Part shown: in pieces, positions 1-64,000 of the stretch
Position numbering within the stretch: position 1 is the stretch's first letter
Layout of the letters: every line of letters begins with the position of its first letter
The notes under the pieces: generated by a model
The model's database searches: none
Told to the model about the DNA's origin: nothing
The model's input: only the letters and a program-made list of their open reading frames with translations
Position numbers and translations under genes: made by a program
Source of the DNA: Chryseobacterium cheonjiense
Lineage (GTDB): Bacteria; Bacteroidota; Bacteroidia; Flavobacteriales; Weeksellaceae
Direction of reading: 5' to 3'
Length of the DNA: 64,000 nt
Assembly: GCF_012927265.1 (NCBI RefSeq)
Contig: NZ_JABBGF010000002.1
Location: forward strand, 372,001-436,000

Positions 1-558
1 TCTCTTTTTAATACAAAGGGATATACCTCCACATCGCTTTCAGACATTACAGAAGCTACCGGCCTGACCAAAGGAAGTATCTACGGAAATTTCGAAAACA
101 AAGATCAGGTCGCATTAGAAGTGTATAAATACAACGCCAATCTTTTAAAACAAAGCATGTCCCGTTCTTTCGGTGATGAATTTCCCTCTACTATTGATAA
201 GCTGCATGCCTTTGTTGCGTTCTACAGAAAAAACTGGCAGTCAGTTTTTTTAAACGGAGGATGCCCACTGATGAATGCTGCTACCGAAGCCGACGACACT
301 TACCCTTTACTAAAAAATCAGGTAACAAGATCCTTCACAGAATGGATTTCCAGGATTACGGAAGTAATTAAGCAGGGTCAAAAAATCGGTGAGTTATCAG
401 CAAATGCCAATGCTTCAGAATACGCCTCTCTGTTCATTATGCTGATTGAAGGCGGAATTTTATTGTCCAAAACAACAGGAGAAGAAAAATTTTTAAATCA
501 GGCATTAGACAGAATCCTTACTATCATTAAAAACGAACTGAATATACATCCATCATAA
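1..558 (+). CDS. TetR/AcrR-family transcriptional regulator, 5' end outside the window
   Basis: The open frame runs in from base 1, so the true start lies upstream; 185 residues are visible. The first 40 or so residues hold the end of the DNA-binding domain, including a recognition-helix stretch reading TGLTKGSIYGNFENKD, the usual TetR pattern of a Gly-Ser-Ile-Tyr turn followed by F-x-N-K. The rest is a helical ligand-binding domain (FLNGGCPLMNAATEADD near the middle). It ends 10 nt before a thiolase gene on the same strand, so it probably heads or belongs to the acyl-CoA operon and may sense an acyl ligand. The ligand is not deducible. A GTG at 121 is internal and should not be taken as the start. 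Confidence 0.85.
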   Translation, partial: SLFNTKGYTSTSLSDITEATGLTKGSIYGNFENKDQVALEVYKYNANLLKQSMSRSFGDEFPSTIDKLHAFVAFYRKNWQSVFLNGGCPLMNAATEADDTYPLLKNQVTRSFTEWISRITEVIKQGQKIGELSANANASEYASLFIMLIEGGILLSKTTGEEKFLNQALDRILTIIKNELNIHPS

Positions 559-568
559 ATATCATCAT

Positions 569-1837
569 ATGGAAACAAAAAAAGTGGCCATCGTAGGATA
601 CAACAGAATTCCGTTTGCCAGAATCAATACCGCATATGCAGAAAAAAGCAATCAGGATCTGCTGACTGCCGCACTGAACGGACTCATAGAACGGTGCAAC
701 CTTAAGGGAAAACTGTTGGGAGAAGTCGCCGGCGGTGCCGTTATCAAACATATTTCTGAGAGCAACCTCATCCGGGAATCTGTTATGGAAACCTCTCTGG
801 ATCCTGCCACTCCGGGATGCGACCTCCAACAGGCCTGTGACACCGGAATTGAAGCAGCAATTTATATCGGAAATAAAATTGCTTTAGGCCAGATTGAGAG
901 TGGTATTGCCTGCGGTGTTGAAGCAATGAGCAATATCCCTTTCGAAACATCTCCACGATTAAGAAAAGCGTTATTGAAAGCCAATAAAGAAAAATCTGTC
1001 GTTGGGAAAATCAAACAATTATTAGATCCTAGACTAAAAGACTGGATGCCGGTTCCCTACAAGGGCCAGGAACCCAAAACCGGTTTGGTGATGGGAGGAC
1101 ATACAGAAATTACTGCAAAATATTATGAAATTTCCCGCGAAGATCAGGATCTATTGGCATTTAAAAGCCACCAGAATATGGCAAAAGCATACGATGAGGG
1201 TTTCTTCGATGATATGATCTCTCCTGCTTTCGGATTGGATAAAGACAATAATCTTCGACGAGATACAAGCCTTGAAAAACTGGCCCAGTTAAAATCGGCT
1301 TTTGATAAAGAGAACGGCACATTAACGGCGGGAAATTCCACACCATTTACGGATGGTGCGTCTGCCATTCTGCTGGCCAGTGAAGAATGGGCAAAAGAAA
1401 ACAACCTTCCGGTTTTGGCTTACATCAGCTTTTCTGAAGTAGCAGGCATAGAATACGTTGAAAATAAGCAGAATTTATTGCTTGCTCCGGTTTTTGCCGC
1501 CGACAGAATGCTGGAAAAAGCAGGAATGAAGCTTGAAGATTTCGATTATTATGAAATTCATGAAGCATTTGCTGCGCAGGTTTTAGCGACATTAAAAATC
1601 TGGGAACATGATGATCTTGCCAAAAAGTTCGGACTTGAAAAAGCACTGGGAAAAATCGACCGCAACAAGCTGAACGTGAAAGGCGGAAGTCTTGCTGCGG
1701 CACACCCTTTTGCGGCAACAGGAGGAAGAATTATTGCTACATTAGCAAAGCTTTTAGATCAAAAAGGAAGCGGAAAAGGCTTCATTTCCATCTGTGCAGC
1801 CCGCGGGCAAGGCGTTACTATGATATTGGAAAAATAA
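569..1837 (+). CDS. Acetyl-CoA C-acyltransferase (thiolase)
   Basis: A 422-residue thiolase that condenses or cleaves acyl-CoA and acetyl-CoA. The nucleophile is Cys90 in LQQACDTG, the HEAF motif lies near His331, His379 is in AAAHPFAATGG, and the second catalytic Cys409 is in ICAARGQG. All four thiolase signatures are intact and the length is normal. It starts 10 nt after the TetR gene and ends 2 nt before a hotdog thioesterase, so the genes are probably co-transcribed. Degradative and biosynthetic thiolases cannot be told apart here. The thioesterase and FabF-type synthase next door suggest acyl-chain metabolism rather than simple acetoacetyl-CoA synthesis. Confidence 0.9.
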   Translation: METKKVAIVGYNRIPFARINTAYAEKSNQDLLTAALNGLIERCNLKGKLLGEVAGGAVIKHISESNLIRESVMETSLDPATPGCDLQQACDTGIEAAIYIGNKIALGQIESGIACGVEAMSNIPFETSPRLRKALLKANKEKSVVGKIKQLLDPRLKDWMPVPYKGQEPKTGLVMGGHTEITAKYYEISREDQDLLAFKSHQNMAKAYDEGFFDDMISPAFGLDKDNNLRRDTSLEKLAQLKSAFDKENGTLTAGNSTPFTDGASAILLASEEWAKENNLPVLAYISFSEVAGIEYVENKQNLLLAPVFAADRMLEKAGMKLEDFDYYEIHEAFAAQVLATLKIWEHDDLAKKFGLEKALGKIDRNKLNVKGGSLAAAHPFAATGGRIIATLAKLLDQKGSGKGFISICAARGQGVTMILEK

Positions 1838-1839
1838 AA

Positions 1840-2268
1840 ATGATGGACAGGCTTGCACAATTAAAACAGCATATAGGAAAAGAATTCACCCAATCACCAT
1901 CTCCTTTTATGAAATGGCTGAATCCGGTAATTCTTTCCGCAGAAGAAGGACAACTGGAATTTCAATACATCATACGACACGAATGGCTCAATCCGGCAGG
2001 AAACCTCCATGGCGGAATCACAGCTGCGATTATCGACGATATCATTGGTGCCACTATGTTTTCGTTAAATGAAAATTCCTTCATTACAACCATCAATAAT
2101 GTTATTGATTATTTTTCCACTGCCAAAGAAAATGATATTATTGTCGCGGAAACAACAATCATTAAAAGAGGTAAACAATTTGTAAATGCCCAATGTGAAA
2201 TCTGGAACTCAGACAAAACAAGAATCATTGCAAGAGGAACCTCCAACCTATTCAAAATTAACAATTAA
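1840..2268 (+). CDS. PaaI-like hotdog-fold acyl-CoA thioesterase
   Basis: A 142-residue single hotdog domain expected to hydrolyse acyl-CoA or aryl-CoA thioesters. The diagnostic stretch NPAGNLHGGITAAIIDD covers residues 51-67, with the HGG loop at 57-59 and the acidic catalytic position at Asp66, as in the PaaI/YdiI group. There is no signal peptide, so it acts in the cytoplasm. It begins 2 nt after the thiolase and is followed 48 nt later by a beta-ketoacyl synthase. Its place in this operon suggests it releases a chain made or shortened by the neighbours. The substrate is unknown. Confidence 0.88.
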   Translation: MMDRLAQLKQHIGKEFTQSPSPFMKWLNPVILSAEEGQLEFQYIIRHEWLNPAGNLHGGITAAIIDDIIGATMFSLNENSFITTINNVIDYFSTAKENDIIVAETTIIKRGKQFVNAQCEIWNSDKTRIIARGTSNLFKINN

Positions 2269-2316
2269 ACCTCATCATTATTTGATGATAAGACCAATAA
2301 AGATAAATATCTACGA

Positions 2317-3558
2317 ATGAAAAGAGTAGTCATTACAGGACTGGGCGCAGTAACCCCGCTAGGAAATAATGTCGGAGAATTCTGGGAAAACAGCATTAAC
2401 GGAGTAAGCGGAGCCAACAAAATTACCCATTTTGATACGGAAAAATTTAAAGTACACTTTGCCTGTGAGGTGAAAGATTTTGATCCTAAAACTCATTTAA
2501 CCCACAATGAAATCAAACGAAGTGATCTTTTTTCACAATATGCGATGTATTCTGCTGCGGAAGCGTTAAAAGATTCAGGACTTGAGCTGGAAAATATGGA
2601 TCCATTTGACACCGGTGTGATCTGGGGAACAGGACAGGGCGGAATGTGGACATTTGAAAGCGAAGTGATGGAATTCACAAAAGGAGACGGAACACCGAGA
2701 TTTAATCCTTTTTTTGTTCCGAAATTCATCGCCAATATGGCTTCAGGAATGATTTCCATGAAATTTGGACTTCAGGGGATTAATTATACAACAATTTCAG
2801 CCTGTGCTACAGGAAATACGGCATTGATGGATGCTTTTAATTATATCAGGCTCGGAAAAGCCAAAGTCATTGTAAGTGGTGGATCTGAAGCAGCCATTAC
2901 ACCAGCTTCCATCGGAGGATTTTCCATTATGAAGGCTATGTCTACAAGGAATGATGACTTTACAACAGCAAGCCGGCCTTATGATGCGAACAGAGATGGT
3001 TTTGTCATGGGAGAAGGTGCAGGTGCTTTAATTCTTGAAGAATATGAACATGCAAAAGCAAGAGGCGCAAAAATCTACGCAGAATTGGCTGGAGCCGCAA
3101 TGACGGCAGATGCTTATCACATGACCGCTCCTCATCCGGATGGTGTAGGAGCCATTAAAGCAATGCAGCTGGCATTAAAAGAAGCCCAGATCAATACGGA
3201 TGATATTAACTATATTAATCCCCATGCTACTTCTACTCCAATGGGAGATCTGGTAGAACTGAACGGAATTAACAAATTATTTAAAGGAAGTAAAAATCTT
3301 GATATCAGTGCCACAAAATCAATGACCGGACATTTGCTGGGTGCCGCAGGTGCTGCCGAAGCGATTCTATCCATTAAAGCCATTGAAACAGGAATTATCC
3401 CGCCAACGATTAATCTTCACAACATAGATGAGAATATCCCTAAAGATATTAATATTGTTTTTGGAGAGGCTAAAGAGAAAGCCATTAATTATGCTTTGAG
3501 TAATGCTTTTGGTTTCGGAGGACATAATGCGACAGTAATTTTCAAGAAATTTTCATAA
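2317..3558 (+). CDS. fabF: Beta-ketoacyl-ACP synthase II (FabF-like)
   Basis: A 413-residue condensing enzyme that elongates acyl-ACP with malonyl-ACP. The Cys-His-His triad is visible: Cys163 in SACATGNT, His303 in NPHATSTP and His339 in KSMTGHLLGAAG, with the supporting Lys335 just before. Length and motifs are those of KAS II rather than KAS III. It closes the operon and is followed by a strong bidirectional terminator. Because it sits with a thiolase and thioesterase instead of acpP/fabG, it may be a second, specialised copy rather than the housekeeping FabF. That is an inference from context only. Confidence 0.88.
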   Translation: MKRVVITGLGAVTPLGNNVGEFWENSINGVSGANKITHFDTEKFKVHFACEVKDFDPKTHLTHNEIKRSDLFSQYAMYSAAEALKDSGLELENMDPFDTGVIWGTGQGGMWTFESEVMEFTKGDGTPRFNPFFVPKFIANMASGMISMKFGLQGINYTTISACATGNTALMDAFNYIRLGKAKVIVSGGSEAAITPASIGGFSIMKAMSTRNDDFTTASRPYDANRDGFVMGEGAGALILEEYEHAKARGAKIYAELAGAAMTADAYHMTAPHPDGVGAIKAMQLALKEAQINTDDINYINPHATSTPMGDLVELNGINKLFKGSKNLDISATKSMTGHLLGAAGAAEAILSIKAIETGIIPPTINLHNIDENIPKDINIVFGEAKEKAINYALSNAFGFGGHNATVIFKKFS

Positions 3559-3602
3559 AAGATTTGTTTCATTTAAATATGATCGGATCCCAATCATCAT
3601 GC

Positions 3603-3633
3603 AAAAAAGCAGTCAAAATCTGACTGCTTTTTT
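3603..3633. terminator. Bidirectional rho-independent terminator
   Basis: A 13-bp perfect stem (AAAAAAGCAGTCA against TGACTGCTTTTTT) encloses a 5-nt loop. With A- and T-runs on both sides it can end transcription of fabF on the plus strand and of the cupin gene on the minus strand. Confidence 0.85.
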
Positions 3634-3654
3634 ATTTAATCAATTAAAATATTT

Positions 3655-4035
3655 CTAATTACGATCAGGAATGAAAAAACTTTCACCTTGATCCGTGATG
3701 GGAATATAAATCCTTTCCCACGTTTCTCCTTCTTCAAATTGCCAGCTGTGACCTTTTCCTTCTACATCTTCTGCCAAAAGAATAATTCCGGGTTCAATAA
3801 GAAATGTTTCTCCACTGCTCACTTTAAACCTGATTTTCCCTTTTACCGTTACTACATATTGTCTTCTGGGTGCAGGATGATCAGATTTCTCCCATTCTTC
3901 AACAGTATTGCTGACCCTGAAAGATGTAGTGGCAATTGTTTTCAGAACAGGAATCTTTCCCGTTTCGAAAGTACTGCTTCCGTCAGGAGCATTTATCAAT
4001 CGTATTGCCGGAATATATTCCTGGTTTTCTTTCAT
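3655..4035 (-). CDS. Small cupin-domain protein
   Basis: A 126-residue protein that reads as a single cupin barrel. Motif-like stretches include RRQYVVTVKGKIRFKVSSGE (about 78-97), then a turn and LLAEDVEGKGHSWQFEEGE, with one histidine at the expected second-motif position. The metal-binding set HxH/E/H is incomplete, so catalytic activity is uncertain and it may instead bind a small ligand. Its start directly abuts the stop of the upstream L,D-transpeptidase-like gene at 4036, so the two are probably translated from one transcript. No signal peptide is seen. Confidence 0.65.
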   Translation of the reverse strand: MKENQEYIPAIRLINAPDGSSTFETGKIPVLKTIATTSFRVSNTVEEWEKSDHPAPRRQYVVTVKGKIRFKVSSGETFLIEPGIILLAEDVEGKGHSWQFEEGETWERIYIPITDQGESFFIPDRN

Positions 4036-4800
4036 TTATACTGATGTTTTCAGCCATTCCGATTTAGAAAGATAATTCTGGTCCGGATAATAAATAAACA
4101 GAAGGTTTCTTCCTTTAATGGTGTTAATAATCGGCTGTGTAAGATCTCTCGGTACGGCAGGGCAGCCCCAGCTTCTTCCGATTCTTTTATGCATTGCGGC
4201 AAATTCATCGCTTACATAATCTGCGCCATGCATTACGATAGCTCTTCTGTACGCCGCATCATTAAATCCTTTATCCATTCCCAGTAATCTCAGGGAAAAT
4301 CCGTTGTCCCCGTTGTACGTTGCATCGGTAATATAAAAACCTAAACTACTTTGAAGCGAGCTATCGGTATTAGAAAAATTCGTTGCAAACTCTTCTCCGG
4401 TATTTTTACCGTGTGCTACCAGTGAGTTGAACAGTACTTTTCGCTCATTCACATCAATTACCCAAAGTCTTTTCGTATTAGAGGACATGGAAAAATCGCA
4501 TACCGTAAGTAAATGCGAATCCCGATTAAGCAAACCAGCTTTCTTCAAATTCTCAAACCCCGTTAAGGCTTTGAAGAAAACTTCTTCGCTAAGTTCATGT
4601 CCTTGTTCAAATGCGATAGATCTGTATAACTCTTCTGATGAGGATACTGTTTTCCCTGTTGTCTTTCCCGATTCTCCGTCGGTTACTCTTTCAATCTTTT
4701 TTGTACTGATTTCATTCCTGGCCTCTTTTTTTTCAGGCGACAAGTAGAATGAAGTAGTTACCATGTAAACAATAGTTAATACGCTATAAAATCCTTTCAT
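4036..4800 (-). CDS. YkuD_2-type murein L,D-transpeptidase catalytic-domain protein
   Basis: A 254-residue exported protein. A hydrophobic N-terminus (residues 2-20) acts as a signal peptide or anchor. The catalytic region near the C-terminus has His191 in VIMHGADYV and nucleophile Cys213 in GRSWGCPAVP, the HxxD...SxGCPA pattern of the Bacteroidota YkuD_2 family. Members may crosslink or modify peptidoglycan, although activity is rarely shown for this subgroup. The region before the domain (residues 20-75) is Lys/Glu/Ser-rich and likely a linker. It lies immediately upstream of the small cupin gene on the same strand. Confidence 0.82.
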   Translation of the reverse strand: MKGFYSVLTIVYMVTTSFYLSPEKKEARNEISTKKIERVTDGESGKTTGKTVSSSEELYRSIAFEQGHELSEEVFFKALTGFENLKKAGLLNRDSHLLTVCDFSMSSNTKRLWVIDVNERKVLFNSLVAHGKNTGEEFATNFSNTDSSLQSSLGFYITDATYNGDNGFSLRLLGMDKGFNDAAYRRAIVMHGADYVSDEFAAMHKRIGRSWGCPAVPRDLTQPIINTIKGRNLLFIYYPDQNYLSKSEWLKTSV

Positions 4801-4927
4801 TCAATATTATGTTAATCCAATTGAGTCAGCAAATGTATAAAAACATAAGTATCTGAAAGAATAACTCCACGGGTTTAACTCAAATTTAAGAAACTTTAAC
4901 TTCCTGATTTCGTGAATAAAAACTATT

Positions 4928-5371
4928 TTATATCTGTTCATCCGGAACAAATTCCAGACTCACGGAATTCATGCAGTACCTTAATCCGGTAGGCTTCGGA
5001 CCATCATCAAAAACATGCCCGAGATGGGAATCGCACCGTTTACACAGAACCTCTACCCTATCCATTCCGTAGGTTAGATCTCTTTTATAATAGACGCCTT
5101 CTTTATCCGCTTCAAAAAAGCTCGGCCATCCGCAGCTGCTGGAAAATTTTTCCGTGGACCTGAAGAGGTGATTTCCGCATACCGCACAGAAATATTCTCC
5201 CATTTGATCAAATTCATTGTATTTCCCGGTAAAGGCTCTTTCGGTTGCTGCTTCTCTTGCCACCGCGTACAGCTCAGGAGAAAGTATTTTTTGCCACTCA
5301 TCGTTGGGAATGTTAACCGGTGTTCTGTCTGTTCTTGAGTAGTATGGATTGTTTTTTGCTTCGTTTTGCAT
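4928..5371 (-). CDS. msrB: Peptide-methionine (R)-S-oxide reductase MsrB
   Basis: A 147-residue enzyme that reduces the R-epimer of methionine sulfoxide in proteins. Zinc ligands are Cys62 and Cys65 (CAVC) and Cys110 and Cys113 (CKRC). The family block CGWPSFF starts at Cys80, which could resolve the disulfide, and the catalytic Cys133 lies in RYCMNSVSLEF. There is no signal peptide, so this is a cytoplasmic form. All residues expected for activity are present and the length matches stand-alone MsrB. It is separated by about 125 nt from the L,D-transpeptidase gene, so it is probably transcribed on its own. Confidence 0.95.
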   Translation of the reverse strand: MQNEAKNNPYYSRTDRTPVNIPNDEWQKILSPELYAVAREAATERAFTGKYNEFDQMGEYFCAVCGNHLFRSTEKFSSSCGWPSFFEADKEGVYYKRDLTYGMDRVEVLCKRCDSHLGHVFDDGPKPTGLRYCMNSVSLEFVPDEQI

Positions 5372-5408
5372 AAGATTTTACTTAAAAGATTTAGGTAACT
5401 AAAATTTA

Positions 5409-5541
5409 ACCACAAAAGTCACAAAAGTTTTTTGCCTAAATTGATGCTGGTAAAATTGCACAGTATATAAAATCTAATATGTACTTCAGCAGAAACATTT
5501 AATTTTAAATATCCTGTACAATTTTTTGTGACTTTTGTGGT
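5409..5541. repeat. Element bounded by an 18-bp perfect inverted repeat
   Basis: The arm at 5409-5426 (ACCACAAAAGTCACAAAA) is the exact reverse complement of 5524-5541. The 97 nt between hold no ORF. It fills the gap between divergent msrB and the DUF445 gene. The arms resemble a sequence I remember as scattered in flavobacterial intergenic regions, so a small non-autonomous repeat is likely; alternatively the arms act as operators for the divergent genes. Confidence 0.6.
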
Positions 5542-5563
5542 AAAAAATATATACCAAATGTAC

Positions 5564-5571
5564 TAAATTTG
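5564..5571 (+). promoter_or_regulatory. Bacteroidota -7 promoter box of the DUF445 gene
   Basis: TAAATTTG matches the consensus TAnnTTTG. It ends 5 nt before the ATG at 5577, which implies a transcript with almost no leader. No convincing -33 element was seen at the usual spacing. Confidence 0.45.
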
Positions 5572-5576
5572 AGCAT

Positions 5577-6821
5577 ATGAATGATGAGGCCAAAAGAAAA
5601 CAATTAAGAAAATATAAGGCATTTGCTACAGGACTGTTCCTTTTGATGGCGGCCGTTTTTATTGCCACCACTCTTCTTCAGAAAAATGTAGACTCACATT
5701 GGGTCGGCTATGTACGGGCATTTTCGGAAGCGGCAATGGTGGGTGCACTTGCTGACTGGTTCGCGGTTACCGCTCTTTTCCGTCATCCGTTGGGATTACC
5801 CATACCTCACACCAATCTTATTGAAAACAGCAAGGAGCGACTGGGCGACAATCTCGGCAGTTTTGTGGTGAGTAATTTTCTTTCTCCACAGAATATCAGG
5901 CCTTACATGATGAAATTGAAAATTTCCGGATTTGTGGGTGAATGGCTTTCAAAGGAAAAAAACCAGGAAATCCTCATTAAAAATATTTCAGATATTGTTC
6001 TGGACATTCTCAATAAGCTTGACGATACTGCGGTGAGTCAGTTTATCAGTAAAAAAGTCCAGGAAATGACCGATGATATTAAGCTTAACAAAATCGTAGG
6101 AAACGGAATCGGTTATATTATTGAGAAAAACGACCATCAGAGAATGGTAACCAATCTTTCGGCACAGATCAAAAATTACATTCTTGAAAATGATGAAATG
6201 ATTAAAGAGCGGGTAAAAAAAGGAAGCTACACCTTTATTCCTTCTTTTGTTGATAATAAAATTGCTGACAAAATCGCGACCGGACTGTCAGATTTTTTCA
6301 GAGAAATTGAAGAAGATCCGCAGCATGAGATCAGACAACTGATTACCCAGAAAATACTTGAATTTTCTGTTGATTTAAAAGAAGATCCGAAATGGGATGA
6401 AGAGTTTAAAAACATTAAAAATGATCTCCTGAAGGGTGACAAACTGAATGAATATTCAAATGACATCTGGATTTCCATTAAAAATACATTAATGAACGAA
6501 CTTCAGGAAGAAGAGTCTTCTTTAAAAAACTATCTATCCAAAAACCTCAGCGAATTTTCAGAGAACTTAAAAACGGACGAAAGCCTTCAGAATAAGATCG
6601 ACGACTGGATTCGGGTGACGGCTTACAAGTATATCCTGAGAAACACCCATCAGTTCGGAAACCTCATCAGTTCAACCGTAGGAAACTGGCAGGGAAAGGA
6701 GCTCAGTGAGAAATTGGAGCTTGAGGTCGGTAAAGATTTACAGTTCATCCGGGTCAACGGAACATTAGTGGGCGGACTGGTAGGACTTATTATTTATACC
6801 GTTGCTCATTTTTTCCTCTGA
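5577..6821 (+). CDS. DUF445 family membrane protein
   Basis: A 414-residue protein of the DUF445 family (YjiN-like), whose function is not established. One membrane segment lies at residues 15-33 and a second at the extreme C-terminus (about 394-412). Between them is a long amphipathic helical region. The family signature near the N-terminus reads ALADWFAVTALFRHPLGLPIPHT (in pieces: ALADWFAVTALF, then RHPLGLPIPHT). The topology suggests the middle domain sits on one side of the inner membrane, tethered at both ends. The start at 5577 sits just after a promoter box. A lipoprotein gene follows within about 25 nt. Confidence 0.85.
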   Translation: MNDEAKRKQLRKYKAFATGLFLLMAAVFIATTLLQKNVDSHWVGYVRAFSEAAMVGALADWFAVTALFRHPLGLPIPHTNLIENSKERLGDNLGSFVVSNFLSPQNIRPYMMKLKISGFVGEWLSKEKNQEILIKNISDIVLDILNKLDDTAVSQFISKKVQEMTDDIKLNKIVGNGIGYIIEKNDHQRMVTNLSAQIKNYILENDEMIKERVKKGSYTFIPSFVDNKIADKIATGLSDFFREIEEDPQHEIRQLITQKILEFSVDLKEDPKWDEEFKNIKNDLLKGDKLNEYSNDIWISIKNTLMNELQEEESSLKNYLSKNLSEFSENLKTDESLQNKIDDWIRVTAYKYILRNTHQFGNLISSTVGNWQGKELSEKLELEVGKDLQFIRVNGTLVGGLVGLIIYTVAHFFL

Positions 6822-6846
6822 CATTAACCCAAATGCAAACCTGACC

Positions 6847-7728
6847 ATGAAAAACTTATTTTCTCTCATATTTTCTTTTAGCATAACATTTTTTGCCTGT
6901 CAAAAAGTGGAACTGAAAAAAGTGACCGATTCTTCCCAGATTTTCAAGGGAGAAATTGCAGGAAATCCGATTACTTTACAGCTTAATTTTGAGGGAATTG
7001 TAGATTGTAACCAGTACCAGCATTTTGTGAAAGGTTGGTATTATTATGATAAGTACAAAAAGAAAATTCCTTTAACAGGAGTCTACGATCAGGCAAACCT
7101 ATACCTGTATAATTTCGGAAGCCAACAAAGTCGTGCGGGAAAATTCCTCCGTCAAAAAATTACAGATCAAGAATCACTCACAAAAACAGACAGTATTGCT
7201 AAAATCATGAAGCCGGGGGAAGCCCTGTTTTTTGAAAGTGACTATTCACTAAAAAAAGCAGTTGAAGGAAAATTTTATATGGCTAATAAAATCCTGCCTG
7301 CAAAATTATTCACCAAAGATACAAGGATATACCGCTACAACAATTATCTCATTCTTCCTCACAACAAAAAGATAAACACCTACGATGTGATCAACCCTTC
7401 CGGAGGAAATAAGCTCATTTCGTATGCTTCAGATAAATCCGGAAACAGGGTTTTATTATATTTTGAAGAAGTCTCCAATTTTAATTTCTGTGGAATGTGC
7501 GGTGCCAGCGATGGCGAAAAAGGGTACAGGGTACTCTATTTCACCAATGACTGGAATTTCAAAAATTATGAAGAATATCTCACAGAAAGCTGCATAGAGA
7601 ATATATATGACACCAAAAGCGTAAAAAAGAATGACAAAAAAATCCTGAATATTCAGAAAAACTCCTCTTCTCCTGCTTATACTTTAACGGTTGATATTAA
7701 AAATGCAACCATCACCAAGTCGAGGTAG
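6847..7728 (+). CDS. Putative lipoprotein of unknown function
   Basis: A 293-residue protein starting at the ATG at 6847, because this places a clean lipoprotein signal at the N-terminus (hydrophobic residues 4-17, lipobox ending FFAC with Cys18). The same frame is open 15 codons further upstream into the end of the DUF445 gene. No known domain is recognised. A Cys-containing segment, FCGMCGASDGEKGYRVLYF, lies near residue 225. It is probably co-transcribed with the DUF445 gene, 25 nt away. Its stop lies 3 nt from the convergent pyrD stop. Confidence 0.7.
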   Translation: MKNLFSLIFSFSITFFACQKVELKKVTDSSQIFKGEIAGNPITLQLNFEGIVDCNQYQHFVKGWYYYDKYKKKIPLTGVYDQANLYLYNFGSQQSRAGKFLRQKITDQESLTKTDSIAKIMKPGEALFFESDYSLKKAVEGKFYMANKILPAKLFTKDTRIYRYNNYLILPHNKKINTYDVINPSGGNKLISYASDKSGNRVLLYFEEVSNFNFCGMCGASDGEKGYRVLYFTNDWNFKNYEEYLTESCIENIYDTKSVKKNDKKILNIQKNSSSPAYTLTVDIKNATITKSR

Positions 7729-7731
7729 CAA

Positions 7732-8769
7732 TTACCGCGGTAGGCGGCTGGCTCTCGTTAATATTGCTTTATTGATGTCATTGATCAGTTCCGGGCCTTC
7801 ATAAATAAACCCGGTGTACAGCTGCACAAGGGTAGCTCCCGCATCCAGTTTTTCCAGGGCATCCTTTGCAGAATGAATTCCGCCTACTCCAATAATCGGG
7901 AAAGATCTGTTGCTTTTGTCGGAAAGATATTGGATCATTTTCGTACTTCGCTCACGAATCGGTTTTCCGCTAAGACCACCGTTTCCGATCTGTGCCAACA
8001 CTTCCGGTGATGTTTTCAAGCCTTCCCTGTTTACCGATGTATTGGAAACTACAATTCCGTCAATTTTAGTTTCTGCGATCAGCTCAATGATTTCATCAAG
8101 TTGATTATTATTCAGATCCGGAGCAATTTTCAGTAATATAGGTTTTTGTACAGTTTTTGACTGGTTGATTTTTTTAACTTCGGTAATTAACTCTCTCAGA
8201 TACTCTACATCTTCAAGCTTGGCGTGGCTTCCTACATTCGGACAGCTTACATTCAGCACAAAATAGTCTACATAAGGATGAAGCCCTTCAAAACATTCCA
8301 GATAATCTTGGGTATAGTTGTCCGGTGTGGTGTCTGTATTTTTACCGATGTTTCCGCCGATGATGATTTTGCCTTTGTTGCCTTTCAGTTTTTCAATGGC
8401 CGCTTCAAGACCATCATTATTGAATCCCATTCTGTTGATGATTCCGCCATCTTCAATCAGACGGAAAAGCCTTTTCTTAGGATTTCCGGCTTGTGCTCTT
8501 GGCGTAACCGTACCGATTTCTACAAATCCGAATCCTAAATCTCCCAATTCATTAAATAATACCGCATTTTTATCGAATCCGGCAGCCAGTCCTACGGGAT
8601 TTTTAAATTTCAATCCGAAGACTTCTCTTTCAAGACGTTTATCTTCAACAGGTTTCGGGAAAAATAATTTTGTTAGAAATCCAAAATTTTTAAGCATTGA
8701 AAAAGTAAAATGATGAACTTCCTCAGGATCAAATTTGAAAAGAATCGGGCGAATGAGCGACTTGTACAT
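7732..8769 (-). CDS. pyrD: Quinone-dependent dihydroorotate dehydrogenase (class 2)
   Basis: A 345-residue FMN enzyme that oxidises dihydroorotate to orotate in pyrimidine synthesis, passing electrons to quinone. An N-terminal extension of about 45 residues (helical, Phe-rich) is the membrane/quinone-binding feature of class 2. The core starts at [15 protein letters not shown] (56-70), Asn-rich substrate residues occur in NRMGFNN (112-118), and the class 2 catalytic base Ser175 lies in [17 protein letters not shown] near the C-terminus binds the FMN phosphate. The enzyme looks complete. It is apparently monocistronic and converges with the lipoprotein gene. Confidence 0.95.
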
Positions 8770-8929
8770 TGAAAAAAAGTTTTACAAAAATACTCATTTT
8801 AAATTTAATGCTCTATTAACCTATGATATTAATGGGAAAATTGTATGATATATAGTGTCTATAACATGTAATCATCTGCAGGATCTGTTTAATATGTAAG
8901 ATAACGTAACGCTGATTGATAAAGTTTTC

Positions 8930-8999
8930 AGGAGCTATTTCCCGCTTTCCATTACAATCTTTTTTTTCAAAAAGGATTTTCATTGCAATCGGGGCTAGG
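8930..8999 (+). repeat. REP-like dispersed element, copy A
   Basis: Blocks in order are AGGAGCTATTTCCCGCTTT, ATCTTTTTTTT, AAAAAGGAT and GCAATCGGGGCTA. The central T-run and AAAAAGGAT can pair into a hairpin. The same ordered blocks recur at 28372-28464 and, on the minus strand and degenerated, at 10121-10238. Confidence 0.7.
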
Positions 9000-9056
9000 G
9001 TTGCAGTTGGTTGTTCCATAGTGTGCAATAAATGAAGTCTGTCTTTTAACTGTGTT

Positions 9057-9078
9057 AGATCCTTTCAGATGACAAACT
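9057..9078 (+). repeat. Short dispersed repeat, copy 1
   Basis: AGATCCTTTCAGATGACAAA plus CT. A second copy at 46459-46481 differs only by one extra G. Both are intergenic. Confidence 0.5.
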
Positions 9079-9348
9079 GCATAATCGATATAAATTAAAA
9101 TTGAGCAATAAAATATAAATCTGCGTAATCTGTTAAATCTCCGAGATATTTAATGCAAGTTTCATAACGCCTATTATAGAAGCAATAATAATTAACAAGT
9201 TTAGGGTAAATTTTATTACATAGAGTTTCGTTGCTTCAAGGAATGAGCAAAACACAGGGTATTGAGAAACGCAATAAAAGTTCTCGATACATTTTCTCCA
9301 TTTTATTCCGAAAATTACTCGAACTGACGAATTACATTATTCAAACAA

Positions 9349-10044
9349 CTAAGAATAGGCACTCAAATCCAGGTTCAGAATAGCTCCAATTTTTTTAAAA
9401 TCATTATCTATTGTAGCATTGATTGTTACTTTTTCGCCGGAAGTCGGATGATTAAATGTCAGTTGATGGGCGTGCAGCGTCATTTTGCTGATACCAAATG
9501 TCTGAAGCCACAACTTATTCTGCTTATTACAGCCGTGTTTGCGGCAGCCTAAAATAGGGTGTAGAATATGTTTAAAATGCTTCCTCAACTGATGGAACCT
9601 TCCTGTTTCAGGAGTTGCTTCAACCAGACAGTACCGCGAAGTCTGATGTTTTAGAAAAGGCAAGTCTATTTCCGAAGTCTGCAAACGCCTGTAATACGTA
9701 ACAGCATTCTGCGTAACTTCGTTTTCATTGACCAGGTCATAATCAATGGTTTCTTCTTCTTTGGCCCAACCCCGCAGAATTGCAATATATTTTTTCTCTA
9801 CTTCCCGCGTGGCGAACTGATCGCTCATTATTCTCAATGTCTCTCTATCTAAAGTAAACAGCAAAACACCCGAAGTTTTCCGGTCTAACCGGTGTACCGG
9901 ATATACTTTTTGCCCGATCTGCTTTTTCAGTTCCTGAATCGCATACGTATCTGCTTCTCCGGAATAAAAAGATTTATGAACCAATAATCCGCTGGGTTTA
10001 TTGATGGCAATAAGATGCTCGTCTCGGTAAAGAATTTCTAACAT
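9349..10044 (-). CDS. truC: RluA-family pseudouridine synthase, TruC-like
   Basis: A 231-residue enzyme of the RluA superfamily that isomerises uridine in RNA. The catalytic Asp54 is in HRLDRKTSGVLLF. The N-terminus (LEILYRDEHLIAINKPSGLL) and the short length without an S4 domain resemble TruC, which modifies tRNA position 65. GRFHQLRKHFKHILHPILG around residues 148-166 matches the second RluA motif. The target RNA cannot be proven from sequence. The gene is preceded by a cluster of palindromic repeats and appears monocistronic. Confidence 0.82.
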   Translation of the reverse strand: MLEILYRDEHLIAINKPSGLLVHKSFYSGEADTYAIQELKKQIGQKVYPVHRLDRKTSGVLLFTLDRETLRIMSDQFATREVEKKYIAILRGWAKEEETIDYDLVNENEVTQNAVTYYRRLQTSEIDLPFLKHQTSRYCLVEATPETGRFHQLRKHFKHILHPILGCRKHGCNKQNKLWLQTFGISKMTLHAHQLTFNHPTSGEKVTINATIDNDFKKIGAILNLDLSAYS

Positions 10045-10069
10045 CCGGCAAAAGTAGAGAATTTCTATT

Positions 10070-10102
10070 AACCCTAACGGGTTTTAAAAACCCGTTAGGG
10101 TT
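10070..10102. repeat. Perfect palindrome
   Basis: A 16-bp inverted repeat, AACCCTAACGGGTTTT against AAAACCCGTTAGGGTT, with one extra A at the centre. It lies just upstream of truC (minus) and is probably a dispersed palindromic repeat. It could work as a bidirectional terminator but no gene ends here. Confidence 0.65.
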
Positions 10103-10120
10103 GTTTGAAGTTTGCTATCA

Positions 10121-10238
10121 CTAGTCCTGATTGAGCGGCATGTTTGAGCTCATTTTCCGGGATTTAGGCGGTGCGGCGAAGCCGCGCCGCCTAAATCCCG
10201 GAAAATAGCGAGTAGCGAAAGCAGGTTCCCGACTCCTA
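10121..10238 (-). repeat. REP-like dispersed element, degenerate copy C with a nested 26-bp hairpin
   Basis: Read on the minus strand, the ends match copies A and B (AGGAGTCGGGAACCTGCTTT at one end, TGCCGCTCAATCAGGACTA at the other). The centre is replaced by a near-perfect 26-bp stem (10152-10177 with 10181-10206, one G-T pair) closed by a GAA triloop. The stem is GC-rich, unlike its surroundings. Confidence 0.65.
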
Positions 10239-10280
10239 AAATTCTGTATTATAAAAACTTCTAACTTCCCGCTTTTTCAC

Positions 10281-10288
10281 TATTTTTG
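10281..10288 (+). promoter_or_regulatory. Bacteroidota -7 promoter box of glyS
   Basis: TATTTTTG fits TAnnTTTG and lies 22 nt before the glyS ATG, a spacing that allows a short leader. Confidence 0.5.
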
Positions 10289-10310
10289 CAACTTCAGACG
10301 TTAAAAAATT

Positions 10311-11852
10311 ATGGCAAAGCAAGAAGATGTTTTCAAGAAAGTGATTTCTCACGCTAAAGAATATGGTTTTATTTTCCCTTCGAGTGAGATCTACGATGGT
10401 TTATCCGCTGTTTATGATTATGGACAGAACGGTGCCGAACTCAAAAATAATATTAAGCAGTACTGGTGGAAAGCCATGGTACAGCTTAACGAAAATATTG
10501 TCGGCATTGATTCAGCAATTTTGATGCACCCTACAACATGGAAAGCATCGGGCCACGTAGACGCTTTTAACGATCCGTTGATTGACAATAAAGATTCTAA
10601 AAAACGTTTCAGAGCAGACGTTTTGGTGGAAGATTACTGCGCCAAGATTGAGGATAAAGAAAACAAGGAAATTGAAAAGGCTGCGAAAAGATTCGGAGAA
10701 TCATTTGATAAAGATCAGTTTGTCGCTACCAATCCCAAGATACTGGAATACAGAGCCAAAAGAGAAGCCATTCTTTCAAGGCTGGCAAAATCCCTGGAAA
10801 ATGAAGACCTTGCTGATGTAAAAGCCTTAATCGAAGAGCTGGAAATTGCTGATCCGGATACCGGTTCTAAAAACTGGACGGAAGTACGGCAGTTCAACCT
10901 GATGTTCGGAACGAAACTGGGCGCTTCTGCAGACTCTGCAATGGACTTGTATTTAAGACCGGAAACTGCTCAGGGCATTTTCGTGAACTTTTTGAATGTT
11001 CAGAAAACATCACGACACAGGCTTCCTTTCGGTATTGCACAGATCGGTAAAGCATTTAGAAATGAGATCGTTGCAAGACAGTTTATTTTCAGAATGCGTG
11101 AATTTGAACAGATGGAAATGCAGTTCTTCGTTGCTCCTGGAACAGAATTGGAATTCTATGAACAGTGGAAGCAGAAACGACTTAACTGGCATTTAGCGTT
11201 AGGTTTGGGTGACGAAAACTACAGATTCCATGATCACGAAAAACTGGCTCATTACGCGAACGCTGCGGCTGATATTGAGTTTAATTTCCCGTTCGGTTTC
11301 AAAGAGCTGGAAGGTATTCACTCCAGAACAGATTTCGATTTAAAGGCTCATGAAAAGCATTCAGGAAGAAAATTACAATTCTTCGATCCCGAAAGAAACG
11401 AAAACTATGTTCCGTATGTGGTGGAAACTTCGGTAGGTCTGGACAGATTATTACTTTCCATTTTCTCTCATTGCTTAAAAGACGAAGTATTGGAAGATGG
11501 TTCGGAAAGAACAGTTTTATCATTACCACCGGCTTTAGCACCGATTAAAGCTGCCATTCTTCCGTTAATGAAAAAAGACGGGTTAGCGGAATATGCCGAG
11601 CAGATCTTTAACGACCTGAAATACGATTTCAACCTGTTCTACGAAGAAAAAGATGCGATCGGAAAACGCTACAGAAGACAGGATGCCATCGGAACGCCTT
11701 ACTGTATTACGATTGATCATGATTCATTAACAGATCACACCGTAACGATCAGAGACAGGGATACCATGCAGCAGGAACGAGTTCCTGTTTCAGAGTTGAG
11801 AAGAATCATTGATGAAAAGACCAACTTCAGAAATTTACTTTCAAAAATATAA
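10311..11852 (+). CDS. glyS: Glycine--tRNA ligase (alpha2 type)
   Basis: A 513-residue class II aminoacyl-tRNA synthetase that charges tRNA-Gly. It is the single-chain homodimeric type, not the alpha2beta2 GlyQ/GlyS type. The N-terminus opens with SHAKEYGFIFPSSEIYDGLS. Class II motif 2 follows LYLRPETAQGIFVNFLN (about 220-236) with FRNEIVARQFIFRMREFEQMEM (in pieces: FRNEIVARQ, FRMREFEQMEM). Motif 3 is VGLDRLLLSI. The C-terminal anticodon-binding domain follows (KAAILPLMKKDG onward). It is monocistronic, with its own promoter box and terminator. Confidence 0.96.
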   Translation: MAKQEDVFKKVISHAKEYGFIFPSSEIYDGLSAVYDYGQNGAELKNNIKQYWWKAMVQLNENIVGIDSAILMHPTTWKASGHVDAFNDPLIDNKDSKKRFRADVLVEDYCAKIEDKENKEIEKAAKRFGESFDKDQFVATNPKILEYRAKREAILSRLAKSLENEDLADVKALIEELEIADPDTGSKNWTEVRQFNLMFGTKLGASADSAMDLYLRPETAQGIFVNFLNVQKTSRHRLPFGIAQIGKAFRNEIVARQFIFRMREFEQMEMQFFVAPGTELEFYEQWKQKRLNWHLALGLGDENYRFHDHEKLAHYANAAADIEFNFPFGFKELEGIHSRTDFDLKAHEKHSGRKLQFFDPERNENYVPYVVETSVGLDRLLLSIFSHCLKDEVLEDGSERTVLSLPPALAPIKAAILPLMKKDGLAEYAEQIFNDLKYDFNLFYEEKDAIGKRYRRQDAIGTPYCITIDHDSLTDHTVTIRDRDTMQQERVPVSELRRIIDEKTNFRNLLSKI

Positions 11853-11855
11853 ATG

Positions 11856-11886
11856 AAAAGCCTTGAGAAATCAGGGCTTTTTATTT
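11856..11886 (+). terminator. Rho-independent terminator after glyS
   Basis: AAAAGCCTTGA pairs with TCAGGGCTTTT (11 bp, one G-T pair) around a 4-nt loop and is followed by a T-run. It starts 4 nt after the glyS stop. Confidence 0.85.
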
Positions 11887-11954
11887 TTGCTAAAAAATCC
11901 GGTTTCGTCCGATATTTTCAAATTTAGCTTACATTTGTTTTAAGATCAATTGGT

Positions 11955-13091
11955 ATGATGGTTATTATTTATATGATTACAATTCTAGTAATCGCAGCAG
12001 CACTTTTCTATCTTTTCGGATACAGTTATATTTTTAACGGAATTTCAAAAACCTATCTGAAGGGAAAAATGAGCGCTCATATTGATGACGGAAAGTTTTT
12101 CACCCACAATGTCATCGCTGCCGGCAATCCTGCCCCTTGGGAAAAAGATCCGGAATACAATAAAACCCCATTACCGGAAAATATCGTTGAAGATTTGCAC
12201 CATTCCAACACGGCTTCTTTTCTTGTGGTAAAAAACGGTAAACTCATTCATGAACAATACTGGAACGGCTATACTGAATTGTCAAAGACCAATTCTTTTT
12301 CCATGGCAAAGGCCGTCACCGTCATGCTTTTTGGTAAAGCTGTTGAAGAAGGAAAAATCAAAAGTATTGATGATAAGTTTTCTGATTATTTTCCGGAATT
12401 TAAAAACAAAGCATTTGCTGAAAATTTAACACTGAAAAATCTGGCCCAGATGGAATCCGGCCTGAACTGGGAAGAAAACTATAAAAATCCTTTTTTACCG
12501 AATGCCAAAGCCTACTACGGAAGAAGTCTTATAAAAGCTACTTTTTCAAGAACATTTAAGCATCATCCCGGAGAACGATTTGAATACCAAAGCGGTTCTA
12601 CCCAACTGCTGGGCTTCGCGGTGAAAAAAGCAGTTAACCAGACTCTTGCGAGCTATTTATCTGAAAAAATATGGACTCCGCTCGGGATGGAACATCAGGC
12701 AGAATGGAGCACAGACGAAAGCGGGATGGAAAAAACCTATTGCTGCATCCATGCTACAACCCGGGATTTTGCAAAGCTGGGACAGTTATTCCTGAATAAC
12801 GGCAAAGCAGGAGAAAAGCAGATTCTAAATCCTGATTTTATCAATCAAATGCGGACTCCTACAGAAAAATCTGAAGAAATCTATGGAATGGGATTCTGGA
12901 TTAATTATGACAATCCAATTAAACATTATTATTTTTTAGGACTTCAGGGACAATACATCATCATGGTTCCTGAACACAATATGGTTATCGTAAGAACAGG
13001 AAGCTACAACAATATCCCGAAAAAAGACCGTGGAAGGCCCGACCAAGTAAAGTTCCTTGTGAATGAGACCGTACAATTATTTGCTGATTAA
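11955..13091 (+). CDS. Serine hydrolase, class C beta-lactamase/PBP4* family
   Basis: A 378-residue protein with one N-terminal membrane segment (residues 4-24) and an outside-facing beta-lactamase fold. The nucleophile motif S-x-x-K is Ser116-Met-Ala-Lys119, and the Tyr motif is Tyr211-Gln-Ser213. The third motif is probably in the GLQGQYI region. These features place it in the large family of penicillin-binding-like esterases and peptidases; true beta-lactam hydrolysis is not implied. The membrane anchor suggests a periplasmic role in cell-wall or ester turnover. Its last 4 bases overlap the stop of the convergent umuC gene. Confidence 0.85.
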   Translation: MMVIIYMITILVIAAALFYLFGYSYIFNGISKTYLKGKMSAHIDDGKFFTHNVIAAGNPAPWEKDPEYNKTPLPENIVEDLHHSNTASFLVVKNGKLIHEQYWNGYTELSKTNSFSMAKAVTVMLFGKAVEEGKIKSIDDKFSDYFPEFKNKAFAENLTLKNLAQMESGLNWEENYKNPFLPNAKAYYGRSLIKATFSRTFKHHPGERFEYQSGSTQLLGFAVKKAVNQTLASYLSEKIWTPLGMEHQAEWSTDESGMEKTYCCIHATTRDFAKLGQLFLNNGKAGEKQILNPDFINQMRTPTEKSEEIYGMGFWINYDNPIKHYYFLGLQGQYIIMVPEHNMVIVRTGSYNNIPKKDRGRPDQVKFLVNETVQLFAD

Positions 13092-14359
13092 TGAAACCTG
13101 AAATTGGCTTCCGTAAAAGTATTATTCTTCAGGAACGCTTCATATTCGGGAGATAATTGTTTTCTTCCGTAAGTATTTTCTCCACTCATACTTCCCAGGC
13201 GTACTTTATCTTTTCCGAATTTTTTATTCAATGCATCCATGGCTTTCATTACCGGCAAATGCTGATTTTGAGTATCTTCTTCGAAAAGGTTGATTAACCT
13301 TTGATCTTCGGGTACGAAATCATTGACAATTACTCCCGCTTTTTTATAATGGAATCCTTCTTTAAAAACAGCTTCAAACAATTCATTTACCACTCTTCCT
13401 ATCAGGATGGAAGAATTAGTAGGATTCGGGAGAATCTGTGTCACTGCATTTTTGTATTCCGGTAAATCTTTACGGAAACGATTAGTCTGTACGAAAACCG
13501 TTATCATTTTACAGCAGGTGTTTTGCTTTCTTAAACGCTCAGAGCAGTACATTCCAAAAGTTTCGACCCTTTCTCGCACCTCTTCTTTTTGGGTAAGCAT
13601 TTCCATAAAACTTCTCGTTACCGCGATGGATTTCTTCGGAGACGGAGCATCCAGTTCCAGCTGCCGGATTCCTTTGAGCTCGTTGATCATTCTTATCCCA
13701 TGAATTCCCATTACTTTACGCACCCACATTTCGGGTTTCTGCAGCAGATCCCACGCTTTATGAACACCGTTATCATTCATTTTTACGGCAAGTCTGCGCC
13801 CTATTCCCCATACATCTCCTATAGGCAGCCATTTTAAAGCTTTTTCAATTTTATCCGGTGTATCCAGTATAAATACTCCATCAAAATTATCAGGGTACTT
13901 TTTTACAATTCTGTTGGCAACCTTGCATAAGGTCTTTGTAGGGGCAATACCTATACTTACGGGAATATTGGCCTCCTTCCCGATCCTGTTTTTTATTTCA
14001 ATACAATAATCGTGGATGTTGATGTATTTAAAACCTGTGAAATCCAGAAACAATTCATCAATACTGTACACTTCATAATCCAGTACATACGATTTTGCTA
14101 TTTCAATAACCTGCTGACTTTTGAAATTATACAATTCAAATTTTGCAGAGAAACTCTTTACATTATGTTCTTTAAAAAGTTCTTTAAATTTAAAGGCAGG
14201 TGCCGCCATAGGAATTCCAAGATCCTTGGCTTCTCTGCTCCGGGACACAACACATCCGTCGTTGTTGGAAAGTACAACAACAGGCTGATTTTCAAGCGCA
14301 GGATCTAAAGTCCGCTCGCAGGAAACAAAGAAATTATTACAGTCTACCAGAGCATACAT
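13088..14359 (-). CDS. umuC: Y-family translesion DNA polymerase, UmuC type
   Basis: A 423-residue polymerase V catalytic subunit that copies past DNA lesions. Metal-binding residues are Asp6 in ALVDCNNFF and Asp101-Glu102 in YSIDELFLDF. The UmuC-type finger motif SNNDGCVVSRSREAK spans 31-45. A helix-hairpin-helix region (WGIGRRLAVKM) and little-finger domain follow. The length equals E. coli UmuC. No umuD gene is adjacent, which is unusual, since the active enzyme needs processed UmuD. The upstream gap is shared with the divergent M15 peptidase gene. A candidate minus-strand TAATTTTG box lies at 14386-14393. Confidence 0.93.
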   Translation of the reverse strand: MYALVDCNNFFVSCERTLDPALENQPVVVLSNNDGCVVSRSREAKDLGIPMAAPAFKFKELFKEHNVKSFSAKFELYNFKSQQVIEIAKSYVLDYEVYSIDELFLDFTGFKYINIHDYCIEIKNRIGKEANIPVSIGIAPTKTLCKVANRIVKKYPDNFDGVFILDTPDKIEKALKWLPIGDVWGIGRRLAVKMNDNGVHKAWDLLQKPEMWVRKVMGIHGIRMINELKGIRQLELDAPSPKKSIAVTRSFMEMLTQKEEVRERVETFGMYCSERLRKQNTCCKMITVFVQTNRFRKDLPEYKNAVTQILPNPTNSSILIGRVVNELFEAVFKEGFHYKKAGVIVNDFVPEDQRLINLFEEDTQNQHLPVMKAMDALNKKFGKDKVRLGSMSGENTYGRKQLSPEYEAFLKNNTFTEANFRFH

Positions 14360-14480
14360 AATTAAAAACGGAGCATTTCAATAAGCAAAATTATAACTTT
14401 TAAACTATAATATTATGTTTAATATAAATTTTAACATTAAATTTAAATATTTGATATACAGGATATTAAATTTATTTTAA

Positions 14481-14516
14481 TACGTCAAGTTTTGTCGTCA
14501 TATACCTGTAATTTTG
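14481..14516 (+). promoter_or_regulatory. Shared-element promoter 1 (M15 peptidase gene)
   Basis: Element TACGTCAAGTTTTGTCGT at 14481-14498, then TAATTTTG at 14509-14516. There are 14 nt between the TG of the right arm and the box. It is one of four promoters in this region with identical layout and is the likely binding site of the WYL regulator at 17374. The left arm (CGTCA) is imperfect here; the right arm (TGTCG) is exact. Confidence 0.75.
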
Positions 14517-14541
14517 TTTTCTAAAATGCTAAATTATTGAT

Positions 14542-15042
14542 ATGGATAAAGTAACAGTACAAAGAATTGAAAAGCTGCATCCTCTTGTAAGGGAAGAGGT
14601 AAAACAGATCATAGAAGATTGTGATGAAGCATTAAGCGGAAGAGCAAAAGTAAGAATTACACAAGGTCTGCGAAGCTTTGAAGAGCAGGAAAAACTGTAC
14701 GCGATCGGAAGAATTACTTCCGGAAAAAAAGTGACCAATGCCAAAGCCGGCCAGAGCATTCACAATTATGGACTCGCCGTTGATATATGCATGATGATCG
14801 ACGGCAAGACAGCCAGCTGGGACACGGTGAAAGATTGGGATAATGACAGGGTGGCCGACTGGTATGAATGTGTGAAAATTTTTGCTAAATACGGCTGGGA
14901 CTGGGGCGGCAACTGGAAAACTTTCAAGGACCTCCCCCACTTTGAGAAAAAAGCCATCCTAACGGAGAAAGGTATGGTGAAAACAAGCTGGCGAAACCTG
15001 ATTAAAATGAAGCGGGATAAAGAAAATTATATAATTTTTTAA
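14542..15042 (+). CDS. M15-family peptidase, endolysin-like L-alanyl-D-glutamate peptidase
   Basis: A 166-residue zinc peptidase of the VanY/M15 group that cuts peptide stems of peptidoglycan. Zinc ligands are visible as His74 and Asp81 in SIHNYGLAVD and His133 in DLPHFE, with TQGLRSFEEQ (40-49) forming the substrate edge. The pattern and length match phage-type endolysins (Peptidase_M15_4) rather than membrane-anchored VanY. There is no signal peptide or membrane segment, so it would need a route out, lysis or a cytoplasmic role. It is preceded by one of four identical-layout promoters, linking it to the patatin and WYL genes downstream. Confidence 0.85.
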   Translation: MDKVTVQRIEKLHPLVREEVKQIIEDCDEALSGRAKVRITQGLRSFEEQEKLYAIGRITSGKKVTNAKAGQSIHNYGLAVDICMMIDGKTASWDTVKDWDNDRVADWYECVKIFAKYGWDWGGNWKTFKDLPHFEKKAILTEKGMVKTSWRNLIKMKRDKENYIIF

Positions 15043-15070
15043 TTCTCCTTTGTTTGAAAAATTATTTTAA

Positions 15071-15106
15071 TACGACAAGTTCTGTCGCTTCCCAGTCCTA
15101 CTTTTG
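15071..15106 (+). promoter_or_regulatory. Shared-element promoter 2 (patatin gene)
   Basis: Element TACGACAAGTTCTGTCGC at 15071-15088, with perfect arms CGACA and TGTCG around 5 nt. TACTTTTG follows at 15099-15106 with the same 14-nt spacing. The flank TTATTTTAATACG is shared with promoter 1. Confidence 0.78.
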
Positions 15107-15142
15107 CTTTAGAGAAACACCAAAACAATCTCTATACAATTA

Positions 15143-15181
15143 AAAACCAATAGTTATTTCTCCGGAAAATCTATTGGTTTT
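15143..15181 (+). terminator. Terminator-like hairpin inside the patatin mRNA leader
   Basis: An 11-bp perfect stem, AAAACCAATAG with CTATTGGTTTT, has a 17-nt loop and is followed by a T-rich stretch. It lies between promoter 2 and the patatin ATG at 15229, so it could attenuate patatin expression or end a short transcript of about 70 nt. Confidence 0.55.
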
Positions 15182-15228
15182 ACTTGTCTTTAATTGTCTG
15201 GTTTTTCTTCTAAAAAAGCAAAAAACAA

Positions 15229-16266
15229 ATGAAAAAGACAACCATTCTATCTTTGGACGGGGGCGGAATCAGGGGAATCATCACCTGCATTATTCTGCGT
15301 TACATAGAAGAACAGCTGCAGATTTATGATAATCCGGGAGCCAAACTCGGAGATTATTTTGATTTTGTTGCAGGAAGCAGTACAGGCGGTCTGATTGCAT
15401 CTATTATTCTATGTCCCGATGAACACCGAAAAGCAAAATATTCCATTCAGAAAGGATTGGAGCTTTATGCTGAAAAAGGTGGCGACATATTCCAGGTTTC
15501 TTTCTGGGAAACACTCATCAATCCTTTTGGGTTGATTAACGAAAAAATATCCCAGAAAGCACTTGAAAAAAATCTGAATGACTTTTTTGGAAATTTAGAA
15601 TTAAAAGAACTGATAAAACCATGTTTAATAACGAGTTATGATATTGAAAACAGAAGAGCAAAGCTCTTTAATTCCTGGAAGGCGAGGCTTAACACTGACA
15701 ACTTTTATGTGCGGGATGTATGCCGGGCAACTTCAGCGGCACCTACTTATTTTTCGCCGGTTCAGATTAAATCAATGTACGGGCAGATTTTCAGCCTGAT
15801 CGATGGCGGCATGTTTGCGAATAACCCATCACTATGCGCGTATGCGGAAGCCCGAAAAATTCCTTTTGCCGAAATATTGAAAAATAATCAGAAAACCAAC
15901 CATCCTACCGTAAATGATATGATCGTCATTTCTATCGGGACCGGTATTGAAGCACGCGCTTATTCTTTCAAAAAGCTTGAAAAGGCAGGAAAAATAAGCT
16001 GGGTGAATCCCATCATCGATATTTTAATGTCGGCCAATGCGGAAACAGTAGATTATCAGCTTTGCCAGATGTTTGATACACTGGGACAGCGAAATCAGAA
16101 AAATTATTACCGCCTTAATCCTTCATTGAAAAATGCATCTCCGGCAATGGACAATGTAAAAAGGTCCAATATTGAAAATCTGATACAGGCCGGGTTATGC
16201 TATATTGACGATAACCGGGATGTTCTTAATCAGATCGTACAGAAGCTGATTAAAAATAAAATATAA
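15229..16266 (+). CDS. Patatin-like phospholipase
   Basis: A 345-residue lipid acyl hydrolase. The oxyanion motif GGGIRG lies at 11-16, the nucleophile elbow GSSTG at 49-53 (Ser51), and the catalytic Asp192 in LIDGGMFANNP, the full Ser-Asp dyad of patatins. It has no signal peptide or membrane segment, so it would attack inner-membrane phospholipids from the cytoplasm, like the CapV-type effectors of CBASS. No nucleotidyltransferase (CD-NTase) gene is nearby, so this is not a canonical CBASS operon. It is transcribed from promoter 2 of the shared set, with a hairpin in its leader. Confidence 0.88.
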   Translation: MKKTTILSLDGGGIRGIITCIILRYIEEQLQIYDNPGAKLGDYFDFVAGSSTGGLIASIILCPDEHRKAKYSIQKGLELYAEKGGDIFQVSFWETLINPFGLINEKISQKALEKNLNDFFGNLELKELIKPCLITSYDIENRRAKLFNSWKARLNTDNFYVRDVCRATSAAPTYFSPVQIKSMYGQIFSLIDGGMFANNPSLCAYAEARKIPFAEILKNNQKTNHPTVNDMIVISIGTGIEARAYSFKKLEKAGKISWVNPIIDILMSANAETVDYQLCQMFDTLGQRNQKNYYRLNPSLKNASPAMDNVKRSNIENLIQAGLCYIDDNRDVLNQIVQKLIKNKI

Positions 16267-16328
16267 GCGTTTCGGCTTATAAACACATAAAATAAGCTAC
16301 AAACCTTATATTTTAAAAATAATTTTTA

Positions 16329-16364
16329 CACGTCATGTTTTGTCGTTACGGCAAAATATCTTTG
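16329..16364 (+). promoter_or_regulatory. Shared-element promoter 3 (small broken ORF)
   Basis: Element CACGTCATGTTTTGTCGT at 16329-16346, then TATCTTTG at 16357-16364, again 14 nt apart. It is 62 nt after the patatin stop. Confidence 0.72.
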
Positions 16365-16386
16365 AATCAGAATTAAAACAATAACC

Positions 16387-16608
16387 ATGAAAACTCAAAT
16401 TATTCAGATTTATCTAAAACTATAACCTATTCAAATACATAACCATGGAAACACCAACTCATCATTCCGATACTCTGTTTTCGATGAAGATTTTTATGCT
16501 ATTGACTGGAACGAAATCGAAAATACAGAAATAGATTATGAAAATTTTCTCAGTGACATTGAAAACTTTTTTCGGGATGATTTTGAAAACGAAACTCTTG
16601 ATGAATAA
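16387..16608 (+). pseudogene. Small acidic ORF interrupted by an in-frame stop
   Basis: An ATG at 16387 opens 12 codons (MKTQIIQIYLKL) and stops at TAA 16423. The same frame then stays open to the stop at 16606-16608, coding a strongly acidic tail (FDEDFYAIDWNEIENTEIDY, then more Asp/Glu ending ETLDE). No ATG, GTG or TTG restarts that frame. A second ATG at 16445 lies in another frame and stops after 29 codons. Either the gene is broken by a point stop or indel, or its start is non-standard. It lies right behind promoter 3. Highly acidic small proteins sometimes act as inhibitors, but that is speculation here. Confidence 0.4.
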
Positions 16609-16678
16609 AAACTAACAACCATTCACATAAACATTAAGAACTCCGCAGAAAATCCTGCGGAGTTTACTTTAGGTAAAG

Positions 16679-17065
16679 CTAATTTCTGGCTACAATTTTA
16701 ATCTCCATTTTCTGTCCCGGAAGCGCGAGTTCATTTACTGCAACGATCGTACTGGCAACGATACAATCTTCTCCATAAAATTCTTTTCCCATAAGTTTTC
16801 TCGCGGCAAAGCCTTCCTGCATATCCGTTACATAAATAACTTCCTCTGTTACATCATCACTTTTCATTCCAAATTCGGTCAATAATTGTCCTATATTTTC
16901 ATAGGTCTGCCTGAACTGATTTTCCATTCCTTCAGCAAGTGTACCTTCCATATTATGACCCAATTGACCGGAAATCCATATCGTATCTCCTTTCTTTACT
17001 GCCTGAACATAACCATATACCTTTTCCCAAGGCATATTAAAAGTTTTAAACTCTTTAGTACTCAT
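16679..17065 (-). CDS. RidA-family (YjgF/YER057c/UK114) protein
   Basis: A 128-residue protein with the RidA trimer-barrel pattern: GDTIWISGQLGH at 26-37, QTYENIGQLLTEFGMKSDDV in the middle, and ALPGQKMEIKIVAR at the end. True RidA deaminates reactive enamines/imines using an Arg in a P-A-R-[ST] motif. Here the matching stretch reads VAST, so the Arg is replaced by Ser. It therefore probably belongs to another Rid subgroup with a different or no deaminase activity. It lies on the opposite strand inside the WYL-linked region, and its start faces the WYL gene. Confidence 0.82.
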   Translation of the reverse strand: MSTKEFKTFNMPWEKVYGYVQAVKKGDTIWISGQLGHNMEGTLAEGMENQFRQTYENIGQLLTEFGMKSDDVTEEVIYVTDMQEGFAARKLMGKEFYGEDCIVASTIVAVNELALPGQKMEIKIVARN

Positions 17066-17257
17066 AATTTTATTTTAAATTACAGATACCGTCTCAACCA
17101 TAATGCCTTATAACTAAAATATTGATTTTCAAAATTTTATTTTTAATTCATAAAAGAAAATTTATCGAAATATCGTAAATCACCTATAACAATATTGAAT
17201 TTTAATAAAATCTTTTCGTTGATAGCAGCGTTAGGAAACTTATCCACAAAAATAAAA

Positions 17258-17293
17258 CACGACACGTTTTGTCGCATTAAGCTTATATATTTG
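17258..17293 (+). promoter_or_regulatory. Shared-element promoter 4 (WYL regulator gene)
   Basis: Element CACGACACGTTTTGTCGC at 17258-17275, with perfect arms CGACA and TGTCG. TATATTTG follows at 17286-17293 with the same 14-nt spacing. Its place before the regulator gene implies autoregulation. Confidence 0.78.
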
Positions 17294-17309
17294 TCTTAGA
17301 AATGTAACC

Positions 17310-17363
17310 ATGAAACGCTTAGCGTTCCATTCGAAATTACAACTGCAGAAAACTGTACCATAA
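17310..17363 (+). other. Possible 17-codon leader ORF upstream of the WYL gene
   Basis: ATG at 17310 codes for MKRLAFHSKLQLQKTVP and stops at 17361-17363, 10 nt before the WYL start. The context AACCATGAAA resembles that of the 16387 start (AACCATGAAA) behind promoter 3. It may be translated or be chance. Confidence 0.25.
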
Positions 17364-17373
17364 ATAAATCCGA

Positions 17374-18294
17374 ATGAAAAAAGACTTTTACCTGACCAGA
17401 TACGCTTTGATAATCAAAAGATTAGAAAGTTCTCCAGCGACCTATTCACAGCTGGAAGACTACCTGCTCAACTCTTTTGAATTTCAGGACGCGGGCATTA
17501 AAAGCTATTCGATCCGTACTTTGCAGAGAGATATCCGTGAAATTTCCGACCTGTTTAATCTATCCATCCACAACAAGAAGAAAGGTGATAACCGATATTA
17601 TATTGAGAGCCGTCCCATTATGGAAGTGGATGAGTATAACCAGAAATTACTCGAATCGTTCCAGGTAAGCAATGCCCTGAATCTTCATCCCGATTTCTCA
17701 GATTTTATCTTTTTTGAAAGCAGAAAACCTACAGGCGTTGAACATTTTTATGACCTGTTCTTTGCCATCAGAAATAAAAGAATTGTCTCTTTTGAACATT
17801 ATAATTATAAAAATAAACTGATGACTTCCCGAAAGGTACACCCTCTTGCTTTAAAAGAATCCAAAGACCGATGGTATCTCATCGCTATTGATACCAAGGA
17901 TAAAATGCTGAAATCTTTCGGGCTGGACAGGATCAATTATTTGGATGTTTCCAACAGCAAATTCAAGGAAAAATATAAATATAATTTCAGGGAACATTTT
18001 AAAAATGCTTTCGGAGTAATGAATCTTACAGCTCAAAATCCTCAGAAAATTGTTCTCAAATGCAGCAGGCATCAGGGAGAGTATATCAAAAGTTTCCCCC
18101 TTCACCAGTCTCAGAAAGAAGTAAAGGAAACCCCGGAAGACATCTATTTTGAATTTTTCCTTCATCCCACTTACGACTTTATGCAGGAGATTTTATCGTA
18201 TGGAAAAGAAGTGCAGGTTTTAGAACCGAAAATTTTAGTTGATGAAATACGCAGCCATCTGCAGGAGTCGCTGAACAGCTATCTTAAGGACTGA
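17374..18294 (+). CDS. HTH-WYL transcriptional regulator
   Basis: A 306-residue regulator with an N-terminal winged-helix HTH (recognition-helix region SYSIRTLQRDIREISDLF at 45-62). The WYL ligand-sensing domain lies at about 120-195 with the diagnostic DRWYLIAIDT (166-175) and SFGLDRI (181-187), and a WCX-like C-terminal extension runs to 306. Characterised WYL proteins sense nucleic acid or nucleotides and control DNA-damage or phage-defence genes (PafBC, DriD, CapW/BrxR). It is preceded by shared-element promoter 4. Being the only regulator among the four promoters, it is the likely factor binding the ACGWCA-N5-TGTCG element. Activator or repressor cannot be decided. Confidence 0.9.
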   Translation: MKKDFYLTRYALIIKRLESSPATYSQLEDYLLNSFEFQDAGIKSYSIRTLQRDIREISDLFNLSIHNKKKGDNRYYIESRPIMEVDEYNQKLLESFQVSNALNLHPDFSDFIFFESRKPTGVEHFYDLFFAIRNKRIVSFEHYNYKNKLMTSRKVHPLALKESKDRWYLIAIDTKDKMLKSFGLDRINYLDVSNSKFKEKYKYNFREHFKNAFGVMNLTAQNPQKIVLKCSRHQGEYIKSFPLHQSQKEVKETPEDIYFEFFLHPTYDFMQEILSYGKEVQVLEPKILVDEIRSHLQESLNSYLKD

Positions 18295-18339
18295 GCAATG
18301 TATTGGATTTTTTGATTACTTTTACATAAATATATCAAA

Positions 18340-18972
18340 GTGAAATTCCTGTTTCCATACATTTTCTGTCTTATTTCTTCATTCTGCTTTTCGCAGCAGA
18401 CCGAAGACTTCAGGCTCGTTAAACAATATTACAACCAGCACCGCTCTATGCTGGGTCAGGAATTCAAGAAAAAGTTTGATGCTGAGACCGATAATTTCCA
18501 TAAAGCTTCCATAAAAAGCGATTACCTTCTTTTCATGCAAAAGATGGACAGTATAGAGAATGTGGCTTTAACTGGTGTTTTATTAAAAACAAAAAATCTG
18601 GAGGACCTGGCGAGACTCCACCTTATAAAAGCAAACATTACACCCGAAGCTCCTGAAGTTCCGAATGTGGTTATAGACAAAGCGGCAGATTACCCCGGAG
18701 GGATCAACGAACTCAGAAAAGAAGTGGCCGACCTTTTTTACCTGGGAGGTATATATTCTGAAACCAAGACCATTAAAACAAATGTTGCTTTTATTGTGGA
18801 AAGGGACGGCACTATAACAAATGTTGAAGCCCAGGGAGATAATTTCACCTTCAACAGACAGGCCGAAATTGCCTTATATTCTGTTTCACAGAAGTTTTCC
18901 CCGGCCATCGTCAATGGTATTCCGGTACGATATCGTTTCCGGCTTCCTTTAACTATGAATCTTGAAGAATAA
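18340..18972 (+). CDS. Exported protein with a TonB C-terminal-like domain
   Basis: A 210-residue protein with a signal peptide (residues 1-18, ending CFSQQ). It starts at GTG 18340; no ATG fits as well. Residues 120-207 resemble a TonB C-terminal domain: YPGGINELRKEVADLF, FIVERDGTITNVEAQG, a run of FNRQAEIALYSVSQKF, and GIPVRYRFRLPLTM. It lacks a proline-rich linker and a retained membrane anchor, so it is probably a periplasmic domain protein rather than an energy-transducing TonB. It ends 2 nt before tadA and may be co-transcribed with it. Confidence 0.72.
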   Translation: MKFLFPYIFCLISSFCFSQQTEDFRLVKQYYNQHRSMLGQEFKKKFDAETDNFHKASIKSDYLLFMQKMDSIENVALTGVLLKTKNLEDLARLHLIKANITPEAPEVPNVVIDKAADYPGGINELRKEVADLFYLGGIYSETKTIKTNVAFIVERDGTITNVEAQGDNFTFNRQAEIALYSVSQKFSPAIVNGIPVRYRFRLPLTMNLEE

Positions 18973-18974
18973 CA

Positions 18975-19406
18975 ATGTTTACCGACGAATATTTTATGAA
19001 AATGGCGCTCAATGAAGCGCATCTTGCTCTTGAAAAAGATGAAGTGCCGATTGGCTGCGTTGTCGTTTCTAACAACAGGGTTATTGCAAGAGCCCACAAT
19101 CTCACCGAAACCTTGAATGACGTTACTGCCCATGCAGAAATGCAGGCCATTACTTCTGCTGCGAATTTCCTTGGCGGAAAATATCTTATCAACTGTACGC
19201 TTTATGTAACACTGGAACCATGTGTAATGTGTTCCGGAGCTCTTTCATGGGCACAGATTTCAAAAGTGGTCATCGGAGCAAGAGATGAACAGCGGGGTTT
19301 TATCAACAAACATCTTTCTCTTCATCCCAAAACAGAAATCGTAACAGGAATCATGGAAAATGAATGTTCTTCTATCGTAAAAGAATTTTTTAAGTCAAAG
19401 AGATAA
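18975..19406 (+). CDS. tadA: tRNA-specific adenosine deaminase / nucleoside deaminase
   Basis: A 143-residue cytidine-deaminase-fold enzyme that converts A34 to inosine in tRNA-Arg. Zinc ligands are His53 with proton shuttle Glu55 in HAEMQAI, and Cys83 and Cys86 in PCVMCSGAL. The substrate-fold segment EVPIGCVVV (23-31) is present. Motifs and length fit TadA rather than guanine deaminase, though the two are related. It starts 2 nt after the TonB-like gene. Confidence 0.9.
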   Translation: MFTDEYFMKMALNEAHLALEKDEVPIGCVVVSNNRVIARAHNLTETLNDVTAHAEMQAITSAANFLGGKYLINCTLYVTLEPCVMCSGALSWAQISKVVIGARDEQRGFINKHLSLHPKTEIVTGIMENECSSIVKEFFKSKR

Positions 19407-19494
19407 TGAGTACAGGTTAAGCTTGAGGCTGAGAAAAAACAATGATCTACGCCAAATTCAGCACAGAAATTATTGAGCGCCAACCTTAACTTGA

Positions 19495-20253
19495 CTACAA
19501 ATCTTTTCCTAAAAAGTAAAGTCCTTTCAGGGTATGGAGTCTATCCATCACATGGATTTTGTCTGTTAAAGGTTTATACACATGAGAGACCCCTCCTGTA
19601 GCTACTACAAAACAATTATCATCCACCTCATCATTGATTCGATCGATAAATCCTTCCACCATACCTAAAAATCCGTATACCATTCCGCTCTGCATACAGG
19701 TAACGGTATCTAATCCTAAAACGGTCTTCGGTTTCACCAGCTCAATTTCCGGGAGCTGAGCGGTCTGACTGATCAGGGAATTTAAAGCGGTAACGATTCC
19801 GGGAGCAATGATTACGCCCAATGTTTCGCCATTTTCTGCAACACAGCTTGCGGTAAGGGCTGTTCCGAAGTCCAGAACTATTTTTTTCCGGTCCGGATAC
19901 ATGTTGTGTGCCGCCACAAGGTTAGCATAAATATCGGTTCCCATCTGCTTGGACTTGGCCTGAACTCCGGATGGAGTATTTCTGTCGACAATCACCGGAT
20001 TGATCCCATGGATCTTCCTGATGGCCGAACTCATTATTTTTGTGAGATGAGGCACTACAGAACCCATGATGATCTTATTAATTTCTTTTGGCTGAATTTT
20101 ATAGGTCTGGTATAGCATAAGCATCTGAACATAAAGCTCGTCTGCCGTTCTGTAAGGCTTGGTATTGATGACCCACGAAATATCGCAGTTATCATCATTA
20201 AAAAGACCGAATCTGATATTACTGTTTCCTACATTAATTACTATTGAATTCAT
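19495..20253 (-). CDS. coaX: Type III pantothenate kinase
   Basis: A 252-residue kinase of the ASKHA fold that phosphorylates pantothenate, the first step of coenzyme A synthesis. The phosphate-binding motif NVGNSNIRFGLF lies at 7-18, the catalytic-region GxDR variant reads QMGTDIYANLVAAHN (about 102-116), and DFGTALTASCV (128-138) and VATGGVSHV (about 218-226) complete the set. The gene starts one base from the end of an XRE regulator gene, so the two share a transcript. The second CoA-pathway gene in this window is coaBC at 51368. Confidence 0.93.
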   Translation of the reverse strand: MNSIVINVGNSNIRFGLFNDDNCDISWVINTKPYRTADELYVQMLMLYQTYKIQPKEINKIIMGSVVPHLTKIMSSAIRKIHGINPVIVDRNTPSGVQAKSKQMGTDIYANLVAAHNMYPDRKKIVLDFGTALTASCVAENGETLGVIIAPGIVTALNSLISQTAQLPEIELVKPKTVLGLDTVTCMQSGMVYGFLGMVEGFIDRINDEVDDNCFVVATGGVSHVYKPLTDKIHVMDRLHTLKGLYFLGKDL

Positions 20254-20625
20254 TTATTTACTTTTCAATTGTTCGATTTCTGTTCTCAGGTCTTTTATTT
20301 GCTGCTCATAAACAGCTATAAGCTTTTTTGACAATTCTGAATTTTCATAATAAACCCGATTGTCATCATTAAAACCTTGATAACCTGTTGCGGAATCGTG
20401 ATTTTCCTGATTAAAATTTTTTTGTGAATCTGTTTCAAGAAGATCATTCAATGGTGTCTCCAAAATTTTAGAAATATCAATCAATCTTTCAACCGTTAGT
20501 TTTGTTTCTCCTGTTTCTATTTTGCGGTAGGCTGATGTACTCAGATCTAAATCCTGAGCCATATTTTCATAAGAAAACCCTTTTTTGCTACGGATCTCAG
20601 CTATTTTCTTAATAATTTTTTCCAT
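20254..20625 (-). CDS. XRE-family HTH regulator with a C-terminal coiled coil
   Basis: A 123-residue protein whose residues 5-62 form a Cro/CI-type HTH (KKGFSYENMAQDLDLSTSAY, then KIETGETKLTVERLIDISK). A short acidic/Asn-rich linker and a C-terminal helix (SKKLIAVYEQQIKDLRTEIE, leucine-spaced, likely dimerising) follow. It abuts coaX downstream. Upstream, between it and the divergent lipoprotein gene, are two 21-bp direct repeats, a plausible operator for this regulator. Confidence 0.85.
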   Translation of the reverse strand: MEKIIKKIAEIRSKKGFSYENMAQDLDLSTSAYRKIETGETKLTVERLIDISKILETPLNDLLETDSQKNFNQENHDSATGYQGFNDDNRVYYENSELSKKLIAVYEQQIKDLRTEIEQLKSK

Positions 20626-20628
20626 ATT

Positions 20629-20670
20629 AGTAAAAATAATTTTCGTAAAAGTAAAAATTTTCCCGTTAAA
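20629..20670. promoter_or_regulatory. Two 21-bp direct repeats in a divergent promoter region
   Basis: AGTAAAAAT occurs at 20629 and again at 20650, exactly 21 bp (two DNA turns) apart, each unit ending in AAA. A third partial GTAAAC follows. It lies between the XRE gene and the metallopeptidase gene and may be a binding site for the XRE regulator. Confidence 0.4.
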
Positions 20671-20726
20671 GTAAACTACATCTTAAGAAATTAATTATAT
20701 TATTGCATACATTAATTCAATACAAA

Positions 20727-22415
20727 ATGAAAAAAAATTATTTCCTAATGCTGTTGGCATTAGTGTTGTTCTTGTCTGGATGTCGAAGCGAAGACCTTGC
20801 AGATACACAGGATAAATCCACAGCAGCGCATTCTTCCAAAAATTACGCTTCCCTCGACAAATTTCTACAGGTAACAGGAATATCCAAAGAAGAACTTTAC
20901 AAAGACATCTCTTCCGCCAAAGGAAAATCTTCCCCGGAAGACTTTGAGATCAATACAGACAGAATACTCGAAACCATAAAGAACCAGCAGATAACAGCCT
21001 TTTCCTTTATTGTTCATCCTAAAAACGGAAGCATCGTAGAAATAGAGAACGGGAAAGAAATTTTCTACAATATGGCTTTTGTAAAGGTGGATAATGTGTG
21101 GCAGAAAAGTATTTATAAATATACTGTTCCTGCGGGTTGGCTTTCTTCCCTTCAAACTACACCCAATGCTCCTTTCAACGGAAATATTACACGAGTATAT
21201 CCTTCTTCGGAAAGCGCAAGGGCATATATCTGTGGCTTTTCAGCAACTCCTGCTTTTCACTGTTGGGCAGGACATACCGATCCTAACGATGGAGATTGCG
21301 GAGACTGCTGGCACTGGAATACGACTTCCATCTGGTGCGATGACACTACGGTTGTAGGCCCGGATCATCCCGCAAACGGAGGAACTATTGGCATTGGCGA
21401 CGGAGGAAGTAATGAATCCGGATTTCAGACCAACCTGCCGATGGCAGATGAGCAGGCGATGATGATACAGAAATACGCTGCTTTTGTGAGTAGCTTTAAC
21501 CTGAATTCTTATGGATTTTCCACAGAACTCAAATCAAAACTTTTCCATTTGTATCTGAGTTTGCAGGAGGATGATTATATTATTAACCAATTACTTTCCT
21601 CTTCGCCTACCAACTCGCCTCAAAAAGTGAATCTGCTTAACTGGGCAATTGATTATTTTAATGAAAATCTAAATACTTCATCTATAGCCGAAAATACCAC
21701 TTATACCACAAGTTTTTTAAGCTGGGGAAGTAATTTCTTTATTCAGAACCCTACGATAACTTGGCAGCAGTTTCGAAAATGGTTTATAGAACCCATCACA
21801 CAGCAAGATGTAATAAATGAACTTCAAGGATACCCCTGCGCACAAAGTGTTGCTCAACAATTACCCAATCTTTCCAACGATATTGCAACAGCAATGAAAA
21901 ATGTATTTCAAAATAATGAAAATTATAATATTATTTTTAGAGCAAAAAGCGGTTTGGGTGATGTTGATGGAAAAACATTTTCTTCACGATCAAACACAGG
22001 TAGTTTTAGAGCAGTAATATATTTAAATGATCAAGTTTTAACAAAAGGCACAAAAGAGTATATACTAGTAACTATGTATCATGAGGTTGTTCATGCCTTT
22101 TTGGATTATGAAAGATTTAGACTTGGAGACTTAGCCTTTAACAACCAATATCCAAGCGTTCTAGTAGGCTATGATTATGACGGAAACGGCCATATAATCA
22201 ACAGATACACTTTTCTTCCAAACCATAGTCAATTAGGAGCTTTTCTTTCTCAACTGGAAAATATAATTTCTACATACAATCCTAATCTGCCTATAGCAAC
22301 AGTTAAAGCAATTGCAAAAGCTGGAATTACGACAATCACACAGCAAGAAAAACAGTTAAACCTCAACGAAAGAGATACTACAACAAACAATCATAAAGGA
22401 ACAAAATGTCAATAA
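20727..22415 (+). CDS. Lipoprotein with C-terminal HExxH metallopeptidase-like domain
   Basis: A 562-residue protein starting at 20727, where a lipoprotein signal begins (lipobox FLSGC, Cys19). Residues about 30-150 form an N-terminal domain. A Cys/Trp-rich segment (FHCWAGHTDPNDGDCGDCWH) lies near 180-200, then a Gly-rich linker. The C-terminal half is helical and carries HEVVH at 452-456, a gluzincin-type zinc motif. GC is about 40-52% in sampled 60-nt lines of the first half but 23-35% in the last third. It is followed, without a gap, by another low-GC lipoprotein gene. The layout resembles a modular secreted toxin, but no known family was recognised. Confidence 0.7.
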   Translation: MKKNYFLMLLALVLFLSGCRSEDLADTQDKSTAAHSSKNYASLDKFLQVTGISKEELYKDISSAKGKSSPEDFEINTDRILETIKNQQITAFSFIVHPKNGSIVEIENGKEIFYNMAFVKVDNVWQKSIYKYTVPAGWLSSLQTTPNAPFNGNITRVYPSSESARAYICGFSATPAFHCWAGHTDPNDGDCGDCWHWNTTSIWCDDTTVVGPDHPANGGTIGIGDGGSNESGFQTNLPMADEQAMMIQKYAAFVSSFNLNSYGFSTELKSKLFHLYLSLQEDDYIINQLLSSSPTNSPQKVNLLNWAIDYFNENLNTSSIAENTTYTTSFLSWGSNFFIQNPTITWQQFRKWFIEPITQQDVINELQGYPCAQSVAQQLPNLSNDIATAMKNVFQNNENYNIIFRAKSGLGDVDGKTFSSRSNTGSFRAVIYLNDQVLTKGTKEYILVTMYHEVVHAFLDYERFRLGDLAFNNQYPSVLVGYDYDGNGHIINRYTFLPNHSQLGAFLSQLENIISTYNPNLPIATVKAIAKAGITTITQQEKQLNLNERDTTTNNHKGTKCQ

Positions 22416-22417
22416 TT

Positions 22418-23308
22418 ATGAAATTAAGTGTTTTAATCTTCTTATTAGCTATTTCATCGACCTTTTCATGTCAGAAGTATATACTTTTAGACAGCTTAAA
22501 AAAGTATGATGTAAAAGAATATACCCTAAATACAAAAGATATTTATAGTATAGATAAAGAAATTGATATTTACAATTTTTTTATAAGTAGAGAGGTTATA
22601 TTATTATTCTCTGTTTTACCACCGCTAGAAAAAGATCCAATATTAAATTCTAAACAAATGATGCAAAATAATTGGATTGCTGTTGATATAGAAAAAGTAA
22701 AAAATCAAGCTCTTACTGGTAAACAAATTTACAAACTTGTGGAAGAATGGAGTGTCAATAACACACCTGAAAAAAAGACATTTGATTACAAAATAGTTAA
22801 AAAAGAAAATGGAAAATATTATGCTTCAAAATATTGTTTAACAGAACTTTTTAATATTTCAAGTATTGAGTTTCCACTAATTTCTTCATATGGCGTTATT
22901 AATATTATGGATAAAGAAGTTAGCATTAAACAAATGCAAGTTAGTTTTGAGAAACAATTTCCTGACACAAAATTTATCTTAGATTTCCGGGAGCAGGATT
23001 ATATTCGAAATTTAAGCATATATTATAATTACAGAAATTACCTATCAAAAATACTTACTATAAAAAAGAAAAAAGCTTATCAGTTTTGGACATTCGATGG
23101 TTGGTGGGTACAAGATGGATACAATGAACATAGAGGAATTGATAGATTCTTGTATATTCCGAATAAAGGTATTGTTGGGGGTTCTTATGATTTTTATTTT
23201 AAATTTAAACCAAAAATATCAGGCAATGAATATTTTATTGAATCAGAAAAAAAATTATGGGATAATATCATCAATGAAAAGATCATGCTTGCCAATGAAT
23301 TAAAATAA
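22418..23308 (+). CDS. Putative lipoprotein, possible partner of the metallopeptidase
   Basis: A 296-residue protein. ATG 22418 is chosen because it gives a clean lipoprotein signal (hydrophobic 2-14, FSC with Cys18); an ATG at 22406 in the same frame would overlap the previous gene by 10 nt. No domain is recognised. The body is rich in Lys, Ile and Tyr, and its DNA is very AT-rich (about 20% GC in one sampled line), matching the tail of the preceding gene but not older neighbours. Adjacency and composition suggest the two genes were acquired or exchanged together, with this one perhaps giving immunity. Confidence 0.6.
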   Translation: MKLSVLIFLLAISSTFSCQKYILLDSLKKYDVKEYTLNTKDIYSIDKEIDIYNFFISREVILLFSVLPPLEKDPILNSKQMMQNNWIAVDIEKVKNQALTGKQIYKLVEEWSVNNTPEKKTFDYKIVKKENGKYYASKYCLTELFNISSIEFPLISSYGVINIMDKEVSIKQMQVSFEKQFPDTKFILDFREQDYIRNLSIYYNYRNYLSKILTIKKKKAYQFWTFDGWWVQDGYNEHRGIDRFLYIPNKGIVGGSYDFYFKFKPKISGNEYFIESEKKLWDNIINEKIMLANELK

Positions 23309-23335
23309 GTATTTGTTGTAAATTAGAAAACAAAC

Positions 23336-23369
23336 AATCCCTGCAGAAAAATTTCTACAGGGATTTTTT
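23336..23369. terminator. Bidirectional terminator between convergent genes
   Basis: AATCCCTGCAGAAA pairs with TTTCTACAGGGATT (14 bp, one mismatch), with a T-run to the right. It serves the putative lipoprotein gene and the convergent M1 peptidase gene. Confidence 0.8.
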
Positions 23370-23384
23370 ATCTATATTAAAATG

Positions 23385-25229
23385 TTATTTTACTTCAACA
23401 AAATTGTCTTCCATATTCACATCCGCCATTCTTTCACTGAAATCTATTCCTACAACAGACAACTGCGATTTTGTATAGGGAACAGTAATGGAGTATTCTT
23501 TTTGCGTCCATGGCCAATAAGGCATTGTTTTGAATTCGCCATAAGCATCTTTTTCCTTCCAGGTATGGGTCATATTCATCGGAATCTGATAGGTAATCAC
23601 TTTTTTATCAGATGTTATTATGCTGAAATCAACAGGCATGGGTACCTGCCCGTTGTTTACCAAGGTAATGGTTGTAGATTTTGCATCGTACTTCACATCC
23701 TTGATTCCGTAATCTATTGTTTTGGTAGTATTGATCCAGTAATGATGAAACCACTTCAGATCCATCCCGGAAACCTTCTGGGCAATATGCAGAAAATCTC
23801 TGTCGGAAGGATGCTTCAGCGCCCACTGATCATAGTACTGCTTTAATGTTTCCGCCAGATTCTGCTCTCCCATAATATAACCCAGCTGTACCAGATACAG
23901 TTCTCCTTTTACATAAGAAGCATAGGTATAGGAAGTACCGTTGTCATGATGATCTCCCAGCCATACCGCTGGCTCTTCAATTCCCTTTTTAATAAAATTC
24001 CTGTAAGCATTAATTGAGTTTGCGAACGGATTAGGAAGCTCTTTAGAGGGAGGGAAAAGTTGATTCATCACGTAGCCTTCTGCATAGCTGGTAAAACCTT
24101 CATCCATCCACGGACGCATCGGTTCATTGGTTGCCAGCATCTGCTGATACCACGAGTGGGCCCCTTCGTGAGCCATAAGTCCCATCAGATCTTCCATGCT
24201 TTTGGCTTCTCCTAAAATCATGGTACACATCCCGTATTCCATTCCGCCATCACCCCCCTGGATAAAAGCGTACGTAGGATACACATATTTCCCGAAGTGA
24301 GCATTCATCAGCTGGAAGTATTTTGTAACGTATGGCTGAGCCTCTTCCCAAACTTTCGTTTTATCATTATTCTGATATACGAGGAAAACCTTCGGGCCTT
24401 GAGGAACATCAAAACTTTTTACAATATAGTCTTTGTCTGCTGCCCAGGCGAAATCCAAAATGTTTTTTGCCGTCCATTTCCAGGTAACTTTATTATTCTT
24501 ATCAACTGTAAGCAAAGATTTTTCCTGATATCCTTTGACAGCTCCGGGATTTTCAAGAATCCCTCCTGCTCCGATCACATAATCTTTATTGATTTTAATA
24601 TTAACTTCAAAATCCGAGAACGGTGCATGAAATTCTCTTCCGATATAATCGAAGGTTGCCCAGCCGTCATAATCATATTCTGCAATTTTAGGATACCACT
24701 GGGTCATGGTCATATCCACTCCTTCCCTGTTATTCCTTCCACTTCTTCGGATCTGCTGCGGAATCACGGCATCCCATTCTAACGTAAAGGTCGTTGAAGA
24801 ATTTGGCTTAATAGACTCGGCCAGATATACTTTCATTACCGTTTCCTGAATTTCATATTTCAGCGTTTTGCCGTTTTGTTTAATCCAGTGAATATTCTGA
24901 GCGCCTTCCTGATCTTTCGGGATAGAGGCAAGTCTTGAGATTCCGTCTTTCTGCAATCTTGAATCGCCGTTTTTTCCTTGCCCGGCAACTCTCTGATCCA
25001 TCATTGAATTAGGCTTAAAGGCATTCCAGTACAGATGAAAATATACAACATTAAGCTCATCCGGAGAATTGTTTTTGTATTCTAATGTCTGTTTGCCTTC
25101 ATAAGTGAATTTTTCAGCATTAACATCAATATCCATCCTGTATTTCGCACTCTGCTGATAATAAGGCCCCTGTTGAGCCTGAAACTGAGAAATGATAAAC
25201 GCAAAGAGGATTGCAAAAGATCTTTTCAT
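23385..25229 (-). CDS. M1-family metallopeptidase (aminopeptidase N-like)
   Basis: A 614-residue exported zinc aminopeptidase. The signal peptide spans residues 1-19 (ending FQAQQ). The zinc site is HEGAH at 354-358 with the third ligand Glu377 in DEGFTSYAEG. The exopeptidase recognition motif reads GGMEYG at 328-333, matching the family GxMEN with Tyr for Asn. A beta-rich N-terminal domain precedes it and a C-terminal beta-sandwich follows. It probably trims peptides in the periplasm or outside. It is monocistronic and faces a shared terminator. Confidence 0.92.
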   Translation of the reverse strand: MKRSFAILFAFIISQFQAQQGPYYQQSAKYRMDIDVNAEKFTYEGKQTLEYKNNSPDELNVVYFHLYWNAFKPNSMMDQRVAGQGKNGDSRLQKDGISRLASIPKDQEGAQNIHWIKQNGKTLKYEIQETVMKVYLAESIKPNSSTTFTLEWDAVIPQQIRRSGRNNREGVDMTMTQWYPKIAEYDYDGWATFDYIGREFHAPFSDFEVNIKINKDYVIGAGGILENPGAVKGYQEKSLLTVDKNNKVTWKWTAKNILDFAWAADKDYIVKSFDVPQGPKVFLVYQNNDKTKVWEEAQPYVTKYFQLMNAHFGKYVYPTYAFIQGGDGGMEYGMCTMILGEAKSMEDLMGLMAHEGAHSWYQQMLATNEPMRPWMDEGFTSYAEGYVMNQLFPPSKELPNPFANSINAYRNFIKKGIEEPAVWLGDHHDNGTSYTYASYVKGELYLVQLGYIMGEQNLAETLKQYYDQWALKHPSDRDFLHIAQKVSGMDLKWFHHYWINTTKTIDYGIKDVKYDAKSTTITLVNNGQVPMPVDFSIITSDKKVITYQIPMNMTHTWKEKDAYGEFKTMPYWPWTQKEYSITVPYTKSQLSVVGIDFSERMADVNMEDNFVEVK

Positions 25230-25341
25230 GTATAAAATTTATTTTTCTTAAAGGTATGTATTTAAATAAAAACCTCAAAAATGTAATTATTGTTGAGGTT
25301 TTGTTCTATTTATAAAGTTTAGATTAAAATTATTTGGATTG

Positions 25342-25845
25342 TTAAATTTTCCGCTGATTTTCCAGATATACAGATTCTTTTTGTTGAAGTAGTTTTTTAA
25401 TTAAAGTAATCTGACCTAAATGATAATAGCAATGTTCAATCATTCCATCAATATTCCTGAGATAGGTTCCGTATTTTTCGTCCACAAAAACCTCATTCAT
25501 TTTGGAATCCTGCATCTGATCAAGTAAATTGGCGAATTTTTCAGCGTCATTCCATAATTTATTTTTAAGACTCTTCCATTGTTCTTCATTTTCAATAGGC
25601 GGAAGATCAAAACTGTACTGATCCCTGATTTCCAGATTTCCGCCTTCAAAAACATGGATAAGTCCCGCAATATAATAATCAATATGAAAAGTAAGCATGG
25701 CAATGGTATTCAGAGAACCTATTTTAGCGGTAGCCTGTTCCATATTTACATTAGATAACTGGTCTTTAAAATTGGTATTGGCAATCCATAAACCATCCAG
25801 CAACACTTCACGGAATCTTTTGGCTAATTGTGATGTTGAGCTCAT
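25342..25845 (-). CDS. DinB-like four-helix-bundle protein
   Basis: A 167-residue protein of the DinB/YfiT superfamily. Candidate metal ligands are the His in LTFHIDYYIAG (about residue 54) and the His pair in IEHCYYHLGQITLIK (about 137-141), the spacing of the family His triad. Members are often thiol-dependent transferases or stress proteins; the substrate here is unknown. There is no signal peptide. The gene is followed downstream by a strong hairpin terminator. Confidence 0.75.
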   Translation of the reverse strand: MSSTSQLAKRFREVLLDGLWIANTNFKDQLSNVNMEQATAKIGSLNTIAMLTFHIDYYIAGLIHVFEGGNLEIRDQYSFDLPPIENEEQWKSLKNKLWNDAEKFANLLDQMQDSKMNEVFVDEKYGTYLRNIDGMIEHCYYHLGQITLIKKLLQQKESVYLENQRKI

Positions 25846-25924
25846 TTGTTTTAATTTTTTTAAAGATAATTATTTTTATCTCGTTGATTTAGCAATTAAT
25901 TTCACAAATAAAATTAGTGTTTAA

Positions 25925-25964
25925 AATAAAAGGACTCAAATGCTTTCATTTGAGTCCTTTTATT
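25925..25964. terminator. Rho-independent terminator, perfect 18-bp stem
   Basis: AATAAAAGGACTCAAATG pairs perfectly with CATTTGAGTCCTTTTATT around a 4-nt loop. It lies just past the end of the minus-strand C39 peptidase gene upstream of dinB-like and ends that minus-strand transcript only if read through; its right arm touches the C39 stop, so its main job is at the 3' side of C39. Confidence 0.8.
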
Positions 25965-25966
25965 TT

Positions 25967-26500
25967 TTAATTAGCAGATCTCTTTTCAAAAACTAGAGCT
26001 ACTCCTGCTTTTTCATCAGCATATTCAGGCTCAAACCATGAATCACAAAATTCTTCTTTTGTATAAACTTTCAATGAATCTCCGGGATCGGCAACATAAA
26101 TTTTAGAATTTTCGATTTTATATACAACTACAAAATGATTTGGATTCCAATGAACAATGCATGGTAAGGGCACCATAGTATTTAGTTCATCAAAATTTAT
26201 CTTTACTCCTTTAGCAATAAGTCCATGTAAGTTGGCAGCATCGTTTAGATCTAAAAAAGATGTCCCCCTCACTGAATCAGCATGAGTGATTTTATTCAAA
26301 TATTCTTCAGTATAATCTTCTCCATAGTATTTAAAAATCATACGCAGGCATGCCGGACCACAACTGTTTGAATTTGATTGTTTATAAAAAGGAAAATCTT
26401 GATTTTTCTTTGTATCGGTACAGCTAAACATAAAAAAAATCATGAGCACAAATAAAAATATGCTCATGAAAATATTTCTTGTCTTATAAATAAGATTCAT
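25967..26500 (-). CDS. Stand-alone lipoprotein C39-type cysteine peptidase
   Basis: A 177-residue protein with an N-terminal hydrophobic segment and lipobox MFSC (Cys27), so it is probably anchored on the outer side of a membrane. The papain-like C39 catalytic set is complete: Cys47 in SNSCGPACL, His122 in WNPNHFVVVY and Asp138 in VADPG. In bacteriocin systems this domain is fused to an ABC exporter and cuts double-glycine leaders inside the cell. Here it stands alone and faces outward, so its substrate must be different. The next gene on the same strand lies 14 nt upstream, so they may share a transcript. Confidence 0.82.
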   Translation of the reverse strand: MNLIYKTRNIFMSIFLFVLMIFFMFSCTDTKKNQDFPFYKQSNSNSCGPACLRMIFKYYGEDYTEEYLNKITHADSVRGTSFLDLNDAANLHGLIAKGVKINFDELNTMVPLPCIVHWNPNHFVVVYKIENSKIYVADPGDSLKVYTKEEFCDSWFEPEYADEKAGVALVFEKRSAN

Positions 26501-26514
26501 TTTTTTAAATAGAA

Positions 26515-28203
26515 TTATTTTTTCACAGAAACTTCTTTCTTTCCGCTTTGTAAAATCTTTTCTAATATTCTTAATGTAATAAGATACGTAGGCTTCACTC
26601 CTGTCAGTCCTAAACCGCCTGAAGAAAGCGTGCTCCCTGTTTCCAACGGATTATCTGAAGCGTAATAAGCATACATTACAAAAAGATCCGGCGTGATATG
26701 ATGCCTGATCTTAGAAGCTACCTGAATGGCTTTCTGGTAATGTGCTCCTTCCATTTCAAGACCGATTGCTTTCCATGAGGTGTTCATAAAATACGAAAGA
26801 ATATCCCTGTTTTGAAGTGAAGTTCCCAATACGGTAATCATCGGCCCTTCGAAAGCCTGAAGTTCGTCATCTTTGAAATCTTCCAGTTTTAAAGCATTTT
26901 CAAAAGGATAATTATCGGCTGTTCCTTCAAAAATATGGGAAGTCGGGATCATGATATCACCTTTCCCGCCGGCGAGAATTCCGGCTTTTCCCATTATGGA
27001 AACAGATTTCACCTTCATCATATAGACTTCGCCTTTATGCTCAAAAGGTCTAAGTAACTCGTCCATTACTTCAAAAGCCTGCTCTCCGAAAGCATAATCG
27101 AAAACCATGATCACATCATCACCTCCGAATTTAATATCCTGGAAAGGTGTATTTTTAAGCTCGGTTTTGCTGAGGTCGATGATCTGAACATCAATATTAC
27201 TTCCGCTCTTATCATTAATATAGATCATGCCCTGCTCGAGCGCATATTTTGAAACTTTGTCACGAAGCTCTTTTTTATCAGAAATTTCCCCGTATAGTTT
27301 GTAATCAACCTTATGGTCCTTCTTTTTGAGAGCTTCATTGGCATACAGCATATTTTTCACCGAATGCATATTGGCAGAAATAATATGAAGCGGGCGCATA
27401 TGAAGATCATTTTCATACAATACCTCTTTTACTTTATGAGCCCATTTTTCACCAAAATAATGATGCCCCACTCTTTCTTTTAATATGGCACTGAAATGTA
27501 TTTCGCGTTCTCTGGTCTGCTTGGCATCTTCCAGGCTTACTTTTGCCAGGTTATAGATGATCTTGAAAAGACGGTCAGGATTATTGTCTTCACCAAAAGT
27601 GTTGTAGGCATTCAGCGTTTCATCAAAAGTTCTTCCTATAAGAGAAGACAGGTGAATGAGCGCAACTTCTTTTTCTTTTCTGCTGAATTTCTTTTCTCCT
27701 TTTACTACTTCTTCAATGATTTTGAAGGCACGTGTCGGCTTCCAGTTTTCATCCTGAATGAAGGCCAGATTTCTTACCTTATCCGCTTCTATAAATAAGA
27801 AGGTTAAATGGGTAAGAATATCATAGATCTCGGAACGGCCCAAAAGCACTTCGATATTCATCTGATGTTCATCGATCCTGTAGCAGTTTCTTCTTCTCTT
27901 TTTGGGAACAATCGGCTCGAAACTTCCTTTATCAAACCCTTCATCCGAAGTAAGATGAATAAAAGCACATTCTTCAATCCCTTCCGGAAGCCTGTCCAGC
28001 ACATACATCAAACCGTTCAGTTCGAGTTTACTCGGCACGTTCATACTTCCGTAAATCTCCGGATTGATGGTCTTTAACAAACTTCTGATCGTCTCCCCCG
28101 AAACACCGGCAGGTTTAAAAAAACCTCTGTAAAAGAGGTGTCTCATAGAAATATACAATCTTTCAATTGCTTCCGTTGTTTCTCTAGCTCTAGAATTTGT
28201 CAT
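26515..28203 (-). CDS. DUF6909-like protein with nucleosidase-like C-terminal region
   Basis: A 562-residue cytoplasmic protein, starting at ATG 28203 (MTNSRARETTEAIERLY); a frame start 6 codons upstream is less likely. I recognise it as a Bacteroidota-specific family (recalled as DUF6909). Near residues 375-395 it has VFDYAFGEQAFEVMDELLRP, and near 503-511 GLEMEGAHY, similar to the ME-x-E/A pattern of nucleoside phosphorylases and AMP nucleosidase, followed by YASDNPL. This suggests a purine nucleosidase or phosphorylase fold at the C-terminus; the N-terminal 250 residues are unassigned. Function is unproven. Confidence 0.65.
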   Translation of the reverse strand: MTNSRARETTEAIERLYISMRHLFYRGFFKPAGVSGETIRSLLKTINPEIYGSMNVPSKLELNGLMYVLDRLPEGIEECAFIHLTSDEGFDKGSFEPIVPKKRRRNCYRIDEHQMNIEVLLGRSEIYDILTHLTFLFIEADKVRNLAFIQDENWKPTRAFKIIEEVVKGEKKFSRKEKEVALIHLSSLIGRTFDETLNAYNTFGEDNNPDRLFKIIYNLAKVSLEDAKQTREREIHFSAILKERVGHHYFGEKWAHKVKEVLYENDLHMRPLHIISANMHSVKNMLYANEALKKKDHKVDYKLYGEISDKKELRDKVSKYALEQGMIYINDKSGSNIDVQIIDLSKTELKNTPFQDIKFGGDDVIMVFDYAFGEQAFEVMDELLRPFEHKGEVYMMKVKSVSIMGKAGILAGGKGDIMIPTSHIFEGTADNYPFENALKLEDFKDDELQAFEGPMITVLGTSLQNRDILSYFMNTSWKAIGLEMEGAHYQKAIQVASKIRHHITPDLFVMYAYYASDNPLETGSTLSSGGLGLTGVKPTYLITLRILEKILQSGKKEVSVKK

Positions 28204-28371
28204 AAAATAAATTTCACACAAATATACAAAATCTCCTTCTAAGTTATTTTAAGTGTCTTTTAATAAATGGCTTAACATAATATAAAGGAATGGTATTATT
28301 TGGATTTTTAAGCCCGAAGAAGTACGAAGAAACACGCAAACCCTATCTCTCTCAAATCTCAGAAGTTAATC

Positions 28372-28464
28372 AGGAGCTTTTTCCCGCTTTTTGCTTTATC
28401 TTTTTTGTTTCGCAATTTTCAGGGCCTCCGCAGATAAAAAAGGATGCCGCGGCAATCGGGGCTA
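28372..28464 (+). repeat. REP-like dispersed element, copy B
   Basis: Blocks AGGAGCTTTTTCCCGCTTTT, ATCTTTTTT, AAAAAGGAT and GCAATCGGGGCTA appear in the same order as copy A at 8930, but with a different central insert (about 30 nt) between the T-run and AAAAAGGAT. Confidence 0.7.
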
Positions 28465-28466
28465 AG

Positions 28467-28501
28467 AAAACCGGAGGCTTCGACCCTCAGCCTCCGGTTT
28501 T
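28467..28501. terminator. Orphan terminator-like hairpin attached to REP copy B
   Basis: AAAACCGGAGGCT pairs perfectly with AGCCTCCGGTTTT (13 bp, 9-nt loop). No known gene ends here on either strand, since the flanking genes diverge. It may close a small RNA or belong to the repeat. Confidence 0.55.
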
Positions 28502-28801
28502 TATAGAAACAGATGATAGTTTCATTGTTTAAATAAGCTAAAGCCGGTAAAATGGCATTATTAATCATAATTAATAAAATAAATGAAAACTTTTAGTAAT
28601 GCTTCTGGTATAAATTTATAAATTGTACTCATATAATAATAGAGTTATTGCCAGCAGTTCACAAAGAGACTACATCTCTTATTTATAACTCTACTTTAAG
28701 AAAACCCCTCTTAAAACTAACATCCCCATTTAAATTTTCATTAATTATACAATTACCCCTTAATTTTTTAGGGTCAAAATATTTTTTATTCATTTTTTTT
28801 G

Positions 28802-28809
28802 TAAATTTG
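28802..28809 (+). promoter_or_regulatory. Bacteroidota -7 promoter box of glnN
   Basis: TAAATTTG matches TAnnTTTG and lies 22 nt before the glnN ATG. Confidence 0.5.
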
Positions 28810-28831
28810 CATCGTAAAAATCAAACCTAAT

Positions 28832-31027
28832 ATGTCAACTTTAAGATTCAAAGCGTTAGAAACTTTACCATTTAAGGACTTTAGAAGAGATAATTCTGTC
28901 GAAGTTCCTGTAAAACTATCCGAATTGTTTTGCCAAAATGTTTTCTCAGAAGAGACAATGAGAGAATATTTAACAAAAGAAGCATTCAATTCTATTATGG
29001 ATGCCGTAAAAAAAGGGACTAAGATCCAGAGACACATTGCAGACCAGGTAGCTGTAGCAATGAAAGACTGGGCCATGAGCAAAGGGGTAACCCACTACAC
29101 ACACTGGTTCCAGCCTTTAACAGGAAGCACTGCTGAAAAACACGATTCTTTCTTCACTCCTATCGAAGGCGGAAGAGCCATCGAAAGATTCAGCGGAAAT
29201 TTATTGATCCAGCAGGAACCGGATGCATCTTCTTTCCCGAACGGTGGTATCAGAAACACTTTTGAAGCAAGAGGTTACACAGCATGGGACCCTACATCTC
29301 CGGCATTTATTATGGGAACAACATTATGTATTCCTTCTATTTTCATCTCTTATACCGGAGAAACCTTAGATTATAAAGCGCCTCTTTTAAGAGCACTTAA
29401 CGCTGTGGATGAAGCTGCAACCAACGTCATGCAGTATTTTGACAAAAACGTTACCAAAGTAACGCCTACTTTAGGTTGGGAACAGGAATATTTCCTGGTA
29501 GATTCCGCCTTATACCAATCCCGTCCGGATCTTGTATTAACCGGTAAAACTTTATTAGGCCATTCTCCCGCAAAAGGACAGCAGCTTGATGATCATTATT
29601 TCGGGTCTATTCCTACCAGAGTAATGAACTTCATGATGGAATTAGAAGTGGAGTGCATGAAGCTGGGAATTCCTGTAACAACAAGACATAATGAGGTAGC
29701 ACCGAACCAATTCGAGCTTGCCCCGATGTTTGAAGAAGTAAACGTTGCGGTTGACCACAATTCTTTATTGATGGATGTAATGGCAAGAGTTGCCCACAGA
29801 CACCACTTTCATATTTTATTCCACGAAAAGCCATTCGCAGGCGTAAACGGAAGCGGAAAACACAACAACTGGTCTTTAGCAACTGATACAGGTGAAAACT
29901 TATTAAGCCCTGGAAAAAACCCTAAGAAAAACTTACAGTTCTTAACATTCTTCGTGAATACCATCAAAGCGGTTCATGAATATGCCGACCTTTTAAGAGC
30001 AAGTATAGCTTCAGCAAGCAACGATCACAGATTAGGTGCCAACGAAGCTCCGCCGGCAATTATCTCCGTATTTATCGGAAGCCAGCTGTTCAGAGTATTG
30101 GAAGAACTTGAAAAAGTGAAAGAGGGAAAACTTTCTCCGGATGAAAAAACAGATTTAAAATTGAATGTTGTTGGAAAGATTCCTGAAATTTTGTTGGATA
30201 ACACCGACAGAAACAGAACTTCTCCATTTGCATTTACAGGAAATAAATTCGAGATCAGAGCGGTGGGATCTTCTGCAAACTGCGCAGAATCTATGACGGT
30301 AATGAATACTATTGCCGCAAAACAGCTTCGTGATTTCAAAAAAGAAGTGGATACCCTTATCGAAAAAGGTCTTAAGAAAGATGAAGCCATTTTCAACGTA
30401 TTAAGAGAATACATCAAGCAATGTAAAAACATTATGTTTGAAGGTGACGGTTATTCTGACGATTGGGCAAAAGAAGCGGAAAAAAGAGGATTAAACAATC
30501 TTAAAACTACTCCGGAAGCCCTTAAACAGGAAATGGATGAGAAGTTCCTGGCTCTTTACGAAGAAATGGGAATCTTTACTCACAGAGAAGTTGAGGCAAG
30601 AAACGAAATCAAATTAGAAAAATACTCAACGGTTATTGATATTGAAGCAAGAGTATTAAGCGATATCGCAAGAAACCACATTATTCCTTCTGCATTAAAT
30701 TATCAGAACAGACTGATTGAAAACGTAAAAGGTCTTAAAGAAATCTTCGGCGATAATGAGTTCAAATCTTTAGCAAAGGAACAAATGAGTTTGATTACGA
30801 GCATTTCTGAAAATGTATCTGCGATCAAGCTTGGCGTTGAAGATCTTATCAAAGCAAGAGAAGAGGCAAAAGCCGTTTCCGAAAGCCAGAAGCAGGCGGA
30901 AGATTACTGCAATAAAGTAAAGCCGTTATTCGACATTATCAGAGAGGCATCAGATGCTCTTGAAATGATGGTGGATGATGAGCTTTGGCCAATGACAAAA
31001 TATAGAGAAATGTTATTTACAAAGTAA
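28832..31027 (+). CDS. glnN: Glutamine synthetase type III
   Basis: A 731-residue type III glutamine synthetase (GSIII), which joins ammonia to glutamate with ATP. The length is far above the roughly 470 residues of GSI. An N-terminal domain begins RFKALETLPFKDFRRDNSVE (residues 4-23). The catalytic core has VTPTLGWEQEYFLVD, TTRHNEVAPNQFELAPMFEE, HEKPFAGVNGSGKHNNWSL and NRTSPFAFTGNKFEIRAVGS, carrying the metal- and glutamate-binding Glu/His residues of the family. A GSIII-specific C-terminal helical extension follows. It has its own promoter box and a strong terminator. Confidence 0.95.
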   Translation: MSTLRFKALETLPFKDFRRDNSVEVPVKLSELFCQNVFSEETMREYLTKEAFNSIMDAVKKGTKIQRHIADQVAVAMKDWAMSKGVTHYTHWFQPLTGSTAEKHDSFFTPIEGGRAIERFSGNLLIQQEPDASSFPNGGIRNTFEARGYTAWDPTSPAFIMGTTLCIPSIFISYTGETLDYKAPLLRALNAVDEAATNVMQYFDKNVTKVTPTLGWEQEYFLVDSALYQSRPDLVLTGKTLLGHSPAKGQQLDDHYFGSIPTRVMNFMMELEVECMKLGIPVTTRHNEVAPNQFELAPMFEEVNVAVDHNSLLMDVMARVAHRHHFHILFHEKPFAGVNGSGKHNNWSLATDTGENLLSPGKNPKKNLQFLTFFVNTIKAVHEYADLLRASIASASNDHRLGANEAPPAIISVFIGSQLFRVLEELEKVKEGKLSPDEKTDLKLNVVGKIPEILLDNTDRNRTSPFAFTGNKFEIRAVGSSANCAESMTVMNTIAAKQLRDFKKEVDTLIEKGLKKDEAIFNVLREYIKQCKNIMFEGDGYSDDWAKEAEKRGLNNLKTTPEALKQEMDEKFLALYEEMGIFTHREVEARNEIKLEKYSTVIDIEARVLSDIARNHIIPSALNYQNRLIENVKGLKEIFGDNEFKSLAKEQMSLITSISENVSAIKLGVEDLIKAREEAKAVSESQKQAEDYCNKVKPLFDIIREASDALEMMVDDELWPMTKYREMLFTK

Positions 31028-31051
31028 CATCTGTAAAGTTCCATATTAGTT

Positions 31052-31080
31052 AAACTCTCCGGTTTTCCGGAGAGTTTTTT
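31052..31080 (+). terminator. Rho-independent terminator after glnN
   Basis: AAACTCTCCGG pairs perfectly with CCGGAGAGTTT around TTTT, followed by a T-run. Confidence 0.9.
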
Positions 31081-31431
31081 ATTATACAAGATCCGCGGTT
31101 CAACAGATTATAATATAATGACTTATAAGCCTAAATTGTTTAAATTTTAACTTCTTCATCGTTGGCTAAAATTAGAATTATTCTGTAAATACCACAGATT
31201 TTTAAGTACATACAGATATACTTTGTTAAAGAATCTTAATAAAAAAAACCGCGAACACACCTAAAACAGGCCGCTGCGGTTTATTTTTCTTTAACATACT
31301 TTAATAATATGTTAAAATGTGTTAAAAAGAGAACCTGATAATATTCATATCCAAGTCCTTTTGTAGGGAATACATATTTTTGTAATGCTTTTGAAAAATA
31401 CTAATCCCTTTAACACGGTAATCAAATATAT
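31081..31431. other. 351-nt gene-free stretch
   Basis: AT-rich spacer between glnN and the NlpC/P60 gene. It holds a weak long-loop hairpin (AAACCGC near 31247 with GCGGTTT near 31275) and a TATTTTTG promoter-like box at 31375-31382 for the downstream gene. No gene was seen. Confidence 0.45.
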
Positions 31432-32145
31432 ATGAAGAAAAGAGTTTTGTTTTATTTAGTTGCTTTAGTTTCTACAGTATCGTTACAATCGTGTGTTACC
31501 AACTACGTAGTTTCAAAACCAGCAACTTACGCTAAAGAATACAAAACAGATGCCAAACTAGCTTCTATCGATACTCAAAAGATGGAGCAGGATAAGCAGC
31601 AATTAATCAATTCATTTCTTGCAGAAAAGGCAGCTTCTTTAGCCAACACTAAAAATTCAATTAAAAATTCTGAGATTGCTAAGGCAATCATGCACAATAA
31701 GACCATTGACAACATTTTAACAGAGGCACAGACTTACCTTGGGACTCCTTACCGATACGGAGGGATGACCAGAAACGGAATAGACTGTTCAGCGTTTGTT
31801 CTTTCGGTTTTCGGGGCTGCAGCTGGTCTTAGCTTACCAAGAGTAGCCGCTTCTCAATCTCAGGAAGGAGAAAAAGTAGAAAAGGAAAACCTTCAGAAAG
31901 GAGACCTGATTTTCTTTTCTCACGGAAGAAGAATTTCTCACGTAGGTATTGTAGAAAGTGTATCTGAAGACGGTGAAGTGAAATTCATTCATGCCGCAAC
32001 TTCTAAAGGAGTAATGGTCTCTTCGCTAAACGACTCTTACTGGGGTCCTAAGTACAGATTCGGAAAAAGAATCATCAATGAGAACGGAGAAGCTATCAAC
32101 AATCTGGCAGCAACAACTCCCGCATCAAACGGAACAAGTTTTTAA
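31432..32145 (+). CDS. NlpC/P60 (C40) cell-wall peptidase lipoprotein
   Basis: A 237-residue lipoprotein (lipobox LQSC, Cys21). Residues 95-215 are an NlpC/P60 domain with catalytic Cys119 in NGIDCSAFV, His170 in RISHVGIV and His187 in IHAATS, preceded by the substrate loop YRYGGMTRNG. Such enzymes usually cut gamma-D-Glu-meso-DAP bonds in peptidoglycan. A Lys/Gln-rich helical linker (45-95) would hold the domain away from the membrane. It is monocistronic, ending at a perfect terminator. Confidence 0.92.
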   Translation: MKKRVLFYLVALVSTVSLQSCVTNYVVSKPATYAKEYKTDAKLASIDTQKMEQDKQQLINSFLAEKAASLANTKNSIKNSEIAKAIMHNKTIDNILTEAQTYLGTPYRYGGMTRNGIDCSAFVLSVFGAAAGLSLPRVAASQSQEGEKVEKENLQKGDLIFFSHGRRISHVGIVESVSEDGEVKFIHAATSKGVMVSSLNDSYWGPKYRFGKRIINENGEAINNLAATTPASNGTSF

Positions 32146-32170
32146 TTTTAAATAATTGATTTAAATAATG

Positions 32171-32197
32171 AAACCATCAAAATTTTGATGGTTTTTT
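32171..32197 (+). terminator. Rho-independent terminator after the NlpC/P60 gene
   Basis: AAACCATCAAAA pairs perfectly with TTTTGATGGTTT with no unpaired loop beyond the turn, followed by a T-run. Confidence 0.85.
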
Positions 32198-32316
32198 TAT
32201 TGCTGTTTGTTTAATTGATGGTAAATCTTTTTACTACCCGGGCTTTGCTTTTCAAAATCCATCCTTCAAAGAATGGAATTACTTTCCTAATACTAACCGG
32301 ATGCAACTTATATGAA

Positions 32317-32892
32317 CTATCCGTTTCTATCAATTTCTATATCGAATTGATGCAGGAGCCCATGAATTTCAGAAAGTGAAAATTTCGCTTTTTTAAGCCT
32401 GTTTTGGGAGGGATCTATTGAGTAATTGACGGATGTACTAAAGTCCGCCTTTTCAAGGTTTGTATTGTCAAATACAGCGCCGGACAGATCACAGTTATTA
32501 AATACTGCAAATGAGAGATCAGCATCAGAGAAATCGACTTCAATCAGTTTTGAATCTTTAAATAATGTCTTTTTAATGTTTGTTTTGTAGAAAACAGAAT
32601 TATTCAGATAACATCCGTCAAACCTAAATGACCTTCCGAATTCGTTGCATTCATTAAAGTGGAGCCCGAACATTTTACATTCTTTAAAGATAACTTCCCA
32701 GAAAGCAGTGGAAAAAAGTTTTGTCATGCTCAGATTACAGCCTACAAATTCACAGTCATTAAAACTGAAACCGGAAAGATCAGCATATTCAAAATTACAA
32801 TTCCGGAAGATGCAATTCTCATATTCGCCTTTTTGAATTTGGGAAAAATCTGCATTTTCAAAAGTCTGATCCAGAATATATACTTCCCTCAT
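32317..32892 (-). CDS. Pentapeptide-repeat protein, Qnr/McbG-like architecture
   Basis: A 191-residue protein of about 30 pentapeptide repeats (A/C-[D/N]-[L/F]-x-x), for example FEYADLSGFSFNDCEF and DFSDADLSFAVFNNCDLSGA, forming a right-handed beta-helix. A break near residues 70-80 and the C-terminal end (IDPSQNRLKKAKFSLSEIHG, then LLHQFDIEID) are like the Qnr and McbG group, which mimic DNA and protect gyrase. That assignment is from memory and weak; many such proteins have other or unknown roles. No signal peptide. It stands alone among unrelated genes. Confidence 0.8.
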   Translation of the reverse strand: MREVYILDQTFENADFSQIQKGEYENCIFRNCNFEYADLSGFSFNDCEFVGCNLSMTKLFSTAFWEVIFKECKMFGLHFNECNEFGRSFRFDGCYLNNSVFYKTNIKKTLFKDSKLIEVDFSDADLSFAVFNNCDLSGAVFDNTNLEKADFSTSVNYSIDPSQNRLKKAKFSLSEIHGLLHQFDIEIDRNG

Positions 32893-32991
32893 AAGATTAG
32901 TGATTTAAATTAAAATTATCTTCCAATGTTTTTGCCGATTAAACAGATTAATGCGTAAATAAAAAACTGATCGTAAACCTTTAATTCACGC

Positions 32992-34221
32992 TTAGACGAG
33001 ACTATTCTTATCCGAATAATTTAATTTAAAGAAAATAAAAGTCATCATCGAGAAGGCAAGTAAAGAACTTCCTCCGTAACTGAAGTAAGGCAAAGGAATT
33101 CCTACAGTCGGAAACAGCCCCATAACCATCCCTAAATTGATGGTAAAGTGCATCAGCAGGATAGAAGCAAAGCAATATCCGAAAACGCGGTTAAAGCCCG
33201 ATTTCTGCTGTTCTGCCAGATAATAGATTCTTCCGATGTAAACCATATAACAAAGAATCAGAATGACACTTCCTGCAAATCCCCATTCTTCACCAACGGT
33301 ACAAAAAATATAATCGGTTTCCTGCTCCGGGACGAATTTCCCCTGCGTAACGGAACCTTCACGGTATCCTTTCCCCCAAAGACCTCCTGAACCTATCGCT
33401 GTTTTCGAATACAGCAAATTGTAACCGGATGTATCTCTGAATGCTTTTTCACCTTTATAAAGAACCTCAATCCTTTCTCTCTGGTGTTTTGGAAGCTTTT
33501 CTAAAATATAAGGTGAACCGAAAGCCAGTCCGCAAAGTAATACAACAGAGCCTACAATACCTGAAATGGAAATTACATTCCAGGACATTTTATAGTAATT
33601 CATAGCAATCCACCCTCCTATAATGGCAACTATGGTAATCGCAACCCAGATGGGATCCACAGCCAATGAGATCAGGAAAACTCCGGCAAACAAAAATCCG
33701 ATCCCGAATAATAATCCACTCAGCCCTTCGCGATACAATGCGATGAAAAAAGCAATAAAAACCAACATGGAACCCACATCGGGGATAGCCAGTACAACTA
33801 CTGCAGGAATTCCGATAATGGCTAATGTCGTCCAAAGCGACTTCTTATTATTCAGGTTAAATTCAGGTCCGGAAACATAATTAGCAAGCATCAGTGCTGT
33901 CCCGATTTTGGCAAACTCCACCGGCTGCATGGTAAAGCTTCCGAATTTATACCAGTTTTTTTGTCCGAGAATTTCTTTACCAAACGGGAAAAGACCTATT
34001 AACAGCAAAACCCCGCCGATGTAAATGATTCCTGACATATTTTCGAAGAATTTACTTCTTCCAACAAAAATCACCAGCCCCACAAAAAGAGAAATACAGA
34101 AGAAAACCAATTGCTTTTCTCCTAATTTCTGATCTACACTGTAAATGTTTGCAATGGCAAAAGCGCAAAGCAGAAAATACAGTCCGAGACCTAATTTATC
34201 TATTCCTTCTGCCCATTTCAT
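32992..34221 (-). CDS. rodA: Peptidoglycan polymerase RodA (SEDS family)
   Basis: A 409-residue polytopic membrane protein (about 10 segments) of the SEDS glycosyltransferase family, which polymerises lipid II with PBP2 during side-wall growth. Family landmarks include VDPIWVAITI in the centre, ETDYIFCTVGEEWGFAG (about 307-323) and GLFPTVGIPLPYFSYGGSSL (about 367-386). Its start overlaps the mrdA stop by 4 nt, and it is the last gene of the mreB-mreC-mreD-mrdA-rodA operon. Confidence 0.95.
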   Translation of the reverse strand: MKWAEGIDKLGLGLYFLLCAFAIANIYSVDQKLGEKQLVFFCISLFVGLVIFVGRSKFFENMSGIIYIGGVLLLIGLFPFGKEILGQKNWYKFGSFTMQPVEFAKIGTALMLANYVSGPEFNLNNKKSLWTTLAIIGIPAVVVLAIPDVGSMLVFIAFFIALYREGLSGLLFGIGFLFAGVFLISLAVDPIWVAITIVAIIGGWIAMNYYKMSWNVISISGIVGSVVLLCGLAFGSPYILEKLPKHQRERIEVLYKGEKAFRDTSGYNLLYSKTAIGSGGLWGKGYREGSVTQGKFVPEQETDYIFCTVGEEWGFAGSVILILCYMVYIGRIYYLAEQQKSGFNRVFGYCFASILLMHFTINLGMVMGLFPTVGIPLPYFSYGGSSLLAFSMMTFIFFKLNYSDKNSLV

Positions 34222-36257
34222 TGCTTAGCCGGTTTTGTATTGTTAAGATTTTTGGTTTCTTCGTCTATTTTCTTCTGCAGTTTTGCCTTCTGTTCTTTAA
34301 TGAATTTCAGACTGTCCTGTATCCTTTTTTGTTTTACAGAATCCAGAGCGGGATCTTTATAGAGACCTTTACGTTTCAGATCGGCAATCCACTGTCTTTT
34401 ATATTCAGGCATAAAGCTGGAAGTGACCATTTTTTTATAAAGATGTTCTCTTTTCAGATCTCCCGTGATATATTTTTCTGCAATTACCGTAGCGGCAGGC
34501 CCTGCCCATGTTGCCCCGAACCCGGCATGCTCCATGACGGCAGCTACAACAATTTTAGGTTTATCTGCAGGCGCAATCAATACAAAAATGGAATTATCTT
34601 TTCCCTGCGGAACCTGAGCCGTACCTGTTTTTGCCAACTGCGTAAAATCGTTGGACTTCAATCCGTGAGCCGTACCTCTTAAAACTACAGCTTCCATCCC
34701 CCTCAGCACGGGATCGAAATGTCTTTTATCTACCAGCGTCTGATGCTTCTTTTTGAACCTCGGGTCTGGATTGGGTTTACCGTCAATTGCTTTTACGATA
34801 TGTGGTGTATAATACCATCCTTTATTGGCAATCGCGGCTACATAATTTGCCAATTGAAGCGGTGTAACAAGTACATCTCCCTGACCCATTCCGTTAAAAA
34901 TAGCTCCAGTAGCCAACGGATCCCAGTTTTTATAATCTTTTTTAGAACCGCTTGCTTTCAAAATGCTTTGCATTCTCTTTTCATAAAATTCGCCTGTAGG
35001 AATTCTTCCTTTTGCTCCTACAGCAAAGTCATTATTCAGAAATTCCCCCACTCCGAAGCTGCTCATGATCTTTTTCCATTCGTCTACCCCTTTTGAAGGA
35101 TTTCCCGGATATTTATTAATAATCGCTAAATACGCATATGAAAAATAACAGTTGCTGGAAACCTGAATTGCAGGAACCAAAGGATCAGCTCCTCCGTGGC
35201 CTTTAATTCTTAAACCTCTATAGCTAAAGCCACCACCACACGGGAAGATGGTATTTTCATCCATTACTCCCATTTGCATGGCAGACAAAGCAGTCAGAAG
35301 CTTAAAGGTAGATCCCGGCGGATATGCTGCCTGCAAAGACCTATCGAACGTTGGTTTGTTTTCGTAAATGGTATCTTTAGATAAGGCGTATAAATTTCTG
35401 GATTTATCAGGTCCGGTAAAAAGATTAGGATCAATATCTGGTCCTGTAGCAGCCACAAGAACTTCACCGTTATTGGGATCAATAGCAACAATAGCTCCGT
35501 GTTTATTCACCAGCATTTCTTCCGCCATTCTCTGGAGATCATAATCTATGGTAAGGGTGATATCTTTTCCCGTCACAACATCTTTATCCAAAGATCCGTT
35601 TTTATAGGGTCCTACATTGCGCAGCTTTATATCTTTCTGAATGTATTTCATCCCTTTGATCCCGCGCAATTGTTTTTCATACGCCTTTTCGATTCCTGCT
35701 TTACCGATGAAATCTCCAGGCAGATAGTAAGCAGAATCTTTTTTGATTTCTCTTTCATTGACCTCACTGGTATAGCCTAAAAGATTTCCTGAAGTTGAAA
35801 CTTCATACTGACGCTGCGGCCTTGAAACAATGCTGAATGCCGGATATTTGAATATAATTTCCTGAACCCTTGCAATATCTTCCCTGCTGAGGTTCTTCAT
35901 AAAGGTCATGGGCGTCAGCTTGGAATAGTATTTTTCTTTTTTAATAGCGTCAATGGTTCTGATAAAATCATTTTTGGAAATTTTCATCAGGTTGCAGAAA
36001 GCAATCGTATCAAAATCCGGCCTCATCAACGCCTGGGTAAATGAAACTTCATAGGCAGGCTGGTTTCCCACCATAATCTTCCCGTTTCTGTCGAAAATAA
36101 CTCCCCGCTGCGGAATAACATATTCTATTTTAATGGAAGTATTCGCTGCGTTGAGCGCATACCGGTCGGTAAAAAGCTGTAAATAAGCCAGTCTCGCTAT
36201 AAAAATTACAGCGACCACTAGAAGAACGGAAAAGATTTTTAAATAACGTGTGTTCAA
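34218..36257 (-). CDS. mrdA: Penicillin-binding protein 2 (elongasome transpeptidase)
   Basis: A 679-residue class B PBP that crosslinks peptidoglycan in the elongasome. One N-terminal membrane anchor (residues 8-25) precedes a dimerisation/pedestal domain. The transpeptidase domain has S-x-x-K as STFK in YPPGSTFKLLTAL (about 320-330), SxN as SSNCYFSY, and KTG in QLAKTGTAQVP. The C-terminal 50 residues are a Lys/Gln-rich coiled tail beyond the usual PBP2 end. It overlaps mreD and rodA by 4 nt each, so translation is probably coupled. Confidence 0.95.
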   Translation of the reverse strand: MNTRYLKIFSVLLVVAVIFIARLAYLQLFTDRYALNAANTSIKIEYVIPQRGVIFDRNGKIMVGNQPAYEVSFTQALMRPDFDTIAFCNLMKISKNDFIRTIDAIKKEKYYSKLTPMTFMKNLSREDIARVQEIIFKYPAFSIVSRPQRQYEVSTSGNLLGYTSEVNEREIKKDSAYYLPGDFIGKAGIEKAYEKQLRGIKGMKYIQKDIKLRNVGPYKNGSLDKDVVTGKDITLTIDYDLQRMAEEMLVNKHGAIVAIDPNNGEVLVAATGPDIDPNLFTGPDKSRNLYALSKDTIYENKPTFDRSLQAAYPPGSTFKLLTALSAMQMGVMDENTIFPCGGGFSYRGLRIKGHGGADPLVPAIQVSSNCYFSYAYLAIINKYPGNPSKGVDEWKKIMSSFGVGEFLNNDFAVGAKGRIPTGEFYEKRMQSILKASGSKKDYKNWDPLATGAIFNGMGQGDVLVTPLQLANYVAAIANKGWYYTPHIVKAIDGKPNPDPRFKKKHQTLVDKRHFDPVLRGMEAVVLRGTAHGLKSNDFTQLAKTGTAQVPQGKDNSIFVLIAPADKPKIVVAAVMEHAGFGATWAGPAATVIAEKYITGDLKREHLYKKMVTSSFMPEYKRQWIADLKRKGLYKDPALDSVKQKRIQDSLKFIKEQKAKLQKKIDEETKNLNNTKPAKQ

Positions 36258-36760
36258 ACTTTTTGTTTGATTTTAAATATTAATGCGTAAATAACTATAA
36301 ATATAAACGAAATTACACTAGTTACCAATACATTAAATAATATTTCAAAAAATCTGCTCAGCTTAAAGAATTCTATATACTGTACTAAAAGCTGATGTAG
36401 AAAGATACTTGTGAATAAAAACAGCAAAAACTGCGCCCATTGAAGGGACTGAAATGAGAAGAAGTCGGTAGAAGTATCTGTAGATGTTCTGAAGATCAAG
36501 GTTCTGAAATAAGCAATTAGAGTTGTAGCAAAGGCATTGATTCCCCATGAATAGAGGAATGCATCAACTGACAAACCGATCAGAAAACTTAATGCCAAAA
36601 ACTGAAATTTATTTCTAAAAAAAGGATAAAACATAACGAATACAGGATAAAGCACCGGCGTGTATTTCCCGAAAATGGTAATCCTGTTCAATACAAAAAT
36701 TTGTAATGCAACCAGAAAAATCATGATTAATATGTCCGTAAATAAAGTCCTGCTAATCAT
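36254..36760 (-). CDS. mreD: Rod shape-determining protein MreD
   Basis: A 168-residue inner-membrane protein with five or so membrane segments and little soluble sequence. Landmarks fit the weakly conserved MreD family, mainly IGLSVDAFLYSWGINAF around residues 62-78 (compare the GLxxD pattern). Identity rests mostly on its place between mreC (8-nt overlap) and mrdA (4-nt overlap). It is expected to link MreC and the cytoskeleton to PBP2 and RodA. Confidence 0.88.
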   Translation of the reverse strand: MISRTLFTDILIMIFLVALQIFVLNRITIFGKYTPVLYPVFVMFYPFFRNKFQFLALSFLIGLSVDAFLYSWGINAFATTLIAYFRTLIFRTSTDTSTDFFSFQSLQWAQFLLFLFTSIFLHQLLVQYIEFFKLSRFFEILFNVLVTSVISFIFIVIYALIFKIKQKV

Positions 36761-37607
36761 CTTCCTTTTTTATTACAGATTGCATTGTATCCTGAATTTT
36801 TTGTACTTCGGCTTTTTTAAGGTTTTTAACGACATAGACTTTGCTTAGAGCACCCATCTTTTCGCTAAGCTCAACGGAAATATCCCAAAATCCTGTTTTA
36901 TTATCAACCGAATATCCGGCAACAGTACCGATCATTACGCCTTTTGGAAAGATTGCCGATTTTCCGTCAGTTACCACCGTATCACCAATTTTTAGTGCTA
37001 CATACTTCGGAATATCAGCGAGATGCATTACTCTGGAATTATCTCCATTCCAGGTAAGCGTCCCAAAATATCCTGAATTTTTCAGGGCAGCATTGAGCCT
37101 GATTTTATTTACACTCAACACCGACTGTACCAAAGCATAGCTGTCTGTAGAGTTGATCACAATTCCTGCGATGCCTTTAGGCGCCATAACGCCCATCTGT
37201 GGAAATACGCCGTCTCTTCTTCCGCGGTTGATGGTAAAATAATTGTTTCTTCTGTTGATACTGTTAAAAACGATTTCACCATCTACAAATGTATAGATCT
37301 GTCCGCCTCCCAGCGTATCATGAACTTTCCTGAACTGAGGATTTTTAGCGCCCTGTTTTCCGTAAAGCTCCATCATCAAAGCCTTATTTTGTGTTACAAG
37401 GTCTTCGTTGATCTGTTTGAGCTTCAGATAAGAAACTCCTTCATCAATATATCCGGAAACCCAGGAATTCAGTGCAGCAGACTGTCCTGCGATCCAGGAT
37501 TTCTGCATGGCATTTTTAGAGAATATCAGAATAAGAGCAATAATTTGCAGAAATATAAAGAAAACAAAAAGTGCATTCTTCGAAAATAATCTCAGCAAAA
37601 ATCCCAT
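36753..37607 (-). CDS. mreC: Rod shape-determining protein MreC
   Basis: A 284-residue bitopic protein. One membrane segment (about residues 10-30) is followed by a coiled-coil (LKLKQINEDLVTQNKALMME at about 61-80) and a periplasmic beta-domain with family patterns NYFTINRGRRDGVFPQMGV and GDTVVTDGKSAIFPKGVMIG. MreC connects MreB inside with PBP2 outside. It lies 28 nt after mreB and overlaps mreD by 8 nt. Confidence 0.93.
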   Translation of the reverse strand: MGFLLRLFSKNALFVFFIFLQIIALILIFSKNAMQKSWIAGQSAALNSWVSGYIDEGVSYLKLKQINEDLVTQNKALMMELYGKQGAKNPQFRKVHDTLGGGQIYTFVDGEIVFNSINRRNNYFTINRGRRDGVFPQMGVMAPKGIAGIVINSTDSYALVQSVLSVNKIRLNAALKNSGYFGTLTWNGDNSRVMHLADIPKYVALKIGDTVVTDGKSAIFPKGVMIGTVAGYSVDNKTGFWDISVELSEKMGALSKVYVVKNLKKAEVQKIQDTMQSVIKKEDD

Positions 37608-37635
37608 TCAGATATATGTCGTAAAAAAGTTAGAA

Positions 37636-38661
37636 TTATTTTATTAAGAAATTGAATTTATCCATATTCTTAAGTGCGATACCTGTTCCGCGAACTACAG
37701 CTCTCAACGGATCTTCTGCTACAAATACAGGAAGACCTGTCTTTTTGTGCAATCTGTCTGCCAGTCCTCTTAATAAAGCACCTCCTCCGGCTAAATAAAT
37801 ACCGGTTTTATAAATATCTGCTGCCAGTTCCGGCGGCGTTAAAGAAAGAGTTTCCATTACGGCATCTTCGATTCTGATGATCGATTTATCCAATGCTCGG
37901 GCAATTTCTTTGTAACCCACCATAATTTCTTTAGGCTTTCCTGTGATAAGGTCTCTACCCTGTACCGGAATATCTTCGATATCCACATCAAGATCCTCAA
38001 CGGCAGAACCTACTTCAATTTTAATTCTTTCCGCAGTTCTTTCTCCGATGTAAAGGTTATGGTGTGTTCTTAAATAATAAGCAATGTCATTGGTAAATAC
38101 GTCACCTGCAATTTTTACGGATTTGTCGCAGACGATACCACCCAAAGCAACTACTGCAATTTCCGTAGTACCACCACCTATGTCGATGATCATATTCCCT
38201 TCCGGTTTCTGAACGTCAATTCCTACTCCTATTGCCGCAGCCATTGGTTCGTAAATCAGACGTACTTCTTTTGCGTTTACTTTTTGTGCTGAATCTCTTA
38301 CCGCTCTTTTTTCAACCTCTGTAATTCCCGAGGGAATACAGATTACGATTCTTAGTGCAGGCTGAATAAATTTACCTTTAATTCCGGGAATTTTTTTGAT
38401 AAATTCTTTGATCATATGTTCAGAAGCGTGAAAATCGGCAATTACCCCATCTTTCAAAGGACGGATTGTTTTGATATCCTCGTGAGTTTTACCCTGCATA
38501 TGTTTCGCCTGTTCACCGACAGCAATCGGTCTTCCTGTTGAGCGCTCAATAGCAACAATCGAAGGCTGATCTATAACAATTTTATTATTATGGATGATAA
38601 GGGTGTTGGCGGTACCCAGGTCTATCGCAATCTCTTGCGTAAACATATCGAATAAACTCAT
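37636..38661 (-). CDS. mreB: Rod shape-determining actin homologue MreB
   Basis: A 341-residue bacterial actin that guides side-wall synthesis. Phosphate-1 motif IDLGTANTLI (about 13-22), connect region EPMAAAIGVGIDV, phosphate-2 motif DIGGGTTEIAVVAL (about 164-177) and adenosine motif LAGGGALLRGL (about 287-297) are all intact. It is the first gene of the five-gene elongasome operon, and the order mreB-mreC-mreD-mrdA-rodA is the standard one. A minus-strand TATCTTTG box lies 30 nt upstream of the start. Confidence 0.97.
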   Translation of the reverse strand: MSLFDMFTQEIAIDLGTANTLIIHNNKIVIDQPSIVAIERSTGRPIAVGEQAKHMQGKTHEDIKTIRPLKDGVIADFHASEHMIKEFIKKIPGIKGKFIQPALRIVICIPSGITEVEKRAVRDSAQKVNAKEVRLIYEPMAAAIGVGIDVQKPEGNMIIDIGGGTTEIAVVALGGIVCDKSVKIAGDVFTNDIAYYLRTHHNLYIGERTAERIKIEVGSAVEDLDVDIEDIPVQGRDLITGKPKEIMVGYKEIARALDKSIIRIEDAVMETLSLTPPELAADIYKTGIYLAGGGALLRGLADRLHKKTGLPVFVAEDPLRAVVRGTGIALKNMDKFNFLIK

Positions 38662-38690
38662 ACTTTTACTTCTGATTTTTTAAAGAGTTA

Positions 38691-38698
38691 CAAAGATA
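38691..38698 (-). promoter_or_regulatory. Bacteroidota -7 promoter box of the mreB operon
   Basis: CAAAGATA on the plus strand is TATCTTTG on the minus strand, matching TAnnTTTG, 30 nt from the mreB start. Confidence 0.5.
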
Positions 38699-39066
38699 TA
38701 AATTTAAGACGTCTGGAGAAATTTAACGGGCAGATAATTTGGTTAAAATTTTATTAAAATTTATAATCACTTATTAACTTTTACTTTAAGCATTTACAGA
38801 GTGTAATTTAAACCAGATTTAAGATAAACACAGGCTGGATAAAGGATTATGTGAGACAGATTATTTATAATATTGCACATGCATGGGAAATCCGCCGGCT
38901 AAATGCTAATTTTCTTTAACATTAAAATAATGTTTATGTTTAATTTTTAATTTAGGAAGCACATTATTCTTCATCCATTTAAAAATATTATTTAGAATAA
39001 TCCCAAAATAGTTTTTTACGATAATTATCATATACATTTTCAGAAAGTGATTTATCAAAATTTACG

Positions 39067-39074
39067 TAAATTTG
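39067..39074 (+). promoter_or_regulatory. Bacteroidota -7 promoter box of hemA
   Basis: TAAATTTG, ending 8 nt before the chosen hemA ATG at 39083. It lies downstream of the alternative GTG start at 39047, which argues against that start and for a nearly leaderless mRNA. Confidence 0.5.
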
Positions 39075-39082
39075 CCCCGCTT

Positions 39083-40357
39083 ATGTTACAGTATTCCAAC
39101 ATACATCAGACGTCTAATTTTGCCGTACTTTCCATTAGTTATGAAAAGGCTGATGTAGAAACGAGAGGCAAATTTGCGTTTTTTGATGAAAACATTAAAA
39201 ATTTCGTCACCCGGATTCATAATGAAAATTTAGGGGATGCTTTTGTTGTTTCTACCTGTAACAGAACCGAAATCTACACTACCTCTCCTAATTATCTGTT
39301 AGTTGCCGAAGAATATTGTAAAACAATCGGGGTAAACCTGATGGATTTCCTGCAGTTCGCCAACATTCTTACAAAAGAGGAAGCACTGGCCCATCTTTTC
39401 AGGGTTGCAGCCGGTCTGGAAAGCCAGATTATCGGTGATTTTGAAATCATCGGCCAGATTAAAAAAGCCTACAGCAGGTTCCGTAAAGAAAGACAGAATT
39501 CTAACCCTTACCTGGAGAGAGCCATTAATGCTGCCATTCAGATTTCGAAAAGAATCAAAAATGAAACCGGAATTTCCAATGGTGCGGCCTCAGTATCCTA
39601 CGCAGCGGTTCATTACATCCTCAACAATCAGAAGAGACTTACCGAAAAGAATATACTTCTTTTGGGCGTTGGAGAAATAGGACAGAATACGGTTGAGAAC
39701 CTTGTAAAACATGTGTATCAGCCTAAAATAAAAATTGCCAACAGAACACAGGAAACCGCTGAAAAAATTTCCGAAAAATATCATATCCCTCATATTGATT
39801 ATACTGAATTTGATCAGGAGCTAAAGCAAACAGACATTCTGATTGTAGCAACCGGGGCAAGACATCCTATTGTCAATAAATCTCATTTCCCTAACGGTAA
39901 GGAAACGCTGGTCATTGATCTTTCAATTCCGAACAATGTGGATAAAAATGTGACCGAGAACAAAAATGTCACATTGATTGATGTTGATGAGCTTTCAAAG
40001 CAGATTCAACAGACGATCCAGCAGAGAGAAAAAGAAATTCCGAAGGCCGAAAAAATCATTAAGGAACTGATGAAAGACTTCCTTGAGTGGGAAAAAAAGA
40101 GAAAACTCGCACCCAATATCCATCATTTCAAAGCTGTTCTCAAGAACATGGAACGCAATGAAATGCATAATTTTTACAAGAAAAATAAATACATAAACAT
40201 CACGGATATGGAACTTTCTGACAAAATGATCCAGAAAATCACCAACCGTTTTGCAAAATATATCATCGACAATCCGTTAAAAGCCGAAGAAATTAGTAAA
40301 TTAATGCACGAAATATTAGTTGAACAACCAAACAACGAATTCAATGAAAAGCATTAG
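39083..40357 (+). CDS. hemA: Glutamyl-tRNA reductase
   Basis: A 424-residue enzyme that reduces glutamyl-tRNA to glutamate-1-semialdehyde, the first committed step of tetrapyrrole synthesis by the C5 route. The catalytic Cys lies in VVSTCNRTEIY (about 48-58). GLESQIIGDFEIIGQIKKAY (in pieces GLESQIIGDFEI and IGQIKKAY) is the substrate/tRNA region. NADPH binds at LLLGVGEIGQNTVENL (about 194-209). The start at 39083 follows a promoter box; the frame is open to a GTG at 39047. It overlaps hemC by 14 nt and heads the hemA-hemC-hemD-hemE run. Confidence 0.94.
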   Translation: MLQYSNIHQTSNFAVLSISYEKADVETRGKFAFFDENIKNFVTRIHNENLGDAFVVSTCNRTEIYTTSPNYLLVAEEYCKTIGVNLMDFLQFANILTKEEALAHLFRVAAGLESQIIGDFEIIGQIKKAYSRFRKERQNSNPYLERAINAAIQISKRIKNETGISNGAASVSYAAVHYILNNQKRLTEKNILLLGVGEIGQNTVENLVKHVYQPKIKIANRTQETAEKISEKYHIPHIDYTEFDQELKQTDILIVATGARHPIVNKSHFPNGKETLVIDLSIPNNVDKNVTENKNVTLIDVDELSKQIQQTIQQREKEIPKAEKIIKELMKDFLEWEKKRKLAPNIHHFKAVLKNMERNEMHNFYKKNKYINITDMELSDKMIQKITNRFAKYIIDNPLKAEEISKLMHEILVEQPNNEFNEKH

Positions 40358-41255
40358 AATCGGAACCAGAAATTCCGCATTGGCACTTTGGCAGGCAAGA
40401 GAAGTTGCGAGACATCTTCAGAACAACAATTATTTAACGGAAATCGTACCTATTGTATCTTCGGGGGATAAAAATCTCACGCAGCCACTTTATTCCCTGG
40501 GCATTACAGGTGTTTTTACCAGAGACCTGGATGTTGCATTATTGAACGATGAGATTGATATTGCCGTCCATTCTTTAAAGGACGTACCTACAAATCTTCC
40601 TCAAAACCTTGAGATTGTTTCTTATCTTGAAAGGGATTTCCCTCAGGATGTCCTGATCCGGAAAGAATCTGCAAAAAATAAAGAACTCCATGAACTTAAA
40701 CTCGCAACAAGCAGTTTGAGAAGAAGAGCTTTTTGGTTAAAAAATTTCCCACAGGCTGAATTTTCTGATATCCGCGGAAATATACAAACCCGGCTTCAAA
40801 AACTCGAAGAAGGTGATTTCGACGCAACCATTTTATCTTTGGCCGGAATTAAGAGAATGAAAATGGACATTGATTATGAAATGATTCCATTTTTAATTCC
40901 TGCTCCTTCGCAAGGAGTTATTGCGGTTGCGGGACATTCAGACAAAGCAGAAATCAACGGAATTGTAAGACAATTTACCAATCATACCAATACTCAGATC
41001 TGTGTAGAAATGGAAAGGAATTTCCTCAACACCCTGGAAGGAGGCTGTACCGCACCTATCGGAGCCTTTGCTGAGATTTTTGATGATCAGATTCGTTTTA
41101 AAGCAGCACTCTGCTCTTTAGACGGTAAAAACTGTATTGCTACTGACGAAAACTTCATCTATAACGAAGAAGAAAATTTCGGGAAAAAGTTTGCCAAAGT
41201 TGTTCTTGAGAACGGAGGAAAAGAACTTATGGCAGAAATTAAAACTCAGATTTAA
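40344..41255 (+). CDS. hemC: Porphobilinogen deaminase (hydroxymethylbilane synthase)
   Basis: A 303-residue enzyme that links four porphobilinogens into hydroxymethylbilane. ATG 40344 gives the family N-terminus MKSIRIGTRNSALALWQARE, and overlaps hemA by 14 nt. Substrate-binding parts include HSLKDVPTNLP (about 80-90), and the cofactor-attachment Cys is in LEGGCTAPIGAFAE (about 233-246). It lies between hemA and hemD in a co-transcribed set. Confidence 0.95.
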   Translation: MKSIRIGTRNSALALWQAREVARHLQNNNYLTEIVPIVSSGDKNLTQPLYSLGITGVFTRDLDVALLNDEIDIAVHSLKDVPTNLPQNLEIVSYLERDFPQDVLIRKESAKNKELHELKLATSSLRRRAFWLKNFPQAEFSDIRGNIQTRLQKLEEGDFDATILSLAGIKRMKMDIDYEMIPFLIPAPSQGVIAVAGHSDKAEINGIVRQFTNHTNTQICVEMERNFLNTLEGGCTAPIGAFAEIFDDQIRFKAALCSLDGKNCIATDENFIYNEEENFGKKFAKVVLENGGKELMAEIKTQI

Positions 41256-41295
41256 AATTTCATCCTCAGCTTCTTCCAACTTCAGGCCTCAAAAC

Positions 41296-41979
41296 ATGAA
41301 AATCTTATTTACCAAAAATATAGACCGCACGATTATATCCAGAGAACTGGGAGATGATATTGTGGCTGACTGTATCGAGGTAATAAGGACGGTTCCTCTG
41401 CAGGTAAAGCCTTTTGACCTGAAAGATTATTCTCTCATTTTCACCAGTGTAAACGGCGTGGATTCCTTTTTTAAAAACGGATTTAAACCAAATGAAGATT
41501 TTACGGCAAAAAATTACAATAAGATCTACTGTGTCGGAGAAAAAACAAAAAAAGAACTGAGAAAGCACGGATTCGGAACTTTTAAAGTCCTGAAAAATGC
41601 CAATACGCTATCAAAATTCATTACCGGAAAATGCCAGCACGAACGTTTTATTCATTTCTGTGGAAATCTGGCCATAAGTGTGCTGGACAACGAGCTTCCG
41701 CTGCAAAATATTAAATACAAAAAAGTTGTCGTTTACAATACCGAAGAAATTAATCCGGTGATAACTGAAAAATATCATGCTGCCGTTTTTTTTAGTCCGA
41801 GCGGAGTTCGTAGTTTTGCAGATCAGAATTCGCTGGAAGGCATGACCCTGATATCGATTGGAGAGACTACTTCCCGCGAGCTCAGAAAACATACTTCAGC
41901 CTCAGTATTAACGTCTGAAGGAAATACCCTTCTATCTGTTTTTAAGCTGATACGAAAAGAAATTTTAAACAAAGACTGA
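41296..41979 (+). CDS. hemD: Uroporphyrinogen-III synthase
   Basis: A 227-residue enzyme that closes hydroxymethylbilane to uroporphyrinogen III with ring D flipped. HemD is poorly conserved; landmarks are the two-lobed Rossmann-like pattern with LIFTSVNGVDSFF (about 48-60), KIYCVGEKTKKELRKHG in lobe 1 and AAVFFSPSGVRSFADQN with LISIGETTSRELRK in lobe 2. The start at 41296 fits the family; the same frame extends upstream into hemC but without family-like sequence. Its place between hemC and hemE supports the call. Confidence 0.9.
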   Translation: MKILFTKNIDRTIISRELGDDIVADCIEVIRTVPLQVKPFDLKDYSLIFTSVNGVDSFFKNGFKPNEDFTAKNYNKIYCVGEKTKKELRKHGFGTFKVLKNANTLSKFITGKCQHERFIHFCGNLAISVLDNELPLQNIKYKKVVVYNTEEINPVITEKYHAAVFFSPSGVRSFADQNSLEGMTLISIGETTSRELRKHTSASVLTSEGNTLLSVFKLIRKEILNKD

Positions 41980-42018
41980 TATACAATTGTTCATTGGTGA
42001 CAATACTATTAATAGATT

Positions 42019-43056
42019 ATGATTAAAAACGACCTATATTTAAAAGCGCTTCGCGGAGAGACCGTAGAAAGACCTCCCGTATGGATGATGAGGCAGGCAG
42101 GAAGATATTTGCCGGAATTCATTGCCCTCCGTGACAAGTATGATTTCTTTACAAGATGTCAGACTCCCGAGCTGGCTTCTGAAATCACCGTGCAGCCTAT
42201 CCGAAGATTTCCGCTGGATGCAGCCATTTTGTTTTCGGATATTTTGGTGGTTCCGCAGGCAATGGGAATCGATTTCAAAATGAAAGAATCGGTAGGTCCG
42301 TGGCTTGATACCCCGATCAGAACTATGGAACAGGTTCAGAATGTTGCCGTTCCCGATGTCAATGATACGTTAGGTTACGTTTTTGATGCTATTGAATTGA
42401 CTTTACAGAAATTAGAGAATGAAATTCCGTTGATCGGTTTCGCAGGCTCTCCCTGGACCATTCTCTGCTACTGCGTGGAAGGAAAAGGAAGCAAGGCTTT
42501 TGATATTGCCAAATCTTTCTGCTTTACACAACCCGAAGCGGCACATTTGCTACTGCAAAAAATTACCGATACTACGATTGCTTACCTGAAAAGAAAGGTT
42601 GAGAAAGGCGTTTCTGCGGTTCAGGTGTTTGATTCTTGGGGAGGAATGCTTTCTCCGGCAGATTATCAGGAATTTTCATGGAAATATATCAACCAGATCG
42701 TTGAAGCATTAAGTCCGCTGACGCATGTTGTCGTTTTCGGAAAAGGATGTTGGTTTGCATTGGAAGACATGGTTCAATCTCCGGTTTCCGCCTTGGGTGT
42801 TGACTGGACAATTAAGCCTGAGTTTGCCAGAACGTTAACCAATCATACGATGACGCTTCAGGGGAATTTTGATCCCGCAAGGCTGCATTCGACACCGGAA
42901 ACGATCAAAAAAATGGTAACGGAGATGATCAACCGTTTCGGAAAAGACCGATACATAGCGAATTTAGGACACGGAATTTTACCAAATATTCCTGTTGAAA
43001 ATGCAGAAGCGTTTATCAGAGCGGTGGTGGATTGGAAACCAAATGCTGAGTTTTAA
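42019..43056 (+). CDS. hemE: Uroporphyrinogen decarboxylase
   Basis: A 345-residue enzyme that removes four acetate carboxyls to make coproporphyrinogen III. The signature [16 protein letters not shown] (about 19-34) contains the substrate-binding Arg, and [14 protein letters not shown] (about 73-86) carries the essential Asp. [19 protein letters not shown] and GNFDPARL are further family marks. It is 39 nt after hemD and closes the haem run at a strong terminator. Confidence 0.96.
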
Positions 43057-43125
43057 ACTCCCACAGATTCTCACCGATTAACACAGATTTTTACAGTGTT
43101 ATTCCAGAGAAATTAAATAATAAAT

Positions 43126-43160
43126 AAACACCCTTTCAGCAATTGAAAGGGTGTTTTTTA
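43126..43160. terminator. Terminator after hemE
   Basis: AAACACCCTTTCA pairs perfectly with TGAAAGGGTGTTT (13 bp, 5-nt loop), followed by a T-run. It also lies at the 3' end of the minus-strand nitroreductase gene. Confidence 0.88.
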
Positions 43161-43179
43161 TGAGTAAAATAATCAATAC

Positions 43180-43812
43180 TTAGTTGATCTCTGTAATGAA
43201 ATCTTCTTTCGGTTTTCTTATTTTGGTAAGGTTTACCAGCCAGTCGTTCGAAGGATCTCTATATCCCAAAGGCAGTAAAAGAACGCTTTTTAATCCTTTT
43301 TCCTGTAAGTTTAAAACTTTATCTACCTCTTCCGGAACAAAACCTTCCATTGGGGTAGAATCTACTTCTTCAAATGCTGCCGCGATAATTGCTGCACCAA
43401 ACCCGATATAAGCCTGTTTTGCGGCATGCGTAAAGTTTTCTTCAGCAGGTCTTTGCGGATACATTCCCAACAGCATTTGTCTGTAATTTTCCCACCCTTC
43501 GTTTTCAAAACCTCTGATTTCATTCGTAAGATCAAACATCCTGTTGATTCTGTCTTCCGTATAATTATCCCAGGCTGCAAAAACCAACAGATGCGAGCAG
43601 TCCGTAATCTGCGGCTGATTCCAGGCATGAGGTTTTATCTGTTCCTTGATTTCCTGGTTGGTAATGACAATAATTTCGAAAGGCTGAAGACCGCTTGATG
43701 TAGGCGCTAATCTTGCGGCTTCCAATATTTTATCCACTTTTTCCTGTGGCACTTTCTGACCGTTCATTGCTTTGGTAGCATATCTCCAGTTCAGTTTTTC
43801 TATTAATTCCAT
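43180..43812 (-). CDS. Nitroreductase-family NAD(P)H oxidoreductase
   Basis: A 210-residue flavoprotein of the NfsB/NfnB type. The FMN-binding N-terminus reads LNWRYATKAMNGQKVPQEKV (7-26), then LEAARLAPTSSGLQPFEIIVI (in part, 30-49), and QAYIGFGAAIIAA with DSTPMEGFVPEEVDKVL fits the second flavin contact. It would reduce nitroaromatics or quinones; the physiological substrate is unknown. It stands alone, facing the hemE terminator. Confidence 0.9.
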   Translation of the reverse strand: MELIEKLNWRYATKAMNGQKVPQEKVDKILEAARLAPTSSGLQPFEIIVITNQEIKEQIKPHAWNQPQITDCSHLLVFAAWDNYTEDRINRMFDLTNEIRGFENEGWENYRQMLLGMYPQRPAEENFTHAAKQAYIGFGAAIIAAAFEEVDSTPMEGFVPEEVDKVLNLQEKGLKSVLLLPLGYRDPSNDWLVNLTKIRKPKEDFITEIN

Positions 43813-43899
43813 AAAATTAAATTTTAACGGAACAAATTTAAATGATGTACCACAAATTTCGATAAACGTTTTTTAAATCTGATGTATTGCTAATATCTA

Positions 43900-44634
43900 T
43901 TAAACCGGATTATTTACAATCTCAGCAGAGCTTGAAATCTGATCTGCAAAATAGCGTTCAAGATCTTTAAGGGTTTCAGGATTGGTCTGAATATCTTTTA
44001 CCAGCTGTCCTTTATTGACCACAACAATTCGGTTACATACTTCCGTTGTGTGTGAAAGATCATGGCTGGAGATCAGGAACGTCACGCCCTCTTGTTTCGA
44101 GAGTTCTTTAATCAGGTTTTTAAGCTTGATCTGGGTAGAAGGATCTAGGTTGGCAAAAGGCTCATCGAGGATAATGATCTCCGGATTTCCGATAATGGCG
44201 CCCACGATGCCTACTTTTTTCTGGTTTCCCTTAGAAAGGTCGCGTACATATTTACCGGAATTTAAAATTTCTCCACTGAAAAGATCATGAAACTGTTTTA
44301 AAAATTCATCAACGGAAGCCTTGTTCTGTCCTCTTAATTCGCCGATAAAATAAAAATACTCTTCCGGGGTAAGATAACCGATAAGGAAAGAATCGTCTAC
44401 AAAAGCGGAAACTTTATTTTTCCATGCTTCGGATTCATCTACCTTGATTCCGTCGATACTTACATAGCCTGTCGTAGCCTGGATAAGATCCAGCATTAGA
44501 CTGAACAGTGTCGTTTTTCCCGCACCGTTGTTTCCTACCAAGCCGAAAGTTTCACCATTCGGGATTTCAAGATGTTCTATATTTAAAACGGTTGCTTTAC
44601 CGTATGTTTTCGTTAAATTATTAATTGTGATCAT
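43900..44634 (-). CDS. ABC transporter ATP-binding protein
   Basis: A 244-residue nucleotide-binding subunit. Walker A is GNNGAGKTTLF (about 35-45), the ABC signature reads LSKGNQKKVGI (about 134-144), Walker B is PEIIILDEPFANLDPST, and the switch His lies in ISSHDLSHT. The domain has the CcmA/drug-exporter type layout with no second NBD. It is 1 nt after the permease gene that precedes it, so the two form one transporter. Confidence 0.93.
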   Translation of the reverse strand: MITINNLTKTYGKATVLNIEHLEIPNGETFGLVGNNGAGKTTLFSLMLDLIQATTGYVSIDGIKVDESEAWKNKVSAFVDDSFLIGYLTPEEYFYFIGELRGQNKASVDEFLKQFHDLFSGEILNSGKYVRDLSKGNQKKVGIVGAIIGNPEIIILDEPFANLDPSTQIKLKNLIKELSKQEGVTFLISSHDLSHTTEVCNRIVVVNKGQLVKDIQTNPETLKDLERYFADQISSSAEIVNNPV

Positions 44635-44635
44635 A

Positions 44636-46102
44636 TTAGTCTTTATTTTTGAATGCTTCTAATGTACTGTATTTTTCTACCTTGTAATGTTTTACGATAA
44701 TATCGAATATTTTTTCTCTAAGTAAAAATCCGATCAGCCCCAAAAAAGCTACGCTTATGACTCCGGCCTCAATTCCCAGAGAATATTTTACAATTGCAAA
44801 TACTGCCATCGGCAAAAGCATCTTAGGAATCAGCAGCAGCAAAGATTTCATGTTGAAACTGTTCTTCTGCCCGAATCTTTTCTCTTTTGCATTCAGGTCG
44901 ATCTGCATTTTATTGAAAGCTCCCGACCAGAGGGTGAACTGAGAATTTACCCCGATATTATAAATTCCTGCTGCAAAAAAAGTGAGGTACATTTCCCAGC
45001 CAAAATAAGCATAGCAGATCGCAAGAATCATTGAGAAGCCTGTCACGATATTCATCAGCCACCATTTTGCTTTCAGATATTCTTTGTAAGGCACATTTAG
45101 GGTCATCATCAGAGGATAATAAGAACTGTCGAAAGCAGGAACCCGCTGACCGAACATAAACTGGAAGCCTCCCGTTACAAATAACCCCATAAACATCATC
45201 ATAGCCGGTGTTTTATAAATAGGAGACGAGAACATCAGAAGCCCATAGAAAAGAAACAAAATACTGCCCCATAAGATGCCTTTGGTAACTTTGTTTCGCT
45301 TCAGCAATTTAATATCATTATTGATAAACGTCCCAATGGCGCCATATTTATTCAGGAACATGATATTCTCTGTTTTTCCGACCTCTTTTTTGGCCTCCAA
45401 GCCTTCATCCAGATAAAATATCTGTCGGATATGACTGAAGCAGATTTTCCATAAAGCAGAAAACAATACAACGGAAATTACTATAAAATAAGGTCTTTCG
45501 TAAAAATTAAAGAAAAACTTTTCAGAATAATCCAGAACAGGAACAATATTATAATAAGCTAATGCTGCCACTCCTGTAAAAATACAGCCGACAACAATGG
45601 CAACGATCTCTATATCATTGAAAAGAATGTTGATAAAGTTATTCAGATAGAATAGCAGGGAAATTCCTACGAGCCAAGCCACGACACCTGATGCATTATA
45701 TCCATTGAACAATGCAATAATGGCAAAGGTGATCAGAAACAGGGAATTCAGCCAGCTGAAAGCAGACAGAAAAGTCTTTCCAACCATATAATTAACCAAT
45801 GTTTTTTTGGAAATATTAAGGGTAAGAAAAGGCTTGATGTTTTGGGTAGGTAATTCCTGCCAGATGTATTTCACAATAAGATCTACCGCCCAGGCTGCAA
45901 TCATAAATCTTGAAACAACTTGTACGGGATTTTGGTGCATCTCTTCCTGAATGTAGAAGAATGCGCCAAATGCTCCTCCCACCAGACATGCCATAAAGTA
46001 AAGAATCCCAATAAAGCGAAGAATTTTCATCGCCAGATTAACCCCTAAAGAACTGCCTCGAAAAAAACTTTTGAATTCTAATTTCAGGAATTTTACAAAC
46101 AT
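44636..46102 (-). CDS. DUF5687-family ABC transporter permease
   Basis: A 488-residue polytopic membrane protein with about 10 to 12 hydrophobic segments, recognised as the Bacteroidota DUF5687 family. It starts FVKFLKLEFKSFFRGSSLG and has paired segments typical of ABC-2-like permeases, with a central soluble loop (about 225-255). It ends 1 nt before the ATPase gene. Together they form an exporter of unknown substrate; the absence of a periplasmic binding protein supports export. Confidence 0.85.
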   Translation of the reverse strand: MFVKFLKLEFKSFFRGSSLGVNLAMKILRFIGILYFMACLVGGAFGAFFYIQEEMHQNPVQVVSRFMIAAWAVDLIVKYIWQELPTQNIKPFLTLNISKKTLVNYMVGKTFLSAFSWLNSLFLITFAIIALFNGYNASGVVAWLVGISLLFYLNNFINILFNDIEIVAIVVGCIFTGVAALAYYNIVPVLDYSEKFFFNFYERPYFIVISVVLFSALWKICFSHIRQIFYLDEGLEAKKEVGKTENIMFLNKYGAIGTFINNDIKLLKRNKVTKGILWGSILFLFYGLLMFSSPIYKTPAMMMFMGLFVTGGFQFMFGQRVPAFDSSYYPLMMTLNVPYKEYLKAKWWLMNIVTGFSMILAICYAYFGWEMYLTFFAAGIYNIGVNSQFTLWSGAFNKMQIDLNAKEKRFGQKNSFNMKSLLLLIPKMLLPMAVFAIVKYSLGIEAGVISVAFLGLIGFLLREKIFDIIVKHYKVEKYSTLEAFKNKD

Positions 46103-46220
46103 AGTTATCTTTTATTACATTAGTTTGTATAAAGATGCAATTGTTACAATTTTTAACTTTTAATCAGGATGTATTTTACAGTAATCAAAATAAACCTGCT
46201 TAGAATCACCCGACACCTAC

Positions 46221-46355
46221 GGAAGTTCCAAACAGTCTGCGTAGGTCTTCAGCAGTTCTCCGTTTGTTTAAAACATTTTGCGGGGAACCAACGGAGGTCT
46301 CCGGAAGTCTCCCGCAAGTTGCAGGAAACCAAAGAACATCTCCGGAAGTCTCAAA
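46221..46355. repeat. Degenerate short repeat with 10-bp period
   Basis: Within the 440-nt gap 46103-46542, AAGT, CAGT, AGGT and CAGT lie at 46223, 46233, 46243 and 46253, exactly 10 bp apart. After a gap the theme resumes at 46295, 46305 and 46316 (AGGT, AAGT, AAGT) and TCTCCGGAAGTCT occurs twice. The unit is about GGAAGTCTCC. Overlapping frames coding for SPEVS-type repeats are by-products. Confidence 0.6.
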
Positions 46356-46458
46356 CATGCTGTTGGTAAGCTCAGGAGATTTTAGCTATATAAAAAGAGA
46401 TACAGGTTATCATTCTTTAGGAGTTAAACGTATGATTAGAAATGTTAATACTATATTT

Positions 46459-46481
46459 AGATCCTTTCAGGATGACAAACT
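46459..46481 (+). repeat. Short dispersed repeat, copy 2
   Basis: AGATCCTTTCAGGATGACAA plus ACT, the same as 9057-9078 apart from one inserted G. Confidence 0.5.
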
Positions 46482-46490
46482 AAATTTAAA

Positions 46491-46520
46491 AAAAGACCTC
46501 TGAAAAATTCGGAAGTCTTT
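46491..46520 (-). terminator. Weak terminator-like hairpin past recN
   Basis: AAAAGACCTC and GGAAGTCTTT form an imperfect stem with a 10-nt loop. On the minus strand an A/T-rich run follows. It is the only candidate for ending the recN transcript. Confidence 0.4.
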
Positions 46521-46542
46521 ATATGTTTTAAATTAATTCAAT

Positions 46543-48192
46543 TTAGCCTATTAATTCTTTAGCCTGCGCCAACGCTGCTTCTGTGATTTTACTTCCGGAA
46601 AGAAGCTGCGCTATTTCATTGAGCTTTTCCTCATCACTTAAAGGAACGATGGTGGATTGCGTTCTTCCGGCAACATCCTGCTTTACCACTTTATAATTGT
46701 TGTTTCCTTTTGCAGCAACCTGAGCGAGGTGAGAAATCACGATCAGCTGCATATCGGCAGACATTTCGCGCATCAGGTTTCCGATCTCTTCCGCTACTTT
46801 TCCGGAAACTCCGGTATCGATCTCATCTAAAATTAAGGTCGGAAGCTCATCACTCTCGGCAATAATTTTCTTTACAGCCAGCATCACCCTCGATCTTTCA
46901 CCACCGGAAATGGCGGTCTGAATAGGTTTTAAAGGAAATCCGGAATTGGCCTGAAACAACAGCTGAATATTTTCTTTCCCAAATTGATTGAAATCTGCAG
47001 CATTCTGCAATTCAATATCCACTCTGGCTTTCTCAAGGCCTAATTTTTTAAGTAAAGCTTCTGCTTTCTTAATGAAGACAGGAATATGTTTTTTTCTGTT
47101 TTTTGATAATGTGCCGGATAATGCCTGAAGTGATTTTTCTTTTTTAGCAATATTGGCCTGAATTTCTTCAATCTGGAATTCCAGCTCAGAAGCTCCCTGC
47201 TGTTCTCCCGAAAGCTGATCTCTGATTTCTTTTAACCCCGAAACATCAGCAACATTATGCTTTACAAAAAGGTTGTTGATCCTGTTATTCAATTCGATTA
47301 ACAGAAACAGATTTTCTGGATTGACTTCAATATTTTCCGCCTCATTTTCCAGTTCAGAAATGATGTCTTTCAGTTCCACAAAAGAAGCTTCCAGTCTTTC
47401 ATCAAGCTCTGCAAAGCCCGCGGATACTTCTGCAATTCTGGAGAGTTTGTTCTTAGCTTCATTAAAAAATGAAAAAATCCCTACCTCTTCCTGATGAAAC
47501 CTCGACAGTACCTGAGCCAGATTATCAGAGATCATTTCAGCATTTTCCTGGGTGGAAAGTTGGTTCTGAAGCTCTTCATAATCTATATCATCCAGATGGA
47601 GCTCTTCCAGCTCATTGAGAAGAAATGTTTTATAATCGCTTTCCTTATTGGCTTCCGAAAGCTGTGTCTGAAGTTTCTTAAGCTGTATTTTAAGACTTTG
47701 AAAATCTGAAAATTGATTCTGATAATCATGGATGATCTGCCTGTTTTCAGAAAGCCCGTCGATGATTTTAAACTGATATTCTGCCGTAAAAAGATTGGAT
47801 GTTTCAAACTGCGAATGAATATCAATCAGTTGAGAAGACAGTTCTTTTAAAATATCAAGAGTAACCGGAACATCATTAATAAATGCCCGTGATTTTCCTG
47901 AAGGTAAGATTTCCCTTCGGATGATGGTCTGATGTTCATAATCCAGATCGTTTTCAATAAAGAATTTTTTAAACTGATTATTTAAAGAAAACTCGGTTTC
48001 AACGATGCTTTTTTCTTCTGCTTTTGAGATTGATTTTACATCTGCCCTTTCTCCAAGGATCAGTCGCAAAGCACCCAAAATAATAGATTTCCCGGCACCG
48101 GTTTCCCCGGTGATTACCTGCAGACCGTTATGTAATGACACTTCAAGGGTGTCAATAAGGGCAAAATTTTTAATGTATATTCTCGAAAGCAT
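46543..48192 (-). CDS. recN: DNA repair protein RecN
   Basis: A 549-residue SMC-like ATPase acting in double-strand break repair. Walker A is ITGETGAGKSIILGALRLIL (about 28-47). The long coiled-coil arms (about 150-370) are rich in Leu/Glu/Lys. The ABC signature reads AISGGERSRVMLAVKKII and Walker B is TLILDEIDTGVSGKVAEEIG. The N-terminus MLSRIYIKNFALIDTLEVSL is typical. It is the last gene of the bamD-rpoZ-coaBC-DUF4835-recN series on this strand. Confidence 0.95.
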   Translation of the reverse strand: MLSRIYIKNFALIDTLEVSLHNGLQVITGETGAGKSIILGALRLILGERADVKSISKAEEKSIVETEFSLNNQFKKFFIENDLDYEHQTIIRREILPSGKSRAFINDVPVTLDILKELSSQLIDIHSQFETSNLFTAEYQFKIIDGLSENRQIIHDYQNQFSDFQSLKIQLKKLQTQLSEANKESDYKTFLLNELEELHLDDIDYEELQNQLSTQENAEMISDNLAQVLSRFHQEEVGIFSFFNEAKNKLSRIAEVSAGFAELDERLEASFVELKDIISELENEAENIEVNPENLFLLIELNNRINNLFVKHNVADVSGLKEIRDQLSGEQQGASELEFQIEEIQANIAKKEKSLQALSGTLSKNRKKHIPVFIKKAEALLKKLGLEKARVDIELQNAADFNQFGKENIQLLFQANSGFPLKPIQTAISGGERSRVMLAVKKIIAESDELPTLILDEIDTGVSGKVAEEIGNLMREMSADMQLIVISHLAQVAAKGNNNYKVVKQDVAGRTQSTIVPLSDEEKLNEIAQLLSGSKITEAALAQAKELIG

Positions 48193-48257
48193 TGATAATA
48201 GCGATTATTTTAGCTATTGCAAATATAGAACATTAGATTTCAGGATTCAAGTGAAGA

Positions 48258-49166
48258 TTACTGTTTCCACTTGTTCCAACGGGACTCTGTACTTTTAGGG
48301 GAAAGAATGATCAATTCATTTTTCAGATCTGCCAGAACGATCCCTCCGTTGTTCCCGGAATTGAAAATATTGAAAATTTCATCGGCCTTCGTATCCATAA
48401 AAAGATTAAAGAAATAGGCCTGCTGAAAAGAATTTTCATACTGTTTCAACTGCATTAGGGCATCAAAAATCACTTTCTTTGCAGCAGTCTGATCCTGGTT
48501 AAAAAGATTATCCAGTCCTGCTCTATGGTAAGAATAGATCGTTGCCCGCACCTGGCTCCAGTTCGGGCTCATGATTTCTTTGATCAAAACAGAACGGCTT
48601 CTCGGTTCGTTAATCTGCTTCCATCCGTCATACGTATTTTGAGATTCTCCGTTCTGGGCAATCTGCTGTGCTTTCTGAAACCATTGGGTTCCTGCCATCG
48701 ACTGAAAGCTGTCTGCATCAACACCCAAAATTACGTAAACATAGAAACTGATGACATCAATAAGATTTTTCCCCGAAAACTGTCTTTCATTGAAAATAAG
48801 GTTTTCATTCTCTATATAATCAAAAGAAAAACGCTGATCCTGAAGGTTGAGAAGCGGTGATTCATACGTTGTATTATATACAGGGCGAACCGCCTGTACA
48901 ACGATATTTCCTCTGAAACGGTTTCCGTCTCTTTCGCTAATGACGATTGCAAAATTTGATTTTATTTTCTCGAAATTCTGGAGTCTTTTCCCGGTCCAGC
49001 TTGTGTTATTGATAAAATCCCGGAGACTTTTCTCCAATGCTTTGTAAGCCGACTGGTTACTTCCTCCCAGCTGTTGGGCATTTACCTGTACGGTAGCCAG
49101 CAGCTCCTGAGAAAAACTAAGATTATACAAAAAGAGAAGTAAAAATATGCTTATAATTTTTTTCAT
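48258..49166 (-). CDS. DUF4835-family exported protein
   Basis: A 302-residue protein of the Bacteroidota DUF4835 family. The start at 49166 places a signal peptide (MKKIISIFLLLFLYNLSFSQ) at the N-terminus; a longer frame to 49256 lacks one. Family-typical text follows: LATVQVNAQQLGGSNQSAYK, LQNFEKIKSNFAI, SPLLNLQDQRFSFDYIENE. The function is unknown; its constant place beside coaBC and recN across the phylum suggests an envelope role. Here it has been parted from coaBC by a plus-strand cassette. Confidence 0.85.
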   Translation of the reverse strand: MKKIISIFLLLFLYNLSFSQELLATVQVNAQQLGGSNQSAYKALEKSLRDFINNTSWTGKRLQNFEKIKSNFAIVISERDGNRFRGNIVVQAVRPVYNTTYESPLLNLQDQRFSFDYIENENLIFNERQFSGKNLIDVISFYVYVILGVDADSFQSMAGTQWFQKAQQIAQNGESQNTYDGWKQINEPRSRSVLIKEIMSPNWSQVRATIYSYHRAGLDNLFNQDQTAAKKVIFDALMQLKQYENSFQQAYFFNLFMDTKADEIFNIFNSGNNGGIVLADLKNELIILSPKSTESRWNKWKQ

Positions 49167-49392
49167 TTTTATAGTAAAGATTGAGAACGGAAATTTATTA
49201 AAATTATTCTTATCAAACGATAAAAATATCCGGAATTGAGTGCCGGATATTGGCATTTTATACTAAAAACAGAAATCCTAAGGTCTAAAGAGAAAATTGT
49301 CCATCAACTTGCGTAAATAATCCATTTTAAAGTTCCCTCCGCTGTAGCAATTTTGTACTGTCAATAATGACACAACATAAAACATAAAAAAA

Positions 49393-49926
49393 ATGACACA
49401 TTTTCAAGTTCCGGCAAGAGATGAAGTATCTGCGGAAAATCAAGAGATTTTTGATAATCTTAAAAAAAATTTAGGCATGGTTCCTAACCTGTATGCGGTA
49501 ATGGCATCATCTGAAACCGCACTAAAAAACTATCTTGCTTTTCAGAATGCCAAAACCTCCCTTTCAAACAAAGAAAAACAGGCTGTAAATTTAATAGTAA
49601 GCCAGGTAAATGATTGTCACTACTGTCAGTCGGCACATACGCTGTTAGGTACCCTGGCCGGATTCACAGAAGAGCAGACTATTGAAATCAGAAAAGGAAA
49701 TGTTTCTTTTGATCATCAACTGAATACCCTGGTTACTCTTGCAAAAGAAATAACCCTTAAAAGAGGATTTGCCTCAGACGAGACTGTCGACGCTTTTATC
49801 AATGCCGGTTACACAAAAGCACATGTGGTGGAGCTTGTATTATTGATTGCAGAAAAAACAGCAATGAACTATCTGCATGCGGTCACAAAAGTAGAAATCG
49901 ATTTTCCGCCGGCTAAAGTTATTTAA
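49393..49926 (+). CDS. Carboxymuconolactone decarboxylase/AhpD-like protein
   Basis: A 177-residue helical protein of the CMD/AhpD superfamily. The redox-type motif CHYCQSAHTLLG (Cys-x-x-Cys, His two or three after) lies at about 76-87, as in peroxidase-related AhpD-like proteins. It may act in peroxide or alkylhydroperoxide defence. It is the first gene of a three-gene plus-strand group ending with an AraC regulator; a terminator-like hairpin follows at once. Confidence 0.87.
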   Translation: MTHFQVPARDEVSAENQEIFDNLKKNLGMVPNLYAVMASSETALKNYLAFQNAKTSLSNKEKQAVNLIVSQVNDCHYCQSAHTLLGTLAGFTEEQTIEIRKGNVSFDHQLNTLVTLAKEITLKRGFASDETVDAFINAGYTKAHVVELVLLIAEKTAMNYLHAVTKVEIDFPPAKVI

Positions 49927-49937
49927 ATTTCAACTCT

Positions 49938-49979
49938 AAAAATGATGCTGTCATTTTATCATATTGCAGCATCATTTTT
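49938..49979 (+). terminator. Hairpin between the AhpD-like and DUF1348 genes
   Basis: AAAAATGATGCTG pairs perfectly with CAGCATCATTTTT (13 bp, 16-nt loop) and ends in a T-run. It may end the first gene's transcript or lower expression of the next two. Confidence 0.7.
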
Positions 49980-49993
49980 ATAACAAAAAAAGA

Positions 49994-50410
49994 ATGGAAG
50001 AAAAAAAATTACCTCTGCCGCCGTTTACAATGGAAACTGCTTTACAAAAAGTTCAGATGACCGAAGATGCATGGAATACAAGAGATCCCGAAAAAGTCTG
50101 CCTGGCTTATACGGAAAATACCGAATGGAGAAACCGAACTGATTTCATTAACGGAAGAGAGGAAGTAAAGCAGTTTTTAAAAAAGAAATGGGAAAAAGAG
50201 CTGGAATATAAGCTCAAAAAGGAACTATGGGGTTTCAGAGAAAACCGAATGGCTGTACGGTTTGAATATGAATGGCGCGACAAGACCGGGCAATGGTTTC
50301 GCAGCTATGGAAATGAGCTTTGGGAATTTGATGAGAACGGATATATGCAAAAGAGATTTGCAAGCATCAATGATCTTCCGATTAAAGAAACAGAGCGTAT
50401 ATTAAAATAA
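49994..50410 (+). CDS. DUF1348/NTF2-like small protein
   Basis: A 138-residue protein starting at ATG 49994 ([20 protein letters not shown]), since the upstream frame has no better start. The NTF2-like cone fold is suggested by [19 protein letters not shown]-type text (here [20 protein letters not shown]), [20 protein letters not shown] and [20 protein letters not shown]. The family is DUF1348; no catalytic role is assigned. It ends 12 nt before the AraC gene and is probably co-transcribed with it. Confidence 0.83.
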
Positions 50411-50422
50411 TATATTTGTGAT

Positions 50423-51307
50423 ATGGAAAATCAAATGGTGCATACTCTTATCAATCCCCAGAACGGAAATCTGGCGTTCAAAATTTTTTCATTTGAAGAT
50501 GGTTGTTATTTTGATCATATTCAACGCAATAATTATTATTCTCTGATATGGTTTCATCAGGGAAATGGCATTGTAAGAGCTGATTTTTCCGAACATGAAT
50601 TTGCTGCCGGAAGCCTTTTTGCCTTTTCGCCGTATCAACCTTTTATGATAAGTTCAGGGAAACAGATCAGTGGTATTGCATTACAGTTTCATCCGGATTT
50701 TTTCTGCATTCACAAACATCAGACAGAGGTTGCCTGCAACGGGATATTGTTCAATAACATTTACAATCCGCCATTTGTAACTATTGATGAAGGTACTTCT
50801 TTAAAACTCAGCATGCTTCTGGAGCAGATGAAATCCGAAATACAAAATCCGGCGTTAGCTCAATATGAGCTATTAATTTCTTACCTGAAAATATTTTTAA
50901 TTGCTTTATGCCGGCTAAAGACAGAACAGGAACCGGGTGCTTTCCGGGCTACAGCAGATCTGAAAGAGCCATTTATTCTTCAAAGCCTTAAAGAGGCCAT
51001 TGAAAGGGATTTTAAGACGAAACATTCGGCCAGTGATTATGCGGAATCTTTAAATATTTCTGTTAAAGCTTTAGCTAAAATTACAAAGGGGTATTTCAAC
51101 AGAACACTTACGGAACTGATTTCAGAAAGAATAATTATTGAAGCCAAAAGAGAGCTTTATCTCAGCAACAAAGCAGTAAAAGAAATTGCATTTGAACTGG
51201 GTTATCAGGATGAATATTATTTCAGCAGATTCTTCAAAGCTAACGTGAGCATTTCTCCTCAGATGTACAGGGAAACCGTAGGTTTTGGCCGCAGCATGTT
51301 TAATTAA
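50423..51307 (+). CDS. AraC-family transcriptional regulator
   Basis: A 294-residue regulator. The N-terminal cupin-like sensing domain (residues 20-130) holds SLIWFHQGNGIVRADFSEHE and FAAGSLFAFSPYQPFMI. The C-terminal double HTH (about 190-290) reads DYAESLNISVKALAKITKGY and AKRELYLSNKAVKEIAFELG, then YQDEYYFSRFFKANVSISPQ, the standard AraC signature. It probably controls the two genes before it. Its coding strand opposes coaBC, which ends 60 nt on. Confidence 0.93.
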   Translation: MENQMVHTLINPQNGNLAFKIFSFEDGCYFDHIQRNNYYSLIWFHQGNGIVRADFSEHEFAAGSLFAFSPYQPFMISSGKQISGIALQFHPDFFCIHKHQTEVACNGILFNNIYNPPFVTIDEGTSLKLSMLLEQMKSEIQNPALAQYELLISYLKIFLIALCRLKTEQEPGAFRATADLKEPFILQSLKEAIERDFKTKHSASDYAESLNISVKALAKITKGYFNRTLTELISERIIIEAKRELYLSNKAVKEIAFELGYQDEYYFSRFFKANVSISPQMYRETVGFGRSMFN

Positions 51308-51367
51308 CCAAATTGTTACTTTTCATGAACCGCAAAAACTTTAAATAAAATAAATAACTTAAACTGA

Positions 51368-52573
51368 TTATTTATTTAAAAGCTGATCTTCGATACAGTT
51401 CAGAATATCCTTAGCGACCTCATCTTTAGATTTCAGATCAAATTCTTTCTTTTCGGTCCTTGTAAATATTTTTATCTTATTGGTATCATTCTTAAATCCT
51501 GCTCCTTCATCACGAAGAGAATTCAGGACGATCATATCAAGATTTTTCTTTTCAAATTTTGCTTTGGCATTTTCTTCTTCATTTTGAGTTTCCAATGCGA
51601 AACCGACCAAAAACTGATGCGTTTTTTTCTCACCCATCGTTTTAAGAATATCCGGATTTTTAATCAGTTCGATCGTTAAATTATCGTCATTCTTTTTAAT
51701 TTTTTCCTTCGCTACCTCTTTGGGAGCATAGTCGGCAACAGCTGCGCTCGCAATTCCGACATCTGCGGAATCATAAAATTCAAAAACTTTTGCCAGCATT
51801 TCTTTTGCGGAAATTACTTTATGCAGCTCAATGTTTTTGTGAACTGCTTGCTCAGCACTTGGTCCCGAAATCAAAATAACTCTCGCACCTCTTTTGGAAG
51901 CTTCTTCTGCAAGAGAGAAACCCATTTTACCTGAAGAATGATTCCCGATGAATCTTACGGGATCAATCGCTTCGTAAGTAGGTCCCGCTGTAATTAAAAC
52001 GGTTTTGCCTTCCAGCGTTTTCTTTATCTCCGAATTAAAAAAATCTTCAATGATCCTGCTAATGGTTGAAGGTTCCGACATTCTTCCCTGTCCGCTCAGT
52101 CCGCTTGCCAGTTCCCCGGTCTCAGCAGGAATAATAACATGTCCGAAGCTTTCCGCGAGCTCAAGGTTTCTTCTGGTTGAAGGATGTGCATACATATCGA
52201 GATCCATTGCAGGAGCGATAAAAACAGGACATTTTGCGGACATATAGGTTGCTATCACCAGATTATCACACATTCCGTGAACCATTTTGGAAAGGGTATT
52301 TGCCGTACATGGAGCCATAATCATCACATCCGCCCACAATGCCATCTCTACATGACTGTTCCACGTTCCGTTATCGCTGTAAAAATCTGAGTATACCGGT
52401 TTTTTGGAGAGTGTGGAAATACTGAGCTTTGTCACGAAATGTTCTGCGTCAGGTGTCATGATGACCTGTACTTCCGCACCTTTTTTAATAAAATCCCTGA
52501 TCAGAAAGTGAATTTTGTATGCTGCAATTCCTCCAGAAACCGCAATGAGAATTTTTTTCCCGGAAAGACTCAT
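51368..52573 (-). CDS. coaBC: Bifunctional phosphopantothenoylcysteine decarboxylase/synthetase
   Basis: A 401-residue enzyme for two successive steps of coenzyme A synthesis. The N-terminal flavoprotein CoaC domain has VSGGIAAYKIHF (about 12-23), the catalytic His in SHVEMALWADV and PAMDLDMYAHP with the substrate clamp (MCDNLVIATYM before it). The C-terminal CoaB domain starts at VLITAGPTYEAIDPVRFIGN and continues HSSGKMGFSLAEEA. It completes, with coaX, two CoA-pathway genes in the window. It is preceded by rpoZ and bamD on the same strand. Confidence 0.95.
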   Translation of the reverse strand: MSLSGKKILIAVSGGIAAYKIHFLIRDFIKKGAEVQVIMTPDAEHFVTKLSISTLSKKPVYSDFYSDNGTWNSHVEMALWADVMIMAPCTANTLSKMVHGMCDNLVIATYMSAKCPVFIAPAMDLDMYAHPSTRRNLELAESFGHVIIPAETGELASGLSGQGRMSEPSTISRIIEDFFNSEIKKTLEGKTVLITAGPTYEAIDPVRFIGNHSSGKMGFSLAEEASKRGARVILISGPSAEQAVHKNIELHKVISAKEMLAKVFEFYDSADVGIASAAVADYAPKEVAKEKIKKNDDNLTIELIKNPDILKTMGEKKTHQFLVGFALETQNEEENAKAKFEKKNLDMIVLNSLRDEGAGFKNDTNKIKIFTRTEKKEFDLKSKDEVAKDILNCIEDQLLNK

Positions 52574-52692
52574 TCCATTTAATTTTAAGAATACTAAATT
52601 ACTTATTTTTTCTTAGAAAGCTGTTTCAACAACAAAGGTCATAAAGAAAAGATTTCCTTTATGACCCTTATTTATTAAAAATACATTGATTC

Positions 52693-53016
52693 TTATTTTC
52701 TTTCTTCAGTTTTTCTGAAGTAAATATCTTCGTTCAGCCACTCTTCGATAGCAATAGAAGTTGGTTTCGGAAGCTTTTCGTAATGCTTTGAGATTTCGAT
52801 CTGCTCTCTGTTTTCGAAAACTTCTTCTAATGTAGAATTGTGAACAGCAAACTCATCAAGCTTATTGTGCAGCTCCGTACGGATTTCAGCATTGATCTGC
52901 TCTGCTCTTTTTCCCATGATAACAATCGCTTCGTAGATTGAGCCTACTTTGTCTTCAATCTTATCCTTATCGTAAGTAATGGTATTTACTTCTGCTTTTG
53001 TATCTTTTACACTCAT
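52693..53016 (-). CDS. rpoZ: DNA-directed RNA polymerase omega subunit (Bacteroidota type)
   Basis: A 107-residue protein of the RpoZ/Rpb6 family, which helps assemble RNA polymerase. The family segment DKIEDKVGSIYEAIVIMGKRAEQI, in two parts (DKIEDKVGSIYEAIV, then IMGKRAEQINAEI), lies at about 20-45. The C-terminal part (STLEEVFENREQIEISKHYE) is typical for this phylum. Its fixed place between bamD and coaBC supports the name. An imperfect hairpin (52637-52666) lies between it and coaBC. Confidence 0.88.
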   Translation of the reverse strand: MSVKDTKAEVNTITYDKDKIEDKVGSIYEAIVIMGKRAEQINAEIRTELHNKLDEFAVHNSTLEEVFENREQIEISKHYEKLPKPTSIAIEEWLNEDIYFRKTEERK

Positions 53017-53057
53017 TTTGAGAATATTATTTTTATTTAAGTTCGCAAATTTACGAA

Positions 53058-54053
53058 TTATCTTTGAATTTTGAAAGTCGCTGCCGGCGGAGGGGTATTA
53101 ATCGCTGCACTGTCCCTCTGGATCTGCATTGCTTTCTTCTCTGCCTCTACCTGATCTTTCATCTGCTGCTCAGTTTTTGTCTTTTCATCGTTCTGAGCCT
53201 GCAGTTTTTTCTGTCTTTCGGTTAATGCAGCAATTCTTGCTTCGGTCTGCTTTTTAACAACTACGAAATCTTTCTTTTCTTTTTCAAGCTTTTCCCGGAT
53301 GTCCAATGCTGTTTTGGCAAGCTCCGTATTCGGCATTTCTTTTTCGATCTGTCTGGAGAAGGCCAATGCGCTTTCTATACGCTCGTCTTTCAGGTCATAA
53401 ACCGATTTTGTAGCCAGTTCATATCGTGATTTTATGATGTAATCATAAATCTGCGGACGAAGTTTAGTGCTTGGGAAATCTTCAAGAACGTTCTCCAATG
53501 CTACGTTTGCTGCTTTGTATTCTCCCATTTTGAAGTACTGTCTTGCGTTTTCATACGCTTTGAATTCAAGCTTGTAAGACAATTCATCAATCAGGGTATT
53601 GATATTTTTAGATCGTTCCGAATTCGGATAGTTGTTAAGGAAATCCTGCAATTCTGTGATGGCAGACTGTGTGGTAGACTGATCCAGGTTGTAATCCATA
53701 GATCCCTCATAATAGCACAAAGCGGCCATATAAGCGGCTTCTTCTGCTCTCGGATCTTTCGGGAAATTCACCGCAAAGTTTTTAAACTGGTTTCCTGCTA
53801 ATCTGAAATTCTTATCGTAGTAGTTGGCATAGGCCGTATTAAACGCCACATTCGGGAAATCATCCGTTCCTGCAACTAAGTTGGCAAGCCTGTCATAGAG
53901 AGCCAATGCATTTTTCCATTTCTTTTTAGCAAAATTGTCATTGGCGGTTTTCAGGATGAGGTTTTTATCCGCACTTTTCATTGCTCTTTCCTGCTTGCTT
54001 ACGCACGATGAAAGTACAGCTACAGCAAAAAGACCTAAAATATATTTTTTCAT
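53058..54053 (-). CDS. bamD: Outer membrane assembly lipoprotein BamD
   Basis: A 331-residue lipoprotein (lipobox LSSC, Cys17) of the BAM complex that inserts outer-membrane proteins. Tetratricopeptide-like helices span residues 30-250 (for example KKWKNALALYDRLANLV and FRLAGNQFKNFAVNFPKDPR, with the YPxSERS-type element NYPNSERSKNI). A long charged coiled tail (about 250-315, Lys/Glu/Gln-rich) is longer than in E. coli. It precedes rpoZ by about 40 nt on the same strand. Confidence 0.92.
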   Translation of the reverse strand: MKKYILGLFAVAVLSSCVSKQERAMKSADKNLILKTANDNFAKKKWKNALALYDRLANLVAGTDDFPNVAFNTAYANYYDKNFRLAGNQFKNFAVNFPKDPRAEEAAYMAALCYYEGSMDYNLDQSTTQSAITELQDFLNNYPNSERSKNINTLIDELSYKLEFKAYENARQYFKMGEYKAANVALENVLEDFPSTKLRPQIYDYIIKSRYELATKSVYDLKDERIESALAFSRQIEKEMPNTELAKTALDIREKLEKEKKDFVVVKKQTEARIAALTERQKKLQAQNDEKTKTEQQMKDQVEAEKKAMQIQRDSAAINTPPPAATFKIQR

Positions 54054-54156
54054 ATAAAAAATTCAACAGTTTTCGGATTATACAGCCGATTTACTAATTT
54101 GCAAAAATATAACTTTTTTGTCAATAGATTTTTTTTTATGATTATTTAACGTAATT

Positions 54157-54786
54157 TTAGTCTGCTGCGTATCCCAAAATGGCAAAAACACTCATTAAGA
54201 GATTCATTCTTACTTTTTTCTCAGCTTCTTTGAAATAGGTTTCTTCACTTTTGCTGGGAACATAGAGTTCATAAAAATTCCGGTTCCGGATAACAAATAA
54301 AGTAGACCCGATAATGGTTGTGAGAATATCTTCAGGTTTCGGAGTAAAGGTAAATACTCCTGAAGTCACTCCTTTTTTGATGACTTCATCCAGTTTTTTA
54401 ACAAACAGCTGGTAAAAATCCATTAATTCGTCTTTGAGGTTTTCCGTATGCCGCAGTTCCTGAGTTACAAACCCGTGAAAGTAATTGTACTTAAATAATT
54501 GTGCAACAATATATTTAATGATTTCTTTCATCTGCATTTCAGGCTTACCTTCTTTAATGGTATCTGCAAATTCGGAAAAGTTTTCTCTGGTCTTCAGTAC
54601 CCTGTACTGATAGAGATAAGACATCATTTTTTCTTTAGATCCGAAATAATAGGAAATCATAGCAACATTGATATTTGCTTTGGAACAGATGTCTCTTACC
54701 GATGTGCCTTCGTAGCCTTTTTTTGCAATGAGCTCTTCGGCGATGTCTAAAATGTGTATTTGTTTTTCTGTAAATTTTTTCTTCAT
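54157..54786 (-). CDS. TetR-family transcriptional regulator
   Basis: A 209-residue regulator with an N-terminal TetR HTH (DIAEELIAKKGYEGTSVRDI, then CSKANINVAMISYYFGSKEK, residues about 13-53) and a C-terminal domain rich in Phe/Lys. The ligand is unknown. Its start faces the TatD-like gene across a 98-nt gap, so the region may be a divergent operator. It is distinct from the TetR gene at the window start. Confidence 0.93.
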   Translation of the reverse strand: MKKKFTEKQIHILDIAEELIAKKGYEGTSVRDICSKANINVAMISYYFGSKEKMMSYLYQYRVLKTRENFSEFADTIKEGKPEMQMKEIIKYIVAQLFKYNYFHGFVTQELRHTENLKDELMDFYQLFVKKLDEVIKKGVTSGVFTFTPKPEDILTTIIGSTLFVIRNRNFYELYVPSKSEETYFKEAEKKVRMNLLMSVFAILGYAAD

Positions 54787-54873
54787 GCAATGTACTTTGA
54801 GTAAAGTTAAGAAATTTTTAACAGATTTATAAACGTTCGTTTAAGGAATTTAGCACAACTTCTAAATTAATAG

Positions 54874-54881
54874 TATTTTTG
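54874..54881 (+). promoter_or_regulatory. Bacteroidota -7 promoter box of the TatD-like gene
   Basis: TATTTTTG ends 3 nt before the ATG at 54885, so the predicted transcript would begin at or near the start codon (leaderless). Confidence 0.4.
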
Positions 54882-54884
54882 AAT

Positions 54885-55511
54885 ATGGATTTTTTTGATT
54901 TTCATCACCATAAGAAGAATACTGCCTTTGGAATTTACAACCTGGATATGAATGATATTCCCCCGGGCGTCTCCTATTCCGTCGGAATTCATCCTAAAGC
55001 AATTGATATACACCTTATAGAAAAGCAGTTTCAGTGGCTCGAAGAGAGTATTACCGAAAGATGTATTGCCATCGGAGAATGCGGACTGGACTCTTTCGCT
55101 GATACGGATCAGAAAATTCAGGAAGATGTTTTTCTAAGACAGATCAGGATTTCCAATGAGGTTAAAAAGCCTTTGATCATTCATTGTGTACGAAAATTTT
55201 ATGAAGTGATTTCTTTTAAAAAATATGTAGAACAGCCGATGATTATTCATGGTTTTAATAAAAAAGAACGCATCGCGGAAGACCTGCTGAAAAATAATTT
55301 TTACCTGAGTTTTGGAAAAGCAGTTTTGTATAATTTATCTTTGCAAAATACTTTGAAAATTGCTCCTTTAGACAAAATATTTTTAGAAACCGACAATGAT
55401 AATTTTAAGATCGGGGATCTGTATCTTAAAGCTGCAGAAATAAAGGGTATTTCTCCGGAGAATTTACATGAACAAATTTTAGAAAATTTAGAGACAATAA
55501 AAAATGGATAA
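54885..55511 (+). CDS. TatD-family metal-dependent hydrolase
   Basis: A 208-residue short TatD-like amidohydrolase, probably a DNase or phosphatase-like enzyme. The metal-binding H-x-H appears in FFDFHHHKK (residues 3-11), the family block IGECGLDS (about 63-70) gives a ligand Glu, PLIIHCVRKF (about 96-105) a His, and LETDNDNFKIG near the end the catalytic Asp. It is shorter than E. coli TatD (260). ATG 54885 is preferred over TTG 54879. It overlaps tcdA by 8 nt. Confidence 0.85.
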   Translation: MDFFDFHHHKKNTAFGIYNLDMNDIPPGVSYSVGIHPKAIDIHLIEKQFQWLEESITERCIAIGECGLDSFADTDQKIQEDVFLRQIRISNEVKKPLIIHCVRKFYEVISFKKYVEQPMIIHGFNKKERIAEDLLKNNFYLSFGKAVLYNLSLQNTLKIAPLDKIFLETDNDNFKIGDLYLKAAEIKGISPENLHEQILENLETIKNG

Positions 55512-56229
55512 ATACTGGTTGGAAAGAACAGAGCTTCTGATCAAGGAGGAAGGTCTGGAAAAGCTGACGAAGGCGAATGTGCTGGTAGTAGGTTTAGGCG
55601 GTGTCGGTTCTTTCGCCGCGGAATTTATAGCAAGAGCCGGCGTCGGCAACATGACGATTGTAGATGGTGATACGGTAGATATTACCAACATCAACAGGCA
55701 GCTTCCCGCTCTGCATTCAACCGTAGGAAAGCACAAGGTGGAAGTCGTTGCAGAAAGGCTTTTAGACATCAATCCTAGGCTGAATTTAACCAAAATCAAC
55801 GAATTCCTCAACCCGGAAAGAATGGGCCAGATTCTCGACGAAGGAAAGTTTGACTATATCCTCGACTGCATCGACAGCGTAACGCCCAAACTGACCTTGC
55901 TAATTGCTGCGAGAAGAAGAAAAATAAAAGTGGTAAGTTCGATGGGAGCCGGCGGAAAAACCGATCCCAGTAAAGTTATGGTGCGGGATATCAGCAAAAC
56001 CCACAACTGCTACCTTGCAAAACAGGTACGGAAAAGACTGAAAAAGGAGAAAATCAATAAAGGAATCCGCTGTGTTTTTTCAAATGAAATTCAGAATGAG
56101 GAAAGTTTAAAAATGACCGACGGAAGCAATTATAAGAGATCTTTTTACGGAACCATCAGCTATATCCCCGCGATTTTCGGGTTGTATGCAGCTGCAGAAG
56201 TAATTAATCATCTGATTAAAAAGGATTAA
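55504..56229 (+). CDS. tcdA: tRNA threonylcarbamoyladenosine dehydratase
   Basis: A 241-residue E1-like enzyme (ThiF/MoeB fold) that cyclises t6A to ct6A in tRNA, using ATP. The nucleotide motif VVGLGGVGSFAAEFIARAGV (about 29-48) and DGDTVDITNINRQLPALHS (about 54-72) with the Arg finger are intact. KVVSSMGAGGKTDPSKVMV and GIRCVFSNE are typical of the TcdA/CsdL group. It overlaps the TatD-like gene by 8 nt, so the two share a transcript. Confidence 0.94.
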   Translation: MDKYWLERTELLIKEEGLEKLTKANVLVVGLGGVGSFAAEFIARAGVGNMTIVDGDTVDITNINRQLPALHSTVGKHKVEVVAERLLDINPRLNLTKINEFLNPERMGQILDEGKFDYILDCIDSVTPKLTLLIAARRRKIKVVSSMGAGGKTDPSKVMVRDISKTHNCYLAKQVRKRLKKEKINKGIRCVFSNEIQNEESLKMTDGSNYKRSFYGTISYIPAIFGLYAAAEVINHLIKKD

Positions 56230-56355
56230 TTTTTACATATCTAAAAAGCAAGACTGTTGCAGTACTGTACTAGTTATCAATAAACAATACAATGCCGGAA
56301 ATGTCTGAGTTGATCACTCTAATAAAAAATTATCCCTTATATTTACAATCTGTAC

Positions 56356-56733
56356 ATGACGAACTTTACCTATCCCAGAGCTGAAAAACTCAAAAAAAAC
56401 ACCGAGATCTCTTTGCTTTTTGAAAAAGGAAAATGGAAGAGTAATGGGAATCTGAGGATTATTATTCTGAAAGACAAGCCTGCCGCTCCTGTTGAAAACA
56501 CAAAGTTTGCAGTTTCAGTTTCCAAGAAATACTTCAAAAAAGCGGTGCACAGAAACCGTATCAAAAGGCTTCTCAGGGAATGCTACCGTCTGAATAAGAA
56601 TCTTTTTAAAGAGAGTTTCGGGGAGAAAACAATGGCTATGCTTTTCTGGGTATCCCCTGAATTGCCGGAAAAGTTTCAGGATGTTGAGAAGCAGTTTATT
56701 GCACTCTGCCAGTCGATAAAAAAAAGTTCCTGA
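56356..56733 (+). CDS. rnpA: Ribonuclease P protein component
   Basis: A 125-residue RNA-binding subunit of RNase P that matures tRNA 5' ends. The RNR motif lies in KKAVHRNRIKRLLRECYRLN (about 69-88), and the N-terminus YPRAEKLKKNTEISLLFEKG is typical. In many bacteria rnpA follows rpmH at the origin; here no rpmH is adjacent, as is common in Bacteroidota. A strong terminator follows. Confidence 0.94.
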   Translation: MTNFTYPRAEKLKKNTEISLLFEKGKWKSNGNLRIIILKDKPAAPVENTKFAVSVSKKYFKKAVHRNRIKRLLRECYRLNKNLFKESFGEKTMAMLFWVSPELPEKFQDVEKQFIALCQSIKKSS

Positions 56734-56763
56734 ACGACAATCAAATATAAATTACCAGCATAA

Positions 56764-56797
56764 ATAAAGCGGGGCAGAAATTTCCGCCCCGCTTTAT
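56764..56797. terminator. Bidirectional terminator after rnpA
   Basis: ATAAAGCGGGGCAGAAA pairs with TTTCCGCCCCGCTTTAT (17 bp, one mismatch), with T-rich sequence on both sides. It serves rnpA and the small membrane-protein gene on the minus strand. Confidence 0.88.
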
Positions 56798-56798
56798 T

Positions 56799-56984
56799 TT
56801 ATTTTTTTGTGTAATCTCCCAGAATAATTCCCAAAGGTCCTATCACAGGAAAAAGAATGAGCGCCAGATAAGGCAAAAGTCCAGATTTGTTTTTAAAAAG
56901 TTTCGCTACAGCCGTAATATATAATGCTGCGATGATCATAAAAACAGCTATTATCTGAAAGCCGTTTATTGAAAGTAAATTCAT
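56799..56984 (-). CDS. Small two-segment membrane protein, PLDc_N-like
   Basis: A 61-residue protein with two hydrophobic segments (about 8-28 and 35-55) split by a basic turn (KLFKNKS), resembling the phospholipase-D-nuclease N-terminal domain found alone as a small membrane protein (ILFPVIGPLGIILG). It starts 4 nt after the stop of the large acidic gene, so it is co-transcribed and real. Function is unknown. Confidence 0.75.
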   Translation of the reverse strand: MNLLSINGFQIIAVFMIIAALYITAVAKLFKNKSGLLPYLALILFPVIGPLGIILGDYTKK

Positions 56985-56988
56985 AAGT

Positions 56989-59133
56989 TTATCCTTTGGT
57001 TCTGAAGTCTTTTATTTCCTGAATCCTGTTTTCGTAATATTCTTTCTTTTCAGGCGTCTTTTTAATTAAAATCTCAAATGCTTTAATTGCTTTTGTATAA
57101 AGCTTTTGTTCAAAGTAAAGAGTGGCCAGGGTTTCTGTCATTAAATGAGAGATATCGTCTCCCTTTTCTTTTACGATGAAACTGCTTTCTTCTTTCAGCT
57201 GACTGATCTTCGGATTATTTTCAATAAATGCCTCTATAACCTTTTTCTTAATTTCAGTTTTCTCTTTTGGCGCTTCTTCCGATCTGTCGATCTTCAGCCA
57301 GCTTTGCCAGGTGTTGATGAATCCCGGGATATTGCTGTCAAGGCTATCGGATTTTTTATTTTCAGCGGTATTTTCAACAGAAGGTGTCACCTCATTTTTT
57401 TGCTTGATATCTTCCTTTGGCTGTTCTGTATTGTTCTCCTGCTGTTTTTCGGGTTTGGGAATCGTCCATCCGGATCCGAAGAATGACACGTTCATTACCG
57501 GCACTTCTTTACTTTCCCCAACCTCCGGGACAGACTCTTCTTTCCGTACATTTTCGGATTGGTCTTCAATTGATTCTGTTATTTGTTCTTCTTCAGATTC
57601 AGAGATTGCCTCATCAGAAATATTTGGTTCAGGCTTTACTTCTACGGCTTCTTTGTATACGACTTCCGTCGCTGTTTCTGCCGGAATTTGGGGTATTGAC
57701 GGGCTTGCTTCAGATGATTTACTCAATAGTGAATCAGGAAGATTGGATTCGAATGACATTGGTTTCCAGGCAGCATTCACTTCCGGTGAGTCTTCAGTGA
57801 CAGTTTCTGAACTATTTTCTGAAATCTCTTCTACCGCTTTTTCTGATGCTTCAGGTTCAACATTCTTTTCAGCGATAGATTCACCAGTTACCTGCTCAGA
57901 TTTTGGCTCTTCAGGCTTAATCTCAAAACTTTGTGTTGCTGAAAAGCTGATATCGTGTCCTTCATTTTCGGGCTCTTCTTCTTTTTTAGATGTTTCGGAA
58001 GCCGCTTTTTCTTTCATCTTTTTCTCAACCTCTTCTATCAGCCTGCGCATTTCATCTTCATGCTTACTGAAATTCGACTGGGAAATTTCCGTCACTTTTT
58101 CTTCTGTGTGATTAGGCTGTATTTTTACTTCAGGAAGGAAAGATTCCATGCCGTGAAAGCTTAATTCAGCATCATCATGAAGGGGCTTTTCTTCTTCCGA
58201 TGATGAAATCCTGTCTTCATTAATAATAGTTTCCGGGGTGAAATCTGCAGTTTCTTCTGTTTTGTTTAAAGAAGAATTGTCATCTTCATCAGTTTCTTCA
58301 TTTTTGATCTCATAAGTCTCTTCAGTCTCATTTGCAGACACTTCAATCTCAGGAAGGAAAGACTCAGTCTCCTGAAAGCTTAATGCGGAGATATCCAGTA
58401 TTTCTTCTTTTTCAGATTCTGAAGTTATTTTTTCTTCTTCAATAATGGTTTCCGGCGTAAAATTATCAGTCTCAACAATTTCAGGGTCTTTTTTGTGACT
58501 ATTGTCTGTATCTTCTTCCTGTACTTCTTCTTTTTTATCCAGCTTTTGGGTGATGATAGATCCTGATTCTAATGTAGCTTCCAAATCGATAACTTCCACA
58601 TTTTCATCTTCAAGAAAATTTTCTTCCCCTTCGAATAAAATTCTGTTTCGCTCTCCTTTTACGAAAACTTCCTTTACTTCAGGTTTCGGCGCAGGAGGTA
58701 TACCAAAACTGCTTTCAGCTTCGGGTAGTGTTTCTGCTTCTGCTTCAACACTTTCAGGTTTTTCTTCTACAGATGTTTCCTCTTCTCTTTTTAGAGGAAA
58801 AACGGAAGCTTTCGACCGTAATAGAAGCTGGAGCGGATTTTCTGTCGGAATGATTTTCTCTTTTACCATCTCCACAGGAACTTCAGCTTTGGGTTTCTGC
58901 TGGATTTTACCGTTAATCAGCTGATAAAGTATTTTTTTATCCGTCGTATATGCCGCTGTTGTAGACAGTACTTTCTGATAATTTTCTTTATCATACAGAT
59001 GAACTCCATACAGGTATAATGCTCTGATATTTTGAATATAGGGAAAAGAATTAATTTCCTCTTTCAGAAGATGGAGATCTTCTGACTGAATGGTTTTCGG
59101 GGTCTTTAATAATTCTAAAACTCTATGATTCAT
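56989..59133 (-). CDS. Large acidic, mostly disordered protein with terminal TPR-like helices
   Basis: A 714-residue protein. Residues 1-80 and about 640-710 are helical and TPR-like (LYFEQKLYTKAIKAFEILIK at the C-terminus). The roughly 500 residues between are highly acidic (Glu/Ser/Thr/Pro-rich) and probably disordered. Two internal repeats of about 45 residues begin FTPETII and contain ESFLPE. A third, partial one has SATQSFEIKPEEP. No signal peptide. It is located between lptE and the small membrane protein, so an envelope-assembly or scaffold role is possible. No family was recognised. Confidence 0.7.
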   Translation of the reverse strand: MNHRVLELLKTPKTIQSEDLHLLKEEINSFPYIQNIRALYLYGVHLYDKENYQKVLSTTAAYTTDKKILYQLINGKIQQKPKAEVPVEMVKEKIIPTENPLQLLLRSKASVFPLKREEETSVEEKPESVEAEAETLPEAESSFGIPPAPKPEVKEVFVKGERNRILFEGEENFLEDENVEVIDLEATLESGSIITQKLDKKEEVQEEDTDNSHKKDPEIVETDNFTPETIIEEEKITSESEKEEILDISALSFQETESFLPEIEVSANETEETYEIKNEETDEDDNSSLNKTEETADFTPETIINEDRISSSEEEKPLHDDAELSFHGMESFLPEVKIQPNHTEEKVTEISQSNFSKHEDEMRRLIEEVEKKMKEKAASETSKKEEEPENEGHDISFSATQSFEIKPEEPKSEQVTGESIAEKNVEPEASEKAVEEISENSSETVTEDSPEVNAAWKPMSFESNLPDSLLSKSSEASPSIPQIPAETATEVVYKEAVEVKPEPNISDEAISESEEEQITESIEDQSENVRKEESVPEVGESKEVPVMNVSFFGSGWTIPKPEKQQENNTEQPKEDIKQKNEVTPSVENTAENKKSDSLDSNIPGFINTWQSWLKIDRSEEAPKEKTEIKKKVIEAFIENNPKISQLKEESSFIVKEKGDDISHLMTETLATLYFEQKLYTKAIKAFEILIKKTPEKKEYYENRIQEIKDFRTKG

Positions 59134-59134
59134 C

Positions 59135-59683
59135 TTACCAGTTCGCTACAATGTCGTTAAATATTTTATTAATAATCCTGTCGGTTGCAATTTTCACCTG
59201 AGAGCTTTCAATATCAGACTGGGATAAATTGCTGTTGAAAACCGCTTCATCAGAATAGGTTCTGTCGAAGCTCAGCTCAGGGTGAATTTTGTTTTCATAA
59301 TGTACCTTCACCGTAATAGTAAGCTTATTCTGGGATTCCTGAACAGTACCCCCCGTATTTGTAGGGACGGTATTCGAGCTGATGGTTGTGGGGGTAATGG
59401 AATAATCCGTAATTTCCCCTTCCACCAGAATATCCGGGTTTTCTTTGGTCCCTTTCAACGTTGTTCTCTGTAAAAACCGGTTTTGAATATCCGTAGAGAA
59501 CTGTTGTGACAGCGTAGGATTTACCAATGGTGCGTTATTCGGGAATTCATTGATCTGAATGGTTTTCTCATCTTTAAGCGATGAACCCGAGAAAGTGTAA
59601 CATGAGTTCAGCATTGATAAACACAACAGTAAAAGCCAGAATCTTGACTGCCCGAATTTTATATTTTTAATTTTAAAGTTCAT
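59135..59683 (-). CDS. lptE: LptE-like LPS-assembly lipoprotein
   Basis: A 182-residue lipoprotein, starting at ATG 59683 (an earlier ATG at 59713 would add 10 residues and overlap more). The signal ends in the lipobox LNSC (Cys28). Following text YTFSGSSLKDEKTIQINEFP and LTITVKVHYENKIHPELSFD resembles Bacteroidota LptE, which plugs the LptD channel for lipopolysaccharide export. The order sigma54 regulator-membrane protein-LptE is widespread in the phylum. It overlaps the upstream membrane-protein gene by 11 nt and precedes the acidic protein by 1 nt. Confidence 0.85.
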   Translation of the reverse strand: MNFKIKNIKFGQSRFWLLLLCLSMLNSCYTFSGSSLKDEKTIQINEFPNNAPLVNPTLSQQFSTDIQNRFLQRTTLKGTKENPDILVEGEITDYSITPTTISSNTVPTNTGGTVQESQNKLTITVKVHYENKIHPELSFDRTYSDEAVFNSNLSQSDIESSQVKIATDRIINKIFNDIVANW

Positions 59684-60362
59684 TTTTAATTCCAATTTCC
59701 TGAATTTCGTCATTTGTAATCTGCTTCAATGCATCTTCATAGGCAAAATAATGAGATGCATATGCAAAAGGTATTGTAAAAATCAATCCGATAAAGCAGG
59801 CAATAATTCCCAACTGAGATAAAAATCCTACAGCCAGTGAATACAAAAAGATTGACAACAGATTTCCTTTAGTCATTACAGAAGATATTTTCCATGCTTC
59901 TTTAATGTCTATAATTCTTCCAAGAGAAATTAATGCCGGCATATAAAACCCTTTTAGACAAACAATCAAAATAGCTATATACACGAAAATCATATAAATT
60001 ATAAAGATTACCGGAAGACCTGCAGAAGGATCTCTGTCTGCCATCATCGGCACCATGAAGAGCATTGGAATATAGATAGCCATTACTCCGGCGAATAAAA
60101 CCAGCTGTATCAAAAAGTAAGGTGTAAAATCATCGAAATTGAAAATATCTCCTGCGCTTACATTTTTACCCGCTCTTAAATCACGGCAATATTTATAAAA
60201 ATTCCCTACTGCCAAAAGTCCGCAAAAAGGAATGATCGACATGATCATAGCAAGCAGAAAAGCTCCCAGCAAACTTCCAAAATTTGCTTTATAAAACTCG
60301 TATCCGTTGCTGATGTAATCTCCTAATTTGAAATTGACAGGTTTTGCATTAATTCTAATCAT
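59673..60362 (-). CDS. Polytopic membrane protein of unknown function
   Basis: A 229-residue inner-membrane protein with about six segments (for example GAFLLAMIMSIIPFCGLLAV, FAGVMAIYIPMLFMVPMMA). It has features of the DUF975/glycerophosphodiesterase-associated membrane group, such as the amphipathic YISNGYEFYKANFGSLLGAF start. It begins 2 nt after the stop of the sigma54 activator gene and overlaps lptE by 11 nt, placing it in the same operon. Function is not known. Confidence 0.72.
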   Translation of the reverse strand: MIRINAKPVNFKLGDYISNGYEFYKANFGSLLGAFLLAMIMSIIPFCGLLAVGNFYKYCRDLRAGKNVSAGDIFNFDDFTPYFLIQLVLFAGVMAIYIPMLFMVPMMADRDPSAGLPVIFIIYMIFVYIAILIVCLKGFYMPALISLGRIIDIKEAWKISSVMTKGNLLSIFLYSLAVGFLSQLGIIACFIGLIFTIPFAYASHYFAYEDALKQITNDEIQEIGIKNEL

Positions 60363-60364
60363 GA

Positions 60365-61657
60365 TTATTCTTCTAAATTATATTGTTTTATTTTTCTGTA
60401 CAGGGTTCTCTGGGAAATTCCCAGTTCATCTGCCGCCTTATTTCTTCTGCCTTTGTGCTTTTCTAATGCTTTAATTATTAAGTCCTTTTCATTATTCTGA
60501 AGCGATAATGATTCCGGTTTATGTTCCTCAATTTCTATATCTTCCACATCTTCATAGCTGTCTTCCTGTCCCGATATGATTGTAGGATTCTGAATAACCG
60601 GCGTGTCATTATTTTTATTTTCAAAGAACAATAATGAATTCGGGGCAACATTCTGCTGGCTTTCAGGGGTATAAATCCTGTTGATCAGATTTTTTTCATG
60701 GCTGCTCAGATCCGAAGTCCCGCGGTTTTTTATCAGTTCCGAAGTTAAGGATTTTAAATCATTAATATCGTTTCTCATATCAAAGAGAATTTTATACATG
60801 ATTTCCCTTTCACTGCTGAAATCGCTTTGCTTTTGAGTATTAGGCGTATTTACCACCATCGGAAGATGTGATTCCATCGGGATATACTCTGCCAGTTTCT
60901 CCGGGGTTACATGTCTGTTTCTTTCTACAACCGTCATTTGCTCAACAAGATTTCGAAGCTGACGCACATTTCCGGGAAACGTATAGTTTTCGATATAATG
61001 CACCGCACCAGGCTCCAGTTCCAGTTCCGGCATTCTGTATTTCTCGGCAAAATCGATGGCAAATTTCCTGAACAATAAATGAATGTCTCCTTTTCTTTCT
61101 CTCAAAGGCGGCATATCAATTTGCACTGTATTTAAGCGGTAATAGAGATCTTCCCGGAATCTTCCGTCCTGGATGGCCTTCATCATATTAACGTTGGTGG
61201 CCGCTACAATTCTCACATTGGTCTTCTGAACCTGTGAAGATCCCACCTTCATGAATTCCCCGCTTTCCAGCACCCGTAACAGGCGAACCTGCGTCTGCAA
61301 AGGTAATTCTCCTACTTCATCAAGAAAAATGGTTCCGCCGTCTGCCACCTCGAAATATCCTTTTCTGGTTGCTGTTGCGCCGGTAAATGCCCCTTTTTCG
61401 TGTCCGAATAATTCCGAATCAATGGTTCCCTCGGGAATTGCTCCGCAGTTTACGACAATATAAGGCTGGTGTTTTCTTTTGGATTCTGAATGGATGATTT
61501 TTGGGATAAATTCTTTCCCGACACCACTTTCTCCGATGACAAGGACCGAGATGTCTGTTGGTGCTACCTGAATGGCTTTTTCCAAAGCGCGGTTTAAAGC
61601 CGGAAAGTTCCCGATAATTCCGAAACGGTTTTTTATATTTTGAAGCTCGTTGCTCAT
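60365..61657 (-). CDS. Sigma-54-dependent transcriptional activator without a receiver domain
   Basis: A 430-residue AAA+ activator. Walker A is GESGVGKE (42-49), the sigma54-contact loop GAFTGA lies at 89-94, Walker B FLDE at 111-114, and the arginine finger in RFREDLYYRLN. A long Asn/Glu-rich linker (about 255-370) precedes a Fis-type HTH at 390-428 (KAADELGISQRTLYRKIK). No N-terminal receiver or PAS domain is present, so activity may be controlled by expression or partners. It heads the operon of the membrane protein, LptE and acidic protein, and needs sigma54 (RpoN), encoded elsewhere. Confidence 0.93.
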   Translation of the reverse strand: MSNELQNIKNRFGIIGNFPALNRALEKAIQVAPTDISVLVIGESGVGKEFIPKIIHSESKRKHQPYIVVNCGAIPEGTIDSELFGHEKGAFTGATATRKGYFEVADGGTIFLDEVGELPLQTQVRLLRVLESGEFMKVGSSQVQKTNVRIVAATNVNMMKAIQDGRFREDLYYRLNTVQIDMPPLRERKGDIHLLFRKFAIDFAEKYRMPELELEPGAVHYIENYTFPGNVRQLRNLVEQMTVVERNRHVTPEKLAEYIPMESHLPMVVNTPNTQKQSDFSSEREIMYKILFDMRNDINDLKSLTSELIKNRGTSDLSSHEKNLINRIYTPESQQNVAPNSLLFFENKNNDTPVIQNPTIISGQEDSYEDVEDIEIEEHKPESLSLQNNEKDLIIKALEKHKGRRNKAADELGISQRTLYRKIKQYNLEE

Positions 61658-61730
61658 ATGTAAAGTTTTAGATTATTTTTTTACAGTTTTTGCTGTAAGG
61701 TTTAGTTAAATGTTCGATTCTGTCTGAATA

Positions 61731-62162
61731 TTAACCAATTGCACTTAAATAATCTTTATTTCTGACTTTTGAAACTTTAGTTTTAAAATATAAAATTTTA
61801 GCAAAAAATACTTGTTTGCTGTTTTTCTCGAAATTTTTAAGGAGCAGTTGATGTTTTTGCTTTTCGGCAATATTTGCTCCGTATTTATTTTTAAAACATG
61901 ATTTTTGATCCTGATCGGGAAATCTTTTTCCAATAAGGTCAACCGCGTTTTCCCGGTGTCCGATTACGAAATTTCGGATGGATTTTTTATGAGCACAGAA
62001 TTTTTCTGAGGCTTCATGATCCTGTTCTAAAATATGACTGTATAGCTTATAGAATTGCTGACAGTCGGTATTTTCTACAGAACCATTGCTTACCTGCGCC
62101 GAAATATTGGTACAGATGATTACCAACAATACACTTAGGCAATACTTATGAAGCTTTTCCAT
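61731..62162 (-). CDS. Small exported protein of unknown function
   Basis: A 143-residue protein with a signal peptide (residues 1-22, MEKLHKYCLSVLLVIICTNI, ending SAQ). The mature part is Lys-rich with three Cys (TDCQQF, EKFCAH, KSCFKN) that could pair. No family recognised. It stands between a truncated DUF1016 gene and the sigma54 gene. Confidence 0.6.
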   Translation of the reverse strand: MEKLHKYCLSVLLVIICTNISAQVSNGSVENTDCQQFYKLYSHILEQDHEASEKFCAHKKSIRNFVIGHRENAVDLIGKRFPDQDQKSCFKNKYGANIAEKQKHQLLLKNFEKNSKQVFFAKILYFKTKVSKVRNKDYLSAIG

Positions 62163-62171
62163 TGTCTGAGT

Positions 62172-62423
62172 TTAAAATGTTAATAAAATCCTGTTTTCGA
62201 TTTCATAGAATTTTTCTGTCAAATGTAATGACAAATCTTTCAGAACAGCTTTTCCATATTCTGCTCTATTTTCTCCATTTTGTTCATCCTCCACAATCAT
62301 TCTTCCTATTTCGTAATAGGAAAGTACGATAGTTTGATTTACTGCTACAGCAACTTTTTTTCTTGCATTATCGAGTAATGAAGAAATATTTTGTAAAAGC
62401 TGTGTATTTTGTAAATCTTTCAT
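62172..62423 (-). pseudogene. Truncated DUF1016 (YhcG-type PDDEXK nuclease) remnant
   Basis: An 83-residue frame that matches only the N-terminal domain of DUF1016: VNQTIVLSYYEIGRMIVEDE, then ENRAEYGKAVLKDLSLHLTEKF. After LTEKF, where the family continues with GRGFS-type text, the frame changes to YEIENRILLTF and stops. The C-terminal PDDEXK nuclease domain is missing, so a deletion has removed it. The remnant may be silent or serve as a small binding domain. Full copies are often linked to restriction or defence islands. Confidence 0.7.
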
Positions 62424-62499
62424 TTTGAAAAAATATATCTAAATTTTATTTTATCACTGAATTTCACGCAGCCCGACTTTAGTGACTAGAAAAAGGAAG

Positions 62500-62518
62500 T
62501 CCTTCGACAAGCTCAGGA
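62500..62518. repeat. TCCTTCGACAAGCTCAGGA repeat
   Basis: A 19-bp partly palindromic sequence (TCCT...AGGA) of a type scattered through many bacterial genomes. It lies between miaB and the DUF1016 remnant and is probably a dispersed extragenic repeat. Confidence 0.6.
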
Positions 62519-62543
62519 TAGACTCCAAACCTGCCCAAATAAT

Positions 62544-63980
62544 CTACTTCACGGTTTCCCCTAAAAGTGTGCCCTGTGTATTATCAAAAACAAAAACGTC
62601 CACAATGTCACCAATTTTCTGTCCTTCCAGTTTATCAAAAACGCAAACAGCATTCTGGGAATTTCTTCCTTTCCATTGGTTTTCATTCTTTTTGGAAGTT
62701 CCTTCGATTAAGATCTGATGGGTTCTTCCTACATAAGATTTCATTCTGTTTCTGGACAATTCTCCCTGTAAAGCAATAACTTCAGCCAAACGTCTCTGTT
62801 TAACATCAGCCGGAATATTGTCCTCCATTTTCTTGTGAGCAGGCGTTCCAGGCCTTTCTGAATAGGCAAACATATAACCGTAGTCATACTCTACTTCTCT
62901 CATTAAGCTTAATGTATCCTGGTGGTCTTCCTCTGTTTCATTGCAGAAACCAACGATCATATCCTGAGAAAAAGCGACTTCCGGAACGATTTCTTTGGCT
63001 TTTTTAATTAAATCTAAATATTCTTCGCGGGTATGCTGTCTGTTCATTGCCAAAAGCATATTATTGCTTCCGCTCTGAACTGGTAAATGCACATATTTAC
63101 AGATATTGTCGTGCTTCGCCATCATTCTAAATACGTCCAGACTCATATCTTGAGGATTTGAGGTTGAAAAACGGATTCTCATCTGAGGAACTGCTTTTGC
63201 TACTAAATCCAGCAATTGCGCAAAATTAACAGCAGTTGCTTTCTGCATTTCAGATGCTTTGATAAAATCTTTTTTCGGGCCGCCCCCGTACCAAAGATAG
63301 GAGTCTACATTCTGCCCTAAAAGTGTTATTTCTTTATATCCGTTTTCCCACAGGCTTCGGCATTCTTCTAAAATTGAATGCGGATCGCGGCTTCTTTCGC
63401 GACCTCTGGTGAACGGAACAACACAAAATGTGCACATATTATCACAACCCCTGGTAATGGTAACATAAGCCGTAACACCGTTCCCTCCGAGACGGACAGG
63501 ATTGATGTCTGCATACGTTTCTTCTTTGGAAAGAATTACATTAATGGCGTCTCTTCCATCTTCGGTTTCTTTCAAAAGATTCGGTAAATCACGGTATGCA
63601 TCGGGACCCACTACAAGATCTACCAACTGCTCTTCTTCCAGGAATTTTGTTTTCAGCCTTTCCGCCATGCAGCCCAAAACCCCAACCGTCATATTGGGCT
63701 TCTCTTTTTTCAAATTTTTGAATTGGGACAGTCGCATTCTCACCGTTTGCTCTGCTTTTTCACGGATGGAACATGTATTGAGAAGGATAAGATCTGCTTC
63801 TTCTACTTTAAGTGTTGTATTATAACCCTGTTCGTTAAGAATGGATGCAACAATCTCGGAGTCGGAGAAATTCATCTGACATCCATAGCTTTCCAGAAAC
63901 AATTTCTTAGAATTGCCGTCTTTTTCAGCAATCGCAAAAGCTTCTCCCTGTTTTGTTTCGTCTATATATTTTTCCTGCAC
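62544..63980 (-). CDS. miaB: tRNA-2-methylthio-N6-dimethylallyladenosine synthase
   Basis: A 478-residue radical-SAM enzyme that adds a methylthio group to i6A37 of tRNA. The N-terminal UPF0004 domain has cluster ligands Cys34, Cys70 and Cys104. The radical-SAM motif C-x3-C-x2-C is Cys179, Cys183 and Cys186 in [12 protein letters not shown]. The C-terminal TRAM domain (about 410-478) binds tRNA. It has an N-terminal extension of about 25 residues. Its start lies 20 nt from the window end, so its upstream region is cut off. Confidence 0.96.
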
Positions 63981-64000
63981 GATAATCTTATTTAAGGTTT

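Follow-up and report, generated by a model that had tools for sequence, protein, structure and literature searches.

The window, the whole 64,000-nucleotide stretch of Chryseobacterium cheonjiense DNA that was analyzed, very probably carries at 16445-16608 what a frameshift has left of a gene, found genus-wide, that encodes a very acidic protein of about 56 amino acids. Taken as a whole, the explanation that we consider probable is that a DriD-like WYL regulon has lost one of its accessory genes here. The gene belongs to a conserved cluster of an M15 peptidase, a patatin, the acidic gene and a WYL regulator, with the same promoter at each gene. The first-pass annotation of 16329-16608 made an observation that is real yet was misread; the observation is partly confirmed and its interpretation is supported in part. 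The features of the acidic locus are the following.

16331-16345, + strand: palindromic operator CGTCATGTTTTGTCG (CGWCA-N5-TGTCG class) of the acidic gene
16357-16364, + strand: element TATCTTTG, taken as a Bacteroidota -7 element, exactly 11 bp after the operator
16387-16425, + strand: 12-codon ORF, first taken as the gene start; part of the 5' leader, unconserved in length and sequence
16445-16608, + strand: relic of the small acidic gene (56-aa family); ATG 16445 (METPTHHSDT...), frame change near codons 9-13, TAA 16606-16608
16639-16664, strand unassigned: terminator-like hairpin between the acidic gene and a converging RidA-type gene; a pattern match only, reported on the - strand

The Broken Acidic Gene

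The letters bear out what was first read. ATG 16387 is followed by 12 codons (MKTQIIQIYLKL) and TAA 16423-16425, after which 60 codons stay open in the same frame up to TAA 16606-16608; they encode a very acidic peptide, with a net charge of -16 over its last 42 residues. By itself the openness of this run is weak evidence, as the intergenic region, when shuffled 2000 times, gave a stop-free run of at least 60 codons on the + strand in 266 cases. The acidic frame is considered real because of homology, not openness. Relatives have an open gene of roughly 56 codons that aligns with the window from about 16441 to 16605 and whose start coincides with ATG 16445. From this ATG the window reads METPTHHSDTLF and then falls out of frame; the acidic frame picks up the family sequence again with FDEDFYAIDW...TLDE. 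The number of codons in the first part of the gene is identical in 78 of 80 copies, and also across 26 aligned rows, whereas the window stretch exceeds the first part of the family by a net two bases, or differs by one base in the other direction. One additional T in the run of Ts at 16478-16481 was considered as the lesion and rejected, since the codon alignment gives a net two-base length difference. The profile match of the window copy covers model positions 11-53 only, in a frame different from that of ATG 16445; it is not a whole-length match in one frame, and the copy is classed as a relic rather than an intact member. A distant DNA search of a phage collection gave no match, and Rfam had no family at the locus.

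It had been proposed that a single gene starts at ATG 16387 and is cut by the stop at 16423. What stands of this proposal is a damaged gene with a truly coding acidic frame; its start and its site of damage do not stand, as the gene of relatives begins in another frame at the position of ATG 16445, the supposed lesion falls within the leader and the frame changes near codons 9-13. The ORF at 16387 is a leader fragment and no gene start. In G139, G169 and G177, picked as close relatives by a WYL identity of 95-97%, the matching ATG opens 3, 8 and 18 codons, respectively. The genome of the window has four other places that match the context of ATG 16387, AATAACCATGAAAACTCAAATTA; they belong to an intergenic element that adjoins a hairpin. 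The idea that the ATG 16387 stretch is a tandem duplicate was considered and rejected.

The intergenic repeat (L096-L099; contig C3 about 368300 and contig C1 about 1460300, 1605800, and 2218600 of the same genome) is made up of a hairpin and, after it, TAAAAACTAATAACCATGAAAACTCAAATTAAACATGAG. Many places in the genus match short pieces of this repeat, and it has no Rfam family at gathering score. It is possibly a terminator, or a small RNA of the opposite strand.

Recoding and an unusual start had also been suggested for the open acidic frame. They would take the form of a programmed -1 shift from ATG 16445 into this frame or of initiation at ATT or ATA. The downstream frame is indeed open and mostly constrained, and between 16445 and 16531 neither frame has a stop. 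Against this, the frame of ATG 16445 has no XXXYYYZ slippery heptamer, and the acidic frame has no ATG, GTG, TTG, or CTG, just ATT, ATA, and ATC. Because the aligned relatives read without a shift, nothing conserved calls for recoding, and we regard it as very improbable.

The Acidic Family in Relatives

A DNA search of 59 genomes, including that of the window, matched 35 of the 35 other genus genomes at E 4.0e-5 or better, though some of these matches (e.g., G010 and G028) are to the short leader repeat only and not to the gene. The family profile matched 139 of 149 genus genomes, a count that includes the broken copy of the window and some partial copies with a different C-terminal part (e.g., G025, G287, G317, and G012, model 1-39 to 1-45), and gave no match in 10 of the 149. 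In three genomes without a match (G010, G187, and G248) the WYL gene follows the patatin gene within 147-212 bp, and therefore the acidic gene is really absent there. In other genera of the taxonomic family the profile matched 11 of 147 genomes. Seven of these matches (six in g28 and one in g45) adjoin a patatin gene; the remaining four (g42) are partial, lie on other contigs or far from patatin where both places are listed, and are doubtful as members. In a draw of 246 genomes from the order there were 22 matches, every one in the same taxonomic family.

The first-pass annotation was to be given up if the acidic frame lacked conservation or an excess of synonymous change in relatives. The frame is kept in relatives and is under purifying selection there. 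Median dN/dS is 0.098 over 42 codons (1376 pairs with dS 0.1-1.5), and for the first 40 sequences the true frame has a pN/pS of 0.112 vs. 1.476 and 1.340 for the other two. The selection set comprised 82 open copies (80 loci, G139, and G169), or 80 unique ones after the duplicates L136 and L145 were dropped; the 80 loci were those with the highest scores among 97 found, and damaged relatives are thus under-represented. An ATG stands at the aligned start in 77 of the 80, L184, L189, and L198 being the exceptions, and G278 (L104) also has no ATG at the usual place; the missing ATG in L184, L189, and L104 is perhaps independent decay. An inner stop was flagged in three genomes and dismissed in each case, as G246 and G236 just end earlier and the third is G278.

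Members of the family are 51-62 residues long with a net charge of -14 to -20 (median -18), and their C-terminal half is amphipathic, with a helical moment of up to 0.50 among the segments listed. With 34 members, Pfam gave nothing below E 0.036 and the PDB no significant match (best E 0.6); one member matched nothing in PHROGs or NCBIfam. As the leading idea, and a tentative one, the protein may be a cytoplasmic accessory factor with a basic binding partner. The role is graded low because the evidence for it consists of the promoter, the place after patatin, the charge and the amphipathic C-terminal half.

Decay or Sequence Error

If the gene were intact in the living strain, the deposited letters alone would shift the frame. 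The remainder of the frame is largely kept and the length change is small, as a sequence or assembly error would have it: against all open copies the window copy has a pN/pS of 0.234 (rank 3 of 81), inside the range of the open copies (0.096-0.309, median 0.145). However, the window copy departs from the family at 5 of 19 columns conserved to at least 95%, and each of the 80 open copies at two or fewer, the conserved columns being chosen without the sequence under test. With conservation set at 90%, departures are 7 of 24 vs. four or fewer in open copies, and at 98% they are 3 of 13 vs. two or fewer. A net two bases, or one the other way, in a part of constant length also differs from one miscounted base of a long run, and the gene is lost elsewhere (no usual ATG in G278, L184, and L189; no match in the 10 genus genomes). 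We hold an error to be rather unlikely. The departures at 5 of 19 columns seem to fit real decay better than an assembly error. They fit, without proving it, a break recent enough to keep most of the sequence and old enough for abnormal replacements. Since the pN/pS of the relic lies within the range of open copies, so that much constraint is kept, the break may even be very recent.

A Promoter Class Shared With Lysis-Type Genes

The neighboring genes and their promoters are the following.

14483-14516, + strand: same promoter before the M15 gene (operator 14483-14497, -7 element 14509-14516)
14542-15042, + strand: M15 peptidase of phage-endolysin type
15073-15106, + strand: same promoter before the patatin gene
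15229-16266, + strand: patatin-like phospholipase, CBASS CapV-like
17260-17293, + strand: same promoter before the WYL gene
17374-18294, + strand: WYL-WCX transcription factor, the putative regulator of the promoter class

The good shared promoter of the first-pass annotation holds up, its operator and -7 element being laid out as at 14483, 15073, and 17260. At the acidic, M15, patatin and WYL genes the palindrome CGWCA-N5-TGTCG is separated by exactly 11 bp from a downstream TAnnTTTG, which we take to be the Bacteroidota -7 element. In the 80 loci of relatives there are 895 motif matches (both strands, up to 2 mismatches, so one palindrome may count once per strand). TAnnTTTG stands at exactly 11 bp in 317 of them, and 27 other spacings total 13. 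The full operator-N11-TAnnTTTG promoter precedes the acidic gene in 78 of the 80 relatives (up to 3 mismatches, within 400 bp; L186 and L194 are the misses), and the window copy has it at 16331-16364. Of the 295 unique sites tabulated by base, 58% have CGTC as the left half instead of CGAC. The site ATACGACACGTTTTGTCGTAT of L046 is a full DriD-type consensus, and the site of the acidic gene itself, ACACGTCATGTTTTGTCGTTA, is a weaker match to it.

In the genome of the window the exact motif is enriched (11+3 vs. 1+0 for the control), and the -7 element follows at 11 bp in 10 of 14 exact sites; of 18 one-mismatch sites 16 were examined, and it follows at that distance in two of these as well. 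A sigma-70 scan was uninformative here (15 sites vs. 16.3 expected from shuffles) and the -7 element model was used instead. These promoters showed no -33 element at the spacing where one is usual. The conserved motif is neither GGA-N5-TCC nor CTAA-N5-TTAG, the Bacteroidetes LexA operators.

The M15 peptidase is named by Pfam and its endolysin families by PHROGs. The patatin is named by Pfam and scores 162.1 bits with NCBIfam CBASS_lipase, below the 200-bit cut-off. This lysis-like set fits the lytic regulon that was first proposed, and the promoter class looks like a DNA-damage switch for cell-lysing enzymes. In the genome of the window its targets are the M15, patatin, acidic and WYL genes, an HNH protein, a 238-aa protein and four T9SS-sorted paralogues that look like beta-propellers, the propeller model being below its cut-off. 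UmuC (13088-14359, - strand) was considered as a target and rejected, as no full promoter site faces it in the window.

Several further observations were made around these promoters. T9SS-sorted propeller-like paralogues with the same promoter class are found at L048, L049, L050, L059, L066, and L111 of the same genome, and at L111 the paralogue is followed by a 933-aa protein without an NCBIfam match. In the close relatives G139 and G198, patatin and the shared promoter are followed by a three-gene set (198 or 213, 227, and 184 aa) that is absent at this place in the window.

L100:2997-4896, - strand: three-gene set
L103:3667-5614, + strand: three-gene set

At 32 loci the same promoter is followed by proteins grouped by similarity, perhaps a polymorphic family. 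Those of L131 (promoter at about 6184) and L135 (about 6426, + strand) have a common N-terminus (MKTK-(D/E)L---FENGDKPTQ--FW-WQDSYWHK) and differ in the rest. On contig C1 of the window's genome (L113:2220-4160 and 4306-5013) a reverse-transcriptase-like protein, named by eye, is followed by the shared promoter and the HNH protein; an integrase-like gene, also named by eye, is nearby, and a mobile element is possible. The window also has two Flavo-1 small RNAs (Rfam RF01705) on the - strand, at 8934-9000 (67.4 bits) and 28376-28467 (59.5 bits).

The acidic protein could also be an antidote to, or inhibitor of, the neighboring patatin or endolysin. Its gene lies near patatin in most genus stretches read and in seven genomes of two other genera, it shares the promoter class, and the protein is strongly acidic. 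However, eight genus genomes have WYL and patatin genes and no match to the acidic gene, so that the partnership is not obligatory, and the strain of the window lost the acidic gene while its patatin is still open. We consider an antidote unlikely.

The WYL Regulator

The WYL protein matches Pfam PF13280 (WYL) and PF25583 (WCX) above cut-off. Its N-terminal part, where a DriD-type activator would have a winged HTH DNA-binding domain, has no Pfam match, and no PDB match to a WYL regulator begins before query residue 115. DriD and PafB/PafBC chains lead the PDB matches, weakly with the single WYL sequence (E 4.8e-5 to 2.1e-4) and at E 2.2e-6 to 2.4e-5 with a WYL profile, in both cases over WYL/WCX only. 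Of these chains, 8TP8 is named as DriD in the accessible part of PMC11804915, and 7TZV and 9PFQ are each mentioned once in that of the DriD preprint PMC12340889; 7U02 and 9CU3 are counted as DriD as well on account of their alignment, and 7P5X/9FND as PafB because PafC is the name of their partner chain.

Motif and WYL gene go together across the family. Among family members outside the genus the mean count of the exact motif is 3.0 in 23 genomes with a WYL gene (orthologue at E 1e-60 or better) vs. 0.40 in 124 without, and a control pattern gives 0.70 vs. 0.35; the Mann-Whitney p of 4e-11 is a guide only, as phylogenetic dependence inflates it. Among 33 genomes chosen for this comparison (10 from the genus that have no acidic gene and 23 from other genera that have WYL) patatin is present in 31 of 31 with WYL and in 0 of 2 without. 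These two genus genomes without WYL (G205 and G251) also have neither the acidic gene nor patatin. Quite probably, then, judging from sequence comparison, the WYL protein controls this promoter class, and from the promoter at 17260 its own gene is presumably autoregulated.

The direction of control is a separate matter. The WYL protein might be a repressor, like CapW or BrxR, of a phage-defense or lysis set that would be released by a ligand other than the single-stranded DNA (ssDNA) of damage. WYL repressors are known to control defense systems (CapW, accessible part of PMC9122588), the patatin resembles CBASS phospholipase effectors, and a site over the -33 region could equally block polymerase. 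However, CapW sites overlap the -10 element in the same source, and here the spacing to the -7 element is rigid (317 vs. 13 matches) and the missing -33 element at the usual spacing is as expected of an activator. We consider a repressor possible but less likely, and favor an activator because of the rigid operator-to--7 spacing and the -33 position.

Comparison With Known Systems and Proposed Mechanism

The closest parallel is DriD, the WYL activator of an SOS-independent damage response in Caulobacter crescentus. As far as the accessible text of PMC12340889 goes, the DriD site is ATACGAC-N7-GTCGTAT, placed over the -35 element at one fixed distance from the -10 element. In the available descriptions DriD shares with the system here a WYL-domain regulator, a site motif with the core CGAC-N7-GTCG that covers the -35/-33 region and keeps one distance to the core promoter, a copy of this motif upstream of the gene for the regulator itself, and a small-protein gene in the regulon (didA in Caulobacter; accessible part of PMC4211646). 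The present system differs in phylum and in its targets (endolysin-type M15, patatin and T9SS-sorted proteins), its left half-site is mostly CGTC, and the sequence similarity is weak and confined to the WYL/WCX part.

Other systems share fewer features. PafBC of mycobacteria is also described, in the accessible sources, as a WYL activator of damage genes, with sigma adaptation around the -35 region, but it is a heterodimer with a non-palindromic motif, whereas one WYL gene and a palindrome are found here. The non-canonical LexA regulons of Bacteroidetes, as presented in the accessible part of PMC8565304, are likewise under SOS-like control at phylum level and include umuC-type genes; in contrast, they use S24-peptidase repressors and GGA-N5-TCC or CTAA-N5-TTAG sites. 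The words "WYL" and "Chryseobacterium" do not occur in the main text of that paper, and a search of open-license literature found nothing on a WYL regulon in Chryseobacterium, Bacteroidota or flavobacteria. CapW-regulated CBASS also pairs a WYL regulator with a CapV-like patatin. It differs in that CapW is a repressor binding over the -10 element (accessible part of PMC9122588), that the patatin here is below the CBASS_lipase cut-off, and that PADLOC, run on nine proteins, matched the patatin and the WYL protein alone and found no further CBASS part.

By analogy with DriD, the WYL protein would be activated by ssDNA after damage, for which we see about an even chance. We infer that the activated protein would bind CGAC-N7-GTCG-like sites over the -33 region and recruit RNA polymerase to promoters without a properly spaced -33 element, and so turn on hydrolases of the cell wall and membrane along with accessory genes. 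The acidic protein would be an accessory factor that tunes this response, dispensable and lost here. More speculatively, and with little confidence, the acidic polyanion could mimic the ssDNA ligand of the WYL domain in an ssDNA-sensing, LexA-independent WYL regulon of Chryseobacterium and some related genera. Damage would then lead to programmed lysis (endolysin and phospholipase) and expression of surface and secreted proteins, and the polyanion would be a feedback modulator that some lineages have lost.

The broken gene is ordinary in itself. The promoter class around it is a concrete candidate for a DriD-like WYL regulon in a phylum whose damage regulators, according to the accessible part of PMC8565304, are S24-type repressors, and it is a candidate switch tied to lysis-type enzymes.
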